This document shows, in pieces, positions 1 through 64,000 of a stretch of DNA of 64,000 nt. Source of the stretch: Planctomycetota bacterium (GTDB taxonomy: Bacteria > Planctomycetota > Phycisphaerae > Phycisphaerales > UBA1924); the NCBI GenBank assembly GCA_017303555.1, contig JAFLCN010000011.1:62001-126000 (forward strand). The letters are read 5' to 3'. Position numbers and translations under genes: made by a program. Under the pieces are notes generated by a model. It ran no database searches and was not told the DNA's origin. It saw only the letters and a list, made by a program, of their open reading frames with translations. Within the stretch, counting starts at the first letter, position 1. Each line of letters opens with the position of its first letter.

Positions 1-1532
1 CGATCCGACGCGAGGTATTGGTCCATCACGCCCGCCGCCGCGGGCCCCGCGGCGGACAGAGTTTGCCGGGCCGCTCGGACTCTTTCCCAGCAGGCTTTGG
101 GGTCGGATGGCGGTTCGATAGAGTCCATCCGAAGCGTGAGAGGTCTCCAATCCGCCGGTTCGAAGCCCAGGAACGCCGGGACTGCCGCGGCCCGGGCGTC
201 TTCTTCCTCGTGCGATCCGAAGAGATCCGCGGCCCGGACGAACGTGGCCGAGAAGATGAACTCGCCCACCCGCTCCTTGAAGAATGCGTAAGAGGCTTTC
301 TTGCTCGCATCGGCGAAGTTGGTGAAGAGCGCGGTCGCGGGTTCATCCAGCCGGAAAACACCATTCTCTTCGAGCGCGTTCATGGCGCGGATGCGGACGC
401 CTGTCGCCGGGTGCGTGTCGAACCAGCCGGTGTGCGTGTCCTCGGCGGCGCGCTTGATGTTCGCCTTGGCATCGGGCGAGAGCCGCCGAGCGGTGGAGGC
501 GACCAGCGCCGGAAAATCCTCCGGCAGCGTTCGGTTCTTCCATTGCTCGGCGATCTTGGTGTCCGCGAGCCGCTGCGCCTCGGCCAGCCCCAGCATCTTC
601 GTCCAGGATTCGGTCGCGGCCTTGCTTCCCACAAAGCGTGCCTGGTGCGCATCGGCATCGAATTCCATGCGTCTCCCCATGATGCGGGAAACGCCGAACC
701 CGAAAAAGAACACGGCCTTGAGGACCAGGCGCGCGATCCCGATGCAGATGCTCAGCACCACTCCGATGATGACGATCGAGGGCGTCTCCGACTTCATCAT
801 GCCGGCGATGCCCTCATCGATGCCGCCCCGGTCGTATGCCGCGATCCCCATCCAGCGGCTCATGCGGTTGAGAATCCCCGTCGCCCGCATGCCGGCGCCT
901 TGCGAGAAATGCCCGAATTCGTGCGCGAGGATTCCTGCGAAGGCCGTCGCGTTCAATCCCGCAACCAGCGGCAGGCCGATGTGCAGCGCAAGCCGCCGGC
1001 GGCCGAGAAGCCCGAAGCCCCCTCCGAGCAATTGTGCCGCGGCGTTGACGTTGCAATCGATGAAGATCCGCTCCGGCACGGGCGCGCCCATCGTGTTGCA
1101 GACCGATTCCACGAAGGCGAACAAGCGGGGTTCTTCCCGCGGGAAAACCTCGATCGCGTCGTCGTCGCTGGTGCCGCTGAAAAGAAAGAGCAGGGGGCGC
1201 AGCAGGAACAGGATGAGCACGACGCCGGCGATGCCGGGAAGCAAGTAGGCGAGCAGCAGGAGCAGGATCGCACGCCCTCCGGCGCGGGTGTTCAACATCC
1301 CGGCGTCGTGGGTGAAGTGCCAGTACACGAGCCACCCGATCGCGCCGATCGAGGCGAGATACAACAGTGGCATAAGCGTCATGAACAACGCGGAGGCGAA
1401 GAGCGCGAACTGATACCCCGGCGCACGCCAGACCGGCTTCCACCGCCCGGTAAACGCCTTCGCAAACATCGCGGCCGAACCTTCCATGTGGCCGTCGGCG
1501 GATGCAATATGTGTTGCTTCTTCTGCACGCAT
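1..1532 (-). CDS. Membrane M48-family zinc metallopeptidase (partial, C-terminus beyond left edge)
   Basis: The frame reads through the left edge, so the C-terminus is missing; about 510 residues are visible. Two hydrophobic stretches (about residues 40-65 and 75-105) predict membrane anchoring. The gluzincin motif LAHEFGHFSQ gives zinc ligands His204 and His208 and catalytic Glu205. A MEFDADAH motif supplies the third ligand, Glu290. This arrangement is that of HtpX/Ste24-type M48 peptidases, which act at the membrane on misfolded or lipoprotein substrates; the real substrate here is unknown. Start choice: ATG at 1532, with in-frame ATGs at 1487 and 1469 as alternatives. It is divergent from folD, and a candidate promoter with inverted repeats overlaps its 5' end. 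A long open frame on the other strand is only its shadow. Confidence 0.85.
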   Translation of the reverse strand, partial: MRAEEATHIASADGHMEGSAAMFAKAFTGRWKPVWRAPGYQFALFASALFMTLMPLLYLASIGAIGWLVYWHFTHDAGMLNTRAGGRAILLLLLAYLLPGIAGVVLILFLLRPLLFLFSGTSDDDAIEVFPREEPRLFAFVESVCNTMGAPVPERIFIDCNVNAAAQLLGGGFGLLGRRRLALHIGLPLVAGLNATAFAGILAHEFGHFSQGAGMRATGILNRMSRWMGIAAYDRGGIDEGIAGMMKSETPSIVIIGVVLSICIGIARLVLKAVFFFGFGVSRIMGRRMEFDADAHQARFVGSKAATESWTKMLGLAEAQRLADTKIAEQWKNRTLPEDFPALVASTARRLSPDAKANIKRAAEDTHTGWFDTHPATGVRIRAMNALEENGVFRLDEPATALFTNFADASKKASYAFFKERVGEFIFSATFVRAADLFGSHEEEDARAAAVPAFLGFEPADWRPLTLRMDSIEPPSDPKACWERVRAARQTLSAAGPAAAGVMDQYLASD

Positions 1533-1565
1533 TGTGATGTCCCCGATTCGAGCATCACATATTGC
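1504..1565. repeat. Nested inverted repeats between the M48 gene and folD (operator candidate)
   Basis: GCAATATGTG (1504-1513) is repeated exactly in inverted form as CACATATTGC (1556-1565). Inside it, TGTGATG (1533-1539) is inverted as CATCACA (1553-1559). The element is AT-richer than its surroundings and covers the start codon and the candidate -10 of the M48 gene. Confidence 0.5.
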
Positions 1566-1587
1566 CATACTCGATCAAACTTGTAAA
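1559..1587 (-). promoter_or_regulatory. Candidate sigma70-type promoter of the M48 peptidase gene
   Basis: Read on the minus strand: TTTACA, 17-bp spacer, CAATAT. The predicted transcript starts about 20 nt before the ATG at 1532. The -10 lies inside one arm of a perfect 10-bp inverted repeat. Pattern match only. Confidence 0.4.
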
Positions 1588-1621
1588 GCGAGCCGCCTTC
1601 ACCCCGGGTTATCATCCCGCC

Positions 1622-2530
1622 ATGACCGCCCGCAAGGAAGCCAAGCTCATCGATGGCGTCGCGCTCTCTGCCCACGTTCGGGCCGGACTGGCGGCACGCG
1701 TTTCAGCCCTTCGCGAGCGGGGGAAGACCGTTCGCCTCGATGCGGTTCTTGTTGATTCCGGAGATTCCGCGGCACGCGTCTACGCCGACAACCAGGCCAA
1801 GACCTGCGCCGCGCTGGGTATCGAATACAAGTTGCACCTGCTTCCGGCCGGCGCCGCCTACGACGACATCGCCGGACGCGTCCTGTTGCTCAACACCGAA
1901 GACGCGGTCCACGCGATCATGCTGCACATGCCTCTGCCCGAAGGCGTTGACGCCTATCGCGTGCAGCGCCTCATCGCGCCCGAGAAAGACGTCGAAGGTG
2001 TGAACCCTGCCAACATCGGGAATGTGGTCTACGGGCGTTCCAGCCTTGCTCCGTGCACGGCCCTCGCGGTGATCAAAATGGTCGAATCGGTCGTGGCCGA
2101 TCCGCTCGTTCCCGCCGGTACGCAGCTTCCCCTGCTCCGGGGCAAGCGTGCCGTGGTGGTCGGGGCGAGCGATGTCGTCGGCAAGCCCATCGCGGTGCTG
2201 CTGATGCGTCAGGAAGCGACCGTGATCTCCTGCAACAAGCACACCCACAACCTTCCCGAATTGACGCGAACGGCGGATGTGCTCATTGCCGCGGCAGGCG
2301 TCCCGGGTCTGATCCGCGCCGACATGGTCAAGCCCGAGGCGATCGTGGTGGATGTGGGCGTGAACCGCATCAAGGGGGCGGATGGCAAGATGAAGACGGT
2401 GGGGGATGTGGATTTCGAGCCGGTGAGGCACGTTGCGGGCTGGCTCAGCCCGGTTCCGGGCGGGGTCGGGCCGGTGACGGTGGCGATGCTGCTCCACAAC
2501 GTGGTCGTGGCCGCGGAATCGAATTCCTGA
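1622..2530 (+). CDS. folD: FolD-family methylenetetrahydrofolate dehydrogenase (cyclohydrolase residues altered)
   Basis: 302 residues, usual FolD length. Family signatures: the PEKDVEG segment, the Rossmann motif VVVGASDVVGKP, and PGGVGPVTVAMLL near the C-terminus. FolD converts 5,10-methylene-THF to 10-formyl-THF in the cytosol. The catalytic Tyr is present (Tyr54), but the position four residues on, normally the cyclohydrolase Lys, is Gln58. The conserved Gln of the QLPLP segment is His102, and the second Asp of KDVDG is Glu125. The NADP-binding half looks intact, so dehydrogenase activity is plausible while cyclohydrolase activity is doubtful. Start: ATG at 1622 gives the family N-terminus; an in-frame ATG at 1562 would add 20 unrelated residues. 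tatA follows on the same strand after 105 bp. Confidence 0.9.
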   Translation: MTARKEAKLIDGVALSAHVRAGLAARVSALRERGKTVRLDAVLVDSGDSAARVYADNQAKTCAALGIEYKLHLLPAGAAYDDIAGRVLLLNTEDAVHAIMLHMPLPEGVDAYRVQRLIAPEKDVEGVNPANIGNVVYGRSSLAPCTALAVIKMVESVVADPLVPAGTQLPLLRGKRAVVVGASDVVGKPIAVLLMRQEATVISCNKHTHNLPELTRTADVLIAAAGVPGLIRADMVKPEAIVVDVGVNRIKGADGKMKTVGDVDFEPVRHVAGWLSPVPGGVGPVTVAMLLHNVVVAAESNS

Positions 2531-2635
2531 CTTCCCGCCCGCCGGTCCCGCGCTTTCCGCACCGGCGAACGCTTCAAGGAACTATGATTCTCCGGAAGGG
2601 CACGGCCGCCCGACCCCGAAAGCCCGAGGTTCCTC

Positions 2636-2965
2636 ATGACGGCACTTGCATTCATCAACGACTTACTCAGCCCGTGGCACCTTGCGATCATTCTGTTCTT
2701 TGGTCTGCTGATCTTCGGGAAGCGCCTTCCCGAGGTCGGGCGCGGGCTGGGACGGAGCATCGTGGAGTTCAAGAAGGGCCTGAAGGGCATCGAAGACGAG
2801 GCGGACGATCAGGCGAATCGCCCTCGAAATCGCGATCCGTACGTCGAAGGCGGCTATCGCGCTCCGATCGATTCGGGCTCGCAATCCGCACCGAGGGGCG
2901 AACGTCCCCGAGCGGGCGATCCTGTTTCCGCCCCTCGCGAGCGAATGGCCGACGACCCGCAGTAA
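2636..2965 (+). CDS. tatA: Sec-independent protein translocase TatA/TatB-type subunit
   Basis: 109 residues. One N-terminal transmembrane helix (about residues 10-25) is followed by the hinge and amphipathic helix FGKRLPEVGRGLGRSIVEFK, the TatA/MttA signature. An acidic segment and a disordered Arg/Pro-rich tail follow. TatA oligomers form the pore for folded twin-arginine precursors in the inner membrane. No tatC is in view, so this is a solitary tat gene. TatA and TatB cannot be separated safely by eye; the Phe-Gly hinge favours TatA. A tRNA-Met gene follows 85 bp downstream. Confidence 0.85.
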   Translation: MTALAFINDLLSPWHLAIILFFGLLIFGKRLPEVGRGLGRSIVEFKKGLKGIEDEADDQANRPRNRDPYVEGGYRAPIDSGSQSAPRGERPRAGDPVSAPRERMADDPQ

Positions 2966-3050
2966 CCCGCGATTTCGAGCGGAGGTTTGTGGTGCCACTG
3001 GCCCGCGGGGCGTGAATTTGCCGCCTGCCGCGGCTACGATGACGACCTTG

Positions 3051-3125
3051 GCCGAGGTAGCTCAGCTGGTTTAGAGCGCTGGATTCATAACCCGGAGGTC
3101 GGCGGTTCGAGTCCGCCCCTCGGCA
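3051..3125 (+). tRNA. tRNA-Met (CAT)
   Basis: A perfect 7-bp acceptor stem (GCCGAGG with CCTCGGC), D-arm GCTC...GAGC, anticodon CAT at 3086-3088, and T-arm GGCGGTTCGAGTCCGCC are visible. The discriminator base is A3125 and no CCA is encoded. The anticodon stem has one A-C mismatch next to the loop. The GC pairs at the acceptor end favour the elongator, but initiator versus elongator was not resolved. A weak -10 (TACGAT, 3035-3040) lies just upstream. Confidence 0.93.
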
Positions 3126-3351
3126 TTTCCGGATTCTGATTCGGGTTCGTGCCCGGGCCGAAAGCCCGGTGAAGGTGGGGCTTTCGCCTCATCCCCCGGA
3201 AACTTCCAAATTCTCCATATTGCCAGATCGCGGAGCGGCACGCGCGGCAGGTCCGCTAAGCGGGTCTTTATTTCATCCGTTTTTTGCCGCTCGGCGGAGT
3301 CGATCAAATCCGTGGCCTCGGGTGTCGATGCTCAACACCAGGGAGGCACTC
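3126..3351. other. Spacer between tRNA-Met and the Hpt gene, with hairpins
   Basis: No gene seen. A CCGGGC-CGAAA-GCCCGG hairpin lies near 3147-3165. CCGC-TAA-GCGG (3253-3263) is followed by a T-rich stretch and could end the tRNA transcript. GAGCGGCA (3233-3240) is inverted as TGCCGCTC (3285-3292). Confidence 0.4.
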
Positions 3352-3681
3352 ATGGGCACAGGGAATCACACAGAACCGCTCCGAAGCCGCTTTGCGGGCG
3401 ACGCCGAGATGGTCGAATTGGTACACGAGTTCGTTCAGGAGCTTCCGCAGCGCGTGCAGGCCCTGCAGGGGCTGATGCGGGCATCGCACTTCGATGAGCT
3501 CCGCCGGGCTGCCCACCAATTGAAGGGTGCCGCCGGGGGTTACGGCTTCCCGAGCATCAGTGAATCGGCGTCGCACGTCGAAAAGCTGCTGCACGCTGGG
3601 GTGGGGCAGGCCGAGATTTCCGATCTGCAGAGCCGCGTGGACGAACTTGCGAAGCTCTGCGGACGCGCTGTCGCGGCGTAG
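3352..3681 (+). CDS. Hpt (histidine phosphotransfer) domain protein
   Basis: 109 residues, a single stand-alone Hpt domain. The motif AAHQLKGAAGGYGF contains the phospho-accepting His55 followed by the canonical LKG. The helical pattern before it (ELVHEFVQELPQRVQAL) matches the four-helix bundle. Such proteins relay phosphate between a hybrid kinase and a response regulator in the cytoplasm. The start at 3352 has an excellent AGGGAGG five bases upstream; an in-frame ATG at 3328 is less likely. A REC-GGDEF protein follows 117 bp downstream on the same strand and is the obvious candidate partner. No kinase is nearby. Confidence 0.88.
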   Translation: MGTGNHTEPLRSRFAGDAEMVELVHEFVQELPQRVQALQGLMRASHFDELRRAAHQLKGAAGGYGFPSISESASHVEKLLHAGVGQAEISDLQSRVDELAKLCGRAVAA

Positions 3682-3798
3682 CACACCTTCCGCAATTTCC
3701 CTGAACGCTCGGCTCAAAACAGTCGAGAAAGTGGTCGCGGTGATCGTGTCCTTGGGCGGGATCAGCGCGAAACGCAAGCCAAGCCTCTCGGGGGATTG

Positions 3799-4764
3799 AT
3801 GACCACCGGCTCGGAAACACCTTCTTCGACGCGTCCACGCGTGCTCGTCATCGACGACTCGCCGGACGTGCACCGGCTTCTCAAAGCCCGGCTGAAACAG
3901 GAAGAGATCGAGATTATTTCGAGCGAGAGCGGCGAAGCCGGTATTGTCGAGCTCAAGGCCCATCGCCCCGACCTTGTGCTGCTCGATCTCGACATGCCGA
4001 CGATGGACGGCTTCGAGGTGCTGCGGGCGATCAAGGACAACGCCGAGACCGTCCACATTCCCGTCATTGTTCTCTCGGGCCTGAACAGCGCCGAAGACAA
4101 GGTTTCGGCCTTCGACCTGGGCGCGCACGACTACATCATCAAGCCGTTTGAATTGACAGAGCTGCGTGTGCGGATCCGCGCGGCGCTCCGACTGAACTTC
4201 CTGCTCAAGATGCTCGCGCAGCGGGCGCAGATCGACGGTCTGACCGGTTTGTGGAACCGCGCATACTTCGATCGGCGCGTGCAGGACGAGGTCGCCCGCG
4301 TGCAGCGTCACGACGGGGCGCTCTCGATCGCGTTCTTCGACGCGGATCATTTCAAGTCGATCAATGACACGTTCGGGCATCCGGCCGGAGATGCGGTCCT
4401 GCAGGGTCTCGGGCAGATCATCCAGCGCGATTCGCGTCAATCCGACATCGCGTGCCGCTACGGGGGCGAGGAGTTCGTCCTCATCATGCCGGCCACGGGT
4501 CCTGCGGATGCGCTGGCGTTCTGCGATCGCCTGCGGCTGCAGATCGAAGCGGTCGTCTGGCCCCGCCACCCCGAACGCAGGGTCACCGTCTCGATCGGCG
4601 TTGCCGGGGCCACGACTCCGATCGGAGTTACGGCCGCCGCGTGGGTCGAAGCTGCCGACAAGGCGCTCTACACGGCCAAGAAGTCCGGGCGTAATCGGGT
4701 GGTGCTCACCGACCTACTGGCGGGGCATGCCGCGCCGGCCGAGCCGCTCCGCAAGGCGGGCTGA
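3799..4764 (+). CDS. Response regulator with GGDEF domain (diguanylate cyclase)
   Basis: 321 residues: REC domain (about 14-130) with acidic pocket IDD at 18-20 and phospho-acceptor Asp63 (LLDLDMP), a conserved KPF motif, a linker, then a GGDEF domain (about 150-310). The active-site motif is GGEEF at 222-226, and an RxxD inhibitory site (RQSD, 213-216) sits five residues before it. This predicts an active, product-inhibited cyclic-di-GMP synthase controlled by phosphorylation, as in PleD/WspR types. The ATG at 3799 follows GGGGG by four bases; an overlapping TTG at 3796 is possible. It lies downstream of the Hpt gene and may be its target. Confidence 0.92.
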   Translation: MTTGSETPSSTRPRVLVIDDSPDVHRLLKARLKQEEIEIISSESGEAGIVELKAHRPDLVLLDLDMPTMDGFEVLRAIKDNAETVHIPVIVLSGLNSAEDKVSAFDLGAHDYIIKPFELTELRVRIRAALRLNFLLKMLAQRAQIDGLTGLWNRAYFDRRVQDEVARVQRHDGALSIAFFDADHFKSINDTFGHPAGDAVLQGLGQIIQRDSRQSDIACRYGGEEFVLIMPATGPADALAFCDRLRLQIEAVVWPRHPERRVTVSIGVAGATTPIGVTAAAWVEAADKALYTAKKSGRNRVVLTDLLAGHAAPAEPLRKAG

Positions 4765-4775
4765 GTGTTGATTCG

Positions 4776-5417
4776 CTAGTTCAGCGGGAACATGAGCCCG
4801 ACGAAACCCATCACACCGTCGCGGGACGGATTGTTCGAATCGCCGTTGATGCGTGCGTTCGATACGTGATACCAGCGCACTCCGGCTTGGAGTCGGGGGC
4901 CGCCGGGGGTGATCTCGTAGGTAAACCCGCCGCCCGCGCGGGGCATGAAATCGAAGCTCGTGCCACCGGTCGGCACCTCGCCGCTGGCGCCGAGAAGTCC
5001 GACGCCGGCTTCGAGAAAGAGCGACCATGTGCGTTTGTTGACAAAGTGCCAGCGGAAGGCGAGGGTGCCGCTGCCGCCCCATTGATCCGGCCCGGGCTGA
5101 TTGAAATACCAGAGGCCCGCTTCGAGCGAGAATTCCAGGTCGTTGATCAGGAAGTAGTTCCACGCGAGATAGCCGTTGGAATCCGTCGCGCTCCCGTCGT
5201 CGCCCGATGAATACGCCACGCCCGCGCCGACCGTGATGAGCGAGTTTCCGGCCGTGCCAAACGGCATCGGGCCGGTCTTCACCGGTTCGTCGGGCTCGAG
5301 CGCCCGAACGGTCGCCGTGGTCAGGTTGAAGGGTACGGGCGCGCCGTCGAGGGTGTAGCTTTGAGCGTGAGCAGCGCCGGCGATGGCGCACATCGAAAGA
5401 ATGGCAAGGGTCCGCAT
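4776..5417 (-). CDS. PagL-like acyloxyacyl hydrolase / lipid A 3-O-deacylase (outer membrane)
   Basis: 213 residues with a signal peptide ending ...GAAHAQ after about 19 residues. Alternating hydrophobic strands suggest an eight-stranded outer-membrane barrel. Near the C-terminus GVRWYHVSNARI carries the His-x-Ser-Asn pattern of PagL catalytic residues, and the protein ends in an aromatic-hydrophobic beta-signal (GLMFPLN). PagL removes a 3-O-acyl chain from lipid A. The start at 5417 was chosen for the signal peptide; the frame extends 22 codons upstream without sense. It converges on the cyclase gene and diverges from the small coiled-coil gene. LPS genes elsewhere in the window fit this call. 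Confidence 0.75.
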   Translation of the reverse strand: MRTLAILSMCAIAGAAHAQSYTLDGAPVPFNLTTATVRALEPDEPVKTGPMPFGTAGNSLITVGAGVAYSSGDDGSATDSNGYLAWNYFLINDLEFSLEAGLWYFNQPGPDQWGGSGTLAFRWHFVNKRTWSLFLEAGVGLLGASGEVPTGGTSFDFMPRAGGGFTYEITPGGPRLQAGVRWYHVSNARINGDSNNPSRDGVMGFVGLMFPLN

Positions 5418-5469
5418 AGTGGCGAAGCGTACCAACGCCGGGCCCGCCCCGTCACCCAAGAATCTCAGA

Positions 5470-5706
5470 ATGAAAGAGCCCAACGGCGAAAGCCCCGCGC
5501 ACGAGCAGATTCAAAGGCTTCAGGAGTCGATCGCGTTCCTGGAACGCCGGCTGGACGAGTATGCGTCGGTGACGGACGATCTTGCGGCTCAATTCGGCCG
5601 GGCGCTCAAGCGGATCGGCGCGCTCGAGTCCGGTGCAACGAGCCTTCGATCGCGGGTGGACGAACTCGCGCAGGGCGATCAATCCGGTCCGGGCCAGCCC
5701 GCCTGA
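5470..5706 (+). CDS. Small SlyX-like coiled-coil protein
   Basis: 78 residues, hydrophilic, with heptad-like leucines over about residues 12-65 (the RLQESIAFLERRLDE region), typical of SlyX-family or similar coiled coils. No catalytic motif is seen. The SlyX role is unknown even in enterobacteria, so no function is claimed. The start at 5470 follows CTCAGA. The last 28 bp overlap the 3' end of the M29 aminopeptidase gene on the other strand. Confidence 0.6.
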   Translation: MKEPNGESPAHEQIQRLQESIAFLERRLDEYASVTDDLAAQFGRALKRIGALESGATSLRSRVDELAQGDQSGPGQPA

Positions 5707-6818
5707 ATGAACCGGCCGTCGCGGTGAAAAATCTGGCCGTCGGCCTCGATGGTCCCGCCGGTTCGCAGGTCGCACACCATGTCCCAGTGCAGCCCGCTTT
5801 CGTTGGAGCTGCCGCTCTCGGGGTACCCGGCGCCGACCGCGGCGTGGAACGTGCCGCCGATCTTCTCATCGAAGAGGGTGTTCCTGGAGAACTCGCGGAT
5901 GGAGTAGTTGGTGCCGATCGCAATCTCGCCCATGACCCGCGCGCCGGCATCCTGATCGAGCATCTTGATCAGGTAGTCCTCGCCCTTCCTGGCGCTCGCG
6001 TTGACGACCTTCCCGCCCTTGAATTCGAGGCGAACGCCTTCGACTTCCTTGCCGTAATAGACGGCCGGGAATGTGTAGTTCACATGCCCATCGGCCCCCT
6101 GGGGCCCGGCAAAGACTTCGCCGTCGGGGAAGTTCTCGTGCCCGTCGCAGTTGATCCAGGTCGATTGTCCAACCTCGACGCGAAGGTCGGTGCCGTCGTG
6201 GATGCCGGATGAAGCAGGCACGCGGAAGTGAACCTGTTTCTTGCCCTGAAGGTAATCACGCACTCGCTGCTGGCGCTGGCTGATCTGTGCCCAGGCTCCC
6301 GCGGGGTCGGGCAAATGAAGAAGCCCGGCGCGGAAGACAAAGTCCTCGTACTGCAGGAGCCCCATCTCCGCGTCCTGCGCGAAAGCGTCGGTGGGAAAGA
6401 GCGTGCCCACCCAGCGGACTTCCTTGGTGGCGGCGCGCTCCAGGTACCGCTTCATGTACGGCTTCCTCGCCGCCTGCTTGGCTGCGAGACGTTCGGAGGG
6501 ATAACGCGAGAGCGACTTGGTGTTGGTTTCCGCCCAGAATGCGATCTCGACGTCGATGGCTTCGACGCGCTGCATGTCCAACGGGCTCAGGAATCGGATC
6601 TGCTCGTCGCTGCCGTGTTCGAGCATCAGCTCGGCGACGCGTTCGCACTGGGGCACATAGAACGGGTTGCCCCCGGCACGCAGCACCTCGATGAACGCCG
6701 CCTCGATCGCGGGCCACGCGACCGGATCGCCCCGAATCGCGACGAGGTCGCCCTTCTTCACGCGCGTCGAGTAATTGACAAGCACGTCCGCAAGCTTGGT
6801 CAGTCGTGGATCACCCAT
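5679..6818 (-). CDS. M29-family aminopeptidase (AmpS/AmpT-like)
   Basis: 379 residues, close to the ~400 of M29 enzymes. These cytosolic dinuclear-metal exopeptidases remove N-terminal residues. All ligand motifs known for the family can be placed: Glu in FPDGEVFAGP, Glu in GEIAIGTN, His in GGTFHAAVGAGYPE, and the His/Asp pair in LHWDMVCDLR. The start ATG at 6818 opens the family N-terminus (LTKLADVLVNYS). It lies 39 bp downstream of gpmI on the same strand. Its end overlaps the convergent coiled-coil gene by 28 bp. Confidence 0.92.
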   Translation of the reverse strand: MGDPRLTKLADVLVNYSTRVKKGDLVAIRGDPVAWPAIEAAFIEVLRAGGNPFYVPQCERVAELMLEHGSDEQIRFLSPLDMQRVEAIDVEIAFWAETNTKSLSRYPSERLAAKQAARKPYMKRYLERAATKEVRWVGTLFPTDAFAQDAEMGLLQYEDFVFRAGLLHLPDPAGAWAQISQRQQRVRDYLQGKKQVHFRVPASSGIHDGTDLRVEVGQSTWINCDGHENFPDGEVFAGPQGADGHVNYTFPAVYYGKEVEGVRLEFKGGKVVNASARKGEDYLIKMLDQDAGARVMGEIAIGTNYSIREFSRNTLFDEKIGGTFHAAVGAGYPESGSSNESGLHWDMVCDLRTGGTIEADGQIFHRDGRFIQAGWPGPD

Positions 6819-6857
6819 GACACAAGCGTACCGCCCGATCCGCCCCCGGTGGCGTTT

Positions 6858-8543
6858 TCAGGACAGCAGCGAACGTCCGGTCATCTCGGGGGGCTGTGGC
6901 AGACCGATCATTTCCAGCGCCGTGGGAAGGATGTCGGCAAGGCGTCCACGCGCTGCACGGGCTTCGGGGTTGAACCAGCCCGCGGCCTGCTGATCTCCCC
7001 TGAGTCGCCGGCCTCTGAATTTTTCTCCCACAACGATCAGCGGCACGTCATACGTCGTGTGCGCCGTGTGCGGCGAATTGGTCGCGGGGTCGAACATCTG
7101 CTCGCTGTTGCCGTGATCGGCGGTCACGATGAGCGACCCGCCTTTCTTGAGTGTGGCTTCCACGAGCGAGCCGACACAGGCATCCACCGTTTCGCACGCT
7201 TTGATCGCCGCCGGAAGGCTGCCGGTGTGGCCGACCATGTCGGCATTGGCGAAATTGACCACGAGGAACTCTTCGCAGTCGGCCGCCGCGAGCCGCCGGA
7301 GGACCGCGTCCCGGATTTCTTCGGCCGACATCTCGGGCTTCATGTCGTACGTCTTGACCTTGGGGCTCGGCGGATTCTCACGCGTCTCGCCCGGGAAGGG
7401 CTCTTCGCGATAATCGTTGAAGAAGAAAGTGACATGCGGGTATTTCTCGGTCTCGGCGCACCGGAACTGGTGCAGCGAATCCGAGACGCCGCGGCACGAG
7501 GAGATCCACTCGCCCGCGATGTTCTTCATGCGCGGTGGTTTGGGGAACGCGACCGCCGACACATGCGGCGTCAGGGCGCTCCAGTAGTCGGTCATGGTGA
7601 CGTAGAAGAGATCGAGCTTTGTGCCCCGGTCGAAACCGATCGCTCCCGAATCGGGCGAGGGCTTTACCTTCGCCCACTCTTTGTCGGGGAAGACGAACGC
7701 CGCGGAAAGCTCGCGGGGGCGATCGCCTCGGTAGTTGAAGAAGACGACAGCATCTCCCGACTTGATGCGGGAGGAGGCGATCTGCTCGCGGTCGCCGATG
7801 GCGGTTGGAGTGACGAACTCATCGCCTTTCAGCGTTTCGCCCGAGGGGTGGTCGTAGTAATTCTGGATCGCCTCCAGAGTACCGGACGAGATCGAAAAGT
7901 CGCCACGCCCGATCAAGCAGTCGTACGCGAGCTTCACGCGCTCCCAGCGGTGATCCCTGTCCATTGCGTAGTAGCGTCCCATCACGCTCGCGACGCGGCC
8001 GACTCCGATTTCGGCGCACTTGGCTTCGACCGCACGCGCAAAGCCGATGCCCGTAAACGGTCCGGTGTCGCGCCCGTCCGTGAAAAGGTGGAGGAACACA
8101 CGCGACCCAGGGAGGCCGATCGTCCGGCACGCTTCCAAGATCGCGTACAGATGCTCGAGCAGGCCGTGGACCCCTGCATCGGAATTGATGCCAAGCAGGT
8201 GCAGCGACGTGCCGCGCGATTCCGCGTGCTCGATCGCGGCTTTGATCGCGGGGTTCACGTGCAGTCCGGCCTCGCAGGCCTTGGTCATCACGAGCGATTC
8301 CTGCGGGACCACCCGGCCGGCGCCGATGTTCTGGTGGCCGACTTCGCTGTTTCCCATCGTGCCGGGGGGCAGGCCGACATCCTCGCCGCTGGTCTTGATC
8401 AGAGTCCAGGGGTAGTCACGCATGAGGCGGTCGGCGACGGGGGTCTTCGCGAGATGAACAGCGTTGAACGCGTCGTGCGAGGGGTTCGGATTCGTGCCCC
8501 AGCCATCGCGGATGATGAGAACAAACGGTGAGTTCGAAGCCAT
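6858..8543 (-). CDS. gpmI: 2,3-bisphosphoglycerate-independent phosphoglycerate mutase
   Basis: 561 residues, slightly longer than the usual 510-550. It interconverts 3- and 2-phosphoglycerate in glycolysis. The N-terminal IIRDGWG metal site, the phosphoserine motif MGNSEVGHQNIGAGR, the HLFTDGRDT segment, and the C-terminal metal motifs (NFANADMVGHTG and TADHGNSEQM) are all present in order. The domain order is the alkaline-phosphatase fold split by the phosphotransferase domain. It is Mn-dependent in known members. The start is ATG 8543. Downstream lies the M29 aminopeptidase gene. Confidence 0.96.
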   Translation of the reverse strand: MASNSPFVLIIRDGWGTNPNPSHDAFNAVHLAKTPVADRLMRDYPWTLIKTSGEDVGLPPGTMGNSEVGHQNIGAGRVVPQESLVMTKACEAGLHVNPAIKAAIEHAESRGTSLHLLGINSDAGVHGLLEHLYAILEACRTIGLPGSRVFLHLFTDGRDTGPFTGIGFARAVEAKCAEIGVGRVASVMGRYYAMDRDHRWERVKLAYDCLIGRGDFSISSGTLEAIQNYYDHPSGETLKGDEFVTPTAIGDREQIASSRIKSGDAVVFFNYRGDRPRELSAAFVFPDKEWAKVKPSPDSGAIGFDRGTKLDLFYVTMTDYWSALTPHVSAVAFPKPPRMKNIAGEWISSCRGVSDSLHQFRCAETEKYPHVTFFFNDYREEPFPGETRENPPSPKVKTYDMKPEMSAEEIRDAVLRRLAAADCEEFLVVNFANADMVGHTGSLPAAIKACETVDACVGSLVEATLKKGGSLIVTADHGNSEQMFDPATNSPHTAHTTYDVPLIVVGEKFRGRRLRGDQQAAGWFNPEARAARGRLADILPTALEMIGLPQPPEMTGRSLLS

Positions 8544-8688
8544 GACCGAGGGTACGTCGGCCCGGACCGATCAGGCCCGCAACGACGTGCAAACCACCGC
8601 GCCCCAACACGCGATCGGAGGGCGGTTGCCGGACGCTGCAATGTGCCGAACCGAAGAAGCGAGCGTCTGCGATGACTTCCCGCTCGTT

Positions 8689-9525
8689 CTAGATTCCGAA
8701 GACCGCCATCTTTCCATAGCGCTCGAGGAGCGCCGTTTCATCCGAGCGGATGTACACGGCGTTGATCTCGTTCCACCCGGCGAGCGTGTAGGGCTGGGTG
8801 CTCATGAACTGAACGAGCGGAGAACGCTGCCCCAGCCCGTTGTCTTCGATCAGCATGACCCGCGGCCGGAAGCGGGCGAGCGAAAAGCCCCGGAGCGCTT
8901 CGGGCTCGCCACCTTCAAGGTCGAGCGAGACAAAGTCGATTGGACCGGTATGCGATTCAAGGAGCGTGTCGAGCGTCACCAGGGGAACCGTGATCTCCTG
9001 GCTCGGTGCCTCGGGGACGGCGGGCGCCCCCGTGCCCGTCGGGGTTCGACGCGACAGCATCCCGCCGTAGAAATCGTTGGTGGAAGAGAACGACGCGGTC
9101 GGGCCGGCATCCGGCGGGCCGAGCGCCGCGTGCACAACGCGGGAGTGGGGACGGCGCTGGCGACATTCTTCAGCGCGGTTGGGAAGCGCTTCCACGAGCA
9201 GCCCGTTCCAGCCCAATTGCTCGAACGCGTACGAGACCGAGAAATCAACGCCGTTGAACGCGCCCGCCTCGATGAAAAAGCCGTCCTGCTTGCCCTCGAA
9301 CAACTCGTACAGAACGCAGTCTTCCCCGAACTGCCCGTGGAACTCGACCAGCCCGCGGGGGGGCTTGCCGACAGCGCGGCAACGCTCCATCGCGCTGGCC
9401 ATGTACGCGTGCCTACGCGTGTTCATCAGTTGCGAGTACACCTTGCGGAGGTGCAACACCGTCATCTCCGACTCGCGTCGGAGCGCCGTCACTTCCGGCA
9501 GTTCCATCGACATCCACTGGCTCAA
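8689..9525 (-). CDS. FkbM-family methyltransferase
   Basis: 278 residues. FHGQFGEDCVLYELF followed by FFIEAGAFNGVDFSVSYAFE is the FkbM SAM-binding start, and DFVSLDLEGGEPEALRGF is the characteristic Asp-x-Glu-Gly motif. Family members O-methylate small molecules, glycans or lipids; the substrate cannot be told. An N-terminal helical segment of about 55 residues precedes the fold. It begins 32 bp downstream of the peroxiredoxin gene on the same strand, so the two may be cotranscribed. A second, only distantly similar FkbM protein lies at 56896-57807. Confidence 0.85.
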   Translation of the reverse strand: MSQWMSMELPEVTALRRESEMTVLHLRKVYSQLMNTRRHAYMASAMERCRAVGKPPRGLVEFHGQFGEDCVLYELFEGKQDGFFIEAGAFNGVDFSVSYAFEQLGWNGLLVEALPNRAEECRQRRPHSRVVHAALGPPDAGPTASFSSTNDFYGGMLSRRTPTGTGAPAVPEAPSQEITVPLVTLDTLLESHTGPIDFVSLDLEGGEPEALRGFSLARFRPRVMLIEDNGLGQRSPLVQFMSTQPYTLAGWNEINAVYIRSDETALLERYGKMAVFGI

Positions 9526-9557
9526 GCAGATTCCCCTTCCGTTGCGTCACCCGACGG

Positions 9558-10043
9558 TCAATGCCCGAGCCACGCGAGGACCTCTTCAAAGTTCATGGCC
9601 TTACCCGGTTCGCGGCTCTGCGTCCACTTCACCTTGCCCTTGCCGTCGGCGGACTTGCCGATGACGACTGTGCCGCGCTGCGAGACGTTCAGGTCCTTCC
9701 AGAAAAGGCCGTACTGCTTACAGACATCGCGGTGCATGTCGGCCAGAAGGGCCTGCTTCAGACCGAGCTGCTTGGACCATTCCGCCAGCACGGCGAAACT
9801 GTCGCACGAAATGCCCACGACCTTGGCGCCCGAAGCCGTCCATTTCGCCATCTCGTCGCTCACGCACTTCATTTCGGTCGAGCAAACGCTGGTAAAGGCC
9901 AGGGGGTAAAAGCAGAGGACCACGTCGCCTTGTTTCACATGCTCGGCGAGGTTCCAATCCTGGCGATTCTGGTCCTTCAGGGTGAAATCCGGGGCGGTTT
10001 CGCCCAGGCCGATGACAGCATTCCGAACTGGCTGTTCGCTCAT
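9558..10043 (-). CDS. Peroxiredoxin (AhpC/TSA, BCP-like)
   Basis: 161 residues. APDFTLKDQ opens the thioredoxin-like fold, and FYPLAFTSVCSTEM contains the peroxidatic Cys54 in the typical FTxxCxxE setting. Other cysteines (Cys60, and those in GISCDSF and DVCKQYG) could resolve the disulfide. The enzyme reduces peroxides in the cytosol using thioredoxin. The start is ATG 10043, which gives the family N-terminus; 61 codons further upstream are non-coding. It diverges from the YggS gene over 120 bp. Confidence 0.9.
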   Translation of the reverse strand: MSEQPVRNAVIGLGETAPDFTLKDQNRQDWNLAEHVKQGDVVLCFYPLAFTSVCSTEMKCVSDEMAKWTASGAKVVGISCDSFAVLAEWSKQLGLKQALLADMHRDVCKQYGLFWKDLNVSQRGTVVIGKSADGKGKVKWTQSREPGKAMNFEEVLAWLGH

Positions 10044-10163
10044 TCTTCGATTCCTCCGCCCGGATTTCGCCGGTTCGAACTTCTCCGGATCGAAATGCGC
10101 TCGATCCGGGCGCGATATGCTACGCGTGCGCGGCGGAGCCGCCCCGAAAGGCAGGAGGCCGAG

Positions 10164-11141
10164 ATGTCCCGGACGAAAGATCAGTCCCGTTCCAAGAGCG
10201 CGCCCGCGGGTGCCGTTCCCCTTCAACCCGAAATCAAGGCGGCCGGCTTGGTCAAGAAAACCAAGCCCGTTGTCGTCCAGGCGCCACCAGCCGTGAAACC
10301 ACTTCCCGCCACCCTCGCCGAGCGCTACGAACTTGTCAAGTCACGTGTTGAGGCGGCGGCCAAGCGCTCGGGCCGGAGCGCACGCGACATACTTGTCGTA
10401 GCGGTCACCAAGCACGCTCTTCCCGAACAGGTCCGCGAGATCCTGGCGCTCGGCCATCGTGACCTGGGTGAGAATCGCGTGCAGCACCTGATCCAGCAGG
10501 CGGCCATGGTGGACGAGTTCCAGTCGCGTCTGCGGGCGCTGCCGAGCATGCGTCGGGCCGCGACCGCTTCCGGAAGCCTTCTGGACGGCGGAAAGACATC
10601 GGGCCATGCCGAGGTGCCGGATGCGCCCGTGCGATGGCACATGATCGGTCACCTGCAGCGCAACAAGGCGAAGAAGGTCATCGACCTGGTCCGTTTGACG
10701 CATTCCGTGGATTCGCTCCGCATCGCCGAAGAGCTGCAGAACATCGCGCTGCGAAAAGACCGCGTCATCGAGGTGCTCATTCAGGTGAATTGCTCGGGCG
10801 AGGAGCAGAAATTCGGATGCCCGATCCCCGCGGCAATTCCCCTCGCCGAGCAGATCGGCACGATGATCAATGTCCGCGTGCGTGGCTTGATGACGATGGC
10901 AGCCCAGGCCGCGAACCCGGACGACACGCGTGCCACGTTTGCGCGCTGCCGCGAGTTGTTCGAGGAACTTCGGACGAGCGGCGTCGTGGAAGGGCCGGTC
11001 AACATCCTTTCGATGGGAATGACCGGCGATTTCGAGGTTGCGATCGAAGAGGGCGCGAATTGTGTCCGAATCGGATCCGCATTCTTTGGCGAACCTCCCG
11101 CGGGCAGCGCCGATGCCGAAGATGGACCAGAAGAGGATTGA
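10164..11141 (+). CDS. YggS-family pyridoxal-phosphate homeostasis protein, enlarged
   Basis: 325 residues against about 230 for typical YggS/PROSC proteins. The PLP-lysine motif VVAVTKHALPEQV and HRDLGENRVQ, WHMIGHLQRNK, LSMGMTGDFEVAIEEGAN and VRIGSAFFGE are all present. Extra length comes from a Lys/Pro-rich N-terminal extension of about 50 residues and an insertion of some 40 residues (around 125-160) just before the WHMIG segment. The family buffers intracellular PLP. AGGAGG five bases before the ATG at 10164 fixes the start. The next gene begins 4 bp after the stop, so the two are probably cotranscribed. Confidence 0.92.
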   Translation: MSRTKDQSRSKSAPAGAVPLQPEIKAAGLVKKTKPVVVQAPPAVKPLPATLAERYELVKSRVEAAAKRSGRSARDILVVAVTKHALPEQVREILALGHRDLGENRVQHLIQQAAMVDEFQSRLRALPSMRRAATASGSLLDGGKTSGHAEVPDAPVRWHMIGHLQRNKAKKVIDLVRLTHSVDSLRIAEELQNIALRKDRVIEVLIQVNCSGEEQKFGCPIPAAIPLAEQIGTMINVRVRGLMTMAAQAANPDDTRATFARCRELFEELRTSGVVEGPVNILSMGMTGDFEVAIEEGANCVRIGSAFFGEPPAGSADAEDGPEED

Positions 11142-11145
11142 TCGC

Positions 11146-12399
11146 ATGGCTTGCCGGGCTTGGGCCGCGTTTGTATCCGTGTGCGTCTGCATGCTGGCGG
11201 CGGCACAGGTTCAAGTCCCGTCAGCCCCGGATCAAGTGCCGTACGAGAAGACTGTTCGCGCGTACCGGAGCGGACCGGTCGCGGAAACGGTGCAGATCCA
11301 TGTGAAGGACGATCAGGGGCGCGAGCGCCGATCGGATGTGCTCATCAAGCTCGATGCGGGAGCAACCGGAGAAGGCCCCCTGCGTGCACGCATCGAGCTC
11401 GGCGATCTGGCCTTCAGTCTCGATGGATCGCGACTGCTCGCAACGCACCGGCTCGAGAAGAACCGGTATGCGGAGTTCACGCTGGCCGCCGGGCCCGTGC
11501 TGCAGGCGCTGGAGTCGGTCATGCCCGCGCTGGTGCTGCCGCAACTCGTTCTAGCCGATCCCGCGAACGCACGGATCGACAGCCTCGGGCTTCCGCTGAA
11601 CGCGGGCGCCGTGCGATGGGAGCCGGGGGTTGTTGATCGTCCCACAGGAAAGATGTTGTACACGGGCAACGCCGGCGACGCGAAGCTGCGCATGCTGGTC
11701 GATCGAACGACGGGGAGACTTGCCTCGCTTCAAGTCGTCAGCGCCTCGGGCCCGATTCGAAATCTCGATCTCACCGTTCGATCCGTCAACCCCGGGCCGG
11801 TTGAAACCTGGCAGGTGGAAGTGGAGGGGCGCAAGAGAGTGGATGGATTGATCGACCTGATGGCCGAGAGCGACCAGGTCCGAGTGGGGGAACGGTTTCC
11901 TTCGAGCATGACGCTCCTGACCACGGCCCGGCGCCCGTGGAAGGAACTGCGCGACGACCTTGCATCGGTCTTTATCTTCGTGCAGCCCGATGTCTCGGAA
12001 TTGGAGCATCCCGACGGAGCCGTCAAGGATGCGGCGGTGGTCCGCCTGCAGCGGGAAACGCGCGTCGCCAATCAGTTGGTCCGCCGACTGGAAGCGGGCT
12101 CCGGCGGCAAGTGGGCCGCCCGGTGCGTGGTCATTCTTCCCACCTCGGCGTTGAAACCGGAGATTACCTCGGTGCTGCTCTCGTTGCTGAACCCCAAGGA
12201 CAGCGCCGTGCTCGATCGGCCCGACAACGCGCCGATTCTCGCGGTCGCGCAGTCGTTCGACTACGACACGATCCTCGGCGGCGGCCTGGGCGGCGCGGTC
12301 GTGATCGATCGCGGACGCATCGTGCGTGCGATCATCACGCTCGACGATGCGGATGCGGCCGAACAGAAGATTCGTGAAGCGCTCGGTTCGTTGAACTAG
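11146..12399 (+). CDS. Exported protein of unknown function (possible LolA/DUF2092-like part)
   Basis: 417 residues. The N-terminus MACRAWAAFVSVCVCMLAAAQ is a signal peptide. The middle part (about 35-250) reads like a beta-rich periplasmic LolA/DUF2092-type domain (strand-rich, with phrases such as KMLYTGNAGDAKLRMLVDRT). The last ~150 residues alternate strands and helices and end with DRGRIVRAIITLDDADAAEQ, reminiscent of a thioredoxin-like fold but without a CxxC. These assignments are impressions, not motif matches. The start at 11146 follows AAGAGG and is 4 bp after the YggS stop; ATGs at 11113 and 11122 would overlap that gene. Confidence 0.75.
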   Translation: MACRAWAAFVSVCVCMLAAAQVQVPSAPDQVPYEKTVRAYRSGPVAETVQIHVKDDQGRERRSDVLIKLDAGATGEGPLRARIELGDLAFSLDGSRLLATHRLEKNRYAEFTLAAGPVLQALESVMPALVLPQLVLADPANARIDSLGLPLNAGAVRWEPGVVDRPTGKMLYTGNAGDAKLRMLVDRTTGRLASLQVVSASGPIRNLDLTVRSVNPGPVETWQVEVEGRKRVDGLIDLMAESDQVRVGERFPSSMTLLTTARRPWKELRDDLASVFIFVQPDVSELEHPDGAVKDAAVVRLQRETRVANQLVRRLEAGSGGKWAARCVVILPTSALKPEITSVLLSLLNPKDSAVLDRPDNAPILAVAQSFDYDTILGGGLGGAVVIDRGRIVRAIITLDDADAAEQKIREALGSLN

Positions 12400-12429
12400 C
12401 CGTCCTGGTCCCTGCTGATGGCTGCCCGA

Positions 12430-13464
12430 TCAGCTCGCCTGCGCACGCGGGTGGGCGCGGTTGTACGCGTCCTGCATGCGCTGAGCGGTGAGGTGCGTGT
12501 ACACCTGCGTGGTGCTGAGCGACTGGTGACCGAGCAGTTCCTGCACGCTCCGGAGGTCCGCCCCGTTGTCGAGGAGGTGCGTCGCGAAGCTGTGACGCAG
12601 GGTGTGCGGGCTGATCGTCGGATCAAGGCCGACCTGCTTGAGATACTTGTCGAGCTTGCGACGGACCGAGCGGCTGCTCAGGCGGCCGCCGTGCTTGTTG
12701 ACAAACAGCGGGCGCGATTTGCGGTCCTGGCTCCAGCAGCTCGCGAAGCGCGGGTCGTTCCGGAGCAGATCCGCGTAGCGGTTGATCGCGCCGATGGCGT
12801 GGCTGCCGAGCGGAACAATCCGTTCCTTCTTGCCCTTGCCCCGCACGTGGAGCGCTTCGCCCGCGATATCAAGATCCTCGACTTCGAGGCCGATCAGTTC
12901 GCTCACGCGAAGGCCGGTGGAGTACAGGGTTTCGAGCATCGCGCGATCGCGCCGACCGAGCACATCGTTGTCATCGGGCGCCGCGAGGAGCTTCTCGATC
13001 TGCTCGATCGAGATCGCCTTCGGAAGGCGCTTGCCCTGGCGGGGAGTGCGGATGAGCGTCATCGGGTTGCCCGAGGCAACGCCCCGGCGATCGGCCCACT
13101 TGTAGAACGAACGCAGCGTCGCGATCTTGCGGGCCATCGTCGCGGCGGAATACTGGCTCTCTCCCAGGTGCGACAGGAAGCCCCGAATGACGTCGGCGGA
13201 TGCCTGGCAGACCGCGTCGGTCAGATTGCCGGGATGAAAGTCTGCGCCGGAAACGGCGGGACGCTGGCCACCCCGAGCCTGTTCGGTCACCTTGTTCGTC
13301 GCCTGCTTCTCCTGCTCCTCACCCGCCTTGATCGCGAACTCCTTCGTCAGGTAGTCCAGGTACTGGCGCAGGTCCGCGCCGTAGCAGCGGGCCGTGTACG
13401 GGCTGAAATGGCGCTCGTCGCCAAGGTAGCTGGTGAACATCTGGATGATCGGCAGTGTGGACAT
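12430..13464 (-). CDS. xerC: Tyrosine site-specific recombinase XerC/XerD
   Basis: 344 residues. The full catalytic set is visible: Arg186 (TGLRVSEL), Lys210 (RGKGKKERIVPL), His287 and Arg290 (HTLRHSFATHLL), His313 (LGHQSLSTTQ) and nucleophile Tyr322 (VYTHL). The core-binding domain occupies about residues 1-130, with an unusual hydrophilic insertion at about 44-75. Xer recombinases resolve chromosome dimers at dif. XerC and XerD cannot be told apart here; no phage or integron context argues for a mobile integrase. SD GGAGAG lies about six bases before the ATG. Confidence 0.92.
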   Translation of the reverse strand: MSTLPIIQMFTSYLGDERHFSPYTARCYGADLRQYLDYLTKEFAIKAGEEQEKQATNKVTEQARGGQRPAVSGADFHPGNLTDAVCQASADVIRGFLSHLGESQYSAATMARKIATLRSFYKWADRRGVASGNPMTLIRTPRQGKRLPKAISIEQIEKLLAAPDDNDVLGRRDRAMLETLYSTGLRVSELIGLEVEDLDIAGEALHVRGKGKKERIVPLGSHAIGAINRYADLLRNDPRFASCWSQDRKSRPLFVNKHGGRLSSRSVRRKLDKYLKQVGLDPTISPHTLRHSFATHLLDNGADLRSVQELLGHQSLSTTQVYTHLTAQRMQDAYNRAHPRAQAS

Positions 13465-13772
13465 CGGAAGCTCTCCGGGCCGCGGCAGGGGTTTACCCCC
13501 TACAGGCGGACTTTGCTCGGCGGATAACGCACGTCACGAGACGACGGCAGACCCAAGTGGACGAACCGCATCAGAACAAAACTTGGTTCGCAGACCTTGC
13601 ATCGGTTCTCGCCCCCTGTGTCTGAACGCCGTGATTCCGGAAGGACGTAAGTCGTGTGGGACCAACATCTTTCCCGCAAGCTTATACGGACGAGCCCCCC
13701 ACGGCGGTTTCTCGGACCCGCCAGATTTTGACACCTTAACGCTCTGTTGAATAAGCACTTGCGCCGTTTGTG
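13465..13772. other. Intergenic region upstream of the Xer gene
   Basis: 308 bp with no convincing gene. GGGGT-TT-ACCCC (about 13489-13500) is a short palindrome close to the xer start. GGCGG and CCGCC can pair near 13700-13720. A TTGACA at 13728-13733 on the plus strand lacks a good -10. Confidence 0.4.
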
Positions 13773-14618
13773 TCACGGTCGGGCCGCGCTGGCGGTCGAT
13801 TTCTCGGACTTTGGCGTCTCACTTTGTTTGGGTCGCGGTTGGAGCTTCGCGAGGCGGAGCGTTTCAGCCTGGACGAGTTGGTCCACGGTCCGATAGGCCG
13901 CGAACTCGGAGAACAGGTCCACGCTGCGGAGGTACCGCCGCCAACCGGCAGCAGAAACCCTCTCCGCTCGGCCTTCGGCGTAGTTGCGGACGTCCATTTG
14001 GACAGCCTGGTTCTTGCCGTCAAAGAGCAGCGAGGCGGAGGAAGTCGGCTCTCCGAGGATGCCGGCACCCTGGGTGATTTCGGTCGGGCTGCTTTGAACA
14101 GCTCGGGCATCGAGTTTCCCGGTTTCGACGCGTGCCATGCCGTTCATAGCGGTCGTCCGTGGCACCACGGTAAGGGCGAGGCCCAATCGAGGGTCGTACG
14201 GGTCGTACGCCGTGATCGCGCCCACAACCAGGGCATCGACCCCGAGTGCCTCCGCGAGCTTGTTCGCATCGGCCGGTGTCCGCACCATCGGCATGCGCAG
14301 GGCGCGCATGGTCTCAAGGGTCCGGTTCATCGGGAGGGCCCGAACTCCCCGCACCTGTTCGATTGCCTCAACGATTTTGTCGCTCATCACGAGCGGATCA
14401 ACCGTTGTGGTTGCCGACTCATTCCGGAGCGGCGCGACCGCCCAGAGCAGCTCGCCGTGCGACTGGTCATACGGGCTGACGGTGAAACGCGGGGCGTCCA
14501 GTTCGGGCTTGGACTGACATCCGGCCTGAACCAGCCCGATCAGCAGCATGCAAACGCATGCCGCGAAACGACTTGGGATTCCGATCTGCTGCGGCACTTC
14601 ACCCTCCGGGTTGTGCAT
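13773..14618 (-). CDS. Lipoprotein, possibly LpoB/CsgG-like fold
   Basis: 281 residues with a type II signal peptide; the lipobox VQAGC puts the lipidated Cys near residue 34. After it, ELLWAVAPLRNES, repeated hydrophobic strands and LAEALGVDALVVGAITAYDPYDPRLGLAL suggest the anticodon-binding-like fold of LpoB/CsgG/GNA1162 outer-membrane lipoproteins. That fold assignment is an inference from pattern. The tail is Ser/Lys/Pro-rich and likely disordered. It lies just after a terminator that closes the TolB-like gene, so it is probably transcribed separately. No enzymatic motif is seen. Confidence 0.75.
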   Translation of the reverse strand: MHNPEGEVPQQIGIPSRFAACVCMLLIGLVQAGCQSKPELDAPRFTVSPYDQSHGELLWAVAPLRNESATTTVDPLVMSDKIVEAIEQVRGVRALPMNRTLETMRALRMPMVRTPADANKLAEALGVDALVVGAITAYDPYDPRLGLALTVVPRTTAMNGMARVETGKLDARAVQSSPTEITQGAGILGEPTSSASLLFDGKNQAVQMDVRNYAEGRAERVSAAGWRRYLRSVDLFSEFAAYRTVDQLVQAETLRLAKLQPRPKQSETPKSEKSTASAARP

Positions 14619-14620
14619 TC

Positions 14621-14654
14621 AAAAAACGAAAAACGAGCGTGCGAGACGCTCGTT
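14621..14654 (-). terminator. Intrinsic terminator of the TolB-like gene
   Basis: On the minus strand AACGAGCG, a 7-nt loop and CGCTCGTT form an 8-bp stem, followed by TTTTTCGTTTTTT. It lies 40 bp after the TolB-like stop codon. Confidence 0.85.
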
Positions 14655-14693
14655 CTTATCGGTCTGTGAATCGCGCCGAGGCGAATTGCAAAG

Positions 14694-16013
14694 TCAGTGT
14701 TTTTCGGCTTCCACCGAGGCCACTTCGGGCGTTGCCGCGGGCTTGTGGGTGGCCGCTTCCGGAGCGGGCGGAACCGGGTTTGCGGCGGCGTGTGCAGGAG
14801 CCGCAAAGTTGCTGCACGCGAGCACCGCGGACTGCGTGTCGATGGTCCAAACGTTTCCTCGACCGCCCCGGTCGCTGAAGAAGACCAATCGGTTTCCGAT
14901 CCCCCAGTGCGGCATGAGCGCGACGGCGTTGCCGTCGGTCAGGCGTACTTTGGCGGAGCCGTCTGCCGACACCATCCAGAGATCCGATTGCGAGGGGCGG
15001 GATTGATTGATTTCGACCCGGCCGGTTGGCGCCGGGACTTCGGCGTACACGATGAACCGACCATCGGGCGACCACGCGGGGTTGATGAGCGCCGAGTTGT
15101 TGCTCGTGACGATCGCCATCGGGTTGCTGGTCGCACCGTCTTTGAAGTCCATTGCCCAGACGCCGAAGGTGCGGGCGCCGCGCTCACGGGGCAACTGGAA
15201 CAAAATGCGGTCGCCGCCGGAAGCCCCCGTCGCGGCGGTGGGGCACCATTCGGGCAGCATGCCGTATCCCAGGAAGCTGCCGGAGCTGGGGTTGGCGGCT
15301 TCGACGACCCAGAGCTCCCACCTGCGTGAGACTTCGCCCAGGCGGCTGAAGACGAGCTTTGTGCCGTCGGGGGACCAGGACGGGTGCAGGTCATGTGCTG
15401 CCGTTGCCGTGATCTGCACGGGCTTGCCGCCCGAAGCCGGCATGACGTAGATGTTCCACGGGCCGGCGCGATTGCTGGTAAACGCGATGCGCTTGCCGTC
15501 CGGGCTGACGGAGGGCATCGAATCGTCGGCGGGATCGTTTGTAAGTTGTGTGATCACGCTTCCGTTCACGGGCTTGACGAAGATGTCGCTCGTGGAGCGG
15601 TGCTGCGTGCTGGCGAAGACAATCTGCTTGCCGTCCGGTGTGAGCGTCGGATCGAAGTCCTCGCCTTCTTGCGCGAACGAGATCTGCGTGAGGCCGTCGG
15701 TGCTCACCGGGCCGGTTTCGGCGAAGCGCTCGCGGCGAGCGGGAGCGGAGTCGGGAACGAGGGCTCGATCAGTTTCCGGTCGATGCGCGAGCATGGGGAC
15801 GGGCTCGCCCCCAAGAACCGCCGCCTGCTGCGTTTCCACGCCATCCTGCGGGAAGATTTCGGCCCGGGAAACCGAGGGGTCGGCCGGCGCCTGAGTGTTG
15901 GACACGGGCTGGTTCCAGCGCTCGTCGCTGGCGACCATCGATGTGCCGCACGCGGCAAGGCCCAGAACGGAACCGGCGAGGACGAAGCGCGCAAGCGGAG
16001 CGGACAGACGCAT
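14694..16013 (-). CDS. TolB-like beta-propeller lipoprotein (PD40 repeats)
   Basis: 439 residues. Lipoprotein signal peptide with lipobox GLAAC (Cys22). From about residue 110 there are repeated PD40/WD-like blades: FDPTLTPDGKQIVFAS, SMPSVSPDGKRIAFTS, LHPSWSPDGTKLVFSR, INPAWSPDGRFIVYAE. An Ala/Pro-rich tail ends the protein. The propeller resembles TolB and is likely periplasmic or outer-membrane attached, but no Pal, TolA or other tol genes are adjacent, so a Tol-Pal role is not assumed. A small conserved protein is encoded 144 bp upstream, separated by its own terminator. Confidence 0.85.
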   Translation of the reverse strand: MRLSAPLARFVLAGSVLGLAACGTSMVASDERWNQPVSNTQAPADPSVSRAEIFPQDGVETQQAAVLGGEPVPMLAHRPETDRALVPDSAPARRERFAETGPVSTDGLTQISFAQEGEDFDPTLTPDGKQIVFASTQHRSTSDIFVKPVNGSVITQLTNDPADDSMPSVSPDGKRIAFTSNRAGPWNIYVMPASGGKPVQITATAAHDLHPSWSPDGTKLVFSRLGEVSRRWELWVVEAANPSSGSFLGYGMLPEWCPTAATGASGGDRILFQLPRERGARTFGVWAMDFKDGATSNPMAIVTSNNSALINPAWSPDGRFIVYAEVPAPTGRVEINQSRPSQSDLWMVSADGSAKVRLTDGNAVALMPHWGIGNRLVFFSDRGGRGNVWTIDTQSAVLACSNFAAPAHAAANPVPPAPEAATHKPAATPEVASVEAEKH

Positions 16014-16095
16014 GGTTCGATCTCCTGGTTCGGCCGCATGCAGAGCGCGACCGTTCGCAGGGCAGATCGACGAGGAAGGAGGGGGGATTGAGTCC

Positions 16096-16125
16096 GAATA
16101 AAGAACCCGCGCACTTTGGCGCGGG
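16096..16125 (-). terminator. Probable terminator after the 82-residue protein gene
   Basis: CCCGCGC and GCGCGGG (plus-strand 16106-16112 and 16119-16125) form a 7-bp stem with a 6-nt loop; the minus strand continues TTCTTTATT. Confidence 0.6.
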
Positions 16126-16157
16126 CTGGCGAAAATCCATGGGCAAGAGCTGCGGGG

Positions 16158-16406
16158 TCAGTCGAGCGCGTCGGCGAAGATGATGCCGTGCCCTTCGACC
16201 GGGCGGGTCCAGATTGCGTCGCGTCCGCGCGGACGTTGGGCGAAGAGCAGGTGCTCCAGATACTCGCGGAGCTCGCCCCGGCCGAATTGCTGCAAGTACG
16301 AGGTCGTCGCGGTCGGATTGATCTGGATGATCTGATCAACCAATTGCGGGGTGGTGAAATCGCCCAGATCTTCGCGGATTGCCGTAACGGGACATTGAGC
16401 GACCAT
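16158..16406 (-). CDS. Small conserved protein of unknown function
   Basis: 82 residues, read from the ATG at 16406. The core INPTATTSYLQQF followed by LREYLEHLL and RGRDAIWTRP has the look of a conserved small helical protein. I recall similar short proteins in planctomycetes but cannot name a family. It has no signal peptide or membrane segment. A longer in-frame extension upstream lies antisense to the next gene and is composition noise. Between this gene and the divergent one at 16560 are 153 bp holding the likely promoters. Confidence 0.65.
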   Translation of the reverse strand: MVAQCPVTAIREDLGDFTTPQLVDQIIQINPTATTSYLQQFGRGELREYLEHLLFAQRPRGRDAIWTRPVEGHGIIFADALD

Positions 16407-16559
16407 GACATATCTCCCGGAAAGGCCCCGCCAAACTCCGTGGCGCGAACTTTCCCGCTTGGTGATACGCCTGCTCCGCAAAGCGCTTGCCAGCAGCAAG
16501 GTGCCGACGCCAAAATCATCGGCGGGAGGGGCCTCGCAGCATCGAACTACGCTGGCGGC

Positions 16560-17150
16560 GTGGAAGACCTCCGAGTGGACAGTGCTGCCGGCGTGATTCG
16601 GGAGGGTGCCTCGGGCATCCCGTGGGCAGAGTTTGCGCGTTTCGCGGTCTCCGACCTGACGGATGTTGCGGCGGTCGAGGCGGTTTGGCCCGAACTGGTG
16701 CGCTCGCGACGACTCGTCGTTGCACCGGGAAGCGGGGGCGGCGTCGCTCAAGCGGGCGAAGACCCGATCGAGCGTTCGTTCCGGAGATGGTCGGAGGAGG
16801 GGCGTGCGGGGCTGGAAGTCGGACTGCGCTTGCTCTCGGATGCGGCGCTCGCACGAGGCGTGGATATTCTGATTCGGCCGGCGCTCGGCACGTTGATCTC
16901 GGATATTCCGGGCTTGCTCTCGGTCTGCCGCCGGCAGGATGCGATCGGCGTCTTTCTCGAGCCCGCGGCACTCATACCGGCACAGGAACAGTTCCGGACC
17001 GAGGACTTTGTGACTCGATTCCTGGAGATCTTGTCGCTCCCTGCGATCAGGGCGATCTGCCTCGCGAGCGGCCCGGAAGGATTCGGTGTCTTCGAACCCC
17101 TCGCACGATCCGCGAATCACGCGGGCAAGCCCGTCGTGCGACTGAACTGA
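16560..17150 (+). CDS. Hypothetical protein, TIM-barrel-like
   Basis: About 196 residues if started at GTG 16560; the exact start is uncertain because the frame is open far upstream and no strong SD is seen. The pattern of beta strands ending in Arg/Glu (VDILIRPALGTLI, AIGVFLEPAALI, AIRAICLASG) resembles half of a xylose-isomerase-like TIM barrel, but no metal-ligand set is evident. It ends 40 bp upstream of nuoC on the same strand, so cotranscription is possible. No function is claimed. Confidence 0.6.
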   Translation: MEDLRVDSAAGVIREGASGIPWAEFARFAVSDLTDVAAVEAVWPELVRSRRLVVAPGSGGGVAQAGEDPIERSFRRWSEEGRAGLEVGLRLLSDAALARGVDILIRPALGTLISDIPGLLSVCRRQDAIGVFLEPAALIPAQEQFRTEDFVTRFLEILSLPAIRAICLASGPEGFGVFEPLARSANHAGKPVVRLN

Positions 17151-17190
17151 TCGTCGCCGCAACGGCTACCCTCCCGTCGAAGGAAAGCCC

Positions 17191-17760
17191 ATGTCCACCA
17201 CGACCAACAGCGCCCCGACGCTCGATCACCCGCTCTTCAAGGTTCTCAAGGCCCGCTTCCCGGGCAAGTCGTTCCGCGCGACCGAGTTCCGCGGCCAATC
17301 GACGCTGATCGTCAGCCCCGCCGATGCGCACGAGATCATGGCGTTCCTCAAGAGCGATCCCGCCTGCGACTACAACTTCCTGTCGGATGTGATCGGCATC
17401 GATTACCTGAATTACCCGTCGCCCCAGCCCGGGCGCTTCGCGGTTGTGTACAACCTGCTGAGCCACTCGCGCGACGACCGTTTCTTTGTCAAGGTGTATG
17501 TCGATCCCACGTTGCCGACAGACGGCATCGTGAACGATCCGGGCCTGGTTGTTGATAGCGTCTGCGATCTCTGGCCCGGTGCCGAGTGGACCGAACGCGA
17601 AGTCTTCGACATGTTCGGGATCCGCTTCAAGAACCACCCGGATCTGCGCCGCATCCTGACTTGGGAGGAGTTCCCGGCCCATCCGCTCCGCAAGGATTAT
17701 CCGGTGCGTGGACGTGGCGAGCGCGAGTCGTACAACATTGTCGATCGCACGTCGGCGTAA
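17191..17760 (+). CDS. nuoC: NADH-quinone oxidoreductase subunit C (30 kDa)
   Basis: 189 residues. The 30-kDa signature is complete: FAVVYNLLSHSRDDRFFVKV in the middle and WPGAEWTEREVFDMFGIRF, then HPDLRRILTWEEFPAHPLRKDYP. NuoC is part of the peripheral arm of respiratory complex I on the cytoplasmic side. The C-terminus ends right after the RGRGERESYNIV segment, so it is not a NuoCD fusion. No other nuo gene is within view on either side, which is unusual because nuoC normally sits between nuoB and nuoD. A -GGAAAG- SD lies before ATG 17191. Confidence 0.95.
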   Translation: MSTTTNSAPTLDHPLFKVLKARFPGKSFRATEFRGQSTLIVSPADAHEIMAFLKSDPACDYNFLSDVIGIDYLNYPSPQPGRFAVVYNLLSHSRDDRFFVKVYVDPTLPTDGIVNDPGLVVDSVCDLWPGAEWTEREVFDMFGIRFKNHPDLRRILTWEEFPAHPLRKDYPVRGRGERESYNIVDRTSA

Positions 17761-17790
17761 TCCGATTGACCATCAATCGAAGGACCGAAA

Positions 17791-20700
17791 CTATCGCGGT
17801 GCGACGACCGTCGAGACGGCTCGGACCTCGACGCGGCCCTTCGAGATGTCCCACAGGATCGACTTCGCCGAAATCGGCGAGGCCGACTGCTGATCGATGA
17901 GCGTCACCATCGTGCCGTTGTCGGAGCCGGCCATCGCCGTTCCGGCGAGCGCGTCGTAATCGATGATCTGACCGATGAGTTCCTTCGTGCCGCTCTTCAG
18001 GCGGGCGTCGCCGTCGGCAATCGCCCTGGACAACTGGCCCCGGCCTTCGGTGAGCGCATCGGCACCGGTGGGTCGGGCCTCTTCGAGCAGCGTCGCGGTC
18101 AGGTGCTCGCAATCGAGTTGCGTGATGAGCCGATCGACCGGCCGTTCATTTGTGAGGCGGACCTCGCCATTCAATCGCATCGTCTGCGTCGGCCGGTTCA
18201 TCGACATCGAATCGCGCCAACTGAACAGCGTTTGTCCTTTGCCGGTGGCGCCCATATCAACCGGTGATTTCGGTGCCGCGGGCTTCTCGACGTTGTCGCT
18301 CGTGCGATCGACGACGAGGATGCGTCCCGCACCCGGCGTCGACAGCGTCCCGGCGCTGTTGTCGGCGTGGATCTCGCGCGATTCAAGATACAGAAGCCGC
18401 TCCAGCTTCGGCGCGGGGCCGTCGCCGTCCTCCGGGAGCTGCGTTTCGTAGCGTCTTGATTCGATTTTGGCCGGTGCGCTGTCGTTCTTGCCGATCGCGA
18501 CAACGCTCAGGATGTCGCGCCGCGCCTGCGGCGCGTTGGCGACGTGCTGCTGATTTCCGCCCAGATCTTCGAGCGTCGCCCGTCGTTCGCCGCCCGGGGT
18601 CAAACGAACCCGCACGCGATCGGCATGGAGCGTGTCGCGCGTGCGTTCGTCGGGCATGGCCTCTGCAACGGCGCCGCCGATTGCTTCGAGCAGGCCGGTT
18701 GAATCCTCATAGGTCATCCCGTCGGTCCATTTGGCCGACGCGACCTGACGCACGCCGGTCTTGCTCACGCCCTCGTGATGGAAACCGCCTTCGCCGATCA
18801 CTTCCAGGCGCGAGGTCTCGCCTTCCAGCCTCATGCGCCTGCCGCTGACGCTCGATTCGCCCTTGGCGATCACGACGATCTCGCCGGCGAGTACCGCGTT
18901 CTGCAGCGCGATATCCGCCGCGAGTTCATCGCAGCCGGCGCGGAGCCCGTCTTTGCCTTCGATCTGCACCTGCTCACGAGCGTTGACGAAGATTGCCGCG
19001 GCCTTGCCTTCCGCGTCGGTCCCGAGCTGGGCATCCAGTTGCTGCGCTCGCAAGGTCGAGCCCTTGGAAGCCGCGACGACATCGCCCCGCGCCAGCAGCA
19101 TGTTCGGAGCGGGCTCTTTGTCGATCGAACCGGGCGCGAGGAAACGGATGTTGACCGATTGCGCGTGCAGCGATCCGCCCTGTGCATCGCCCGCGCTCGC
19201 GTTTCCGGCGAGGTTTACGTGGCGCAGAATCGGACGATCGATGATCGCGGGATCGAACTCGGCTTCCACGGCGTCGGCCCCGGCCTGCGCGTCGCCGCCT
19301 CGAGCGACCACACCCCCGGCGAACCACGCGTGCCGAAGCGACTTCGGATCGCCGTTGGCATCGAGCCCGAAGAGCAGCTTCGCCGAGTCGGCCCACGTGA
19401 TCGAACGCTGCGCAGAAACAGATGCATCGCCGGAATCGAGGTTCTCAAAGCGTCCCGCACCGCGGAATTCCGCGAGCCCCGTCGCCAGGTTCATCCGCGC
19501 ATCCGAAGCGATGACGCGTCCGGATTTCTGCGCCCGGAGCAGCACGCCCCCGGGCTGTTTCGATGCGATGCGCGCTTCGCGGATGGTGTCGAGGTAGGTC
19601 ACCGAATCGCCCGAACCAGAAACACGGGCAACAGAATCTTCGATCGTCACCCGACCTTGCGTTCCGGCGAACCGCACCGCGAGGTCGTTCGAGTGCAGCA
19701 ACTCGTCCGCGGACGCAAGAGGCCGGATCTCGAGCGGGCCCTGCCACAAAACTTCAACAGGATCGTCGTTGGATGCCCGCGATGCCGGCGCGATCTCCTC
19801 TCGAGGCAGCAACGGCGAACCTTCCGGCTGCTGCAGCGCGACGCGCCGGATCATCACGCCCGAGCTCCCCGGCCGCGATGCCGATTTCGATCCCGGCGAG
19901 AGTTTCTTCGGCGCCTGGTTGTCGATGAGCCGGGCGAAGACCTCGAGCACATCGCTGGTGATCTCGCGCGGGCCTTGCCTGGCTCGAACGGCGCGTTCCG
20001 CAGTCACGCGGTAGAGCGATTCCCGCTGCCGGCCCGCCTTCTCCTCGGCGGTTCCCGGCGCGCTATTCGCAGCCGGCTTTGCCTCGCTTGAAGATGTCGC
20101 GAGTTTCGGCGCTTCCGTCGCCGAAGGCCGGGTTGCTGCCGGCGTGCCCGATTGCCAGAGGCTGGGCGCCTGCCGCGCGCGTTTGGGGTCGTAGCGGAGA
20201 TACTCGCTCGATTCGGCCGTGAGCAGTTCAAGCCGCTGTTCCGGATCATTGAACAGCGCGCGGATGTTCTTTCCCGCGTACGCGATGCCGCTGCCGGAGA
20301 TGAGCAGACGGTCCGGGATCTGCAGTTCGCCGATCGCGCCGTCGAACGCCATGTGCTCGCTCTTGGCTTCGAGCAGCGGGGTTTCCTTCTCCGGATCGAT
20401 CTTCCGTCCGGCCGGGCCTTCGAAGAGGCGCACGATCACGTTGCCCCGGAAGTCGCCCCGCTCCGGAAGCTGCTGACGGTTCGGAAGAAAAAGGTCGGCC
20501 TTGTCCGCGCGGATCCAGACGACGCGTCCATCGCGCGGATAGAGCCAGCCCGAGGGCGTCTGGACCGAATAGCGTTTTGCTTCGAGGGGCTGGATCGACG
20601 GAAGCTTGAGCTCCGCCGCGAGACGTCCCGGATCGTTCCGATCGACGAGTTGCAGGGTGATATCGGAGCCGCTGAGTTCGTTCTCCGCGGTCGGCGCGCG

Positions 20701-20862
20701 CCCGACGTCTCCGGGCTTGACGAGGTCAACCTTCGGCTTGGCGGGCGAACGCGCGATCCACCACAACCCCGCAACAGACACCAGCGCAACACCGATCGCG
20801 ATCAACAGCCCGCGCGTCCGCGCAGTGCCTTTCGCGCTCTGAGTGAACGGGCGAGAATTCAA
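17791..20862 (-). CDS. Large LptC/OstA(LptA)-like LPS export protein
   Basis: 1023 residues. One membrane anchor at about residues 17-36, then a domain resembling LptC (QTPSGWLYPRDGRVVWIRADKAD region), followed by long runs of OstA/LptA-like beta-jellyroll sequence (for example SLHAQSVNIRFLAPG, TMRLNGEVRLTNERPVDRLI). This is read as an inner-membrane-anchored periplasmic bridge element for LPS transport. The gene starts with TTG at 20862, overlapping the kdsD stop by 4 bp (translational coupling); no better start is available downstream of kdsD. The length is several times that of LptC or LptA, suggesting repeat expansion or a fusion. The LptC/OstA assignment is moderate. Confidence 0.8.
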   Translation of the reverse strand: MNSRPFTQSAKGTARTRGLLIAIGVALVSVAGLWWIARSPAKPKVDLVKPGDVGRAPTAENELSGSDITLQLVDRNDPGRLAAELKLPSIQPLEAKRYSVQTPSGWLYPRDGRVVWIRADKADLFLPNRQQLPERGDFRGNVIVRLFEGPAGRKIDPEKETPLLEAKSEHMAFDGAIGELQIPDRLLISGSGIAYAGKNIRALFNDPEQRLELLTAESSEYLRYDPKRARQAPSLWQSGTPAATRPSATEAPKLATSSSEAKPAANSAPGTAEEKAGRQRESLYRVTAERAVRARQGPREITSDVLEVFARLIDNQAPKKLSPGSKSASRPGSSGVMIRRVALQQPEGSPLLPREEIAPASRASNDDPVEVLWQGPLEIRPLASADELLHSNDLAVRFAGTQGRVTIEDSVARVSGSGDSVTYLDTIREARIASKQPGGVLLRAQKSGRVIASDARMNLATGLAEFRGAGRFENLDSGDASVSAQRSITWADSAKLLFGLDANGDPKSLRHAWFAGGVVARGGDAQAGADAVEAEFDPAIIDRPILRHVNLAGNASAGDAQGGSLHAQSVNIRFLAPGSIDKEPAPNMLLARGDVVAASKGSTLRAQQLDAQLGTDAEGKAAAIFVNAREQVQIEGKDGLRAGCDELAADIALQNAVLAGEIVVIAKGESSVSGRRMRLEGETSRLEVIGEGGFHHEGVSKTGVRQVASAKWTDGMTYEDSTGLLEAIGGAVAEAMPDERTRDTLHADRVRVRLTPGGERRATLEDLGGNQQHVANAPQARRDILSVVAIGKNDSAPAKIESRRYETQLPEDGDGPAPKLERLLYLESREIHADNSAGTLSTPGAGRILVVDRTSDNVEKPAAPKSPVDMGATGKGQTLFSWRDSMSMNRPTQTMRLNGEVRLTNERPVDRLITQLDCEHLTATLLEEARPTGADALTEGRGQLSRAIADGDARLKSGTKELIGQIIDYDALAGTAMAGSDNGTMVTLIDQQSASPISAKSILWDISKGRVEVRAVSTVVAPR

Positions 20863-21983
20863 TCCTGCACCAGCCTCATCGCGACAAGGTCCTGCACATC
20901 GAGCAGCCCGACCGGCTCGCCCTTGGCATTGACAACCGGAATCTCGTCGGCGCGAAACTCTCGAACCATGCGAACCGCGTCGCGAATCAGCGCCGCTTCC
21001 TGCAAACAACGCGGGTCTTTGGTCATCACTTCGCCGATGGGGCGGTGCAATTCCGACGGATCGCGCAGGATGAGTCGCCTCAGATCGCCATCGGTGAAGA
21101 TGCCGCTCAAGCGTCCGGTCTTGGGATCGCTGAGCACGATCGCGCCCGGCCGGCGTCCCGCTTTCGACGCTTCTTCGAGCGCCGAGGCCACCGTGCGGTC
21201 ATCATTGATGCGAGGCAGGTTCTTTCCCGCCACAAAACGCAGCACCTCGGTCACGGGTCGCAGCAAATCGCCGAGCGTGCCCCCGGGGTGTCGGCGTTTG
21301 AAATCCTCGTCGGTGAAGTTCCGCACCTTGGCGCTCACGACCGCAAGCGCATCGCCGAGCGCGAGCGTCGCCGTGGTGGAAGAAGTGGGGGCCGCAAAGT
21401 CGGGCTCGCCCGCTTCCTGATCGAGACCCAGGCCGAGCGTGACACTTGAAAGCCGCTCCAGGCTCGAAGCCTTGGAACCCTCACGCCCGGTCTGGCCACC
21501 GGCACCGGTGATCGAGATGATGGGCAGGCCGTCCTGCCTCAAAATCGAAGCGAGATTGACAACCTCGTCGGTTTCGCCGCTGAACGAGATGCAGATCACC
21601 GTGTCGCACCGGCGGAAACGGCCGAGGTCGCCGTGTGCCGCCTCCGACGGATGAACGCAGTGCGAGGGGATTCCGAGCGAGGAAAGTGTCGCCGAGATCT
21701 TGGCCCCGATCAGGCCGGACTTGCCCAATCCCGTAATGAGAACGGTACCTCCGGCATCGGCACAGGAAACGATGAGCTCGACCGCTCGCTCGAATGAATC
21801 GCCGAGCCCATCGGCCAGCTTGGCGACAGCGGTCGCCTCGGCACGCAGGAGCCGCTTGCCCGCCGCGAGAGCCTCCGCGGAGACTTTCGGCCCGCGAGTC
21901 GGCCGCGCAGCCACTTCCAGGGCCGATTCTTTCGGCTCGGACACTCGGACCGTTTTGGCTCCCGGCGCAGCCTTTGATGTCAT
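20859..21983 (-). CDS. kdsD: Arabinose-5-phosphate isomerase (KdsD/KpsF/GutQ family)
   Basis: 374 residues: a ~40-residue N-terminal extension, a SIS domain (about 60-200) with GLGKSGLIGAKISATLSSLG and ISFSGETDEVVNL, then two CBS domains (about 235-290 and 310-370). It isomerises ribulose-5-phosphate to arabinose-5-phosphate, the first step to KDO of LPS. SSTTATLALGDALAV carries the conserved C-terminal part of the SIS domain. Start: ATG 21983; a TTG two codons earlier is possible. Its stop overlaps the start of the LptC/OstA-like gene, a clear LPS operon. Confidence 0.93.
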   Translation of the reverse strand: MTSKAAPGAKTVRVSEPKESALEVAARPTRGPKVSAEALAAGKRLLRAEATAVAKLADGLGDSFERAVELIVSCADAGGTVLITGLGKSGLIGAKISATLSSLGIPSHCVHPSEAAHGDLGRFRRCDTVICISFSGETDEVVNLASILRQDGLPIISITGAGGQTGREGSKASSLERLSSVTLGLGLDQEAGEPDFAAPTSSTTATLALGDALAVVSAKVRNFTDEDFKRRHPGGTLGDLLRPVTEVLRFVAGKNLPRINDDRTVASALEEASKAGRRPGAIVLSDPKTGRLSGIFTDGDLRRLILRDPSELHRPIGEVMTKDPRCLQEAALIRDAVRMVREFRADEIPVVNAKGEPVGLLDVQDLVAMRLVQD

Positions 21984-22094
21984 CCCCAAAGGGTAGTTCG
22001 GGGTTGGACCGAAAGTGCGTACACTGTGGATAGAAGCGATCGCTTTCCGCGGCGGAGCCGCCGGTTCACGCGATGCGCACGGCCGGAGGCACGG

Positions 22095-22961
22095 ATGCTC
22101 ACCGAAGACTATCGGGTACGCCTGGAATCGTTCGAAGGCCCCCTTGACCTCCTGCTCTTTCTCATTCGCAAGAACGAAGTGGATGTCACCGATATCCCGA
22201 TCGCGCCAATCGCGGATCAGTACATCGCCTTCCTGAAAGACCTCGACAAGGACGGCACGCCTGTTGATATCGAAGTCGCCGGCGAGTTTCTGGTCATGGC
22301 CGCTTCACTGATGGAGATCAAGAGCCGCTGGCTCGCCCGCAGCAACGACCCGAACGCGCCGGTCGCTTCGGACGATTCCGGTGTCGATGCGACCGATCCT
22401 CGTGCCGACCTCGTTCGTCAGTTGCTCGCGTACAAGCAGTATCGCGATGCCGCGGATGCGCTCGAGTTCCGGGGCAAGCAGTGGCAGGCGCGGTTCCCCG
22501 TCGGCGGCGCCGATGAACTCGCCCCGACGGTGGATGAGCAGACGATCCGGGACGAAGTCGCGGCACTTGATGTCGAAGACCTGGAACTGACGGACCTGCT
22601 CGAAGCGTTCAAGAAGATCGTCGCGACCGTGAACTTTGAGCGGCTGGGTGATCACCAGGTCGTGTACGACGACACGCCGATCGAACTCCACGCGGCCGAT
22701 ATCGTCGATCGGATCAAGACCGAGCCGTTCGACTCCGCCGCGGAAGCGGGCGCTCGCCCCAAGATTTCGTTCCGCTCGCTTCTCACCAATCGCTCGCGCA
22801 GCGAGATGATCGGCCTCTTTCTCGCCGTGCTCGACCTGGTGCGCCGGCGTGTGGTGGGAGTGCAGCAGGACAAGCAGTCATCCGAGATCACGCTGTTGCT
22901 GCGCGATCCGGATGAAGCGCCGGGGGAAAATCCTGCGCCGGTTCAGGCTGCCGCGGAATGA
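22095..22961 (+). CDS. scpA: Segregation and condensation protein A
   Basis: 288 residues. YRVRLESFEGPLDLLLFLIRKNEVDVTDIPI is the ScpA N-terminal (SMC-head binding) signature, shown here only in outline; VAGEFLVMAASLMEIKSRWL follows. The C-terminal winged-helix part (SEMIGLFLAVLDLVRRR) is present. ScpA is the kleisin of the SMC-ScpAB condensin. GGAGG five bases before ATG 22095 fixes the start. No scpB is adjacent, unlike many genomes. A strong hairpin follows 22 bp after the stop. Confidence 0.94.
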   Translation: MLTEDYRVRLESFEGPLDLLLFLIRKNEVDVTDIPIAPIADQYIAFLKDLDKDGTPVDIEVAGEFLVMAASLMEIKSRWLARSNDPNAPVASDDSGVDATDPRADLVRQLLAYKQYRDAADALEFRGKQWQARFPVGGADELAPTVDEQTIRDEVAALDVEDLELTDLLEAFKKIVATVNFERLGDHQVVYDDTPIELHAADIVDRIKTEPFDSAAEAGARPKISFRSLLTNRSRSEMIGLFLAVLDLVRRRVVGVQQDKQSSEITLLLRDPDEAPGENPAPVQAAAE

Positions 22962-22982
22962 AGCAACTTTGTCGTTCTGGCT

Positions 22983-23024
22983 AAATAGGTCCTATGGGTC
23001 CTATGGGACCCATACGACCTATTT
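22983..23024 (+). repeat. 19-bp inverted repeat built from a 9-bp tandem motif (hairpin/terminator after scpA)
   Basis: Arms 22983-23001 and 23006-23024 pair at 18 of 19 positions around a 4-nt loop (TATG). The left arm itself contains the 9-mer GGTCCTATG in tandem. T-rich sequence follows (ATTTGTCTTTCGCCTTTT). It may terminate scpA; its repeat architecture also suggests a REP-like dispersed element. Confidence 0.7.
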
Positions 23025-23661
23025 GTCTTTCGCCTTTTCCGAACGAAAACACCGCCCAGTCCAACGAGGAAAGGGCGGCGCTGAAGAACGAGACCTGGTT
23101 GGGGACGCGATCGCGCGAAAGAGTGTCTCTTTCGGAAATCGCAACGCTCTCACCGATGCGAGCGCGGCAAAGCCGCGGCACACTTCTGGCGCGCTGCACG
23201 AAAGTTGTGTTGAGGGGCGATCGGTCGAGAGGTGAACAGCGGGAAACTCGGGAATCACCGAGCGGGCATCGGCTTCAAAGGATGTCCCGCGTGCCGATGC
23301 CCGGGGTCGTTACCGGCGTGCAGACCGCCGTCGTGAGAATGACGCCAATCGCGTCCTCGATCACGAGAGCCGTCTGAAGCGTCGTGCCGCCGAAGCGAGC
23401 CGACTGCGAGTGTGCCGATTGCGACATGAGACAACGAGACACGGGACACCTCCGTTCGAGCGCGAAACCTCCAAAAATGAACGACCGAAACAAAGAAGCA
23501 CTGCCCCATCGCGGGCAGGTTCGACATGAACACGAATTGGAAAAAACGCCAACGCACCCCAGCGAAACGGTCCTATTCCGATTCGTCGCGAGGTGAAAGC
23601 GGTTTCACGGTTTCGAGAATTTGTGAAGATCGCGTAAAGGCGAGTTTTGGATCACGATGCT
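23025..23661. other. Long gene-poor spacer between scpA and the aminotransferase gene
   Basis: Apart from one possible 55-codon gene on the minus strand (23275-23442) I see no coding signal in these ~640 bp. A short CGCGGC-AAA-GCCGCG hairpin lies at 23163-23177. Confidence 0.5.
23275..23442 (-). CDS. Possible small protein, 55 codons
   Basis: A GTG at 23442 is preceded six bases upstream by GGAGG and opens 55 codons. The third codon positions of its last 35 codons are about 80 percent G/C, as in the neighbouring genes. The product has a Ser/Gln-rich start and a C-terminal half with ALVIEDAIGVILTTAVC, which is moderately hydrophobic. No family is recognised. It could equally be chance in GC-rich DNA. 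Confidence 0.35.
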   Translation of the reverse strand: MSRCLMSQSAHSQSARFGGTTLQTALVIEDAIGVILTTAVCTPVTTPGIGTRDIL

Positions 23662-25002
23662 TCAGCGCAGCCCGGCGATGAATTTCTCGACGCGATCGAT
23701 GCCCTTATTGATCTGGTCGATCGAGCACGCGAACGAGATGCGCACGCAGTTCTTGCCGCACCCGCCGAAGTCTTCGCCCGGCACGAACGCGACGTAATGC
23801 TCCGCGAGCAGCGCCTCGCAGAAGTCCATCGCGTTGTTGATCTTGCGGCCCGCCGTGCCGTTCCCACCCGCGCTCGTCTTGCCGAAGTGTGCCGAAACAT
23901 CCGGGAACGCGTAGAACGCGCCGGTCGGCTTCGGGCAGATAAAACCGGGAACTTTGACAAGGCGTGCATAGATCGCGGAGGCGCGATCGGCAAACGCCTG
24001 GCGCATCTTCTCGACTTCCGTGCCCGTCTTGGTGATCGCGGCGCGGATCGCCGGATACGTAAAGCTTGTGATATTGGTCGTCATCTGCCCCTGCAGCACG
24101 CCCATCGCATCGATGAGCTTCTTGCCGAACGCGCCGCTCCCCGCGGCGTATCCGATTCGCCAACCAGTCATCGCGTACGCCTTCGACAGGCCGTTGATCG
24201 TGAGCGTCCGCTCCGCGATCTCCGGCACGCTGCCGATCGAGAAGTGCTCGATGCCGCCGTAGACGATCTTTTCGTACAGCTCGTCCGAGACGACAACAAG
24301 ATTCGGCGCCGTGGTCTTCGCGGCCTCGGCGATCACCTGCGCGAGGGCCTTCAACTCGGCGGGCGTGTACATCGTGCCGCAGGGGTTGCTCGGCGAGTTG
24401 ATGAAGAACGCGCGGGTGCGGTGTGTGATCGCTTTCTTGAGTTGCTCCGGCGTGATCTTGAAATCGCTGGCGGCGCTCGTCTGGATCTCCAGCACCTTGC
24501 CGCCCGCGACCTCGATAATCGGCGCGTAACTCACCCACGCCGGAACGGGCAGGATGCCTTCCTGTGCCTCTTCGCCGGGCGCGGGGAAATCAAACAAGCA
24601 CTGGCAGACCACGTACAGCGAGTGCTTGCCCCCGGCGCTGATCGCGATGTGATCCGCCGTGGTCGGGATGCCGTTTTCTTTCACCATTTTTTCCGCGAGC
24701 ACTTTTTTCGTCTCGGGGTCGCCCAGCGTCGGCATGTACTTGGTCATGCCCTTGTTGAGGGCTTCGATCGCGGCGTCCTTCACTACCTGCGGCGTGTCAA
24801 AATCGGGCTCGCCCGCCGCGAAGCTCAGGACATCGTGCCCCTGGGCCTTCATGTTTTTCGCCCGGTTCATGAAGGCGACCGTGACCGAGGGTTTCATTTC
24901 GGCAACCCGCTTCGAGATCGAAAGTCCCCCGGCCCGAGGCTGCCCGGTGACAGGGAAGGGGGCAGGAGTGGGGGCGGACGGATTCGCAGCGGCGGTTGAC
25001 AT
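23662..25002 (-). CDS. Class I/II pyridoxal-phosphate aminotransferase (aspartate aminotransferase-like)
   Basis: 446 residues. FAAGEPDFDTPQVVKDAAIEAL, the Asn of INSPSNPCGTMY, the Asp/Tyr of VVSDELYEKIVY, the PLP lysine in INGLSKAYAMTGWRIGY and the substrate Arg in CVRISFACS are all in place. This is the fold-type I subgroup I-gamma pattern of bacterial aspartate/prephenate aminotransferases; the exact amino acid cannot be decided. An Ala/Pro-rich leader of ~25 residues precedes the fold, and an insertion (APGEEAQEG) lies around residue 145. Start: ATG 25002; an upstream in-frame extension is antisense to the rpsO leader. Divergent from rpsO. Confidence 0.92.
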   Translation of the reverse strand: MSTAAANPSAPTPAPFPVTGQPRAGGLSISKRVAEMKPSVTVAFMNRAKNMKAQGHDVLSFAAGEPDFDTPQVVKDAAIEALNKGMTKYMPTLGDPETKKVLAEKMVKENGIPTTADHIAISAGGKHSLYVVCQCLFDFPAPGEEAQEGILPVPAWVSYAPIIEVAGGKVLEIQTSAASDFKITPEQLKKAITHRTRAFFINSPSNPCGTMYTPAELKALAQVIAEAAKTTAPNLVVVSDELYEKIVYGGIEHFSIGSVPEIAERTLTINGLSKAYAMTGWRIGYAAGSGAFGKKLIDAMGVLQGQMTTNITSFTYPAIRAAITKTGTEVEKMRQAFADRASAIYARLVKVPGFICPKPTGAFYAFPDVSAHFGKTSAGGNGTAGRKINNAMDFCEALLAEHYVAFVPGEDFGGCGKNCVRISFACSIDQINKGIDRVEKFIAGLR

Positions 25003-25224
25003 GCCCGAAATGTACCCGCCGCGGGAGGCGTCTTGGAGCCCGGTTGCGCAAAGATTGGGCCGCGGGCTTCGTGGTTCGGCTTTGGGACCCCTCTCCGGGC
25101 GGCCTCTCGGCCGTTTGGTACTCTCAGGACCAGTCTTTTGCCCCCGGAGGCCTTTGATCCGCTTCGTCCTTGGGCCTACCATTGGCACCCGAAAGAACTG
25201 TGAACGAAGGAAAGAAAAGAAATC

Positions 25225-25494
25225 ATGGCACTGGTCGCTGAACGCCGCAAAAAGATCGTCTCGGACTACAAGACCCACGACAAGGACACGGGCTCACCCC
25301 AGGTCCAGATCGCGATGCTGACCGAGAAGATCAAGGAAGTCTCGGATCACCTCAAGTCGCACGACAAGGACCACCACAGCCGGCGCGGCCTGGTGCTCAT
25401 GGTCGGACGGCGCAATCGCCTGCTCCGCTACCTCGCGACGACGCAGCCCGAGGAATATCAGAAGCTCATCGCCCGTTTGGGCCTCCGCAAGTAA
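25225..25494 (+). CDS. rpsO: 30S ribosomal protein S15
   Basis: 89 residues, exactly the family length. GSPQVQIAMLTEKI, HLKSHDKDHHSRRGL and LVGRRNRLL-type (here VGRRNRLLRYL) motifs bind 16S rRNA helices 20-22. S15 is a primary assembly protein of the small subunit. ATG 25225 follows a purine-rich GAAAGAAAAGAAATC. A strong terminator lies 6 bp after the stop and pnp follows, the classic rpsO-pnp order. Confidence 0.97.
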   Translation: MALVAERRKKIVSDYKTHDKDTGSPQVQIAMLTEKIKEVSDHLKSHDKDHHSRRGLVLMVGRRNRLLRYLATTQPEEYQKLIARLGLRK

Positions 25495-25500
25495 TTGAAC

Positions 25501-25540
25501 CGGCCCGGTGCTCGAAAGGTCACCGGGCCGTTTTCGTTTT
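25501..25540 (+). terminator. Intrinsic terminator between rpsO and pnp
   Basis: CGGCCCGGTG (25501-25510) pairs perfectly with CACCGGGCCG (25521-25530), followed by TTTTCGTTTT. Confidence 0.92.
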
Positions 25541-25574
25541 CAAGCCCCTCCGGCCTCTCTCGGACGCGGCAGTG

Positions 25575-25610
25575 GGCAATCGGCAGAGGTCTTTCGATCT
25601 GCCAATTGCC
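25575..25610 (+). promoter_or_regulatory. Hairpin in the pnp leader (possible RNase III/PNPase autoregulation site)
   Basis: Arms 25575-25587 and 25598-25610 pair at 12 of 13 positions with a 10-nt loop. It lies about 125 nt before the pnp start. Enterobacterial pnp mRNA is controlled through an RNase III-cut leader hairpin; by analogy this may serve the same role. The arms contain GGCAAT/GGCAGA-like short repeats. Confidence 0.5.
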
Positions 25611-25733
25611 TTCTGCCACTCAACGGGAAGACCGGGGGGCGAACAAGCCCAGGGTCGTGCGTTCAACCGCCCGCATGTGCAATCACGTGCCGGGCGTGGA
25701 CGTAGTCGATCCGCAGAAGAAGGAAATCAAATC

Positions 25734-27956
25734 ATGTCGCAGGTCTCGCACTCATCCACAGGTCTCGCCGATCTGCCGGGCGCTGTTGTCGTCCGGAAGG
25801 AAATCGGCGGTCGCGTCTTCACGCTTGAAACCGGCGTTGTCGGCAAGCTCTCGGGCGGAACAGTCATCGCCACGTTCGGCGGGACAACCGTTCTCGCCGC
25901 CGTCGTCCGGGCGAACCCGCGCGAAGGCATCGACTTCTTCCCGCTCACGGTGGATTACCGCGAGAAGACCCCGGCCGCCGGCAAGTTCCCGGGCGGCTTC
26001 AAGAAGCGCGAAGGCCCGCCCAGTGAGAAGGAAATTCTCACGATGCGCATGATCGATCGCCCGATCCGCCCGCTCTTCCCGGACGGCTTCGTGGACGAGG
26101 TGCTCCTTCAGTGCATGGTGCTCAGCCACGACACCGAGAACGACGCGGACGTGGTGGCCGGCATCGCCTCGAGCGCCGCGCTCGCGATCAGCGACATTCC
26201 GTTCGAAGGACCGATCGCGACCGTTCGCGTCGGCCGCATCCACACCGACAACGGCCCGCAGTTCGTCATCAACCCGACGGTCAGCCAGCTCGATTACTCC
26301 GACCTTGACCTGGTCCTTTCGGGCCACAAGGACGGCCTGAACATGATCGAAGTCGGCGCCGCCGAAGTCGATGAGGCGAGCATGATCGAGTCGATCCGCT
26401 TCGGCCAGGGCCAGATCAACGAGCTGCTCGGGCTGATCAACGAACTGGTCGCCAAAGTCGGCAAGCCCAAGCGCGCCGGTGAATCGATCCTCCCGACGCC
26501 CGAGATCACCGAAAAGGTGCGCTCGCTCGCCGAGAAGGAGATGACGGCGGCCCGCAAGATCAACTCGAAGGCCGAGCGCAACGCGAAGGTCGATGAGCTC
26601 CGCAAGAACACGCTCGACAAAAACTTCGCGTTGAAGGTTGACGGCAACTACGGCGAATACTCGACCAGCCTCAAGAACCGGGTGATGGCGAAGGAAGCCT
26701 TCAAGCGCCTCGAGGAGAAGGTGACCCGTCGCCTGATCGTCGAAGAGCAGATCCGCGCCGACGGCCGCAAGCCGACGCAGTTGCGCCCGATCACCGGCGC
26801 GGTCGGAATCCTCCAGCGCACGCACGGTTCGGCCCTCTTCCAGCGCGGCGAGACGCAGAGCATCATCAGCGTCACGCTCGGCACCGGCAAAGACGAGCAG
26901 ATCGTCGACGGCCTCATCCCCGAGTACAGCAAGAAGTTCATGCTGCACTACAACTTCCCGCCGTTCTCGACGGGCGAAGTGAAGCGTCTGAGCGCTCCCG
27001 GCCGGCGCGAGATCGGCCACGGCGCACTCGCCGAACGCTCGCTCATGGGCGTCATCCCGGGCCCGGACGAATTCCCCTACACCATCCGCGTCGTCAGCGA
27101 CATCACCGAGTCGAACGGCTCGTCGTCGATGGCCTCGGTCTGCGGCGGCTGCCTCGCCCTGATGGATGCCGGCGTGCCCCTCAAGGCCACCGTCGCCGGC
27201 ATCTCGGTCGGTCGCTTCAGCGATGACAACGACCAGAACGAACTCTTCGTCACCGACATCATCGGCGAAGAAGATTTCTTCGGCGACATGGACTTCAAGG
27301 TCAGCGGCACCCGCGAAGGCATCACCGGCATCCAGCTCGACCTCAAGGCCCGCGGCCTTGTGATCTCGCAGATCGAAAAGATTCTCCAGCAGGCCAAGCA
27401 GGGCCGGCTCGAGATCATCGACATCATGGAACGCATCATCGCCAAGCCCCGCGCGGATATTTCTCCGCTCGCGCCGCGCATGGTCACCCTCCGAATCGAC
27501 CCCGAGAAGATCGGCAAGCTCATCGGACCCGGCGGCAAGACGATCCGCGGCCTGCAGGATCGCTACGGCATCACCATCGATGTCGATGACGACGGCACGG
27601 TCCAGCTCGCCGGCAACGATGGCCCGTCGATCGAGGGCGCCCGCACCGAGATCGAAGCCCTGTGCGAAGAGGTCAAGGTCGGTGCGATCTACACCGGCAA
27701 GATCGTCAGCGTGAAGGACTTCGGTGCGTTCGTCGAACTCGCCCCGGGCACCGACGGCATGTGCCATATCTCTGAATTGGCCGAGGGTTACGTCAAGAGC
27801 GTGACCGACGTTGTCAAGATCGGCGACATGGTCAAGGTCAAGGTCATCCTCGTGGACGATCAGGGCCGCATCAAGCTCAGCCGCAAGGCCGTGCTGATCG
27901 AAGAAGCCAAGAAGAACGCTCCGGCGGCCGACGCCCAGGCCCCGCAACCGGTCTGA
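25734..27956 (+). CDS. pnp: Polyribonucleotide nucleotidyltransferase (PNPase)
   Basis: 740 residues. Two RNase PH domains (about 20-230 and 325-560) flank an alpha-helical linker. A KH domain starts with RIDPEKIGKLIGPGGKTIRG (about 583-640) and an S1 domain (about 655-725) has GAIYTGKIVSVKDFGAFVEL. The catalytic core motif FMLHYNFPPFSTGE and the GRREIGHGALAERSL segment are complete. PNPase degrades RNA phosphorolytically as a trimer and is a degradosome component. ATG 25734 is preceded by AGAAGGAAATCAAATC; an in-frame start at 25572 would cover the leader hairpin and is not credible. A terminator follows. Confidence 0.97.
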   Translation: MSQVSHSSTGLADLPGAVVVRKEIGGRVFTLETGVVGKLSGGTVIATFGGTTVLAAVVRANPREGIDFFPLTVDYREKTPAAGKFPGGFKKREGPPSEKEILTMRMIDRPIRPLFPDGFVDEVLLQCMVLSHDTENDADVVAGIASSAALAISDIPFEGPIATVRVGRIHTDNGPQFVINPTVSQLDYSDLDLVLSGHKDGLNMIEVGAAEVDEASMIESIRFGQGQINELLGLINELVAKVGKPKRAGESILPTPEITEKVRSLAEKEMTAARKINSKAERNAKVDELRKNTLDKNFALKVDGNYGEYSTSLKNRVMAKEAFKRLEEKVTRRLIVEEQIRADGRKPTQLRPITGAVGILQRTHGSALFQRGETQSIISVTLGTGKDEQIVDGLIPEYSKKFMLHYNFPPFSTGEVKRLSAPGRREIGHGALAERSLMGVIPGPDEFPYTIRVVSDITESNGSSSMASVCGGCLALMDAGVPLKATVAGISVGRFSDDNDQNELFVTDIIGEEDFFGDMDFKVSGTREGITGIQLDLKARGLVISQIEKILQQAKQGRLEIIDIMERIIAKPRADISPLAPRMVTLRIDPEKIGKLIGPGGKTIRGLQDRYGITIDVDDDGTVQLAGNDGPSIEGARTEIEALCEEVKVGAIYTGKIVSVKDFGAFVELAPGTDGMCHISELAEGYVKSVTDVVKIGDMVKVKVILVDDQGRIKLSRKAVLIEEAKKNAPAADAQAPQPV

Positions 27957-27998
27957 TCCGCGGGGACGGGTCCGGATTCATCAACAACGCCCGACCAG

Positions 27999-28027
27999 AA
28001 CGCCCCCTGCTTTGAAGGGGGCGTTTT
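27999..28027 (+). terminator. Intrinsic terminator after pnp
   Basis: AACGCCCCC (27999-28007) and GGGGGCGTT (28017-28025) form a 9-bp stem; the last T residues of the stem run into TTTTCTTT. Confidence 0.9.
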
Positions 28028-28042
28028 CTTTGCGCGAGGCGA

Positions 28043-28062
28043 AATCCACAAGTTTGTGGATT
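28043..28062. repeat. 9-bp perfect palindrome AATCCACAA-GT-TTGTGGATT
   Basis: Perfect inverted repeat with a 2-bp centre, between the pnp terminator and the cold-shock promoter. Each half resembles a DnaA box (TTATCCACA) at 7 of 9 positions. It could be an operator; there is no other sign of an origin. Confidence 0.55.
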
Positions 28063-28142
28063 CCGTTCACGAGCCGTATCTCGCGTGTGTCCAGGGATGC
28101 GGGCCGATTGCGGGGGATGGGGTAGGGATGGGGCCGGGTCAT

Positions 28143-28170
28143 TTGACAGGCCCGCACGGTCTGATAAGCT
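28143..28170 (+). promoter_or_regulatory. Candidate promoter of the cold-shock gene
   Basis: TTGACA (28143-28148), 16-bp spacer, TAAGCT (28165-28170). The start of transcription near 28177 would give a 5' UTR of about 160 nt, a length typical of cspA-type mRNAs. The -35 is perfect, the -10 only 3 of 6. Confidence 0.45.
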
Positions 28171-28336
28171 GCCTTTGGCGATCGGGTCACCACCCGTTTC
28201 GCTCTGGCCTGCGCAGGATGCGGCGGCTCGCTGCACTGCGGGGGTACGAGCGATCGGGTTTCGCGGGAATCGGACTCGAGCGCCATCGGAAGCGCACCGG
28301 CCATTCGGTCCGGGCGCAGAAGAAAAGGGGCCGGCG

Positions 28337-28636
28337 ATGACAGAGGGCACGGGTGGCATTGGTGCAACCCAACTGACCAATGTCGAGGGCTTGGTGAAGT
28401 GGTTCGACCCGAGAAAGGGCTTCGGCTTTATCGTCGGCCCGGAAGGTCAGGACATCTTCGCTCACTACAGCGTGATCCAGGGCGACGGTTTCCGCGTGCT
28501 CAAAGACGGCTCGCAAGTCGTCTACGACGCGACGAAGACCGACAAAGGCTGGAAGGCGACCAAAGTGATGCGTGCGCCAGACAGCGTCGAGGTGGTCGTG
28601 CCGCGGCGCGGGTATACGCGTTCGCCGCGGCGCTGA
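28337..28636 (+). CDS. Cold-shock domain protein
   Basis: 99 residues. GLVKWFDPRKGFGFIVG contains RNP1 (KGFGFIVG) and DIFAHYSVIQG contains RNP2, together a complete CSD (about 17-82). A 16-residue Gly/Thr N-terminal extension and a basic tail (RRGYTRSPRR) flank it. Such proteins bind single-stranded RNA/DNA as chaperones. Start: ATG 28337, preceded by AAAAGGGG; in-frame codons further upstream lie within the proposed leader. The next gene begins about 70 bp downstream and might be read through. Confidence 0.9.
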   Translation: MTEGTGGIGATQLTNVEGLVKWFDPRKGFGFIVGPEGQDIFAHYSVIQGDGFRVLKDGSQVVYDATKTDKGWKATKVMRAPDSVEVVVPRRGYTRSPRR

Positions 28637-28708
28637 TCGCGCGATGGTTGGGCCGGGTCGGTTCCGCCGACGACGCCCTTCAGATCTAGACTCCGGTGCG
28701 TGTCCGGG

Positions 28709-29563
28709 ATGCTGTACCTCCTCATCGGCCTGATTCTGGGTGCCCTCGGCGCCGGGGCGATCTCTCTCTGGGCCTTCAAGACCCAGTCGGCCCGTATCCG
28801 CTCGGCCGAACGGCGGGCCCGTTCTGCCGAACGGCTCGCGGAACTCGGCGCGATGACTGGCGGGCTCGCGCACGAAATCAAAAACCCGCTTTCAACGGTC
28901 GGGCTGAACGCTCAGTTGCTCAGCGAGGGCATCGAGGAATTGGCGATCCCGGATGAGGAGAAGGGAAGGCTCGTCCGGCGCGTCCAATCGCTCCGGCGCG
29001 AGGTCGAGCGGCTCCGCGGGATCCTCACCGACTTTCTCCAGTTCGCCGGCGAACTCCGCCTCGATCGGAAGCCCGCCGATCTCAACACCGCCGTCGATGA
29101 ACTCGTGGATTTTTTTCTGCCCCAGGCCGAAAAGAGCGGCGTGCGTCTCCGTTCAGATCCCGCTCCGGGCCCGCTCATCGCGGATGTGGATGTTGCCCAC
29201 ATCAAACAGGCCGTGCTCAACCTCTTGCTCAACGCGACCCAGGCCATGACCTCGGAACCCGTCGAAGGCGGTCGGCCCCGCGAGCTCATCGTCCGGTCCG
29301 ATCGCGCCACCGATGCCGAAAAGCGGGCGGTCGCCCGCATCCACGTCATCGACACCGGCCCGGGTATGAGCCCCGAGACCATCGCCCGGATCTTCCAGCC
29401 GTACTTCACCACCAAGTCCGGCGGAACCGGGCTCGGCCTGCCCACGGCGCGCCGAATTCTCGAAGCGCACGACGGACGCATCGAGGTTCACAGCGAGCCC
29501 GGACGGGGCACCGATTTCTGTCTCACGCTGCCAATCAGCGATTCATCAAAGCCCGTGCGGTGA
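28709..29563 (+). CDS. Membrane-anchored sensor histidine kinase (NtrB/HisKA type)
   Basis: 284 residues. One N-terminal membrane helix (about 2-24), an Arg/Ala-rich coiled stretch, a HisKA dimerisation domain with phospho-His in GGLAHEIKNPLSTVGL, then an HATPase_c domain: N-box LLNATQAM, G1 DTGPGMS, F-box FQPYFTTK, G2 GGTGLGLP. No sensor or PAS domain is present, so input must come from the membrane or a partner. No response regulator is adjacent (orphan). ATG 28709 or GTG 28700 may start the protein. Its last 29 bp overlap the convergent kynU gene. Confidence 0.92.
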   Translation: MLYLLIGLILGALGAGAISLWAFKTQSARIRSAERRARSAERLAELGAMTGGLAHEIKNPLSTVGLNAQLLSEGIEELAIPDEEKGRLVRRVQSLRREVERLRGILTDFLQFAGELRLDRKPADLNTAVDELVDFFLPQAEKSGVRLRSDPAPGPLIADVDVAHIKQAVLNLLLNATQAMTSEPVEGGRPRELIVRSDRATDAEKRAVARIHVIDTGPGMSPETIARIFQPYFTTKSGGTGLGLPTARRILEAHDGRIEVHSEPGRGTDFCLTLPISDSSKPVR

Positions 29564-30794
29564 TCGATGCGGCGCGCCGGATGTCATCGCTCGTCGTGAC
29601 GATGTCGGGGCAGAAGCGCAGGTGCCCGAGTCGCGCGTCCACGTTCAATCCCGCCGCCTTCAACGCGGCGCTCGCGCGATGGGCATCGTCGTGGGGCACG
29701 AGCAAAAACGCTCCGGATTGCTCCGGCGTCGGGCCGCCCCGTCGGACACCTAGCCCGGCTGATATCAGCTCCGATTCAAGAAACGCGAGTTGTTCGAGCG
29801 AGAAACGGCGAAGACGCTCGACGCCGATCGCCAGCACAAGCTGCAACCCCGACCGCGCCTGAAACAGTGGCAGCGGAGCCGGCGTTGCCTCAAGCCAGGC
29901 ATCTCCGCCCGTCGCCAGGAGCGGCTCTTCCGGCCGCTCGAAGCCGAATGTATCCCGCTTCGCGAACCACCCGGTATCAAGCGTGCGCAGGCGGGGGTTT
30001 TCGAGGTGCCGCGGATGGATCGCAAGCCACGCGGCGCCGGCCCCGCCCCGCGTGTACTTGTATGAGCCGCCCAGCGCGAAATCGGCTCCGATCCGCTCGA
30101 AATCAACGGGGATCACACCCGCGCTGTGGAATGCATCGAGCACCACGATCGCGTTCTTCGCGTGCGATGCCGCGATGATTTCTTCGAGCCGGTCGATGCG
30201 TTGCCCGGTTGCGTAGAAAATGTGAGAGATTACGACCACATCCGGCGAGCCCGCGCTGATTGCGTGCAGGATGTCATCGGTTTCCATCAGTGGGGCGGAC
30301 CCCGCCCGCTCGCGCGGCGCGATCCAATCCACGTGCGCCCGCCCGCGCTTGGAGTATGTCTTCAGAATGAAATCGATCGAGTCGAACTCGGCTCGGGTCG
30401 AGATTACCCGCGGCCGTTCCGCCGGTATCGCGTTGAGGACGGCGCGCAGCCCCTGGCCGGCGCTGGTCTTGGGCACGACCGCATCGGCCCGTCCGAGACC
30501 GATGAGGCATGCGACGTTGTTCCGAAACGTCGCCATCTCCCGCATCCAGACATCCCACGCCCCGTCCATATCCGTGTACCACGCGTCGAGTGCCTCGCGC
30601 ACGTCGCTTTCGAGCATGTCCAGCGGGCGTCCGAGGCTGTGATTGGCAAGATAAATCTCGGATCGCTTCAGCACGCGCGAGAAGAGCGGCGCGATGTGCC
30701 GCAAAAGCGTCTCTTCGCGCAGTTCCCCCGCGCCGAGTGCCGCGGCAGCGCGGGCGATCGCTCCGCCGATGATCGGTGCGGGTGTCGTGTTCAT
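29535..30794 (-). CDS. kynU: Kynureninase
   Basis: 419 residues, family length. [11 protein letters not shown] near the N-terminus, [10 protein letters not shown], the Asp of [15 protein letters not shown] and the PLP lysine in [11 protein letters not shown] fit kynureninase, which cleaves kynurenine or 3-hydroxykynurenine to (hydroxy)anthranilate and alanine. The ATG at 30794 overlaps the stop of kynA (ATGA, 4 bp), so the two are translationally coupled. The frame continues upstream antisense through kynA, which is noise. Convergent 29-bp overlap with the kinase gene at its 3' end. No later NAD-synthesis gene is adjacent. Confidence 0.9.
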
Positions 30795-31696
30795 GCCGGA
30801 TGGACCTCGGGTCCGACCGCGGTTCGCACATCCCACAGTTCCGGGAAGAACGGATGATCGAAGATGTTCCGCAGATAGGCGGCCCCCGCGGTTCCGCCGG
30901 TGCCGCGCTTCATACCGATGACGCGCTGCACGACCTTCAGGTGCCGGAAGCGCCAGAGCATCGCCGCCTCGTCGATGTCCACCAGCTTCTCGCACATCTC
31001 GTACGCGTCCCAGCACTTGTGCGGATCGTCGTAGATCTGCTTGAAGACGGCGAGGATGCCCTCGTTCGGTTCGTGCTGCTTTGTGAAATCGCGCTCGAGT
31101 GCGGCGAGCGGGATCGCCATGCCGCGCCGGGAAAGGTGGCGGAGGAATTCGTCGTACAGGCTCGGCGCCCGCAGCGCGGCACCGAGTGCTTCGTACACCG
31201 GCGGGTTGTGCCGGAAGACTTCCAGGAACCGGGCCTCGCGATTCCCCAGCAGGTACTCGATCATCCGATTCTGGTACGACTGGATCCCGCTCGCCGGGCC
31301 GAGCACGTGCCGAAACTGCACATACTCGGTCGGCGTCAGCGTTGCGAGCACGCTCCATTGTCCCAGCAACTGCTGCTGGATGTGCTTCACCCGTGCCAGG
31401 ATCTTGAAGCTCGGCTCGAGCTGATCCGAGGCGATCATCGCCATCGCCGCCCGCAGTTCGTGGATGACCAGTTTGAACCAAAGCTCGGTCGTCTGATGCT
31501 GGATGATGAAGAGCAGTTCGTCGTGATGTTCGGGCGTGCTCAGCGGGCGCTGGGACGTGAGCAGTTGGCTCAGGCCCAGATACGTCGAGTAATCCAGCTT
31601 GCCGTGCAGGTCGGTGACAAGGCCCGCCGTTCCGGCCGTTTGATCCGGGGTGCTGGGGCCGGAGTGCGATTTGCCCGATGGGTGTTCTGGGTTCAC
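30791..31696 (-). CDS. kynA: Tryptophan 2,3-dioxygenase
   Basis: 301 residues. [13 protein letters not shown], the distal-pocket His67 in [29 protein letters not shown] with the substrate-binding Arg, and the proximal heme His in [19 protein letters not shown] are all present. The heme enzyme oxidises L-tryptophan to N-formylkynurenine. It is the first gene of a kynA-kynU pair. No separate kynurenine formamidase gene is next to it; the MBL-fold and other hydrolases 4 kb away are not specific candidates. Confidence 0.95.
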
Positions 31697-31792
31697 GGCG
31701 GAAGTGTGGCAACCCGCCCCGCCTTCCGCAAGCCGGATTGCCCCTCCGCACTCAGTTTGTTCAAATTCGGTCCGAGCCCGGGGCGCCCCGCA

Positions 31793-32071
31793 TCACTGTT
31801 GCGATTCGCCCGTATCGGCCTTCACTGCTGCCAGCGGCACAACGGCCGTGGCACCCGCGAACCGGCCCCGCATCACGTCGTCCCGCTGGGCCAGCGTTGT
31901 GCCGTCGCCGTCGCTTGTCGGCTTCACTTCGATGGATCGCGTCTGCAGGTACTCGGCCCGCGGCGAGCAGGCGCAGCCAAAGCCCACGAGCGCGATTGCT
32001 CCCGTCATCAGCCAGCAGCACGCGAAACGGATGCGGCGCTCCAGGGCAGAATCAGATGGTCTGTCGGGCAC
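31793..32071 (-). CDS. Small putative lipoprotein
   Basis: 92 residues if begun at GTG 32071. RRIRFACCWLMTGAIALVGFGC is read as a type II signal peptide (lipobox GFGC, quoted in part), followed by a short hydrophilic domain with no known motif. Start is uncertain; ATG within the signal (about residue 22) would destroy the charged N-region. It lies 96 bp upstream of kynA on the same strand. Function unknown. Confidence 0.5.
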   Translation of the reverse strand: MPDRPSDSALERRIRFACCWLMTGAIALVGFGCACSPRAEYLQTRSIEVKPTSDGDGTTLAQRDDVMRGRFAGATAVVPLAAVKADTGESQQ

Positions 32072-32421
32072 CAAGTGGGGGCATCGTACTGCCTCCGCCC
32101 GACGCGTGCCACTGGAGTTCTCGGACGTTGTCCGGCTCGCCCTCTGGCGGCCCAAATCGAGCAAAGCGTGAGTCATGCAGCGGCTGCTCCGAATTCCCCC
32201 ACGGTCCCCGGATTCTCCAGGGTGCCCGCCACGGAGCGCTCAATCGCTGCGATCCGTTCGCTTCCAATCGACCGGCGGCCCTCGCTCGATCGACGAATTC
32301 GTCCAAGTTACCGGTCACTAGTGGCCCTGATCGCATAATGTCCGGTGCGTGCGCGCCCCAGACATTCAACCCCGCGAGCGGGTGGGTGAGGGCTTGGCAT
32401 GCTGGCCCGAGAAGGACTTCG
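32072..32421. other. Intergenic region between the small lipoprotein and the isomerase-like gene
   Basis: 350 bp between divergent genes. Several overlapping open frames exist but none has a recognisable product or good SD. It should hold two promoters; I do not see convincing boxes. Confidence 0.4.
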
Positions 32422-33291
32422 ATGAAACTCGCATTCAGCACTGTTGCTTGCCCCGATTGGACTCTCGACCGGGTTGCCACGTTTGCCGAACAGGCGGGCT
32501 ATCAAGGCGTGGAGCTGCGCACCTTCGGCAGCGGCTCGACACAGTTCGCGTGCGATCCGGCGCTCTCGGAGCCCGAAAAAGTCCGGCGGCTTTTCGCTCC
32601 CACGGGCTGCGATGTCGCCTGCATTGCCACTTCCGCCCGGTTCGACGATGCGCTCTCGCCCCCGATCATCGGCCACATTCTCGACGGCACGCCTAAGGGC
32701 GTTGTGGATACGGGCTGGGCGGTTGAGCTTGCCGCCCGACTCGAAGCCCCACTGGTTCGCGTCTTTGCTTATCAGATCCCGGCGAGCGAAACCCGTTCCA
32801 GCGGCGTTGCCCGCATCGTGGACCGGCTTGAACTCGCGGTTGCGACAGCCCGCAACACGGGTGTTCGCCTCGCGATCGAGAACGGCGGCTCCTTTCCGAC
32901 GGCGGCATCGTTGAGCGAACTTCTTGATCGGGTGAACAACCCGCTGCTGGGCGCTGCGTATTCACCGATCATCGCGGCGCAGGCCGGAGAAGGTGCTTCC
33001 GGCGGCATCAACGTGCTGGGCGATCGACTTTTTTCCGTGAAGCTCAAGGACTATGCCGACGGCAAGCCCCAGGAACTCGGCAAGGGCGGTGCAAACGCCG
33101 AGGCGACGGTGCAGGCCCTGGCCAAAGTGGGGTTCACCGGATGGGCGGTGTATGAGTTGGATCGCGCCTGGCTGGGCACGCCCGGCGACCCTTCCGAGGT
33201 CCTCACGAGCAGCGCCCGGACGTTCTTCCGATGGATCGGAAAGTCCTTCGAGCCGAGCGGCACGGCCCGCGGCGTTCTGAGCGTGCGCTGA
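32422..33291 (+). CDS. Sugar phosphate isomerase/epimerase family protein (xylose-isomerase-like TIM barrel)
   Basis: 289 residues. MKLAFSTVACPDWTLDRV and AGYQGVELRTFG start the AP_endonuc_2-type TIM barrel, the Glu of VRLAIENGGSF is the usual metal ligand, and SVKLKDYADG and GWAVYELDRAW are further barrel strands. Members isomerise or epimerise sugars or inositols; the substrate cannot be deduced. GAAGGA five bases before ATG 32422 fixes the start; a long upstream in-frame extension is spurious. queG begins 35 bp downstream. Confidence 0.85.
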   Translation: MKLAFSTVACPDWTLDRVATFAEQAGYQGVELRTFGSGSTQFACDPALSEPEKVRRLFAPTGCDVACIATSARFDDALSPPIIGHILDGTPKGVVDTGWAVELAARLEAPLVRVFAYQIPASETRSSGVARIVDRLELAVATARNTGVRLAIENGGSFPTAASLSELLDRVNNPLLGAAYSPIIAAQAGEGASGGINVLGDRLFSVKLKDYADGKPQELGKGGANAEATVQALAKVGFTGWAVYELDRAWLGTPGDPSEVLTSSARTFFRWIGKSFEPSGTARGVLSVR

Positions 33292-33326
33292 ACCGGTTGG
33301 CTCCCTCGATCCGCTAGCCTTTGTCC

Positions 33327-34409
33327 GTGTCCAGCAGCCCGAGCGACATCGACGTAGCAAGCGCGTGCGGCCGGCTCGGCTTCGCGTTCTCCGGCGTGTG
33401 TGATGCCGTGCCGAGTGCCCGCTCCGAGCAGTTTCAAGCCTGGCTGCGCGCCGGGAAGCACGGCTCGATGGAGTACCTCGCGCGCAACACCGAACTGCGG
33501 ACCAATCCGCAGTTGCTTCTGGAGGGAGCCAGGAGCGCGATCATCGTCGCGGATCTTTACGCGGCACGCGGCACCTCCGGAGGCCCGGAGTCCGCGCCGC
33601 CCGCCGCTGGAAAGATTGCGCGTTACGCACGCGGGCGCGATTACCACACCGTTCTCAAGAAGAGACTGCACACGCTCGCCGATGAGCTGCGCAGCGTGCA
33701 CCCGGACGCGGGCTTCCGCACGTTCGTCGATACCGCTCCCGTGCACGAGCGGGAACTCGCGCAGCTCGCGGGCCTCGGATGGATCGGAAAGCACACGCTG
33801 CTCATCCATCCGAAACTTGGGAGCTACTTCCTCCTGGGCGGGATCCTCACGACGCTGAGAATCCCGCGATCGGAGCCGATCGTTGCCGATCACTGCGGCA
33901 CCTGCACCCGCTGCATCGACGCCTGCCCGACGGATGCGATTTCTCCGTACAGCGTCGATGCTTCGCGCTGCATCAGTTATCTCACGATCGAGAACCGCGC
34001 CCCGATCGACCCGCGGTTCCACGAATCCATCGGCGAGTGGCTGTACGGATGCGACATCTGCCAGGAGGTCTGCCCGCACAACTCGCCCCGACCGTCCGAT
34101 GCCGAGGTCGGACGAATCAACGCGGACTACGCGCCACGAAGGGATTCGCTCCCGCTCGCCGATGTTCTCGGTTGGAACAGCGACGACCGCCTTGCGGCTT
34201 TCGCCGGCACCGCCATGACCCGCGCCACGCTCGCGATGATGAAGCGCAACGCGGTCCTCGTCGCGGCGAACGCGATCCGGAACGGCTGTCCGGAGCCGCA
34301 CCGATCCGAACTCCTTCTCAGGCTGGCGGAATTGTCGTCGGACTCGACGGAATCTCCGGAGCTGACCGAGCTGGCATCCTTTGTCCTGAAACGCCTCCGC
34401 GCGGAATGA
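33327..34409 (+). CDS. queG: Epoxyqueuosine reductase
   Basis: 360 residues. LGFAFSGVCDA, the catalytic Asp in RTFVDTAPVHERELA, GLGWIGKHTLLI, and two [4Fe-4S] motifs (CGTCTRCIDACPT and CDICQEVCPHN) identify QueG, which reduces epoxyqueuosine to queuosine in tRNA using cobalamin. A HEAT-like tail (about 300-360) is shorter than in E. coli. Start: GTG 33327, or TTG 33321 two codons earlier. The last 92 bp overlap the convergent membrane-protein gene. Confidence 0.93.
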   Translation: MSSSPSDIDVASACGRLGFAFSGVCDAVPSARSEQFQAWLRAGKHGSMEYLARNTELRTNPQLLLEGARSAIIVADLYAARGTSGGPESAPPAAGKIARYARGRDYHTVLKKRLHTLADELRSVHPDAGFRTFVDTAPVHERELAQLAGLGWIGKHTLLIHPKLGSYFLLGGILTTLRIPRSEPIVADHCGTCTRCIDACPTDAISPYSVDASRCISYLTIENRAPIDPRFHESIGEWLYGCDICQEVCPHNSPRPSDAEVGRINADYAPRRDSLPLADVLGWNSDDRLAAFAGTAMTRATLAMMKRNAVLVAANAIRNGCPEPHRSELLLRLAELSSDSTESPELTELASFVLKRLRAE

Positions 34410-35556
34410 GAACCCGAGCAGCGAGCGGCACGAGCAATCCGGGAACAAGCCACCATTCCTGCTTCTGCATGAAACCCATCCAGAACGCGGGCGCCGCGAG
34501 CACGCACGCTCCGAGCCAGACCCACATCTGCCTCGGTCCGGGTGCCTGCTCGGTTCCGCGCAGCGGCAGAACCACGAGCCAGACGTACGCGGGGAACAGC
34601 AGCCCGTACGCGGAGAGGAAGACCCGGTACCCGAGCTCAAACCCCGGCGAGATATTCGAAGTCACCGGAAAGCGGAGCAGCACCGCGGCTCCGCACAAGA
34701 GGGCGATCACGCCCGCGCTCACCGTCGTTCCCCGCAGCCGCACGCGATCGAATCCGCCGAACTCGCTCGCCAATTCGCGGATGTGGAGCCCGCAGGTGTA
34801 CCCCGATTGGATCAGCATGTGCAGCACAATGGCGGTCAGCACGCGGGGGCCTGCAACTCCGTCGCCGAGCAGCAGCGACGAGTAGCCCAGCGTAAAGAGA
34901 ATCATCGGCAGAAAGAAAACGCCGAAGCCCAGCCCGAACGCGACGCGCGCCCCTTGCGTGTCGAGCGCCCGACGCGCACGGTGGAATGTTGCATCGAGAT
35001 ACGGGCAGAGCAGGAACCCGAAGATGCACACGGGCGCGACCCACGCCACGGCGGGAACGTCCAGAAACCGCCGGCCCTCCCCCGGCGCGAGCTTGATCTC
35101 AAGCCCGTTCCAGAGCGAAAAGGCGATGACCGCGACGCTGATGAGGTATGGTGTCAGGGCGTCCCAGGGTTGTTCGGTCTTCTGGCCCGAAAGCAGCGAG
35201 ATGGAGAAGATGCCGACCGCCAGCCACGGCCACCACGCGCCCGAGACCCATCCCGCCTGCGAGAGATACCACACAAACCACAGGTGGAACGCGACGGTGA
35301 CCGCGGAAAACACGCGGACCAGAAAATCGTGCCTCCGGATCATGCCGCGGCTCGACTCGCGCGAACGGATCAGCCATCCCATCGCCGCGGCACCGGCAAC
35401 GTTCGGCACGGCAAAGGCAACAAACCCCCAGATCCCGTAGTCGCGCACCAGCAGGACCGGCAGAAACATCCCGATGCACCAGGTCCAGGAGACGGCGAGA
35501 AAGACCGCCCACTGGAACGTCTGGAGGGGATTGCTTCGTGCGGCCGAGTCGGTCAT
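34318..35556 (-). CDS. Polytopic membrane protein of unknown function
   Basis: 412 residues with about ten hydrophobic segments, among them FLAVSWTWCIGMFLPVLLV, GFVAFAVPNVAGAAAMGWL, ALTPYLISVAVIAF and VWLGACVLAAPAFWMGFM. The early WTWCIGMFLP and VPNVAGAAAMG pattern recalls sodium/solute-symporter-like proteins, but no family motif is firm. Start at ATG 35556 gives MTDSAARSNPLQTFQW and then the first membrane helix. The C-terminal ~30 residues (Pro/Arg-rich) are encoded opposite the queG 3' end, a 92-bp convergent overlap. Confidence 0.8.
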   Translation of the reverse strand: MTDSAARSNPLQTFQWAVFLAVSWTWCIGMFLPVLLVRDYGIWGFVAFAVPNVAGAAAMGWLIRSRESSRGMIRRHDFLVRVFSAVTVAFHLWFVWYLSQAGWVSGAWWPWLAVGIFSISLLSGQKTEQPWDALTPYLISVAVIAFSLWNGLEIKLAPGEGRRFLDVPAVAWVAPVCIFGFLLCPYLDATFHRARRALDTQGARVAFGLGFGVFFLPMILFTLGYSSLLLGDGVAGPRVLTAIVLHMLIQSGYTCGLHIRELASEFGGFDRVRLRGTTVSAGVIALLCGAAVLLRFPVTSNISPGFELGYRVFLSAYGLLFPAYVWLVVLPLRGTEQAPGPRQMWVWLGACVLAAPAFWMGFMQKQEWWLVPGLLVPLAARVLIPRGGVSGQRMPARSAPEIPSSPTTIPPA

Positions 35557-35670
35557 CTGCGCGAGTGTAGTGCGTTCGCGGCGGCGAGCGGCGACGGCGC
35601 GGGGTTCGAGGCCCGACGAATCACGACGCGGGCGAGACGCGCCACCATAAACGCGGCTTACCCTCCTTCC

Positions 35671-36642
35671 ATGACCGTGAAGTACCGCTGGAAGCTGATG
35701 CGTGCCGCCAGGTTCAAGCTCGATGGCGGATCGATGTTCGGGCTTGTTCCCCGCGTCGTCTGGGGGAAGACAACCCCGACCGACGAGCGGGGCCGCATCG
35801 ACGTTCAGCACAATTGCTTGCTGCTCGAGCGTGCTTCATCCGATCCGGGAGACCCCCCGGGCCCAAAGCTGGTTGTGATCGAAGTCGGCACCGGAAACAA
35901 GCTCGACGCCAAGAGCAGGGATATTTTCGCGCTCGAAGACCGCTCGATTCTCGATTCGCTCCAGGAAGAGAATTGCCGGCCCGAGGACATCGGCGCCGTC
36001 ATCGTCACCCACCTGCATTTCGATCACGCGGGCGGACTGACGCGGCTTCCCCGCGCCGGCGAGAAAGTCTCGAGCGAGATGAACGCGGTTTCGACCTTCC
36101 CGAACGCGGAAATCTATTCGCAGCTTCGTGAATGGAACGACGCGATGGCGAACACCAGCGTCATGACCCGCACGTATTTCCGCGATCACCTGCTGCCGGT
36201 CGAGGACCAGATGCACCTGATCGATTCCGCCCGCCCGTTCGCCAGCGGCTACACACCGACGCGTGACGAAGTGCCCCGCGCTCCCGCCATGCAGCGGATC
36301 ACCTGGCTCCACGGTCTCAACGGCGCGACCGGTGTTCCCGGGGTGGGCGTGCTGCTCGTTCCGGGGCACACATGGGGCCAGCAGGCGATCGTCTTTCACG
36401 ACGACAAGAACCGCACGGTCGTCTTCACCCCCGATGTCATGCCCACCGTGAATCACGTCGGGGCCGCGTACAGCCTCGCCTACGACGTCGAGCCGTACAC
36501 AAGCATGATTTCGCGTCACTGGTTCCTTGAAGCCGCGGCGGAAAACAACTGGTTGCTCGTGCTCGACCACGAACCCGGCAACCCGGTGCAGCGGGTCCGC
36601 CGGAAGGACCTTTGGTACGAACTGACGCCCGATAGCGTGTGA
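35671..36642 (+). CDS. Metallo-beta-lactamase-fold hydrolase
   Basis: 323 residues. The signature THLHFDHAGGL provides the HxHxDH zinc motif; the later ligands are His in VPGHTWGQQ, Asp in VVFTPDVMPT and probably His in VLDHEPGN. This matches the lactonase/AHL-lactonase-like MBL branch by general layout, but substrate cannot be inferred. CCTTCC precedes ATG 35671 and no clear SD is visible. It diverges from the membrane-protein gene and is followed 49 bp later by the hot-dog protein gene. Confidence 0.87.
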   Translation: MTVKYRWKLMRAARFKLDGGSMFGLVPRVVWGKTTPTDERGRIDVQHNCLLLERASSDPGDPPGPKLVVIEVGTGNKLDAKSRDIFALEDRSILDSLQEENCRPEDIGAVIVTHLHFDHAGGLTRLPRAGEKVSSEMNAVSTFPNAEIYSQLREWNDAMANTSVMTRTYFRDHLLPVEDQMHLIDSARPFASGYTPTRDEVPRAPAMQRITWLHGLNGATGVPGVGVLLVPGHTWGQQAIVFHDDKNRTVVFTPDVMPTVNHVGAAYSLAYDVEPYTSMISRHWFLEAAAENNWLLVLDHEPGNPVQRVRRKDLWYELTPDSV

Positions 36643-36691
36643 ATCGGGCCGGACGGAGCCTCGTGCCGTTCGTCTACAATCAGGTCTCCGA

Positions 36692-37456
36692 ATGTCAGCC
36701 GCTCCTTCCGCCAGCAATCCGCCCGAACTCCGCGAGCCGAAGGTGCGCGCCGAGGAGGAAATCCCCGAGCCCGGCATGGCTGTTTCGGAGATCAGCGGCG
36801 GGGAGGCTGAGCCCGACGAAGCCGATGGCGAGGATGCTGGCCCCGTGGGGGGCGCCACGCTCAGCTTTCGCGAGCGAGTTGAAGAATTCATCGGGCGGCT
36901 TTCGACCCGTAACAATTTCTGGCATCGCGTCTGCTCGTTGATCTGGCTTCCGTACGCCTTTAAGAGCGGCATCCGCATGAAGCGGGTCGATGCGGAGACG
37001 TTTACCGCCGAGTTGCCGTACCGGCGATTCAACAAGAACTGGTACAACGCGATGGCGGGGGCCGCCCTGCTCGCGAACAGCGAGATCGCGGGCGGCATGT
37101 ACATCTTCGGCATCACCGGAGGCGAGTTCACGATCGTCTGCAAGGAGCTGACGTACAAGTTCCTGCGTCCGTGCTACGGGCCGGCGCTGTACCACGTCGT
37201 GCCGCGCGAGGATCTGAAGGCGCTCGTCGAGTCCGGCAAGGAATTCAACCTCACGCTCGAACTGGAGATCGTGCAGCAGGCGGTGATTCCGCAGGCGATC
37301 GGCGACCGGTCGAAGGACAAGCGGTCGATTGTTGCGCGCATGGCGGCGAAGCAGCGCAAGGTCGGTCAGTGTCAGGCCACGTTCCACGTGACGCCGAACC
37401 GGCACAACAAATCCAAGCGCGGGAGCGCCCGCAACGTCGGCCAGCGCGAGGCGTGA
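36692..37456 (+). CDS. Hot-dog-fold protein, DUF4442/thioesterase-like
   Basis: 254 residues. An acidic, disordered N-terminus (about 1-60) precedes a domain with PYRRFNKNWYNAMAGAALL and NSEIAGGMYIFGI, the pattern of DUF4442/PaaI-like hot-dog proteins, in which an Asn/Asp and a helical HotDog core bind acyl-CoA. A basic tail (NRHNKSKRGSARN) ends it. Thioesterase activity is a family inference only. It converges with yebC, with only 10 bp between the stop codons. Confidence 0.7.
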   Translation: MSAAPSASNPPELREPKVRAEEEIPEPGMAVSEISGGEAEPDEADGEDAGPVGGATLSFRERVEEFIGRLSTRNNFWHRVCSLIWLPYAFKSGIRMKRVDAETFTAELPYRRFNKNWYNAMAGAALLANSEIAGGMYIFGITGGEFTIVCKELTYKFLRPCYGPALYHVVPREDLKALVESGKEFNLTLELEIVQQAVIPQAIGDRSKDKRSIVARMAAKQRKVGQCQATFHVTPNRHNKSKRGSARNVGQREA

Positions 37457-37466
37457 CCCGCGCGGC

Positions 37467-38207
37467 TCATCCCGCGTTCGTGTACACCTTCTGGATGTCG
37501 TCCAGATCTTCGATCGCATCGATCAATTCGGTGAGCGGCTGGGCATTCGGCCCGGTCACTTCCACAACTTCGTTGGGAACCATCGCGATCTCGGCTTCGG
37601 CGATCGCGATGGGTTCGTTCTTTCCCGCGAGTTCGATCGCTTCCTTGACGGTCTGAAAGGCGGTCACGGCGCACAGAATGGTCCACGGTTCCTCCGCCGG
37701 ATCATCGGGCCTGATGCAGTCGTCGGCGCCCGCTTCGATTGCGAGCTCCATCATCCGATCCTCGGATGCATTCGGTGCGTTGACCAGCATGCGGCCCTTC
37801 GGCTGGAACATGTACGCGACGCATCCGCTGTTGCCGAGGTTGCCTCCGTTGCGGTCGAAGGCAAGGCGGAGATCGCCGACCGTTCGGGCGCGGTTGTCCG
37901 TCAGCGTGTCGATGATGATCGCGATTCCGCCGGGGCCGTATCCCTCGTAGCGCACCGGTTCGTAATTCTCGCCGCCCGCGCCGCCCGCGCCTTTTTGGAT
38001 TGCCCGCTCGATCGTGTCGCGGGGCATGTTGGCGTATCGCGCCTCATCCATCGCGTAGCGGAGCGAAAGGTTCGATTCCGGGTCCGGCCCGCCGTTCTTG
38101 GCGGCAACGATGATCGCCTTTGCGACCTTGGTCCACACCTTGCCGCGCCGTTTGTCAACAACGGCCTTGCGGTGCTTGATCTTGCTCCATTTATTGTGGC
38201 CGGCCAT
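37467..38207 (-). CDS. yebC: YebC/PmpR-family DNA-binding regulator / translation factor
   Basis: 246 residues, family length. MAGHNKWSKIKHRKAVVDKR, GPDPESNLSLRYAMDEAR, RYEGYGPGGIAIIIDTLTDN and NLGNSGCVAYMF are the conserved YebC blocks. Members act as transcriptional regulators, and some are now known to help ribosomes through proline-rich stretches. It is the last gene of the nusA-infB operon, 17 bp after the TPR lipoprotein gene. The RbfA in the same operon carries a polyproline tail, a possible link. Confidence 0.94.
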   Translation of the reverse strand: MAGHNKWSKIKHRKAVVDKRRGKVWTKVAKAIIVAAKNGGPDPESNLSLRYAMDEARYANMPRDTIERAIQKGAGGAGGENYEPVRYEGYGPGGIAIIIDTLTDNRARTVGDLRLAFDRNGGNLGNSGCVAYMFQPKGRMLVNAPNASEDRMMELAIEAGADDCIRPDDPAEEPWTILCAVTAFQTVKEAIELAGKNEPIAIAEAEIAMVPNEVVEVTGPNAQPLTELIDAIEDLDDIQKVYTNAG

Positions 38208-38224
38208 GTGTGCGTGCTCGGTAA

Positions 38225-41200
38225 TTATTTCGAGGTTGTGAGTGCCGGTGCGTGCGAGGGCAGTTGGGGTTCCCTGCCCTCCGCCAGCGCTTTGAGCTTC
38301 TGTTCGGTCTGCGCGAGAACGGCTCGCAGCTCGGCCAATTGGACCTTGAAGCTGTCGTCGTCTTCCGGCAGGTTCCGCTGCGAACGCACAAGCACAATCT
38401 GATCCACCTCGCGCCGGGCCGTGACTCGCGCGAGCTCCCAGTTGTCCTTGGCTTTCTGCTTCTCGCCGGCGGCCCAGAAGGCATCGCCCAGGTGCTCGGT
38501 GATCACGGCGTTCTCGTTGCCGTCGCGTGCTTCGAGTGCGCGGGTGAGCAGCGAGATCGCGCCGGGTTCGGCCACATTTCCGGCCGCGTCCTTTGTGTCC
38601 CTCAGTTTTCCCTGCTTGAAGCGGAGCCAGCCGAGCGAATCGAGAATGCTCGAAGTGTCCGGCTGGTCGGCGAACGCGATCAGAAGCAGACGCTCGGCCT
38701 CTGCGAGGTCGCCGCCGTGCTCGATGAGGTAATACGCGAGGTTGTTGCACGACATCGCGTGGTGCGGATCTCGTTCGAGCACCACGCGGTAGATCTCCAT
38801 CGCGAACGGCGAACGATCGCGCAGCGTCGCCCACGAGGCCATGTTGTGCAGAACCAGCGTCACGCGTTCGGCTTGTCCGGCCGGGACTTCGTTCTCGCCG
38901 TCCGACGCGAGCTCCGCCACGAACACCGCTTTCGATGGATCATCGAGCAGCGGAATCGATGCGCGAACATCCTCGATGGTTCCAAACTTCGGCGTGAGGT
39001 AGTACAACAGAAACTTGTACAAATCCGTCGTCGGTTCGGGGACGAAGGCCAGCGATTCCCGCAGGAAGCGCGTCGCCGAACCGGGCGAGGGCGACTTGCT
39101 CAGCCGGTCCGCCGTTCGCGCCAGGAGCAGCGTCGATCCGTCCGGGAACTGCTTCACCGTCTGGCGAGCGGCCTTCAGAAGCGCGTCGGTATCCGTCGGC
39201 GCGTACGTCGCGAGCAGCGCCAGCCTCGATTCATGCAGCGGCCTAGGCAGTTCAAGGCCGAGTTCCGAGGCATGCGACAGAAGATCGAGCACCGCCCGCG
39301 ATGACTCGCCCGATTCATCCTTGACCGCGGCACCGACCTGCTGGTTGAGGAGCGCGATGAGCCGTGCACGTTGAGCCGAGTTCAGCACCGCCCCGGAAGG
39401 CAAGCCAACTGCGATCGAATCGGCCACCTGCCGCGCCGTCCCGTTCGAGGCCATCAGCTCCGCCAGTTCCAGTGAATCATCCACCGAGCGAAGCGGGCGA
39501 TCGAGCCTCATCATGGCCATCGCCTGTGCCCGTGCGGGGTCCTTCAGCGTCGAACGAACAAGCTGCTCGCGCTGGCGGCCGATCGCGTCGATCGGATAGC
39601 GCTCGTACAGGGCCGCCAGAGCCTTCTCGGCTTCGGCCCCTTGTCCTTGAAGTTCGAGCACGCGTGCGCGCGCCGCGCCGAGCGCCACGCTTCCGGGAAA
39701 CTCAGCCAGCTTCAACTGAAGCCACGCTTCGGCCCGCTCCAGCAGCGCTTCCTTCGCCTCGGCGTCACCCGTCGTCTGACGCTCCCACGCCACGACAAGC
39801 TGCTCGACGAGCGCCGGGTCCGGTTCGCCCTCTTCCGCGATCGAGATGAGCGCCGACTCGGCCTGGGACCACAACTGACGCTGGGCAAGCTCGCCCGCGA
39901 TCAACCAGCGGATGACCCTGCTGGACGGGATCGCATCGCGCAAGCGTCGCGATGCAGCGCCCAGCTTCGCCTCATCCTTGAGCGGCCCGGTCGGGAGGTA
40001 CAACGCGATGAGCGACTGGTGCGCACGCTCATCAAAGCGGTCGGCCGCGAGCACGGCCTCGAGCATCGACTCGGCGTCTTTCGCACGCCCGCTGCGGGCG
40101 AGAATGTCCGCCGCCAGAATCCGCTCGCCCGGCTCGGCCGGCAGCGAGGCAATATCCAGGTTCTTGGCGAGTTCGATGACGAAGGCGTCTTCGCCCGCAT
40201 CGAGCAACGAACCGCAACGAACCGCGAACGGGAGTTCGCTCTCCGCTTTCAGTCGCTCGACCATGGCACGGGCTTGATCGAATTGCCCGGCGTCGAGCGC
40301 CGAATGCAGCTTGACGCCGATCAGAACGACGCGGGAGTTCGGATCGGCGACTTCATCCAGGTCGATGCGTTCCGCCGCCGCCTGCGAGCGCTCGGTTTGC
40401 CCCAGCCGCGATTGCAGCCACGCCGACAGCGCCCGTTGCCCGGGCGACTTCGCCCCACGTTCGATCGTCGGCGCCGCGGAATCCAGCACGCGCCCGTTCC
40501 GCGCGATCGCATCGGCGATGCGCACCGACGAAGCCGGTGACTTGCCCGCCAGTTGAAGGGCCTCGCGCCCCGCGCCGTCTCCGGAACGCCCCGAGATCGC
40601 GATCAGATCCGCCGCGGCGTCCGCATCCAGCGGGTACTTCTCCAGATGCTCTCGAAGCAGGTCCGCGCCCCGCGCACTCGCCGAAGTTGCCGCGGCACGC
40701 GCCCGCACGATCCGCGATTCCACCGTCGGGGTCGGCGGAGTTTTCAGATCTTCCGGAACGGTTGCGAGCGCCCGTGCGAGAGCCGGACCCGCATTGGTGT
40801 TCTCTGCCAGGTAGCGGATCAGAAGCAACTGGCGGTCTTCGATCCACCCTTCGGCTTCCAGAATCAGCTCGATCAAACTCTCCGCCGCCTTTGCGGGTTC
40901 ACCCTGAAGTGCCGAGGCGTAGATGTACCGAACCAGCGTGGAACCCGGATCCACCGAGGGATACCCGATCGCCCTGCCGTATTCGTCGAGCGCGATGCGG
41001 GGAGTTCCGAGGCGCATCGCGATATCGCCGCGCTGTTCCAGCAACTCGCCCCGACGCCTGTACACCTCGCCAAGTTCTGTGCGATAGTTTGTATTCTCGG
41101 AGAAAACGTCCGGGAGCGACGTCGCATCCTCGAAGGCTTCCGCTGCTGCCAGCGAATAGCCGAGCCTGGCAAGCGTCTCTCCCAGATCCGATGCCACGAC

Positions 41201-41953
41201 ATACGGCAGCGCGCCGTCCGACGCGAGATCGGGGGCGAGTGCCGCGCGTGAAAGATACCCCGCAGCGCGATTCAGGTCCGATTTCTGGGCCGCGTCCTTC
41301 CCCAGCATCCACCACACCCGGGCCTCATCGAGTCCGCGCCGGGCCGCTTGCGTATACGACGAAATCGCAAGCGTCCGCCGGCCGAGCTTGTACTGTGCCT
41401 CCGCCAGCTCGCGCCACACGGCGCCCTCCGCCGGATTCTTGCCCGCGGCTTCCGTCAGCAATGCCTGCGCCTGCGCCGCATCGCCCGCGAGCAGCGACGA
41501 TCGGCCCGCGATGTACAGCCGAACCGCTTCGGCTTTCACATCCTCGTCCGTTTCCGGATCGGCCGCCTTGGGGAACGAAACCTTCGCAGCGAGTTCGGGG
41601 ACGACCTGGTCGAGCGGCCGAGTGAGATTCGGATTCGCTTCCATCTCGGCCGGCGTGAATGCCCGCAAACGCGATGCGTCGATCCCTGGCGGAGGCGGGA
41701 GAGTCTGTTCCGATGCCGCGGGGCCGGGCTTGGTCGCTCGCGTCACCCGGCGCAGCTCCTGAACGGAGCGCGGCAAGCCCATATCTTCCGGAGCAATCGG
41801 GCCCAGCTCCGCAATCTCAGCTTCGCGTGTCGGATGCGAACCGGTCGAGCAGGAAAGCCCGGCAGCGCCGACAAGCACCGCCGCGACCAATCCGGGGTTC
41901 GCCGCACGCAGGAGGGGGGAGTGAAAGTGGCGGAGGGTCGAGCGTGACGGCAT
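38225..41953 (-). CDS. Very large TPR-repeat lipoprotein
   Basis: 1242 residues. A lipoprotein signal peptide ends in AAGLSC (Cys near residue 35). After an unstructured Pro-rich stretch, TPR-like helical repeats run over most of the length (AEGAVWRELAEAQYKLGRRTLAISSY, quoted here in part as RELAEAQYKLGRRTLAISSY; CNNLAYYLIEHGGDLAEAE; LGDAFWAAGEKQKAKDNWEL). A coiled-coil tail (ELRAVLAQTEQKLKALAEG) ends it. TPR lipoproteins scaffold envelope complexes; no partner can be named. Upstream in-frame codons beyond 41953 are spurious. It sits inside a translation-factor operon between an HhH protein and yebC. Confidence 0.88.
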   Translation of the reverse strand: MPSRSTLRHFHSPLLRAANPGLVAAVLVGAAGLSCSTGSHPTREAEIAELGPIAPEDMGLPRSVQELRRVTRATKPGPAASEQTLPPPPGIDASRLRAFTPAEMEANPNLTRPLDQVVPELAAKVSFPKAADPETDEDVKAEAVRLYIAGRSSLLAGDAAQAQALLTEAAGKNPAEGAVWRELAEAQYKLGRRTLAISSYTQAARRGLDEARVWWMLGKDAAQKSDLNRAAGYLSRAALAPDLASDGALPYVVASDLGETLARLGYSLAAAEAFEDATSLPDVFSENTNYRTELGEVYRRRGELLEQRGDIAMRLGTPRIALDEYGRAIGYPSVDPGSTLVRYIYASALQGEPAKAAESLIELILEAEGWIEDRQLLLIRYLAENTNAGPALARALATVPEDLKTPPTPTVESRIVRARAAATSASARGADLLREHLEKYPLDADAAADLIAISGRSGDGAGREALQLAGKSPASSVRIADAIARNGRVLDSAAPTIERGAKSPGQRALSAWLQSRLGQTERSQAAAERIDLDEVADPNSRVVLIGVKLHSALDAGQFDQARAMVERLKAESELPFAVRCGSLLDAGEDAFVIELAKNLDIASLPAEPGERILAADILARSGRAKDAESMLEAVLAADRFDERAHQSLIALYLPTGPLKDEAKLGAASRRLRDAIPSSRVIRWLIAGELAQRQLWSQAESALISIAEEGEPDPALVEQLVVAWERQTTGDAEAKEALLERAEAWLQLKLAEFPGSVALGAARARVLELQGQGAEAEKALAALYERYPIDAIGRQREQLVRSTLKDPARAQAMAMMRLDRPLRSVDDSLELAELMASNGTARQVADSIAVGLPSGAVLNSAQRARLIALLNQQVGAAVKDESGESSRAVLDLLSHASELGLELPRPLHESRLALLATYAPTDTDALLKAARQTVKQFPDGSTLLLARTADRLSKSPSPGSATRFLRESLAFVPEPTTDLYKFLLYYLTPKFGTIEDVRASIPLLDDPSKAVFVAELASDGENEVPAGQAERVTLVLHNMASWATLRDRSPFAMEIYRVVLERDPHHAMSCNNLAYYLIEHGGDLAEAERLLLIAFADQPDTSSILDSLGWLRFKQGKLRDTKDAAGNVAEPGAISLLTRALEARDGNENAVITEHLGDAFWAAGEKQKAKDNWELARVTARREVDQIVLVRSQRNLPEDDDSFKVQLAELRAVLAQTEQKLKALAEGREPQLPSHAPALTTSK

Positions 41954-42014
41954 GGCAGATGTTCGCAACCGGATGGATGATTGTTCTTCGCGGGCTGAGC
42001 GCTTCATCCGATCC

Positions 42015-42806
42015 TTACCCCTTCGCGGAAGATCGGGACGAGCGCTTCGCAGGTTTCTTCCCCTTCGAAGGCTTCTTGGTTGCTCCTGCCGCGGCTTGTT
42101 CCGCCAGAACCGGTGGCGGAAGTTCGGGGGGGGAGAAATCGGGCAGGTCGGCGCGTCGTTCGCGCCGGGGAGCAGCGCCCTGGTCGTCCGACCACGCCTG
42201 AAGCGTGAGCGCAACGGAAGTCGCATCGCCCGCTCGAATCTGACGCTCGAGCCAGGACGCGGCGCTGTCCGCATCTGTTACGTCGTCGCCGAGCACCGCC
42301 TCGGAAGCGAGCAGATCGGCGATGCGCTGATCGACGGGAATGGCATGCCCGCCGAGGCCGAGCGAGAGGACGCGTGCCGCGACGTACGCCGGCGTGCCGT
42401 CGATGGAATCGAGGTAGGTGCGGGCTTCCCGCTTGGAAAGTTCGGTCAGGCTCGCGAGCGAGAGCGAATGTTCCCGCCGGAAGATGTCGTGCAGGCTCGA
42501 CCGGAGGCGGAGGGCCCGTTCGTAGCCGCGCGGATATCGCTCGCCGAACGCCGCGGCAATCTCGTCCGCGAACGCAATCCGGAGTTCATTGTAATCGACA
42601 AACGTTTCGCGGATCCGCTTGAGCGCCGCGCGTGCCTGGCCCGTCGAAGCATCCCAAAGCAGGAAGGAATACACGAACAGGTGCAGCATCGGGTCGACAC
42701 CCTCGTCCACGCCCGCCGTGAGAGGCTCCGCCTGCTGTTCGCCATAGCGGTTGGCGAGCTTCTTGAGCAGCGCCTGGAGAAGTTTGGCCGGATCCTGCGA
42801 ACTCAT
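42015..42806 (-). CDS. Degenerate HhH-GPD (endonuclease III-like) protein
   Basis: 263 residues. Helical throughout; IDGTPAYVAARVLSLGLGGHAIPVDQRIADLL aligns (in outline) with the helix-hairpin-helix and the catalytic-Asp segment PVDTH of endonuclease III: the Asp is kept, but the HhH glycines/Lys (GVGRKTA) are not, and no [4Fe-4S] cysteines follow. So it looks like a non-glycosylase member of the fold. A Lys/Ser-rich tail (TKKPSKGKKPAKRSSRSS) ends it. Its ATG overlaps the rbfA stop by 4 bp, so it is translationally coupled to rbfA. Confidence 0.72.
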   Translation of the reverse strand: MSSQDPAKLLQALLKKLANRYGEQQAEPLTAGVDEGVDPMLHLFVYSFLLWDASTGQARAALKRIRETFVDYNELRIAFADEIAAAFGERYPRGYERALRLRSSLHDIFRREHSLSLASLTELSKREARTYLDSIDGTPAYVAARVLSLGLGGHAIPVDQRIADLLASEAVLGDDVTDADSAASWLERQIRAGDATSVALTLQAWSDDQGAAPRRERRADLPDFSPPELPPPVLAEQAAAGATKKPSKGKKPAKRSSRSSAKG

Positions 42807-43258
42807 GCGTTGCGTCTTTCCGCGGAGAGTGGGGGCGGAGGGGGCGGTGGTGGGGGCTGCTGGAAAGGCTGCGATTCGGCGGGAGCGTCGGCATTCGATG
42901 CCGCGGGGTTCTGCTCGCGGTCTTGCTGCACCTTCAACAGCGCGTCGATCACGGCCGCCTGTTTCTTGGTTCTCGAATCGAGATCGAAATGGAACCGGGG
43001 AAGTTTGCGGGAATCGACCTGCTTCCCCGCTTCGCGCCGGATGTGCATCGTCGCGCTGCGGATGCCGTGCAGCGTGAGCTCCTGTCGCTCGGCGGGCAAG
43101 ACGGAGATCAGGATGGTTGCATCGGCAAAGTCCTCGGCCACGCGCACTTCGGTGATCGTGATCATCCCGGAAATGCGCGGATCCTGGATGCCGCGATCGA
43201 TGACCGCCTGGATCGCGCTCCGGAGCACGGACGAGAATTGTTCCTGTCTTCGACTCAC
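42803..43258 (-). CDS. rbfA: Ribosome-binding factor A with polyproline tail
   Basis: 151 residues. The KH-like RbfA domain (1-110) has RISGMITITEVRVAEDFADA and RFHFDLDSRTKKQAAVIDALL. RbfA matures the 16S 5' end and 30S subunit. After residue ~110 comes an Ala/Gln linker and a run of nine prolines (about 136-144) before the end, unusual for RbfA. Starts and stops overlap by 4 bp with ylxP upstream and with the HhH gene downstream. Confidence 0.94.
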   Translation of the reverse strand: MSRRQEQFSSVLRSAIQAVIDRGIQDPRISGMITITEVRVAEDFADATILISVLPAERQELTLHGIRSATMHIRREAGKQVDSRKLPRFHFDLDSRTKKQAAVIDALLKVQQDREQNPAASNADAPAESQPFQQPPPPPPPPPLSAERRNA

Positions 43259-43758
43259 GCAGCGTCTCCGCCCCGGCGGAGGCGTTCTTCACGCTCCGCC
43301 TCTTCGATCTGGGCAATCAGGTCTTCATCGAGCGCACGCTCGTGGATCAAGGCATCGGTTTCCGCGTCGCTCCCGTCGCCGGCTTTGGGGTCTCGGATGC
43401 GCAGGCCTTCCGCCGGACCGTGATCCGGGGCGCGGTCTTCCTCGGGCTGCGTGCCGCCGAGCCAGCCCGCGCTCGCGTGCAGCACCTGGCGATCGATTTC
43501 GCCCACCTCGCCATCGCGCAGCTCGCGAAGCTTGATCGTGATCGAATCCAGGATCTCCCCGGCACGCTGCCCGTCCCTGCAAACGACGGCGAGCGCCACG
43601 GTGGCGACGTTCAAGAGGTCCGGGTCGCCGACCTCGGCGATCGAGCACAGGTGCTCGCGGTGGAGGCGGTCCTTGAGCGACTGCACCACGCGACGCTTGT
43701 CCTTGAGCGACTCGGCCCCGTGGATGAGCACCTGGAATTGGAGTACACCGAGGACCAT
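43255..43758 (-). CDS. ylxP: YlxP-like DUF503 protein
   Basis: 167 residues. VLGVLQFQVLIHGAESLKDKRRVVQSLKDRL and CSIAEVGDPDLLNVATVALAVV (shown in part as SLKDKRRVVQSLKDRL and AEVGDPDLLNVATVALA) are the DUF503 core of ~95 residues found between infB and rbfA in many bacteria. The remaining ~70 residues are an acidic, probably disordered extension. It is thought to assist ribosome assembly. It starts 37 bp after the infB stop. Confidence 0.9.
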   Translation of the reverse strand: MVLGVLQFQVLIHGAESLKDKRRVVQSLKDRLHREHLCSIAEVGDPDLLNVATVALAVVCRDGQRAGEILDSITIKLRELRDGEVGEIDRQVLHASAGWLGGTQPEEDRAPDHGPAEGLRIRDPKAGDGSDAETDALIHERALDEDLIAQIEEAEREERLRRGGDAA

Positions 43759-43795
43759 CAGATTGCAGCCGATCCAGAACTCCTGCGCCCGCCGC

Positions 43796-46660
43796 TCAGA
43801 GCGTGCGCTTCACTTCGACCTGCTTGTAACACTCGAGCACGTCGCCTTCCTTGATGTCGTCGTAGCCCGCGATCTTCATGCCGCACTCCATGCCGGCGCG
43901 AACTTCCTTCGCATCGTCCTTGACACGCTTGAGCTGCTCGAGCTTGCGATCGTTCTCGACCACGACGCCGTTTCGCGTGACGCGGATGAGCGCGTCGCGC
44001 TGCACGATGCCGTCGGTGACATAGCAGCCCGCGATCGAGCCGACCTTGGTGACCTTGAAGACCTTGCGGACTTCGGCGTGGCCCAGGATCTCCTGGCGGA
44101 GTTCCGGAGCGAGCATGCCTTCGGCCGCCTTCTTCAGATCGTCCACGATGTCGTAGATGACCTGATAGGTGCGGATTTCGACGCCCTTCTGCTCGGCCAG
44201 GCTGCGTGCCTTGCCCGACGGAATGACGTTGAAGCCGATGATGACCGCCTGCGAGGCCTGCGCCAGCAGCACGTTGCTCTCGGTGATGCCGCCGATGGCG
44301 GATTCGAGCACACGAACTTTGACTTCCGGCGTGCTGACCTTCTCGGCCTGGCTCTTGAGCACATCGAGCGTGCCCTGTTCCGCCGCCTTGATGACCACGC
44401 GGATTTCCTTGATACCCGCATCGGCCATCTGGGCGAACATGTTGTCGAGCGTGAGCTTGGGCTGCGCGAGTTCGGTTTCGCGTTCGCGATGGCGACGCTG
44501 CTCGGCCGCTTCCTGCGCCTTCTTCAGCGAATCGACCACGTAGAACTTGTCGCCCGCCGTCGGAACTTCGTCGATGCCCGAGATCTGCACCGGAGTGGGG
44601 GGCGTGGCTTCCTTGATCTTCTTGCTGCGATCGTCGGTGATGTCGCGGATGCGACCGAACGCACGCCCGGCGACGATGTAGTCGCCCACCTTGAGCTTGC
44701 CCTGCTGGACCAGGATGTTCGCGACCGCACCGCGGCCTTCTTCGGTCCTTGCCTCGATGACCGTGCCCCGTGCCGGACCGTCGAAGTCGGCCTTGAGTTC
44801 CAGCAGCTGCGCCTGGTAATCGAGCGTTTCGAGAAGCTCCGGAATGCCCTGGCCCGTTGTCGCCGAAGTCTTGATCACTTCGACGCTGCCGCCCCATTCC
44901 ACCGGGTTCAGATCGTTTTCCGCCAGGCGACCAAGCACCTTCTGGACCTGCGCCTCGGTCGCGTCCGGACGATCGATCTTGTTGAGCGCGACCACGATCG
45001 GCACCTTCGCGGCCTTGGCGTGGTTGATGCTCTCGATCGTCTGGGGCATGACGCCTTCGGGCGCCGACACGACAAGCACGACCACGTCGGTCATGTTCGC
45101 GCCGCGTGAACGCATGCTGGTGAACGCCTCGTGGCCCGGGGTATCCAGGAAGACGACTTCCTTCTTTTCGCCCGCTACTTCGAGGCCCACGCGGAACGCG
45201 CTGGTGCGCTGCGTGATGCCGCCCGCTTCGCCCGCCGCCACGTTCGCATTGCGGATCTTGTCGAGCAGGCTGGTTTTGCCGTGGTCGACGTGCCCGAGGA
45301 TCGTGACGATCGGACCGCGCGGACGCAAATCCATCGCGACGCGATCGGCGAACTGCGAACTGACCACTTCTTCCGCCGACTTGGCCTCGGTCACTTCGAG
45401 ATCGACATCAAAGTCGATCATGATCTCCTGCGCCTTCGCCGGATCGATGCCCGAATTGATCGTGGCCATGATCCCTTCAAGGAACAGCTTCTTCACGATC
45501 TCGGCGCCCTTGACGCCGGTCGCTTCCGACAAATCCTTGATCGTGAACGGGGCCGCGATGCGGATCTTGCCCTCGGGCTGCATCTCCGCATCCGCGTGAT
45601 GCTCGGTGCGCTTGAGATCCTGGCGACGCTTCTTGAGGAAGCCGCCCGACCGTGCAAGCCGCGCCTCGCGCTCGATCAGATCCTGTTCTGAAAACACCCC
45701 GCTCGTGCCGCCGACCCATTCCTGGCCGGAACTTGCTCGCCGACGCTGCGGCACGCCGGTACCGCTCGACCGCTTCGAGCCCGCAGCGCCGCTCCCGCCT
45801 CCGCTGCTCCCCGCTCCGCTCGACTTGCGCCGCGGACTGCGGCCGCCGTCGTCCTCACCCTGCGCCGGGCGCGGTCCGCCCGTGCCGGTTCCGCCGCCCG
45901 GGCTGAAGCGGCGGGGGCGCGGTGCGTCCATCACTTCGGCCGCTTCGATTCGAACAACCTTCGGGCCTGAAAGCTTGACCGGAGTCTTCACTTCCAGCTT
46001 CGGACCGGCGGGCGTCACGCTCGCCGGACGCGTCGGCACGTTGACCGGTGCCGGCTGCACGCGCGTCGGACCGAGCACCCGGGGCGGGCTGGGCGGGTGA
46101 TGAGGAGCCGGGGCAGGTGTCGGATGCGAGCCCGAATCGGGCCCGGCCTTGGGCGGTTCTGGAGCCTTCGGCGTCACCACGGCCGGTGCGGGCGCCTTTG
46201 CCGCGGGCGCAACCGGGACCGGAACTGGCGTTGGGACAGGAAGCTCGGGTTCCGGAGCGGCCTTGATCACAGCCGGAGCCGGACGCGGCTTGACGATCGG
46301 AGATTCGGGTGCGGGGGTTGGCGACGTGTGCGGGACCGATGGTGCCGGAACGGGCGGCGCAGCGACGGCCGTGCCTCCGCCAACGTCGTCGGACTCGCCA
46401 TCTGCTTTCTTGCGCTTCTTGGGCGTGGTCTTCTTGGCGGTCGAGATGTCCACCTTCTCGGCCGTCTCGATCGCTGTGGAAGAAGCAGCGTGATCGCTGA
46501 ACCACTCGCGGATGGTGGCTTCCAGACCCGCGCTCACGGCGGACTGATAGTTCTTGATCACGGCCTCTTCGATTCCCTCGGCGTGGCACTTCGCCACGAT
46601 CACCTTGGAATCGACGCCGATCTCTTTCGCAATCTCAAATACGCGCTTCTGCTTGGCCAA
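43796..46660 (-). CDS. infB: Translation initiation factor IF-2
   Basis: 954 residues. IF2-N module at 1-60 ([20 protein letters not shown]), a long Ala/Pro- and Gly/Arg-rich linker (about 65-320), then a second IF2-N-like module and the G domain: G1 GHVDHGKTS (about 455), G3 DTPGHEAF, G4 NKID. Domains II-IV follow, ending [18 protein letters not shown]-2 brings fMet-tRNA to the 30S subunit. The low-complexity linker reads PAPAP/GGGSG-type sequence. 90 bp separate it from nusA. Confidence 0.97.
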
Positions 46661-46750
46661 ACGATTCTCCGCGATTCTGGACCGACCCGAAACTGCTCAT
46701 CAAACCAGACGATGGTCCGGCTCGCGCCGGAAAGCGATGAAATACGAGAC

Positions 46751-48109
46751 TCACGAACCCTGACCGAGGATGTTCGCGGCCCGGGCGTCGCCCGACGATT
46801 CCGACGCGGCGCCGAGGATCGCGCTTGCCGCGGCATCGCCGGCGGTGCCCGCTTCGCCCGCGACTCCGCCCTCGGAGAGCAGCTTCGCTGCCGTCGCGGC
46901 GTCTTCCCGTGCCTTGCGTTCCTTTTCTTCCTTGTCCTTCTGCTGCTGTTCGGCGACAACCTTGGCCTTGGTCGAGCAGGTGGTGACCACTTCGGCGGCC
47001 TTGGCCTCGTCGATCTCGAGTTCGGTCATGAGCACCTCGGCGCCCACTTCCTCGATGTCGAAGACGCTCACCATGCCGAGCGCCGCGAGCTTGTCGGCCA
47101 TCTGCTCGGTGATGCCCTCGACGCTCTGCACCGTCTGGTACATCGTCTCGACGCCCTTGGTGAACTCCTCGGGAGTGAGGATGTCGATATCCCAGCCGGT
47201 GAGGCGGGCCGCGAGGCGGACGTTCTGGCCCCGCTTGCCGATCGCGAGCGAAAGCTGGTCGTCACGCACCACAACCGTGGCGCGCCCGAGCTCGAAGCAC
47301 AGGCTGATTTCCTGGACTTCCGCTGGCTTCAGCGAATTCTGGATGAGCACCTGGCTCGATTCGTTCCAGCGGACGATGTCGATCTTCTCGCCGTTGAGTT
47401 CATCGACGATGTTCTTGATGCGCGAGCCCTTCACGCCCACGCACGCGCCGACGGCATCGACCTTGTTGTCCATGCTCGAAACCGCGAGCTTGGTGCGGTA
47501 GCCGGCTTCGCGCGCCATCGCCTTGATCTCGATGATGCGCTCGGCGACTTCGGGCACTTCGACCTCGAAGAGCCGCTTGATGAAGTCCGGGTGGCTCCGG
47601 CTCAGAACGATCTTGATCTGGTTGCCGACGTCGCGGACGTCCAGGATCAGACACCGCACGCGATCGCCCGCATTGAACTGCTCGCCGGGGATCTGCTCGG
47701 AGCGCGGCATGAACGCCTCGGCGCGGTCGATCGTGACGACGAGGGCGCCGCCCTCGTACCGCTGGGCTGTCCCGACGGCGATCTCGCCGACGCGCTTGGT
47801 GAACTCTTCGAAGATGCTCGAACGCTCATCGTCGCGGAATTTCTGGATCATCACCTGCTTGAAGGTCTGCGCCGCGATGCGACCGAACGCCGCCGGAGTC
47901 ATCTCGAGCGGCGCGCCGTGCCGCGTCATCGTCAGGTTGCCCGTCATCGGGTCGAGCGTGCAGGTGAACTCTTCGGCGTCGAGCGTGTTGAAGTGCTTCT
48001 TCGCGGCAGAGACCATCGCAAGTTCAAGATCGCGGATCAGAACCGAGCGATCGATGTTGCGATCGCGGGCGATGGAGTCGAGGATGCGGAGCATTTCGGT
48101 CGTGTTCAT
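46751..48109 (-). CDS. nusA: Transcription termination/antitermination protein NusA
   Basis: 452 residues. N-terminal RNA-polymerase-binding domain (1-125), S1 (about 130-200), two KH domains (about 225-345; GACVGVKGSRIKNIV, LSLAIGKRGQNVRLAARLTGWDIDI in part), then a helix-hairpin-helix region (VEGITEQMADKLAALG) and a charged Ala-rich tail. NusA modulates pausing, termination and rRNA antitermination. rimP, which usually precedes nusA, is absent here. Upstream lies a ~470-nt leader with a promoter, hairpins and a terminator (see 48312-48615). Confidence 0.96.
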   Translation of the reverse strand: MNTTEMLRILDSIARDRNIDRSVLIRDLELAMVSAAKKHFNTLDAEEFTCTLDPMTGNLTMTRHGAPLEMTPAAFGRIAAQTFKQVMIQKFRDDERSSIFEEFTKRVGEIAVGTAQRYEGGALVVTIDRAEAFMPRSEQIPGEQFNAGDRVRCLILDVRDVGNQIKIVLSRSHPDFIKRLFEVEVPEVAERIIEIKAMAREAGYRTKLAVSSMDNKVDAVGACVGVKGSRIKNIVDELNGEKIDIVRWNESSQVLIQNSLKPAEVQEISLCFELGRATVVVRDDQLSLAIGKRGQNVRLAARLTGWDIDILTPEEFTKGVETMYQTVQSVEGITEQMADKLAALGMVSVFDIEEVGAEVLMTELEIDEAKAAEVVTTCSTKAKVVAEQQQKDKEEKERKAREDAATAAKLLSEGGVAGEAGTAGDAAASAILGAASESSGDARAANILGQGS

Positions 48110-48174
48110 GGTTCAATTCCTTCTGTGCCTGGATGTCTGCGCCTGGTTGTCAGGTTGTCAACTTGTCGAGCCGA

Positions 48175-48277
48175 GTCTGGAGTCCTGTTGTCCTTCGGTC
48201 CTGAGTCCTGAGCCTGAAGTCCGCAGTCTGGGGTCTGAAATCTGAGATCTGAATTCTCAAATCTGAATTTTCAAATC
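48175..48277. repeat. Degenerate short-period repeat upstream of nusA
   Basis: About 100 bp built from variants of TCCTGAG/TCTGAA/TCTGAGATCTGAAT, spaced every 7-10 bp, much lower in GC at one end than the neighbouring genes. On the minus strand it reads as repeated TTCAGA/CTCAGA/GACTCAGG words between the terminator and nusA. Confidence 0.6.
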
Positions 48278-48311
48278 CCGGCTCCGTCTTCCAACTCCAA
48301 AATCCGAAATC

Positions 48312-48358
48312 AAAAACACCGCGGGCCACCGGCGGCAAGCTCTGCCACCCGTGGCCCG
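48312..48358 (-). terminator. Intrinsic terminator in the nusA leader
   Basis: On the minus strand CGGGCCAC and GTGGCCCG (8 bp), a G/G mismatch, then GGTGGCA and TGCCGCC (7 bp with one G-U) close a GAGCT loop; CGGTG and TTTTT follow. About 200 nt before the nusA start codon. Confidence 0.65.
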
Positions 48359-48580
48359 GGAACGAGGCGTCACCGCAAGTGGCGGCTTCAACTCATGCGG
48401 AAGATTCCTCCGCACGAGCCGACCGGCGAACGGTCCGCCCAATCCTGCTGCCGCGGGTTTGAACCCGAGGCCACGGGGTTGGAACGCTTACCGAGCATGA
48501 TTGCCAGCCGTCTGCATGACGCTTCATCCCCGGACTTTCCGCGTCCGGCAACATGCCGACCGAGAAAAGCCGAACAAAGG
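48312..48580 (-). ncRNA. Candidate small RNA or attenuated leader of nusA (~270 nt)
   Basis: Between the promoter at 48587-48615 and the terminator at 48312-48358 the minus strand can form, in order: CCGGAC/GTCCGG (48530-48548), CGGGTT/AACCCG (48454-48467), GACCG/CGGTC (48421-48435), TGCGGA/TCCGCA (48396-48414), CCGC/GCGG (48373-48385) and the terminator hairpin. No open frame of quality lies inside. It matches no RNA family I can recognise (not tmRNA, SRP, RNase P or a tRNA). Either an independent RNA or a nusA leader with premature termination. Confidence 0.5.
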
Positions 48581-48586
48581 CCCGCC

Positions 48587-48615
48587 AGTATAGCTGAGAG
48601 CACTCAAACTCTCAA
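48587..48615 (-). promoter_or_regulatory. Sigma70-type promoter upstream of the nusA operon
   Basis: Minus strand: TTGAGA, 17-bp spacer, TATACT; each box differs from consensus at one base. Predicted start near 48580, giving a ~470-nt leader before nusA. Confidence 0.7.
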
Positions 48616-48708
48616 ATGCGGGCCCGGCGGTCCTGCGGGCCGAAGGCTGTCGCTTTGCCCCACCGAACGCTGATTCAAGCGGGAGATACGGGTCGGGCCG
48701 ATGCCGTG

Positions 48709-49443
48709 ATGTCCGGAATTGGACGCGGAGGATTCCGGTTGGCCCCCCAGCATGTGCGGAAACAAACCCGTTTGGCGATCGCGCTCGCGATGGTGGCGGG
48801 GTATGTGGACGGCTTTGGCCTGCTGAAATTCAGCACGTACCTCTCGTTTATGAGCGGCAATACGACGCAAACCGGCGCGAACCTGGGGCGGGCCGCCTTT
48901 GGGCTGGCAATCCCTTCCGCCATCGCGATCGGGGCGTTCCTTGCGGGGGTCATTCTGGGCAACCTTTGGAGCCGCCCCGAAAAGCACGCCCGAACAGTTT
49001 TTCTGATCGTCGGCGTGACGCTCGGAATCACGTGCGCGGGGTTGAGAATGCTCCTGCTCGATCCGTTCCCGGCGATTGCGATCGTGGCCTGCTCGATGGG
49101 GCTGATGAACACCGCGTTTTCGCGCGTCGGGAACGAGCCGGTCAATCTCACCTTTGTGACCGGGGCGCTCAACAAACTCGGGGGTCATCTCGCCCGGGCG
49201 GGGAAGGGTCTGCCCCTGAATGGCGCGATGGGTGACTGGGACACGCACGCGGGAAGAGCCGCTTTGCTCGCGTCGATCTGGGGAGCGTTTCTGATCGGGG
49301 CCGTCCTCGCAGGAATTGCGACCGGTCTGCTCGGCGATTGGACGCTGCTGGTGCCGGCGCTCGCCGTCATCGGGGTTGGCTTGTTTTTGGGAGGCACGGA
49401 AGCCGGGCCAAGCTCCGCGGCCGACGCAAACTCCCCGGATTAG
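48709..49443 (+). CDS. DUF1275 (YoaK-type) membrane protein
   Basis: 244 residues with six predicted membrane helices. AGYVDGFGLLKFSTYLSFMSGNTTQTG is the DUF1275 signature (quoted within: YLSFMSGNTTQTG), NTAFSRVGNEPVNLTFVTGAL is its second conserved block. Function is unknown across the family. The start at 48709 gives a short basic N-terminus before the first helix; earlier in-frame codons overlap the nusA promoter. It is convergent with fliM, with 7 bp between the stop codons. Confidence 0.85.
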   Translation: MSGIGRGGFRLAPQHVRKQTRLAIALAMVAGYVDGFGLLKFSTYLSFMSGNTTQTGANLGRAAFGLAIPSAIAIGAFLAGVILGNLWSRPEKHARTVFLIVGVTLGITCAGLRMLLLDPFPAIAIVACSMGLMNTAFSRVGNEPVNLTFVTGALNKLGGHLARAGKGLPLNGAMGDWDTHAGRAALLASIWGAFLIGAVLAGIATGLLGDWTLLVPALAVIGVGLFLGGTEAGPSSAADANSPD

Positions 49444-49450
49444 TCGTGTG

Positions 49451-50467
49451 CTACACGCGGTCGCCGGTCGCGATCGCCCGGTCGATGCGCAGCGCCTTGT
49501 TGCCGCGGCAGCAGCCGACGCGTGCCAGAAACTTCTTCTCGTCCTCAACGCAGACCACGACGGGCTGATCCGCACGCTTTTCAGTGACGAGAAGGTCGCC
49601 CGGCGCCATCAGCAGCAAGTCCCGCAGGCTGATCGTGGTCTCGGCGAGAACCCCCGTCACCTGCAGGCTCGCACGCCCGAGCGTGGAAGCGACTGTCTGC
49701 TCGATCTCCGTCGAGTGCTGATTCTTGGTCGAAGTGAACCAGCTCTGGGCGCTCAGTTCTTCCATCACCGGCTCGATGACGTTGTACGGGATGCACAGGT
49801 TCATCGTGCCGGCCCGGTTGCTCATCTTGAGCTCGAAACCGATCACCACCACGACCTCGTTCGGCGGGACGATCTGCACCAACTGCGGATTGCTTTCCGT
49901 CGCGGCGATACTGAACGACATCTTCTTGACCGAGCTCCACGCCTCGGAGAGCGTGGCCAGGCCGCGGGTGGTGACGTTGCCGATCAGGCGGGTTTCGATG
50001 AGCGTGAGGGGGCGCTGCGGGATGAACAGGTCGTGGCTCGTGCCCCCGAGCAGGCGATCGATAATCGGGTAAATGATGAGTGGCGAGATCTCGAGGCAGA
50101 TCTGGCCTTCGAGCGCATCGGCCTTGATGAGGTTGAAGCTGGTGGGGTTCGGCAGGCCCGCGATGAACTCGGAATAGGTCATCTGTTCGCAGGTCGCGAC
50201 TTTCACCTCGACGATCGTTCGGAGGAAGCCCGAGAGCGAGGCACCGAAGTTTCTGGCGAAACTCTCGTGCAGCGTCTGGAGAGACCGCATCTGGTCCTTG
50301 CTGACGCGCTCGGGCCGCTTGAAGTCGTACGCCTTGACCTCGAGACCTTCGGTCGTGTCCCTGTGGCGGCTGAAAATCGTGACGGAGCGCTGCTCCTGCT
50401 CGACCGTGCCGGTGTCTACCGCTGCCAGAAGGGCATCGACTTCGCTCTGGTTCAGAACATCTGCCAT
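49451..50467 (-). CDS. fliM: Flagellar motor switch protein FliM
   Basis: 338 residues. The N-terminal CheY-binding peptide LNQSEVDALLAAV is present, then SLQTLHESFARNFGASLSGFLR, YSEFIAGLPNPTSFNLI and the CheC-like middle domain, and a FliN-like C-terminal domain (ETTISLRDLLLMAPGDLLVT). FliM is part of the C-ring that sets flagellar rotation. No other flagellar gene is nearby. Start: ATG 50467, giving the expected N-terminus; 23 upstream in-frame codons are not FliM-like. Confidence 0.95.
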   Translation of the reverse strand: MADVLNQSEVDALLAAVDTGTVEQEQRSVTIFSRHRDTTEGLEVKAYDFKRPERVSKDQMRSLQTLHESFARNFGASLSGFLRTIVEVKVATCEQMTYSEFIAGLPNPTSFNLIKADALEGQICLEISPLIIYPIIDRLLGGTSHDLFIPQRPLTLIETRLIGNVTTRGLATLSEAWSSVKKMSFSIAATESNPQLVQIVPPNEVVVVIGFELKMSNRAGTMNLCIPYNVIEPVMEELSAQSWFTSTKNQHSTEIEQTVASTLGRASLQVTGVLAETTISLRDLLLMAPGDLLVTEKRADQPVVVCVEDEKKFLARVGCCRGNKALRIDRAIATGDRV

Positions 50468-50646
50468 CGCGGCTCCGTAGGCGGTCGGTGCGGGGAAGAG
50501 GCCGGTGAGGGGGAAACGGGAGACGAACAGAGGCATCCAATCATCGACCGGGCTCTCGTGCAGCCTTGAACGATGACGGACCGATCAGGACGGCAGGCAA
50601 GGTCCCCCCGTCTACCCGGGGATCCCAGCGGAAGGAACCGGTGCAG

Positions 50647-52527
50647 ATGAGATTCTTTGGCTTGCTCGTGTTTGCATTGACGATGGCCGCTCGCCCGGCC
50701 TGGGCGCAGTTCGGATCGTCCAGCAAAGTGACGGTGACGGCGGTCGCGCAGCGTCAACAGGCTTCGCCGGGGGAGCAGTTTGCAATCGCGGTTGTGTTCG
50801 ACCACGCGAAAGGTTGGCACACCCAAACCAACGAGCCCAAGCTCCCGGGCGAGTTGAAGGACCTTGATCCGATCGCAACGGAAATCCGTATCGAAGCTCT
50901 GAAGGGCGTCAAGGTTGGGCCGATCCAATGGCCAAAGCCCGAGACCTTCACCGTGCGATGGACGGGCAAGCCGCTGACCCTTGAGTTCTTTGCGGGCAAG
51001 GCGGTCGCGTTTGTGCCCGTGCAACTCGCACCGAGCGCACCGCTCGGAAAACTGACCATCCCGCTCGAGATTTCGATCCAGGCCTGCGACGAATCGCAGT
51101 GCCTCATGCCGGAAAACCTGAGCCTCGAGGTCACGATCGACGTGAAGCCGCTCGATCAGGCGGCGCCCGGTGCCGCGGCCGGGGGCGACACGGAGATTTT
51201 TGCGTCCTTCGATCCGAGTGTGTTCTCGCGGATGAACGAGAGCGCATCTTCGACCTCGACGGCGCGAAGCCGCTTCGATTTCTTCGGCTACGAGTTTTCG
51301 CTCGCCCGCGATCAGGTGGCGCTGATCCTGGCGATCGCGTTTGTCGCGGGCTTCCTTCTCAACCTGACACCGTGCGTGCTGCCGGTCATCCCGATCAAGG
51401 TGCTTTCGCTCCAGCAGCAGGCTGGGAATCCCGGGAAATTGGCCTTGTTCGGCACCGTCTACTGCGTCGGCATCGTGGCGACGTTTCTTGTTCTGGGGCT
51501 GTTGATCTTCGGGATTGTGACCGGGGGGCAGAAGCAGGATTGGGGGCAGGTCTTTACAAGCCGCTGGTTCACGATCGTGATGGCAGGGATCGTCGGCGTA
51601 ATGGGTTTGGGGATGATCGGGCTGTTCACGCTGCAACTGCCCCAGTCGGTGTACATGCTGAACCCGAGCCACGACACCGTGCTCGGGAACTTTCTGCTCG
51701 GGGCGTTGACGGCGGTGCTTTCGACCCCTTGCACCGGCCCGCTGCTGGGGGCCACCATCGCCTGGGCCGCGACACAGCCCGCGTACATGGGACTCGTGAC
51801 GTTTGTCGTGATGGGCGTGGGCATGGCCTTCCCGTATGCCGTGCTGATCGCCTTTCCCAAGCTGATCGATCGGCTGCCCAAGGCTGGTCCGGGGGGTGAA
51901 CTGCTCAAGCAGGTCCTGGGCATCCTGATGCTCGCGGTCGCGGCGTTCCTTCTCTCGAACCTCACGAGCGAAAAGTGGCCGTGGTACGCCGTGGGCGCGA
52001 TCGCCGTTGTCGGCGGGCTCTGGGCGATCGGCGGCGGCTTGAAGTTGCTTCGGAGCGGGCGCGCAAAGGCAATCGTGACGGTGCTCGCGCTCGGATGGAT
52101 CGGCCTCACGGTCTGGACCACCCGCGCCCTGACGACCGAAGGCCCGGTTGCCTGGATCAAATTTGTGAATGCGCCCGAAGCCGACGTGCGCCGGCGGATC
52201 GACGAAGCACTCAAAGCCGGCAAGACCGTGGTGGTGGATTTCACCGCCAAGTGGTGCACAAACTGCCACGTGATCGAGCGAAACGTGCTCCTGAGCGAAA
52301 CGGGCATCGGGCTGCTCAACGCCAGCGACGTGCTTCCGGTGAAGATCGACCTGACCAGCGCCGGGCAGGATCAGGGCTGGGGTCTGGTCCGCGAGATCTC
52401 GGGCGGGGGAGGCATCCCGCTGGTCGCGGTTTATCGCCCCGGCCGAGAACAGCCGGTGTACTTCAACAGTTTCTTTAAGCCGTCCGACCTGGAATCGGCG
52501 GTCCGGGGCTCGCTTCCCCCCGCTTGA
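50647..52527 (+). CDS. dsbD: Thiol:disulfide interchange protein DsbD
   Basis: 626 residues in three parts. Signal peptide (1-20) and periplasmic alpha domain (about 25-180) with the redox pair in QACDESQCLMPE; a membrane beta domain with about eight helices (220-510) carrying Cys in LNLTPCVLPVIPIKVL and in LSTPCTGPLLG; and a C-terminal thioredoxin-like gamma domain with AKWCTNCHV (about 535-541). It passes electrons from cytoplasmic thioredoxin to periplasmic thiol pathways. GGAAGGA lies ~10 bases before ATG 50647. Confidence 0.94.
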   Translation: MRFFGLLVFALTMAARPAWAQFGSSSKVTVTAVAQRQQASPGEQFAIAVVFDHAKGWHTQTNEPKLPGELKDLDPIATEIRIEALKGVKVGPIQWPKPETFTVRWTGKPLTLEFFAGKAVAFVPVQLAPSAPLGKLTIPLEISIQACDESQCLMPENLSLEVTIDVKPLDQAAPGAAAGGDTEIFASFDPSVFSRMNESASSTSTARSRFDFFGYEFSLARDQVALILAIAFVAGFLLNLTPCVLPVIPIKVLSLQQQAGNPGKLALFGTVYCVGIVATFLVLGLLIFGIVTGGQKQDWGQVFTSRWFTIVMAGIVGVMGLGMIGLFTLQLPQSVYMLNPSHDTVLGNFLLGALTAVLSTPCTGPLLGATIAWAATQPAYMGLVTFVVMGVGMAFPYAVLIAFPKLIDRLPKAGPGGELLKQVLGILMLAVAAFLLSNLTSEKWPWYAVGAIAVVGGLWAIGGGLKLLRSGRAKAIVTVLALGWIGLTVWTTRALTTEGPVAWIKFVNAPEADVRRRIDEALKAGKTVVVDFTAKWCTNCHVIERNVLLSETGIGLLNASDVLPVKIDLTSAGQDQGWGLVREISGGGGIPLVAVYRPGREQPVYFNSFFKPSDLESAVRGSLPPA

Positions 52528-52602
52528 ACGGGCCGCAACGTGGCCGGAGGGGCGAGGGTTGATCCGGAATGAACCGCCAGCGCCGGTTCCGGGCCAAGAG
52601 GG

Positions 52603-52631
52603 TTGACCTTTCGGGTTGCTCCGGCTAACTT
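52603..52631 (+). promoter_or_regulatory. Promoter of tRNA-Gly
   Basis: TTGACC (52603-52608), exactly 17 bp, TAACTT (52626-52631). The transcript would start about 50 nt before the tRNA. Confidence 0.6.
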
Positions 52632-52687
52632 TCTACCCGCTTCCGGCCGATCTCCGATCGTCCGGAGGCTGACAAGTTGGGTTTGAT

Positions 52688-52759
52688 GCGGGCGTAGCTC
52701 AGTGGTAGAGCGTCTCGTTGCCAACGAGAAGGTCGAGGGTTCAAGCCCCTTCGCCCGCT
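52688..52759 (+). tRNA. tRNA-Gly (GCC)
   Basis: GCGGGCG/CGCCCGC acceptor, D-arm GCTC..GAGC, anticodon stem TCTCG/CGAGA with loop TTGCCAA (anticodon GCC at 52720-52722), T-arm GAGGGTTCAAGCCCCTT. Discriminator T52759; no encoded CCA. A strong terminator follows 12 bp downstream. Confidence 0.95.
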
Positions 52760-52770
52760 TTGAAAAGAAA

Positions 52771-52800
52771 AACGCCGCCGGTTTCCCGGCGGCGTTTTCT
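52771..52800. terminator. Bidirectional terminator (tRNA-Gly / matrixin-like gene)
   Basis: AACGCCGCCGG and CCGGCGGCGTT form an 11-bp stem with TTTC loop; plus strand continues TTCTGTTTTT, minus strand continues TTTCTTTTC. Confidence 0.92.
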
Positions 52801-52851
52801 GTTTTTGGACTCATTTCAGCCCAGGGGTTCAACGCCCCGGGCCGTTCCCGC

Positions 52852-55137
52852 TCAGGGGCACAGGAACGCGTCGTACGCGGTCGAGAACAGAACGAAGTCG
52901 GTGTCGTCGACAAAGCCGTCGTCGTTCAGGTCCGCCGGGCAGCCGACGGGCATGGACGGATCGCTGCAGTCGAGCAGGTCATACGCGGAAGCGAAGAGCA
53001 CAAAGTCGGTATCGTCCACGAAGCCGTCGTTGTTCAGATCACCCGGGCAGGCGACGATCACCTCGTTCACGGTCAGGAAGTTGTTGAAGGTCGCGTTGCC
53101 ATCGGCGTTCGAAACGCGGACGTTCCGGGGGCCGACCGAGGCGTCGGGCGCGATCACGAACGACAGCCCCGTCACCTGCGTGCCGAGCGCGTTGGGAACC
53201 GGCGTGCCCGTGACGGTGACGCCGGTGCCGGTGAGCACCTGCACGTTCCCCGCGACGTTGACGTTCTTGAGGTTGGTCCCGGTGATAGTGAAGGGAACGA
53301 TCGTGCCCTGATCGCCCGAGAGCGCCGTTCCGGTGAAGGTGGTCGTGGCGCCGAAGACAACGACGTTGATGGTGTCGATGCCGGTCTTGCCCAGGGTGTC
53401 ACGCACACGCAGCGAAACCGGATAGGTGCCGTTGGAGACATAGGTGAACGTGGGCTTCGGGGCCGATGCGGCCGGAGCCACGCCGGTCTCGAAGGTGCCG
53501 TCGCCGTCCAGGTCCCACTCGTAGCGGCTGACGCTGACCGCGGTCCGGTTCTCGGTGGTGGCCGAGTTGATGTCGCCAATGAACTGGCAGGAGACGTTCG
53601 CGCCGATGCGCTTGTTGATGCCCGCGTTGGCGTAGGGATCGGAGTACACGTTGGTGCCGAGCTGCAACTCGAGGTCGTACATCTGCACGATAGTGTTGGC
53701 GTTCGCGCCGTTTGTCACGTTCGCGGCGTTGTTGTCGTAGACCTGGATCGCGTAGTCGCCCGCGGCAAGCCCGGCGATCGTGATGACTTCGGACGTGCCG
53801 ATGCCGTTGCCGCTGGCGGTCGCGATCGTCGTGAGGCCGTCGGCGCTCGTGAGGACGACGACAAGGTCGGCGCACGATGTGGAGGCGTACGCCGCCGTGG
53901 TGCCGTTGCAGTCGCTCGACTGCTGACCGGTCGTGTAGTTGCCACCGGTGGGGACGGCCGCGATGCGGACGTTCTGGGCCGTGCCGAGCGTGAACTTGAA
54001 GAAGTCGGCTCCGCCGGCGTTGGCGCCGTTGTTCCAGTAACCGTTCAGGGAGATGTCGCGGTTTGCGAGCGAGCGGACGCTCGGGCTGGTGAGATTGCCG
54101 AAGTTGCGGGCGGTGGCGAGGGTCTGATTGCCGCTGAACCGATCGCCGTAATTGCGACCGACGGCGCGACGGTCATCGACACGAACGTTGTCGGTGGTCG
54201 TCTGGATGAAGGGTTCCATGAGCTTCTGGCTGCTGCACGGAACCTGGTGGATGAAACCCAGCCCGTGGCCGTGTTCGTGCGTGCAGGTGTTGCGGAAATA
54301 GCGGTAGTTGTTGGTGGTGTTGTTGAACGTGCTGGCATCGCCGAAGTAGGCGGTGTTGATGACCATGTCGCCGCCGCTGAGCGATCCGGCGAGGCCGCCG
54401 GGCGAGGGGAAGCAGTTGTACGCCAGAACGCCGCTCTGGCCGCTGAGGGAGATGCCGCCGATGCGGATGTCGCCACGGGCGTTGTTGTGGGAGCCCGAGT
54501 TCGACATGTTGGCGTTGTCGTCCGCGACTTCGGTGTACGTGATGCCGCCGTAACGCCGCCACGAGCCAAGGCACTGGCGCAGATATTCACGGCCCCGGTC
54601 AAGGTCGCCGAACTGGCTGGTGAGCGAGGCGCTCAGAACGTTCGCGGCGGTCGCGAAGCCCGAGGCTGCAAGCCCCCAGGTCGCGGTGCTTCCCGGGAAG
54701 CTGACGGTGAGGTTGGTTGCGATGGCGACGCCGCTGGGGAAGGAGCTGCTAGCGGTGCCGGCGGGGCCCCAGCGATAGAGATCGACGTTCAGGCGGTCGG
54801 CGAACGGATCGTTGGGGTCGATGGGCGTTTGCGTGACGGGGAGGAAATGGTACTGATCCATCAGCGACTGCCACTGATCGGCGGTGAGGTTGGAGGCGTA
54901 GCAGTTGTTGGTGCTGTGCATCGCGCGGACGATGGCGGCGCGCATCACGCTCGCGCTCATGGTCGTCGGGGCCTTCTGGCTGATCGCGAGTTCGAGCTGG
55001 AAGGGGAGCAGGCTCTTGCCCTGGAAATCCGATTGAGGGAACGAACCGAGCTGTGCGAGCGACGAGGCTGCGCCGCCGCAGAGCGCGACGAGCGTGCCGA
55101 TAGTTGCCATGGTGGAGCGGCCGTTCTTCGAATACAT
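52852..55137 (-). CDS. Secreted metzincin-type metalloprotease with PKD-like and dockerin-like tail
   Basis: 761 residues. Signal peptide (cleaved after about 29 residues, ...SSLAQ). Zinc motif THEHGHGLGFIH (about 285-295) is the metzincin HExxHxxGxxH pattern, as in matrixins. Then PPC-like beta region, a PKD domain (YEWDLDGDGTFETG, then TYPVSLRVRD), an IPT/TIG-like domain, and two dockerin-like repeats DLNNDGFVDDTDFVLFASAY and DLNDDGFVDDTDFVLFSTAY, ending in Cys-Pro. The dockerin-type repeats bind calcium and perhaps an anchoring partner. AGGGAGAG precedes ATG 55137. Substrate unknown. Confidence 0.88.
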   Translation of the reverse strand: MYSKNGRSTMATIGTLVALCGGAASSLAQLGSFPQSDFQGKSLLPFQLELAISQKAPTTMSASVMRAAIVRAMHSTNNCYASNLTADQWQSLMDQYHFLPVTQTPIDPNDPFADRLNVDLYRWGPAGTASSSFPSGVAIATNLTVSFPGSTATWGLAASGFATAANVLSASLTSQFGDLDRGREYLRQCLGSWRRYGGITYTEVADDNANMSNSGSHNNARGDIRIGGISLSGQSGVLAYNCFPSPGGLAGSLSGGDMVINTAYFGDASTFNNTTNNYRYFRNTCTHEHGHGLGFIHQVPCSSQKLMEPFIQTTTDNVRVDDRRAVGRNYGDRFSGNQTLATARNFGNLTSPSVRSLANRDISLNGYWNNGANAGGADFFKFTLGTAQNVRIAAVPTGGNYTTGQQSSDCNGTTAAYASTSCADLVVVLTSADGLTTIATASGNGIGTSEVITIAGLAAGDYAIQVYDNNAANVTNGANANTIVQMYDLELQLGTNVYSDPYANAGINKRIGANVSCQFIGDINSATTENRTAVSVSRYEWDLDGDGTFETGVAPAASAPKPTFTYVSNGTYPVSLRVRDTLGKTGIDTINVVVFGATTTFTGTALSGDQGTIVPFTITGTNLKNVNVAGNVQVLTGTGVTVTGTPVPNALGTQVTGLSFVIAPDASVGPRNVRVSNADGNATFNNFLTVNEVIVACPGDLNNDGFVDDTDFVLFASAYDLLDCSDPSMPVGCPADLNDDGFVDDTDFVLFSTAYDAFLCP

Positions 55138-55186
55138 AGAGACTCTCCCTTGAGCGCACAGCAGAACGCGGCGCTTGAGCTGGAAC

Positions 55187-55221
55187 AAAAAAAAACCTCT
55201 CGTGAGGACGCCATTGCGTCC
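55187..55221 (-). terminator. Likely terminator of the M14 carboxypeptidase gene
   Basis: On the minus strand GGACGC-AATG-GCGTCC is followed by CCTC-ACGA-GAGG and nine T residues. The short stem adjoining the T-run makes it a moderate call. Confidence 0.5.
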
Positions 55222-55329
55222 GTCCTTTGAGAATACGACAAATTCGAGCTTTCCGCGACCCCCAGCCTTAGCTTCTTGCGCGGAATTGCAGAATGATTTT
55301 GTCGGTTTATCGGACGGCTAAGCCCGGAT

Positions 55330-56763
55330 TCAGGGGCAACTCAGGCGGTCGTACCCATCGGCAAAAATAATGAAGTCCGAGTCGTCGGTCAGTGCATCGC
55401 CCGTGAAATCCGCGGCATTGGTTGCAAACGAGTCGTACGCCGTGGCGAAAAGCACGAAGTCGGCATCGTCCACAACGTTGTCCCGGTTCAGATCGGCGCG
55501 GCAAAGGCCCGAGACCAACGCGATCGCACCGGCCAGGCCGTCGTTGCCGGTCGGAATGATCTGCGAAACGGGCAGGACAAATCCGTTCTGGCCGGTATCG
55601 CGCAGCTCGATCGTGAGCGAGATCGCCCCTGTCGTTCCGAAGAACCAGTCGGGCGCTGTGCCCGAGGCGAGATACAGGATGTCCGGCCCGCCGTACTCAT
55701 AACTCGCGCCGGTACCGGCGGCGATCGCGTTGACCATCGAGTTCCCGATTCGATTGAACGCGGCAATGCCGGGCGGCAGGGTGTACTGGTACGTCCACGG
55801 GCGGAGGACGAGCTGCGAGTAGCTGTGGAAGTCGATCGCGGCGACGAGCTTGGGAACAGAGAGCGCGTAGTTGCTGAGGGCCTGGGTTTCGGGCTCGGAG
55901 AAAGGGGATGGCCCGCGGTAGGTTTCGCTGGTCGAGCTTCCGGCGGAGCCCGAGCTCAGTCCCCAGCCGACGCTCCAGTTGCGGTTGAGGTCAACGCCCC
56001 GCACGCTGCCGCTGATCACGCGGGTGTTCTTCCGCCACAGACGCTGCCCGTTCCACGTGAGGTTGTAGCCGTCCGGATTGCTGATCGGGACAAAGACAAA
56101 CTCGTACGTGTCGAGGAGAGACTTGATCGTTGTGTTGGAGTTGTACTGAGAGAGGAACTGCGTCGCGACGTACATGTTGGTCATCACGCCGATCCATTCG
56201 CGGGCGTGCTGGAGGCTATTGAAGAAAACGACGGGCTTGCGGGGCGAGCCGCCGATGGGCGGGACGGGGCTGGTGAGGCGGAAGCCGAAAATCTCGCGGG
56301 CTTCGAGCGAATTGCCGAGAGAGATGCGTGTCACGAATCCGGGGTACGCGCTCGCGAGTGTGTTCACGTAGCTGCTGACAGAGGCGTAGTTCTGGTACGC
56401 ATCGAAGAAGGCGCGATCGCGGAAAGGATCGTTCAGTTCGGCCTGCTCGGCGTCGATGAGCGCCTGCACGTTGTCGATCATGATCTGGTACGGCACGCCG
56501 GCCTGGTTCAAGAGGGGCAGGTCCGAAGCCTTGATCCGGTAATCGGCTTCGCCGTTTGCGCCGCCGGGGCCGCAGGTCCAGCGATCGCCGGAGATCTGGT
56601 CGAGCAGATGGACGTCGGCGATGTTCCGGGGCGTGATGCGAACGACCTTTTGATTGTCGAAGCGCTCGGGAACGCCGACCGCTTGAGCGCCGTCGCCCGG
56701 AGCGCCGAAAGCAGAACTCGCGAGCAGGCCCGCGAGCAGAACGACCGTGTGGGATTTCCGCAT
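55330..56763 (-). CDS. Secreted M14 zinc carboxypeptidase with dockerin-like tail
   Basis: 477 residues. Signal peptide (...SSAFGAPG). The M14 fold has the Zn pair in SLQHAREWIG (His, Glu), substrate-binding NPDGYNLTW and RGVDLNRNW, the third Zn ligand in IDFHSYSQL, and catalytic Glu in LTIELRDTG. Two dockerin-like repeats DLNRDNVVDDADFVLFATAY and DFTGDALTDDSDFIIFADGY end in LSCP, like the neighbouring metzincin protein. A pro-region of ~90 residues (before residue 115) resembles carboxypeptidase propeptides. The start at 56763 follows GAAGAGAG. Confidence 0.9.
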   Translation of the reverse strand: MRKSHTVVLLAGLLASSAFGAPGDGAQAVGVPERFDNQKVVRITPRNIADVHLLDQISGDRWTCGPGGANGEADYRIKASDLPLLNQAGVPYQIMIDNVQALIDAEQAELNDPFRDRAFFDAYQNYASVSSYVNTLASAYPGFVTRISLGNSLEAREIFGFRLTSPVPPIGGSPRKPVVFFNSLQHAREWIGVMTNMYVATQFLSQYNSNTTIKSLLDTYEFVFVPISNPDGYNLTWNGQRLWRKNTRVISGSVRGVDLNRNWSVGWGLSSGSAGSSTSETYRGPSPFSEPETQALSNYALSVPKLVAAIDFHSYSQLVLRPWTYQYTLPPGIAAFNRIGNSMVNAIAAGTGASYEYGGPDILYLASGTAPDWFFGTTGAISLTIELRDTGQNGFVLPVSQIIPTGNDGLAGAIALVSGLCRADLNRDNVVDDADFVLFATAYDSFATNAADFTGDALTDDSDFIIFADGYDRLSCP

Positions 56764-56895
56764 TTCTCTCTTCTCTCCGGGCGGTCGGACCGGCGTCGCG
56801 GCGGCGACAAGTCGGATCGCTGCATGCATCGTACAGGCACATGCAAGCGGGGAGCGCGCAGAATCGCGAGCAATTCGCGTCCGGTCCGAAAACGG

Positions 56896-57807
56896 TCACT
56901 TCCCGGAATTGGGTGCGCGTTCGAGGGGCCTTGGCTCCTGCCGGAGCAGGTCTTCGTCGTAGCAAGCGAGGATGTTGTTATTGCCCAGCCGGTCAAAGTC
57001 GGCGATGGCGAGGCGGCGGTAGATGTTCTTCCCGCCTTCCTTCACAAAGCCGTATGCCGGGCACTGAAGAATCTCGAGCTGTTCGAGCGTGCCCTTGGCC
57101 TTGTCCTTGCCGTGAAGGGCGATGGCCATGCGGGGCTTGTGGGTGCGGATCGTTTCGCGGCCGCCGATGAGGATCTTCACTTCCGCGCCCTCGGTATCGA
57201 TCTTCATCATCGCGGGCGGGCGGATGCCGGTGCGCTTGACAAAGGCGTCGAGTGTTTCGAGTTCGACGGTTTCGGTTTTCGGCGGGAGACCGAAGTGAGC
57301 GCGTCCGCTGGAGGCTTCGCCTCCCGAGATGCTGTTGAGCACGGCGGAGCCGGAGTTCATGTCGTCGATCTGGAGCTCTTCTTTGCCCGCGGCATCGGAG
57401 AGCGCGAGCGCCGAGATCTCGGTGACTTTCTGCATGTTGCCCAGGCGGATGTTCTCTTCGAGCAGTTCACGATTCTCGAGCATGGGCTCGAAGGCATAGA
57501 GATAGCCCGCGCCGAACCACTGGTGCATGAGCCTGGTGTAAAGGCCGATGTTGGCGCCGATGTCGTAGACGACATCGCCGGGGCGGATCAGTCGAGCGAA
57601 GAGCGAGACCATGAACGCATCGTGAACGAGCGGGTGCTCCCAGAGCAGGTAGCGGTGGCGGCGCAGCCGGATGGCGACCGGCCCGATGTCGCGCATGTTG
57701 GTGACATGGCGACGGTCCGGTATCGCTTTGACGCAGGCGCGCGCCATCGAATTGAGCGCGGGGCTCTTTCTGATTCCGCTCACGACCGATCGCAACACCT
57801 CGCGCAT
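56896..57807 (-). CDS. FkbM-family methyltransferase (second copy)
   Basis: 303 residues. GDVVYDIGANIGLYTRLM is the SAM-binding motif, FEPMLENRELLEENIRL follows, and MKIDTEGAEVKILIGG is the FkbM Asp-x-Glu-Gly motif. Substrate unknown; such enzymes often methylate glycans or lipids. The N-terminal ~60 residues are helical and basic. It begins about 100 bp downstream of the ppx/gppA stop on the same strand. Confidence 0.85.
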   Translation of the reverse strand: MREVLRSVVSGIRKSPALNSMARACVKAIPDRRHVTNMRDIGPVAIRLRRHRYLLWEHPLVHDAFMVSLFARLIRPGDVVYDIGANIGLYTRLMHQWFGAGYLYAFEPMLENRELLEENIRLGNMQKVTEISALALSDAAGKEELQIDDMNSGSAVLNSISGGEASSGRAHFGLPPKTETVELETLDAFVKRTGIRPPAMMKIDTEGAEVKILIGGRETIRTHKPRMAIALHGKDKAKGTLEQLEILQCPAYGFVKEGGKNIYRRLAIADFDRLGNNNILACYDEDLLRQEPRPLERAPNSGK

Positions 57808-57909
57808 GCAAGCTCCGTTTCACATCCGGGACAGGACCCCGCGGATTATCGACAATCCGGCCCGTTGAACCGAGCCGAAATCGGCCCAACCCGGGCTTCC
57901 CGCGGCCTT

Positions 57910-59505
57910 TCAGCCGGGGATCACGGTGATTGTTCGGCGGATCACGGCGGCAAGCAGGTCCGATTTCTTGAAGGCGGCCCGGATGTTCGGGCTGCCCGCC
58001 CGCACACCTTCCGCAGCGATTTCCACGGCGGTCCGGTCAATCCGGACGCGAATTCCCGACGTTGTCTGGGTGTGGGAGCGGTCCAGGCCGTCGGCAATAC
58101 GAAGGACGCCCGCAAGCACCCGAACGACCTGGCGGGCCCGGGCGGGAAGGGCCGCGTAGGGAGCGTGGCGCTCGGTGGGAAGCGACTTTCGGTGGTAGCG
58201 AGCGACGTTGGCGATCATGGCGCGAAGGAGCGGGTCGGTGCCCGGCCAGTGGGCGAGTTCGATGATCCGCCGGGAAACTTTGTGGTGGCGCTCGTAGTCG
58301 ATGGGAACGCCCAGATCGTGCAACAGGGCGGCGCTCTCGAGCAACTCTGTCGCGTCGGGACGATCGGAGAGAATCTCGCGCACGCGGTCCACATCGGCGA
58401 GATCGTGCAGGAGCGAGACGGCGAGGTTTGCAACGTGCTCGCTGTGAGCCCGGTCCTCATCGCCGACTCGTGCAAGCGAGTGGGCCTGCTCGATGATTCC
58501 GGCCGGCTGGGCCGGTCCAGCCATCTCGCGCAGCAGTCCGTCGCGCACGCCTCCCGCGTGGGCGACGAACGACTTCACGCTCAGGTGTCTGACCAGGGCG
58601 CGCGCGACGATGAGTCCGGCGGGCAGGATGTCGGCGCGATCGGCGGGGATGTCGGACTTGCGGAGCATTTCGGCACGCTTCGGCGCGTCGAGCTTTTCGA
58701 CGGATGCGACGAGATCGATCAAATCGCGTGCGGCATGCCCCGATCGCGCGACGGAGCGGGGTCCACGCGCGAGAACCGGAGCGAGCGATCGCTGACCTGC
58801 GAAATCGCCGAGGAGCGTTCCGATGGTGGCAAAGGTGCCGCCGCAGCCGATGATCGCCGTCGGTTGGAGATTGCCGATCGGGAGGCGATCCCTGATCGTG
58901 TTGTGGATGTGCTTCTTCATGCGTGCGAATGGGTCTTTCCGACCGCCCGCGGACTCTGGCGGGAACATCGAAGTCAGGCGGACCGCGCCGAGCGGCATGG
59001 AAACGGATTCGTACAGGATCCCGCGGCTAGCGAAGCTGACCTGCACGCTGCCACCCCCGATGTCCACGATCGCCACACGCCCGCGGCGCAAGTCGAACGA
59101 GGCGCGGCAGCTCGCGAACGCGAGCCGGGCTTCCTCATCCGGGCCGATGATCTCGACCGGTAGACCGACCTCGCTCGTGAGGCGCCGCACGAATGTCGGC
59201 CCATCGGGCGATTCACGGACGGCGGCGGTGGCGACCAGACGCGTGGCGCTTGTGCCGTGCCGCATCGCATCGAAGCAGAACTCTTTCACGGCGGCGATGG
59301 TGGCCTTGACGCCGGTTCGAGGGAGCGGCTTTCCCGAAGCAAGATTCGCGCCAAGGCGCGTGGGGCGTCGGCGTTCTTCAATGATCTGGAGGTTGCGTTT
59401 GGAATCGACGCGCGCGAGCGCGAAGCGGACGGCGTTGCTGCCGATGTCGATGGCGGCGATCGTTGCCGGGCGGGTCGAGAAAGACTTGGGTTTGGCCGGT
59501 GCCAT
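57910..59505 (-). CDS. Ppx/GppA phosphatase with HD domain
   Basis: 531 residues. ASKHA-type ATPase-fold motifs AAIDIGSNAVRFALARV and IVDIGGGSVQVSFA, and GCGGTFATIGTLL place it in the exopolyphosphatase / pppGpp-phosphohydrolase family. A C-terminal HD part has HSEHVANLAVSLLHDL and LLHDLGVPIDYERHHKVS, and then a C-terminal alpha/beta segment. It acts on polyphosphate or the stringent alarmone; Ppx and GppA cannot be told apart. Start: ATG 59505. Divergent from the DUF3467 gene over 170 bp. Confidence 0.92.
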   Translation of the reverse strand: MAPAKPKSFSTRPATIAAIDIGSNAVRFALARVDSKRNLQIIEERRRPTRLGANLASGKPLPRTGVKATIAAVKEFCFDAMRHGTSATRLVATAAVRESPDGPTFVRRLTSEVGLPVEIIGPDEEARLAFASCRASFDLRRGRVAIVDIGGGSVQVSFASRGILYESVSMPLGAVRLTSMFPPESAGGRKDPFARMKKHIHNTIRDRLPIGNLQPTAIIGCGGTFATIGTLLGDFAGQRSLAPVLARGPRSVARSGHAARDLIDLVASVEKLDAPKRAEMLRKSDIPADRADILPAGLIVARALVRHLSVKSFVAHAGGVRDGLLREMAGPAQPAGIIEQAHSLARVGDEDRAHSEHVANLAVSLLHDLADVDRVREILSDRPDATELLESAALLHDLGVPIDYERHHKVSRRIIELAHWPGTDPLLRAMIANVARYHRKSLPTERHAPYAALPARARQVVRVLAGVLRIADGLDRSHTQTTSGIRVRIDRTAVEIAAEGVRAGSPNIRAAFKKSDLLAAVIRRTITVIPG

Positions 59506-59675
59506 CGGCGAACTCGGGAAGCGGGGGGAAAGATCGGAGTCGAGCGCGAGGGGCTTGGGCGGGGGACTAAACTCGGGCCCTCACCTTGATCGGTGTCGAT
59601 TGATGGTTGTACCACAACCGGTGAGCAGTCGAAAGCAGCACGCCCGCGAGGGGATCGCGGGACCAGGAGCCTTCC

Positions 59676-59981
59676 ATGTCCGGCACGCCGAACCAGAACC
59701 AGCAGCAAGTCGCGATCCGCATCGACGAGACGAAGATGGTCACGACGTACGCGAACACGATCCGCACGACGAACACGCAGGATGAAGTGATTCTGGACTT
59801 CGGCCTGAACGTGCCCCAGCAGGGCCCGGACGGCCAGCAGGCGATCCATTTCTCGATCGGCAGCCGCGTGGTGCTGAATTGGAACGGCGCGAAGCGGCTG
59901 GCGATGACGTTGTCGGAACTTGTGCGCCGGTACGAGCAGGCGGTGTCGGAAGCGCAGAACAACGTGCCGCGGATTCAGTAA
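59676..59981 (+). CDS. DUF3467 small protein
   Basis: 101 residues. The core VTTYANTIRTTNTQDEVILDFG and IGSRVVLNWNGAKRLAMTLSELVRRYE (shown in part) are DUF3467, a short conserved fold of unknown function seen in planctomycetes and some other phyla. No signal peptide. The start at 59676 is preceded by CCAGGAGCCTTCC. argC follows 12 bp after the stop, so it is likely in the same transcript as the arginine genes. Confidence 0.8.
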   Translation: MSGTPNQNQQQVAIRIDETKMVTTYANTIRTTNTQDEVILDFGLNVPQQGPDGQQAIHFSIGSRVVLNWNGAKRLAMTLSELVRRYEQAVSEAQNNVPRIQ

Positions 59982-59993
59982 GGAAGAAGAACA

Positions 59994-61055
59994 ATGGCAA
60001 ATGCGGCGCGAAAGCGCGTCGTGATCGTCGGCGCCGGGGGCTACTCCGGCGCGGAACTTGTTTCGATCCTCGCTGCGCACCCCGGTGCGGAGGTGGTGGG
60101 GCTGTTTGCTTCTGCGCGCCGCGAGAAGGGCGACCAGGCGGGCAAGTTTGATGAACTGTTCACGCGCTTCCGGGGCGTGTGCGAGTTGCCGGTGCTGCCG
60201 GTCGAACTCGGCGCTGTCGCGGCACTGAAGCCTGATGCGGTCTTTCTGGCCACTCCTCACGAGGCGAGCGTCGAACTCGCGCCGGAGTTGCTGAAGACGG
60301 GCGCGATCGTGCTCGATCTGTCGGCCGGGTTCCGGCTAAAGGATGCCGCGCTCTATCCGAAGCACTACGGGTTCGAGCATGCGCACGCCAAGCTGCTTGC
60401 GTCGGCGGAGTACGGCTTGCCAGAGCAGAATCGTGAAGCGATCGCGAAGGCGAACCTGATTGCTGTCCCCGGGTGCTATCCGACCTCGGCGATTCTTGCG
60501 ATCGCTCCGCTGCAGCGGGCGGGTGTGATCCGGAGTGGAACTCGTCCGATCATCGATTCTGCTTCGGGCGTCACCGGTGCTGGTCGCGGCGCGAACGCGA
60601 AGTACCTGCTTCCGGAATTGAGTTTGCAGCCGTATGGCGTGCTCTCGCACCGGCATCAGCCCGAGATCGATGCGTACGCGGGTGTTGCGACTCTGTTCAC
60701 GCCTCACCTGGTCGCGTTTGATCGCGGCATCCTCTCGACGATGCATATCGATCTCGTGCCGGGCACGAGTGCGGACACGGTCGCCCGCATTTACGCCGAT
60801 GCGTACACGAGCGAACCGTTCGTGCGGCTGCTCCCACCCAAGACGTATCCGGCGGTAGCTGATGTGCGTCACACGAATTTCTGCGATATCGGCTGGGCCC
60901 ACGATTCCACGCACGACCACCTGATCGTCATGAGCGCAATCGACAATCTCGTCAAGGGCGCGTCGGGTCAGGCTGTGCAGTGCATGAACATCCGTCTTGG
61001 CCTCGGCGAAACCACGGGCCTGCGTCCGAAGCACGGCGCGGAGGTTCGTTCGTGA
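59994..61055 (+). CDS. argC: N-acetyl-gamma-glutamyl-phosphate reductase
   Basis: 353 residues. NADP-binding VIVGAGGYSGAELVSILAAHPG, the catalytic Cys in IAVPGCYPTSAILAI and the His in SHRHQPEIDAY mark ArgC (third step of arginine synthesis: N-acetylglutamyl phosphate to the semialdehyde). AAGGAAGAAGAAC before the ATG at 59994 is the SD. Its stop overlaps the start of argB (GTGA), indicating translational coupling. Confidence 0.96.
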   Translation: MANAARKRVVIVGAGGYSGAELVSILAAHPGAEVVGLFASARREKGDQAGKFDELFTRFRGVCELPVLPVELGAVAALKPDAVFLATPHEASVELAPELLKTGAIVLDLSAGFRLKDAALYPKHYGFEHAHAKLLASAEYGLPEQNREAIAKANLIAVPGCYPTSAILAIAPLQRAGVIRSGTRPIIDSASGVTGAGRGANAKYLLPELSLQPYGVLSHRHQPEIDAYAGVATLFTPHLVAFDRGILSTMHIDLVPGTSADTVARIYADAYTSEPFVRLLPPKTYPAVADVRHTNFCDIGWAHDSTHDHLIVMSAIDNLVKGASGQAVQCMNIRLGLGETTGLRPKHGAEVRS

Positions 61056-61879
61056 GCGCGGCGGGCAGCAGCAGCGGCGGGCCGCTCATCGTGAAGATCG
61101 GCGGCACGACTCTTGAGCATCAGGCGACGCAGGACGATCTCTGGCGGTCACTTGTCGCGTTGTCGAAATCGCATGTGGGCGGGCTAATTCTGGTGCACGG
61201 CGGTGGCAAGGCCGTCGATCGCCTGATGGATCGACTCGGCATCAAGCCGTCACGCGTGCAGGGGCTTCGCGTGACGCCGGATGACCAGATTCCTGAGATT
61301 GTCGGCGTGCTCGCGGGCAGTGTGAACAAGTCGCTCGTTGGCTGCATTCAGCGCGCCGGTGGCCAGGGCGTTGGCTTGTGTTTGGGCGATGGCGGCATGC
61401 TGGCGTGCCGCAAAGTTGCTCCGCTCGCGACGGATTCCGGGCCGGCCGATCTTGGTCGGGTGGGAGAGGTCGTTGGCGGACAGGCCGAGCTTGCACGCGT
61501 TCTGATCCGAAGCGGCAACATTCCGGTGTTGTGCTCGATCGGCCTCGATGAACAGGGGCAGCCGCTGAATCTCAACGCTGACGACGCCGCGGCCGGTCTT
61601 GCAAAGGCGTTGAAGGCGTCGGCGCTGGTGCTGCTGACCGATGTCGAAGGAATCAAGGACAAGTCGGGCACAGTGATTCCGCACGCAACGCCCGCGGAGA
61701 TCGAACGCCTTATCACTTCCGGCGACATCTACGGCGGCATGATTCCCAAAACTCGTGCCGCGGCGAGAGTTGCAACTGAAACCGGTTCCCCAGTCGTCAT
61801 TCTGTCTGGCGATCGCCCGGAGCACCTGCTTCGCTGGACAAAGGGTGAGCCTGCCGGAACTCGGATCTCCGCGGCATAA
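61052..61879 (+). CDS. argB: Acetylglutamate kinase
   Basis: 275 residues. LIVKIGGTTLE, ILVHGGGKAVDRLMDRLGI, NLNADDAAAGLAKAL and LLTDVEGIKDKSG are the kinase motifs; GGMIPKTRAA is the substrate loop. ArgB phosphorylates N-acetylglutamate (second step). Start GTG at 61052 overlaps the argC stop; in-frame codons upstream are shadow of argC. It has no long N-terminal helix of the kind linked to arginine-sensitive hexameric ArgB, so it may be arginine-insensitive. Confidence 0.95.
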   Translation: MSAAGSSSGGPLIVKIGGTTLEHQATQDDLWRSLVALSKSHVGGLILVHGGGKAVDRLMDRLGIKPSRVQGLRVTPDDQIPEIVGVLAGSVNKSLVGCIQRAGGQGVGLCLGDGGMLACRKVAPLATDSGPADLGRVGEVVGGQAELARVLIRSGNIPVLCSIGLDEQGQPLNLNADDAAAGLAKALKASALVLLTDVEGIKDKSGTVIPHATPAEIERLITSGDIYGGMIPKTRAAARVATETGSPVVILSGDRPEHLLRWTKGEPAGTRISAA

Positions 61880-61974
61880 TTGAACATTTGCTCCGTGCGG
61901 GCGTACGCGCATCGCGCTTTGAATTCGTTCCCGCATATCGTCTTGATTCGCACCTTCGGAGACTCACACAGAAA

Positions 61975-62943
61975 ATGGCCGGAACCGCTCCCACTGGCGC
62001 TTCGATACCCAATCTTCGCCAGCACGATGTTCTTCGTCTCTCGCACCTGACACGCGATGATGTGCTCGCGCTCTTCAAGACGGCGCGGGCGATGAAGAAG
62101 AATCCGTCGGAGTTTTCCGAAGCCCTCAAGGGCCGCTCGATCGCCATGCTCTTCGAGAAGCCGTCGCTGCGTACCCGCGTGAGCTTCGAGGTCGGCATGC
62201 ATCGGCTCGGTGCGCAGGCGGTCTATCTCGATCACTCCGAGACGCGGCTTGGCGAACGCGAAACCGTCGCCGATTACGGCCACAATCTCGAACGCTGGGT
62301 GAATGCGATTGTCGCTCGCGTGTACAAGCAGACGGTGCTCGAAGAGATGGCGGCTGCGAGCAAGGCGCCGGTGGTGAACGCGCTCAGCGACCTGTTTCAT
62401 CCCTGCCAAGCGCTCGCTGATTTTCTGACCCTTCAGGAAAAGCGAACTGAATTGAAAGGTTTGCGCCTCGCGTACGTGGGAGACGGCAACAACGTCTGCC
62501 ATTCGTTGATGGAACTCGGCGCGATCCTCGGCACGCACGTCACGGCGTTGACACCCCCCGGGCGAGACCCGACGGCCTCCGTTCTCGAAGAGTGCAAGGC
62601 GCTCGGAGCGAAAAGCGGAGCCGAGATCAAAGTCTCGCACGATCTGTCCGACATCGCCGGGCATGACGCGGTCTACACCGACGTCTGGGTCTCGATGGGG
62701 CAGGGGACCGAAACGGATCGCACCCGAAAGCTCTTCAAGCCGTTTCAGGTGAACGCGGCCCTCATGCAGAAGGCCGGAGCGGGGGCAAAGACTCCGCCCC
62801 TGTTTATGCACTGCCTCCCCGCCCACCGGGGAAGCGAAGTGACCGACGAGGTCATTGATTCGCCCGCTTCGATCGTGTTCGATCAGGCCGAGAATCGCAT
62901 GCACGCGCAGATGGCCCTGCTGTATCACATGCTGCGGGACTAA
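61975..62943 (+). CDS. argF: Ornithine carbamoyltransferase
   Basis: 322 residues. Carbamoyl-phosphate motif EKPSLRTRVSFEVG (SxRT), FHPCQALADFLTL, YVGDGNNVCHSL, DVWVSMGQG and MHCLPAHRGSEVTDEV identify anabolic ornithine transcarbamylase (citrulline from ornithine). The SMG motif Asp-Val-Trp-Val-Ser-Met-Gly and the HCLPAHRG loop are intact. Start: ATG 61975. About 95 bp separate it from argB. A GC-rich hairpin (62957-62976) lies after the stop. Confidence 0.96.
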   Translation: MAGTAPTGASIPNLRQHDVLRLSHLTRDDVLALFKTARAMKKNPSEFSEALKGRSIAMLFEKPSLRTRVSFEVGMHRLGAQAVYLDHSETRLGERETVADYGHNLERWVNAIVARVYKQTVLEEMAAASKAPVVNALSDLFHPCQALADFLTLQEKRTELKGLRLAYVGDGNNVCHSLMELGAILGTHVTALTPPGRDPTASVLEECKALGAKSGAEIKVSHDLSDIAGHDAVYTDVWVSMGQGTETDRTRKLFKPFQVNAALMQKAGAGAKTPPLFMHCLPAHRGSEVTDEVIDSPASIVFDQAENRMHAQMALLYHMLRD

Positions 62944-62956
62944 GCGGCTTTCGTGG

Positions 62957-62976
62957 CACCGCCCTTCCGGGCGGTG
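62957..62976 (+). terminator. GC-rich hairpin after argF (weak terminator candidate)
   Basis: CACCGCCC and GGGCGGTG form an 8-bp stem with TTCC loop; only TTCC/TCTTTC-type sequence follows, so termination is uncertain. Confidence 0.35.
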
Positions 62977-63015
62977 TGCCTTCCGTCTTTCATTGCCCGT
63001 CTTCCTCGGCCTTTT

Positions 63016-63045
63016 CCCTCCGTGGCCCTCTGTGGCCCTCCGTGT
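63016..63045. repeat. Three 10-bp tandem units CCCTCCGTGG between argF and argG
   Basis: CCCTCCGTGG, CCCTCTGTGG, CCCTCCGTGT at 63016-63025, 63026-63035 and 63036-63045, ending in TTGAAT. Likely a small intergenic repeat. Confidence 0.7.
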
Positions 63046-63090
63046 TGAATAGCATTTCGAAATTGTCTTTCGCACTCCTGAGTGACACCT

Positions 63091-64000
63091 ATGCCCACCA
63101 AAAAAATCGCCATCGCCTACTCCGGCGGCCTCGACACCTCCGTCATCATCCCCTGGCTCAAAGAGAACATGGACTGCGAGGTCTACGGCGTTGTTGGTGA
63201 CGTCGGTCAGGGTTCGGATGAACTCGTTGGCGTCGAGAAGAAAGCCAAAGACTCCGGCGCGAAGGACTGCGTCGTTGTCGATCTCAAGAAGGAATTCATC
63301 GACGACTTCGTCATGCCCTGCGTGATGGCGGGATCGCTCTATGAGGGCCGCTATCTCCTCGGTACGGCAATGGCCCGCCCGATTCTGGCCAAGGCGCAGG
63401 TCGAAGCCGCCCGCAAGTTCGGCTGTACGGCCCTTGCGCACGGCTGCACCGGCAAGGGCAACGACCAGGTGCGGTTCGAATCGGCGTATGCAGCGCTCGC
63501 GCCGGAGATGGAAATCATCGCCCCGTGGCGCATGGATAACTGGAATCTCACCGGCCGGTTGGCGATGCTGGATTACCTGAAGGCCCGCAACATTCCGACC
63601 ACCGCGAGCGCGACCAAGATCTACTCGCGCGACCGCAACCTCTGGCACATCAGCCACGAGGGCGGCAGCATCGAAGATCCGTGGAATGCGCCGCCCGAAG
63701 ATTGCTACATGCTGACGGCATTGCCCGAAAAGGCGCCGGACAAGGCTGAAGAAGTCACGATCTCGTTTGAGGCGGGACGTCCGGTTGCGCTCAACGGGCA
63801 GAAGATGCTCGCGTGGCAGATCGTCGAGAAGCTGAACGGCATCGGCGGCATCCACGGCGTCGGCCGCGTTGATCTGGTCGAGAACCGTCTCGTCGGCATG
63901 AAGTCCCGCGGGATCTACGAAACCCCGGGCGGCACAATCCTCGTCGAGGCCATCAAGGGCCTCGAAGAACTCGTGCAGGATCGCGAAACCCGCCACTTCA
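63091..64000 (+). CDS. argG: Argininosuccinate synthase (partial, cut by right edge)
   Basis: About 303 of ~400 residues visible. The P-loop [17 protein letters not shown], the ATP/aspartate site [13 protein letters not shown] and [17 protein letters not shown] are complete. ArgG joins citrulline and aspartate to argininosuccinate. It follows argF after 147 bp containing a repeat and is part of the arg cluster C-B-F-G. The C-terminus is outside the window. Confidence 0.95.

Follow-up and report, generated by a model that had tools for sequence, protein, structure and literature searches.

A probable translated transcription attenuator with three small coupled reading frames in the nusA-infB leader of Phycisphaerales

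The nusA-infB leader and its distribution

The window, the whole 64,000-nt stretch of Planctomycetota contig JAFLCN010000011.1 that was analysed, carries a nusA-infB operon on its minus strand, with rimP not present between the leader and nusA. Read along this strand, a promoter is followed by a folded leader of about 270 nt, an intrinsic terminator and the two genes. The leader contains three small open reading frames, called ORF1, ORF2 and ORF3, and the features are arranged as follows.

48587..48615, minus strand: sigma-70-type promoter TTGAGA-17-TATACT, assigned by consensus match and conservation
48488..48517, minus strand: ORF1, ATG CAG ACG GCT GGC AAT CAT GCT CGG TAA (MQTAGNHAR*)
48388..48498, minus strand: ORF2, 36 codons (MLGKRSNPVASGSNPRQQDWADRSPVGSCGGIFRMS*)
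48407..48411, minus strand: Shine-Dalgarno (SD) sequence GGAGG of ORF3
48388..48396, minus strand: ORF3, the two-codon frame ATG AGT TGA (M-S-stop), whose stop codon is common to ORF2
48312..48357, minus strand: intrinsic terminator GGGCCACGGGTGGCAGAGCTTGCCGCCGGTGGCCCGCGGTGTTTTT, GGGCCAC...GTGGCCC and then an interrupted T tract, GCGGTGTTTTT
46751..48109, minus strand: nusA (NusA_N, S1 and KH domains), with its start ATG at 48109
43796..46660, minus strand: infB (IF-2), directly after nusA

A preliminary description of this DNA had the layout of promoter, hairpins and terminator right, and overlooked the chain of small reading frames that is its defining feature. The near-consensus promoter that it placed at 48587-48615 matches the consensus at 10 of 12 positions, with one such site found against 0.2 expected from shuffled sequences, and its spacing is conserved as TTGAnn-17-TATACT in most of the seven members of the genus. 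Further, 50 of 73 genomes with an ORF chain have a site with at least 8 of 12 matches no more than 140 nt from ORF1, compared to 0.8 in shuffles. Transcription would be expected to start at about 48580. On the plus strand, a divergent gene of the DUF1275 family occupies 48616-49443; its longest reading frame opens right at the -35 box of the leader promoter, and the gene probably begins at a more internal position, near 48709. On the other side of the operon, downstream of infB, ARAGORN predicts a tRNA-SeC with a TCA anticodon (42158-42238, minus strand), for which Rfam has no gathering-level match.

The terminator hairpin with five T residues, described as lying about 200 nt before nusA, was likewise recovered: at 48357-48312, two 7-bp blocks separated by one mismatch are followed by T5, and 202 nt lead from there to the nusA ATG. 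It is conserved in the seven genus members. Across 77 ORF3-bearing genomes, automatic placement locates an intrinsic terminator with a median energy of -21.5 kcal/mol, at median distances of 50 nt after the ORF3 stop codon and 90 nt before nusA. The stems read GGGC...GCCC in family f8 and GCCACG...CGTGGC in most other families.

The segment is single-copy and precedes nusA in all seven genomes of the genus, and a nucleotide search finds no match to it beyond the genus. For a wider comparison, the DNA upstream of nusA was collected from further genomes at the levels of family, order and class; named records assign the relatives to Phycisphaerales or Phycisphaerae. Inspected by eye, nearly all family members share one plan, though their sequences are barely alignable: a short ORF, a variable stretch, GGAGG-ATG-NNN-stop, and a GGCCACG...CGTGGCC terminator. 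Between a small RNA and an attenuator, the two options of the preliminary description, the attenuator leader fits best, on the evidence of the single copy before nusA throughout the genus and of the architecture recurring across families. The other option, a stand-alone regulatory RNA whose terminated transcript of about 270 nt acts in trans, would be consistent with the segment's own promoter, own terminator and strong fold; the fixed position before nusA within the genus and again in other families, an upstream flank that differs among genus members, and a leader body that varies freely outside the ORF signals and the terminator all argue against it, leaving it without support and quite improbable. 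Overall, we estimate a probability of roughly 0.7 that the segment, as the 5' leader of nusA-infB, is a translated transcription attenuator, and the comparison makes it likely that such leaders extend over the Phycisphaerales and near relatives.

Geometry and coding content of the three reading frames

In the window, ORF2 opens with an ATG placed 8 nt before the ORF1 stop codon, giving an overlap between the 3' end of ORF1 and the start of ORF2, and ORF2 runs in frame with ORF3, which ends about 30 nt upstream of the terminator. The ORF1 stop codon itself varies within the genus (TAA, TAG or TGA). To score ORF3 elsewhere, the rule was an SD, an ATG, one sense codon and a stop codon within a fixed zone from -420 to -80 relative to nusA. 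This arrangement is present in 71 of 98 genomes, compared to 1.3 ± 1.1 in dinucleotide shuffles (maximum of 5) and one on the reverse strand. The rule was shaped on this first set and was applied unchanged to a second, non-overlapping collection of 57 loci, where 36 have it, compared to 0.7 in shuffles (maximum of 3) and none on the reverse strand. These rates cover families f1-f6, f8 and f21; families f9, f11 and f14, which belong to other orders and have essentially no SD-ATG-NNN-stop before nusA, were dropped after an initial look. The shuffle statistics ignore phylogenetic relatedness, and the pattern spans several families as well as the second collection. As a control on real DNA, equal-size windows of non-leader sequence from the same loci contain the arrangement in 18 of 3207 cases. 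The spacing between SD and ATG is mostly 5-10 nt (n = 107 genomes), as for a two-codon minigene. A recognisable ORF3 is absent in about 30% of the examined genomes. Seven other SD-ATG-NNN-TGA sites occur in the window's own genome, and those inspected are mostly within longer ORFs.

The upstream pair recurs as well. With the upstream DNA randomised and ORF3 held fixed, an ORF1/ORF2 overlap in frame with ORF3 is expected in 2.7 and 1.6 genomes of the two collections; it is found in 55 of 71 and 20 of 36, respectively. When every out-of-frame offset from the ORF1 stop to the ORF2 start is scanned, +8 (ATG NNNNN stop) occurs in 50 genomes, +1 (ATGA) in 21 and -2 (the TGATG type) in 7, with every other offset in at most 3; the ORF1 picked in a single genome can be wrong, above all at +1, the offset with the largest chance expectation (about 2). 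Offsets of +8, +1 and -2 are typical of translationally coupled genes. Since unlike lineages use different offsets, the comparison suggests that coupling between ORF1 and ORF2, rather than any one offset, is the thing that is kept. As a separate arrangement, the genus labelled g24 (genomes L058, L060, L061 and L064) has a single longer leader ORF in place of the ORF1/ORF2 pair, which reaches as far as ORF3 and has an ATGA overlap with the ORF3 start.

The peptides themselves behave differently from the frames. Changes in ORF2 fall about evenly on the three codon positions, with counts of 130/136/129 in the window's genus and 41/40/39 in one from another family, and 232 differences are nonsynonymous compared to 38 synonymous ones; even so, the lengths of ORF2 are always multiples of three. 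Since the frame is kept while its peptide is not, selection appears to act on the position of the ribosome and not on the peptide product. Similarly, the SD of ORF3 occurs in each of the three frames with respect to its ATG, and is therefore conserved as an SD and not as a Gly-Gly peptide. The rival that ORF2 is a small protein gene, with ORF3 merely the conserved C-terminus of that protein, would explain why most genomes have a long open frame with an in-frame ATG near its end. However, third positions show no excess of change, the nonsynonymous differences far outnumber the synonymous ones, the SD of ORF3 is not tied to one frame, a Pfam search returned no match, and genome G003 keeps ORF3 although the ATG that starts ORF2 elsewhere is there out of frame with it. 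Accordingly, we regard a protein-coding role as very improbable indeed.

ORF1 carries a conserved tail (H/N-x-R/G) that is largely imposed by the overlapping ATG of ORF2, and runs of control codons are found in neither ORF1 nor ORF2, whose peptides vary. In f8, another family of the class (genomes L113, L114 and L115), the N-terminus of ORF1 is conserved (MYIDLNRVHLFETGETGRNLTA), in contrast to the order, where the ORF1 peptides are free-running; it could be a stalling peptide.

Leader folding and the search for an antiterminator

The 271-nt segment folds at -149.2 kcal/mol, compared to -119.5 ± 4.8 kcal/mol for shuffled sequences (z of -6.2), and across 50 genomes the leaders have a mean z of -3.1, with 80% below -2. 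What the preliminary description had counted as five smaller hairpins is better described as one 5' hairpin and a closed multi-branched element. Three elements of this fold are considered further.

48518..48535, minus strand: 5' strand of the long-range helix P1, over the ribosome-binding region of ORF1, with genus-level covariation
48354..48371, minus strand: 3' strand of P1, which shares positions with the terminator foot, with genus-level covariation
48388..48422, minus strand: hairpin sequestering the SD and start codon of ORF3 in the genus, from the predicted fold and genus covariation

In the genus consensus fold, 93.6% of cells are paired, and 9 pairs have changed on both sides, compared to 3.7 ± 1.5 in shuffles and 2-5 when the partner is slid; for P1 alone, 92% of cells are paired, with 3 compensatory pairs. 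The predicted unpaired fractions are 0.10 for the ribosome-binding region of ORF1, 0.02 for the SD of ORF3 and 0.65 for the ORF2 start, which is comparatively accessible. The proposed check, conservation of the paired segments in relatives, comes out positive within the genus, by covariation; outside it, the same long-range pairing is not general: pairing between the 5' leader and the terminator foot is clear only in the genus and in some members of two other families.

These observations bear on the reading of the leader as a ribosome-mediated attenuator with a true antiterminator, in which P1 would form when ORF1 is untranslated and lower termination, and which would let low initiation raise NusA and IF2. 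The near-complete pairing of P1 within the genus, its compensatory pairs, and similar long-range pairing in several other genomes speak for it; the overall signal is weak (t of 2.1; duplex z of -0.66 ± 0.21), and within the window the terminator in its complete form is more favourable than the full P1 helix by 7.3 kcal/mol. As a result of this energy difference and of a pairing that is not general, P1 could serve as an antiterminator at the level of the genus only, and the reading is unlikely as an account of the leader as a whole. A general antiterminator was not found, as duplex tests against the 5' arm of the terminator, the stretch that follows ORF3, and the 5' leader gave an overall signal that was weak or null. 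Moreover, a ribosome modelled at ORF3 or at ORF1 leaves the predicted terminator unchanged. Averaged over genomes, pairing near ORF3 shows a modest tendency of the SD to pair 8-19 nt downstream.

Terminators also precede nusA in families of the class that do not have the ORF chain (f11, f14 and others), which suggests that the attenuator may predate the chain. In addition, interruptions are common in the U tract (TGTGTTTTT), as in NusA-stimulated terminators. Both facts, and the antiterminator that was looked for and not found, would fit plain NusA autoregulation, where the terminator alone responds and the ORFs do no more than shield the leader from nucleases or Rho, sensing nothing. In B. 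subtilis, attenuation of nusA is stimulated by NusA (PMC12288461), and protection of mRNA is one published reading of minigenes (PMC8708949). On the other hand, conservation of the coupling geometry and of the two-codon frame extends across families at a level far above chance, and protection alone would need neither. This explanation deserves to be taken seriously, while falling somewhat short of even odds; NusA autoregulation through the leader terminator is in itself plausible.

Known leaders and a proposed mechanism

The RNA had been said to resemble no known family, and the searches agree. Rfam covariance models give no gathering-level match in the segment, and the rimP-leader model has no match even at an E value of 10. 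Two local resemblances were followed up and rejected: RNase P RNA, suggested by GGAAAGTCCGGG, is encoded in full on another contig, and tmRNA, suggested by the T-arm-like CGGGTTCAAACCCG, is located in full elsewhere in the genome. 6S RNA has no match anywhere in the genome, and a sub-threshold match to ilvB-OMG (17.8 bits where 95.9 are needed) was taken as chance.

Naville and Gautheret (2010, PMC2965389) described rimP-leaders as terminators before rimP-nusA-infB with neither a larger conserved element nor an antiterminator; NusA autoregulation was proposed for them, and in many bacteria an attenuator for which no sensor is established stands before the nusA-infB operon (PMC2965389). The present leader resembles them in having a terminator ahead of an operon with nusA and infB and no general antiterminator. 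The arms of the rimP-leader are G-rich on the 5' side and C-rich on the 3' side, and the window's stem likewise begins with GGGC and ends with GCCC; the window's stem loosely fits the GGGc...gCCC pattern, family f8 shows GGGC...GCCC, and most other families have the GCCACG...CGTGGC type. It differs in that rimP is not in the operon, the leader is longer, Rfam gives no match, and a larger conserved element, the ORF1-ORF2-ORF3 chain, is present.

In trp-type leaders, a short translated ORF lies ahead of the regulated gene. The topAI uORF is another translated leader ORF, in a case of uORF-controlled transcription (PMC12121999). The present leader likewise has a predicted translated ORF before the terminator, here by comparative evidence only. 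It differs in having no control-codon run, no conserved stalling peptide and no antiterminator conserved across genera; where the trp-type antiterminator is exclusive with the terminator, P1 covaries in the genus, the general signal is weak and the energy favours the terminator. We know of no leader ORFs described for the B. subtilis nusA leader. That leader shares with the present one an intrinsic terminator, at which NusA-stimulated termination provides autoregulation (PMC12288461, citing Mondal 2016).

Closest to ORF3 are the two-codon minigenes in leaders, such as axe-txe mg2 and that of ler in LEE1, which also combine an SD with ATG-NNN-stop; they act in cis, and with a strong SD, ribosomes re-initiate on them without leaving (PMC8708949). 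Those minigenes affect the translation or stability of the next gene (PMC8708949), while the minigene before nusA lies upstream of a terminator, ends a chain of coupled ORFs and is conserved across families. The literature searched, which covered few subscription papers, contains no description of such a three-ORF nusA leader. The leader thus appears to be a new variant, an addition to the known nusA and rimP-leader attenuators, and no other two-codon ORF deeply conserved in a bacterial transcription attenuator is described within that literature, which would make ORF3 the first.

In the mechanism proposed here, transcription would start at the conserved promoter and meet the conserved intrinsic terminator 40-210 nt before nusA. 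As the leader is synthesised, ribosomes would load on ORF1 and pass to ORF2 by coupling, with the overlap between the ORF1 stop and the ORF2 start providing a geometry that would favour termination-reinitiation; at the M-X-stop of ORF3, with its strong SD, they would terminate or idle by re-initiation. The presence or absence of a ribosome at that point, about 30-75 nt upstream of the terminator, would then decide how frequently RNA polymerase reads through into nusA-infB, and the leader would report the capacity for translation initiation and termination and set the supply of NusA and IF2. As in B. subtilis, the terminator may also be a direct target of NusA. The response could take either sign: a nearby coupled ribosome could suppress termination, or, with P1, the absence of a ribosome on ORF1 could do so.

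The leader with its three tiny coupled ORFs probably serves as a switch through which protein synthesis controls the levels of NusA and IF2, proteins whose genes stand at the junction of transcription and translation. A more specific proposal, which is tentative and rather doubtful, is that ORF3 acts as a dedicated gauge of the capacity for translation initiation or recycling, where ribosome idling on M-X-stop sets termination before nusA-infB in an IF2-dependent feedback. If true, IF2-dependent initiation would feed back onto the synthesis of IF2 and NusA in the whole order. The three coupled ORFs, the last of only two codons, may be the attenuator's sensor throughout the order and in a few relatives outside it; in that case, the matching of NusA and IF2 to translation capacity becomes testable through mutations of their start and stop codons.

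Between the terminator and nusA lies a further element.

48132..48167, minus strand: GACA(A/T)C repeats ahead of the nusA start, with an 8-nt period typical across relatives

In relatives, such repeats lie in the final ~110 nt upstream of nusA and keep a strict period of 8 nt: of about 75 spacings, 39 are 8 nt and 7 are 16 nt. In family f1 they average 1.5 per genome, compared to 0.06 in control windows. The repeats could be bound by NusA or by a different RNA-binding protein. Distinct from them, tandem arrays of the heptamer GACATCC occur on contigs of the window's own genome, at C1:36768-36843, C2:55808-55862, C6:7284-7324, C41:148736-148769 and C42:14263-14310.
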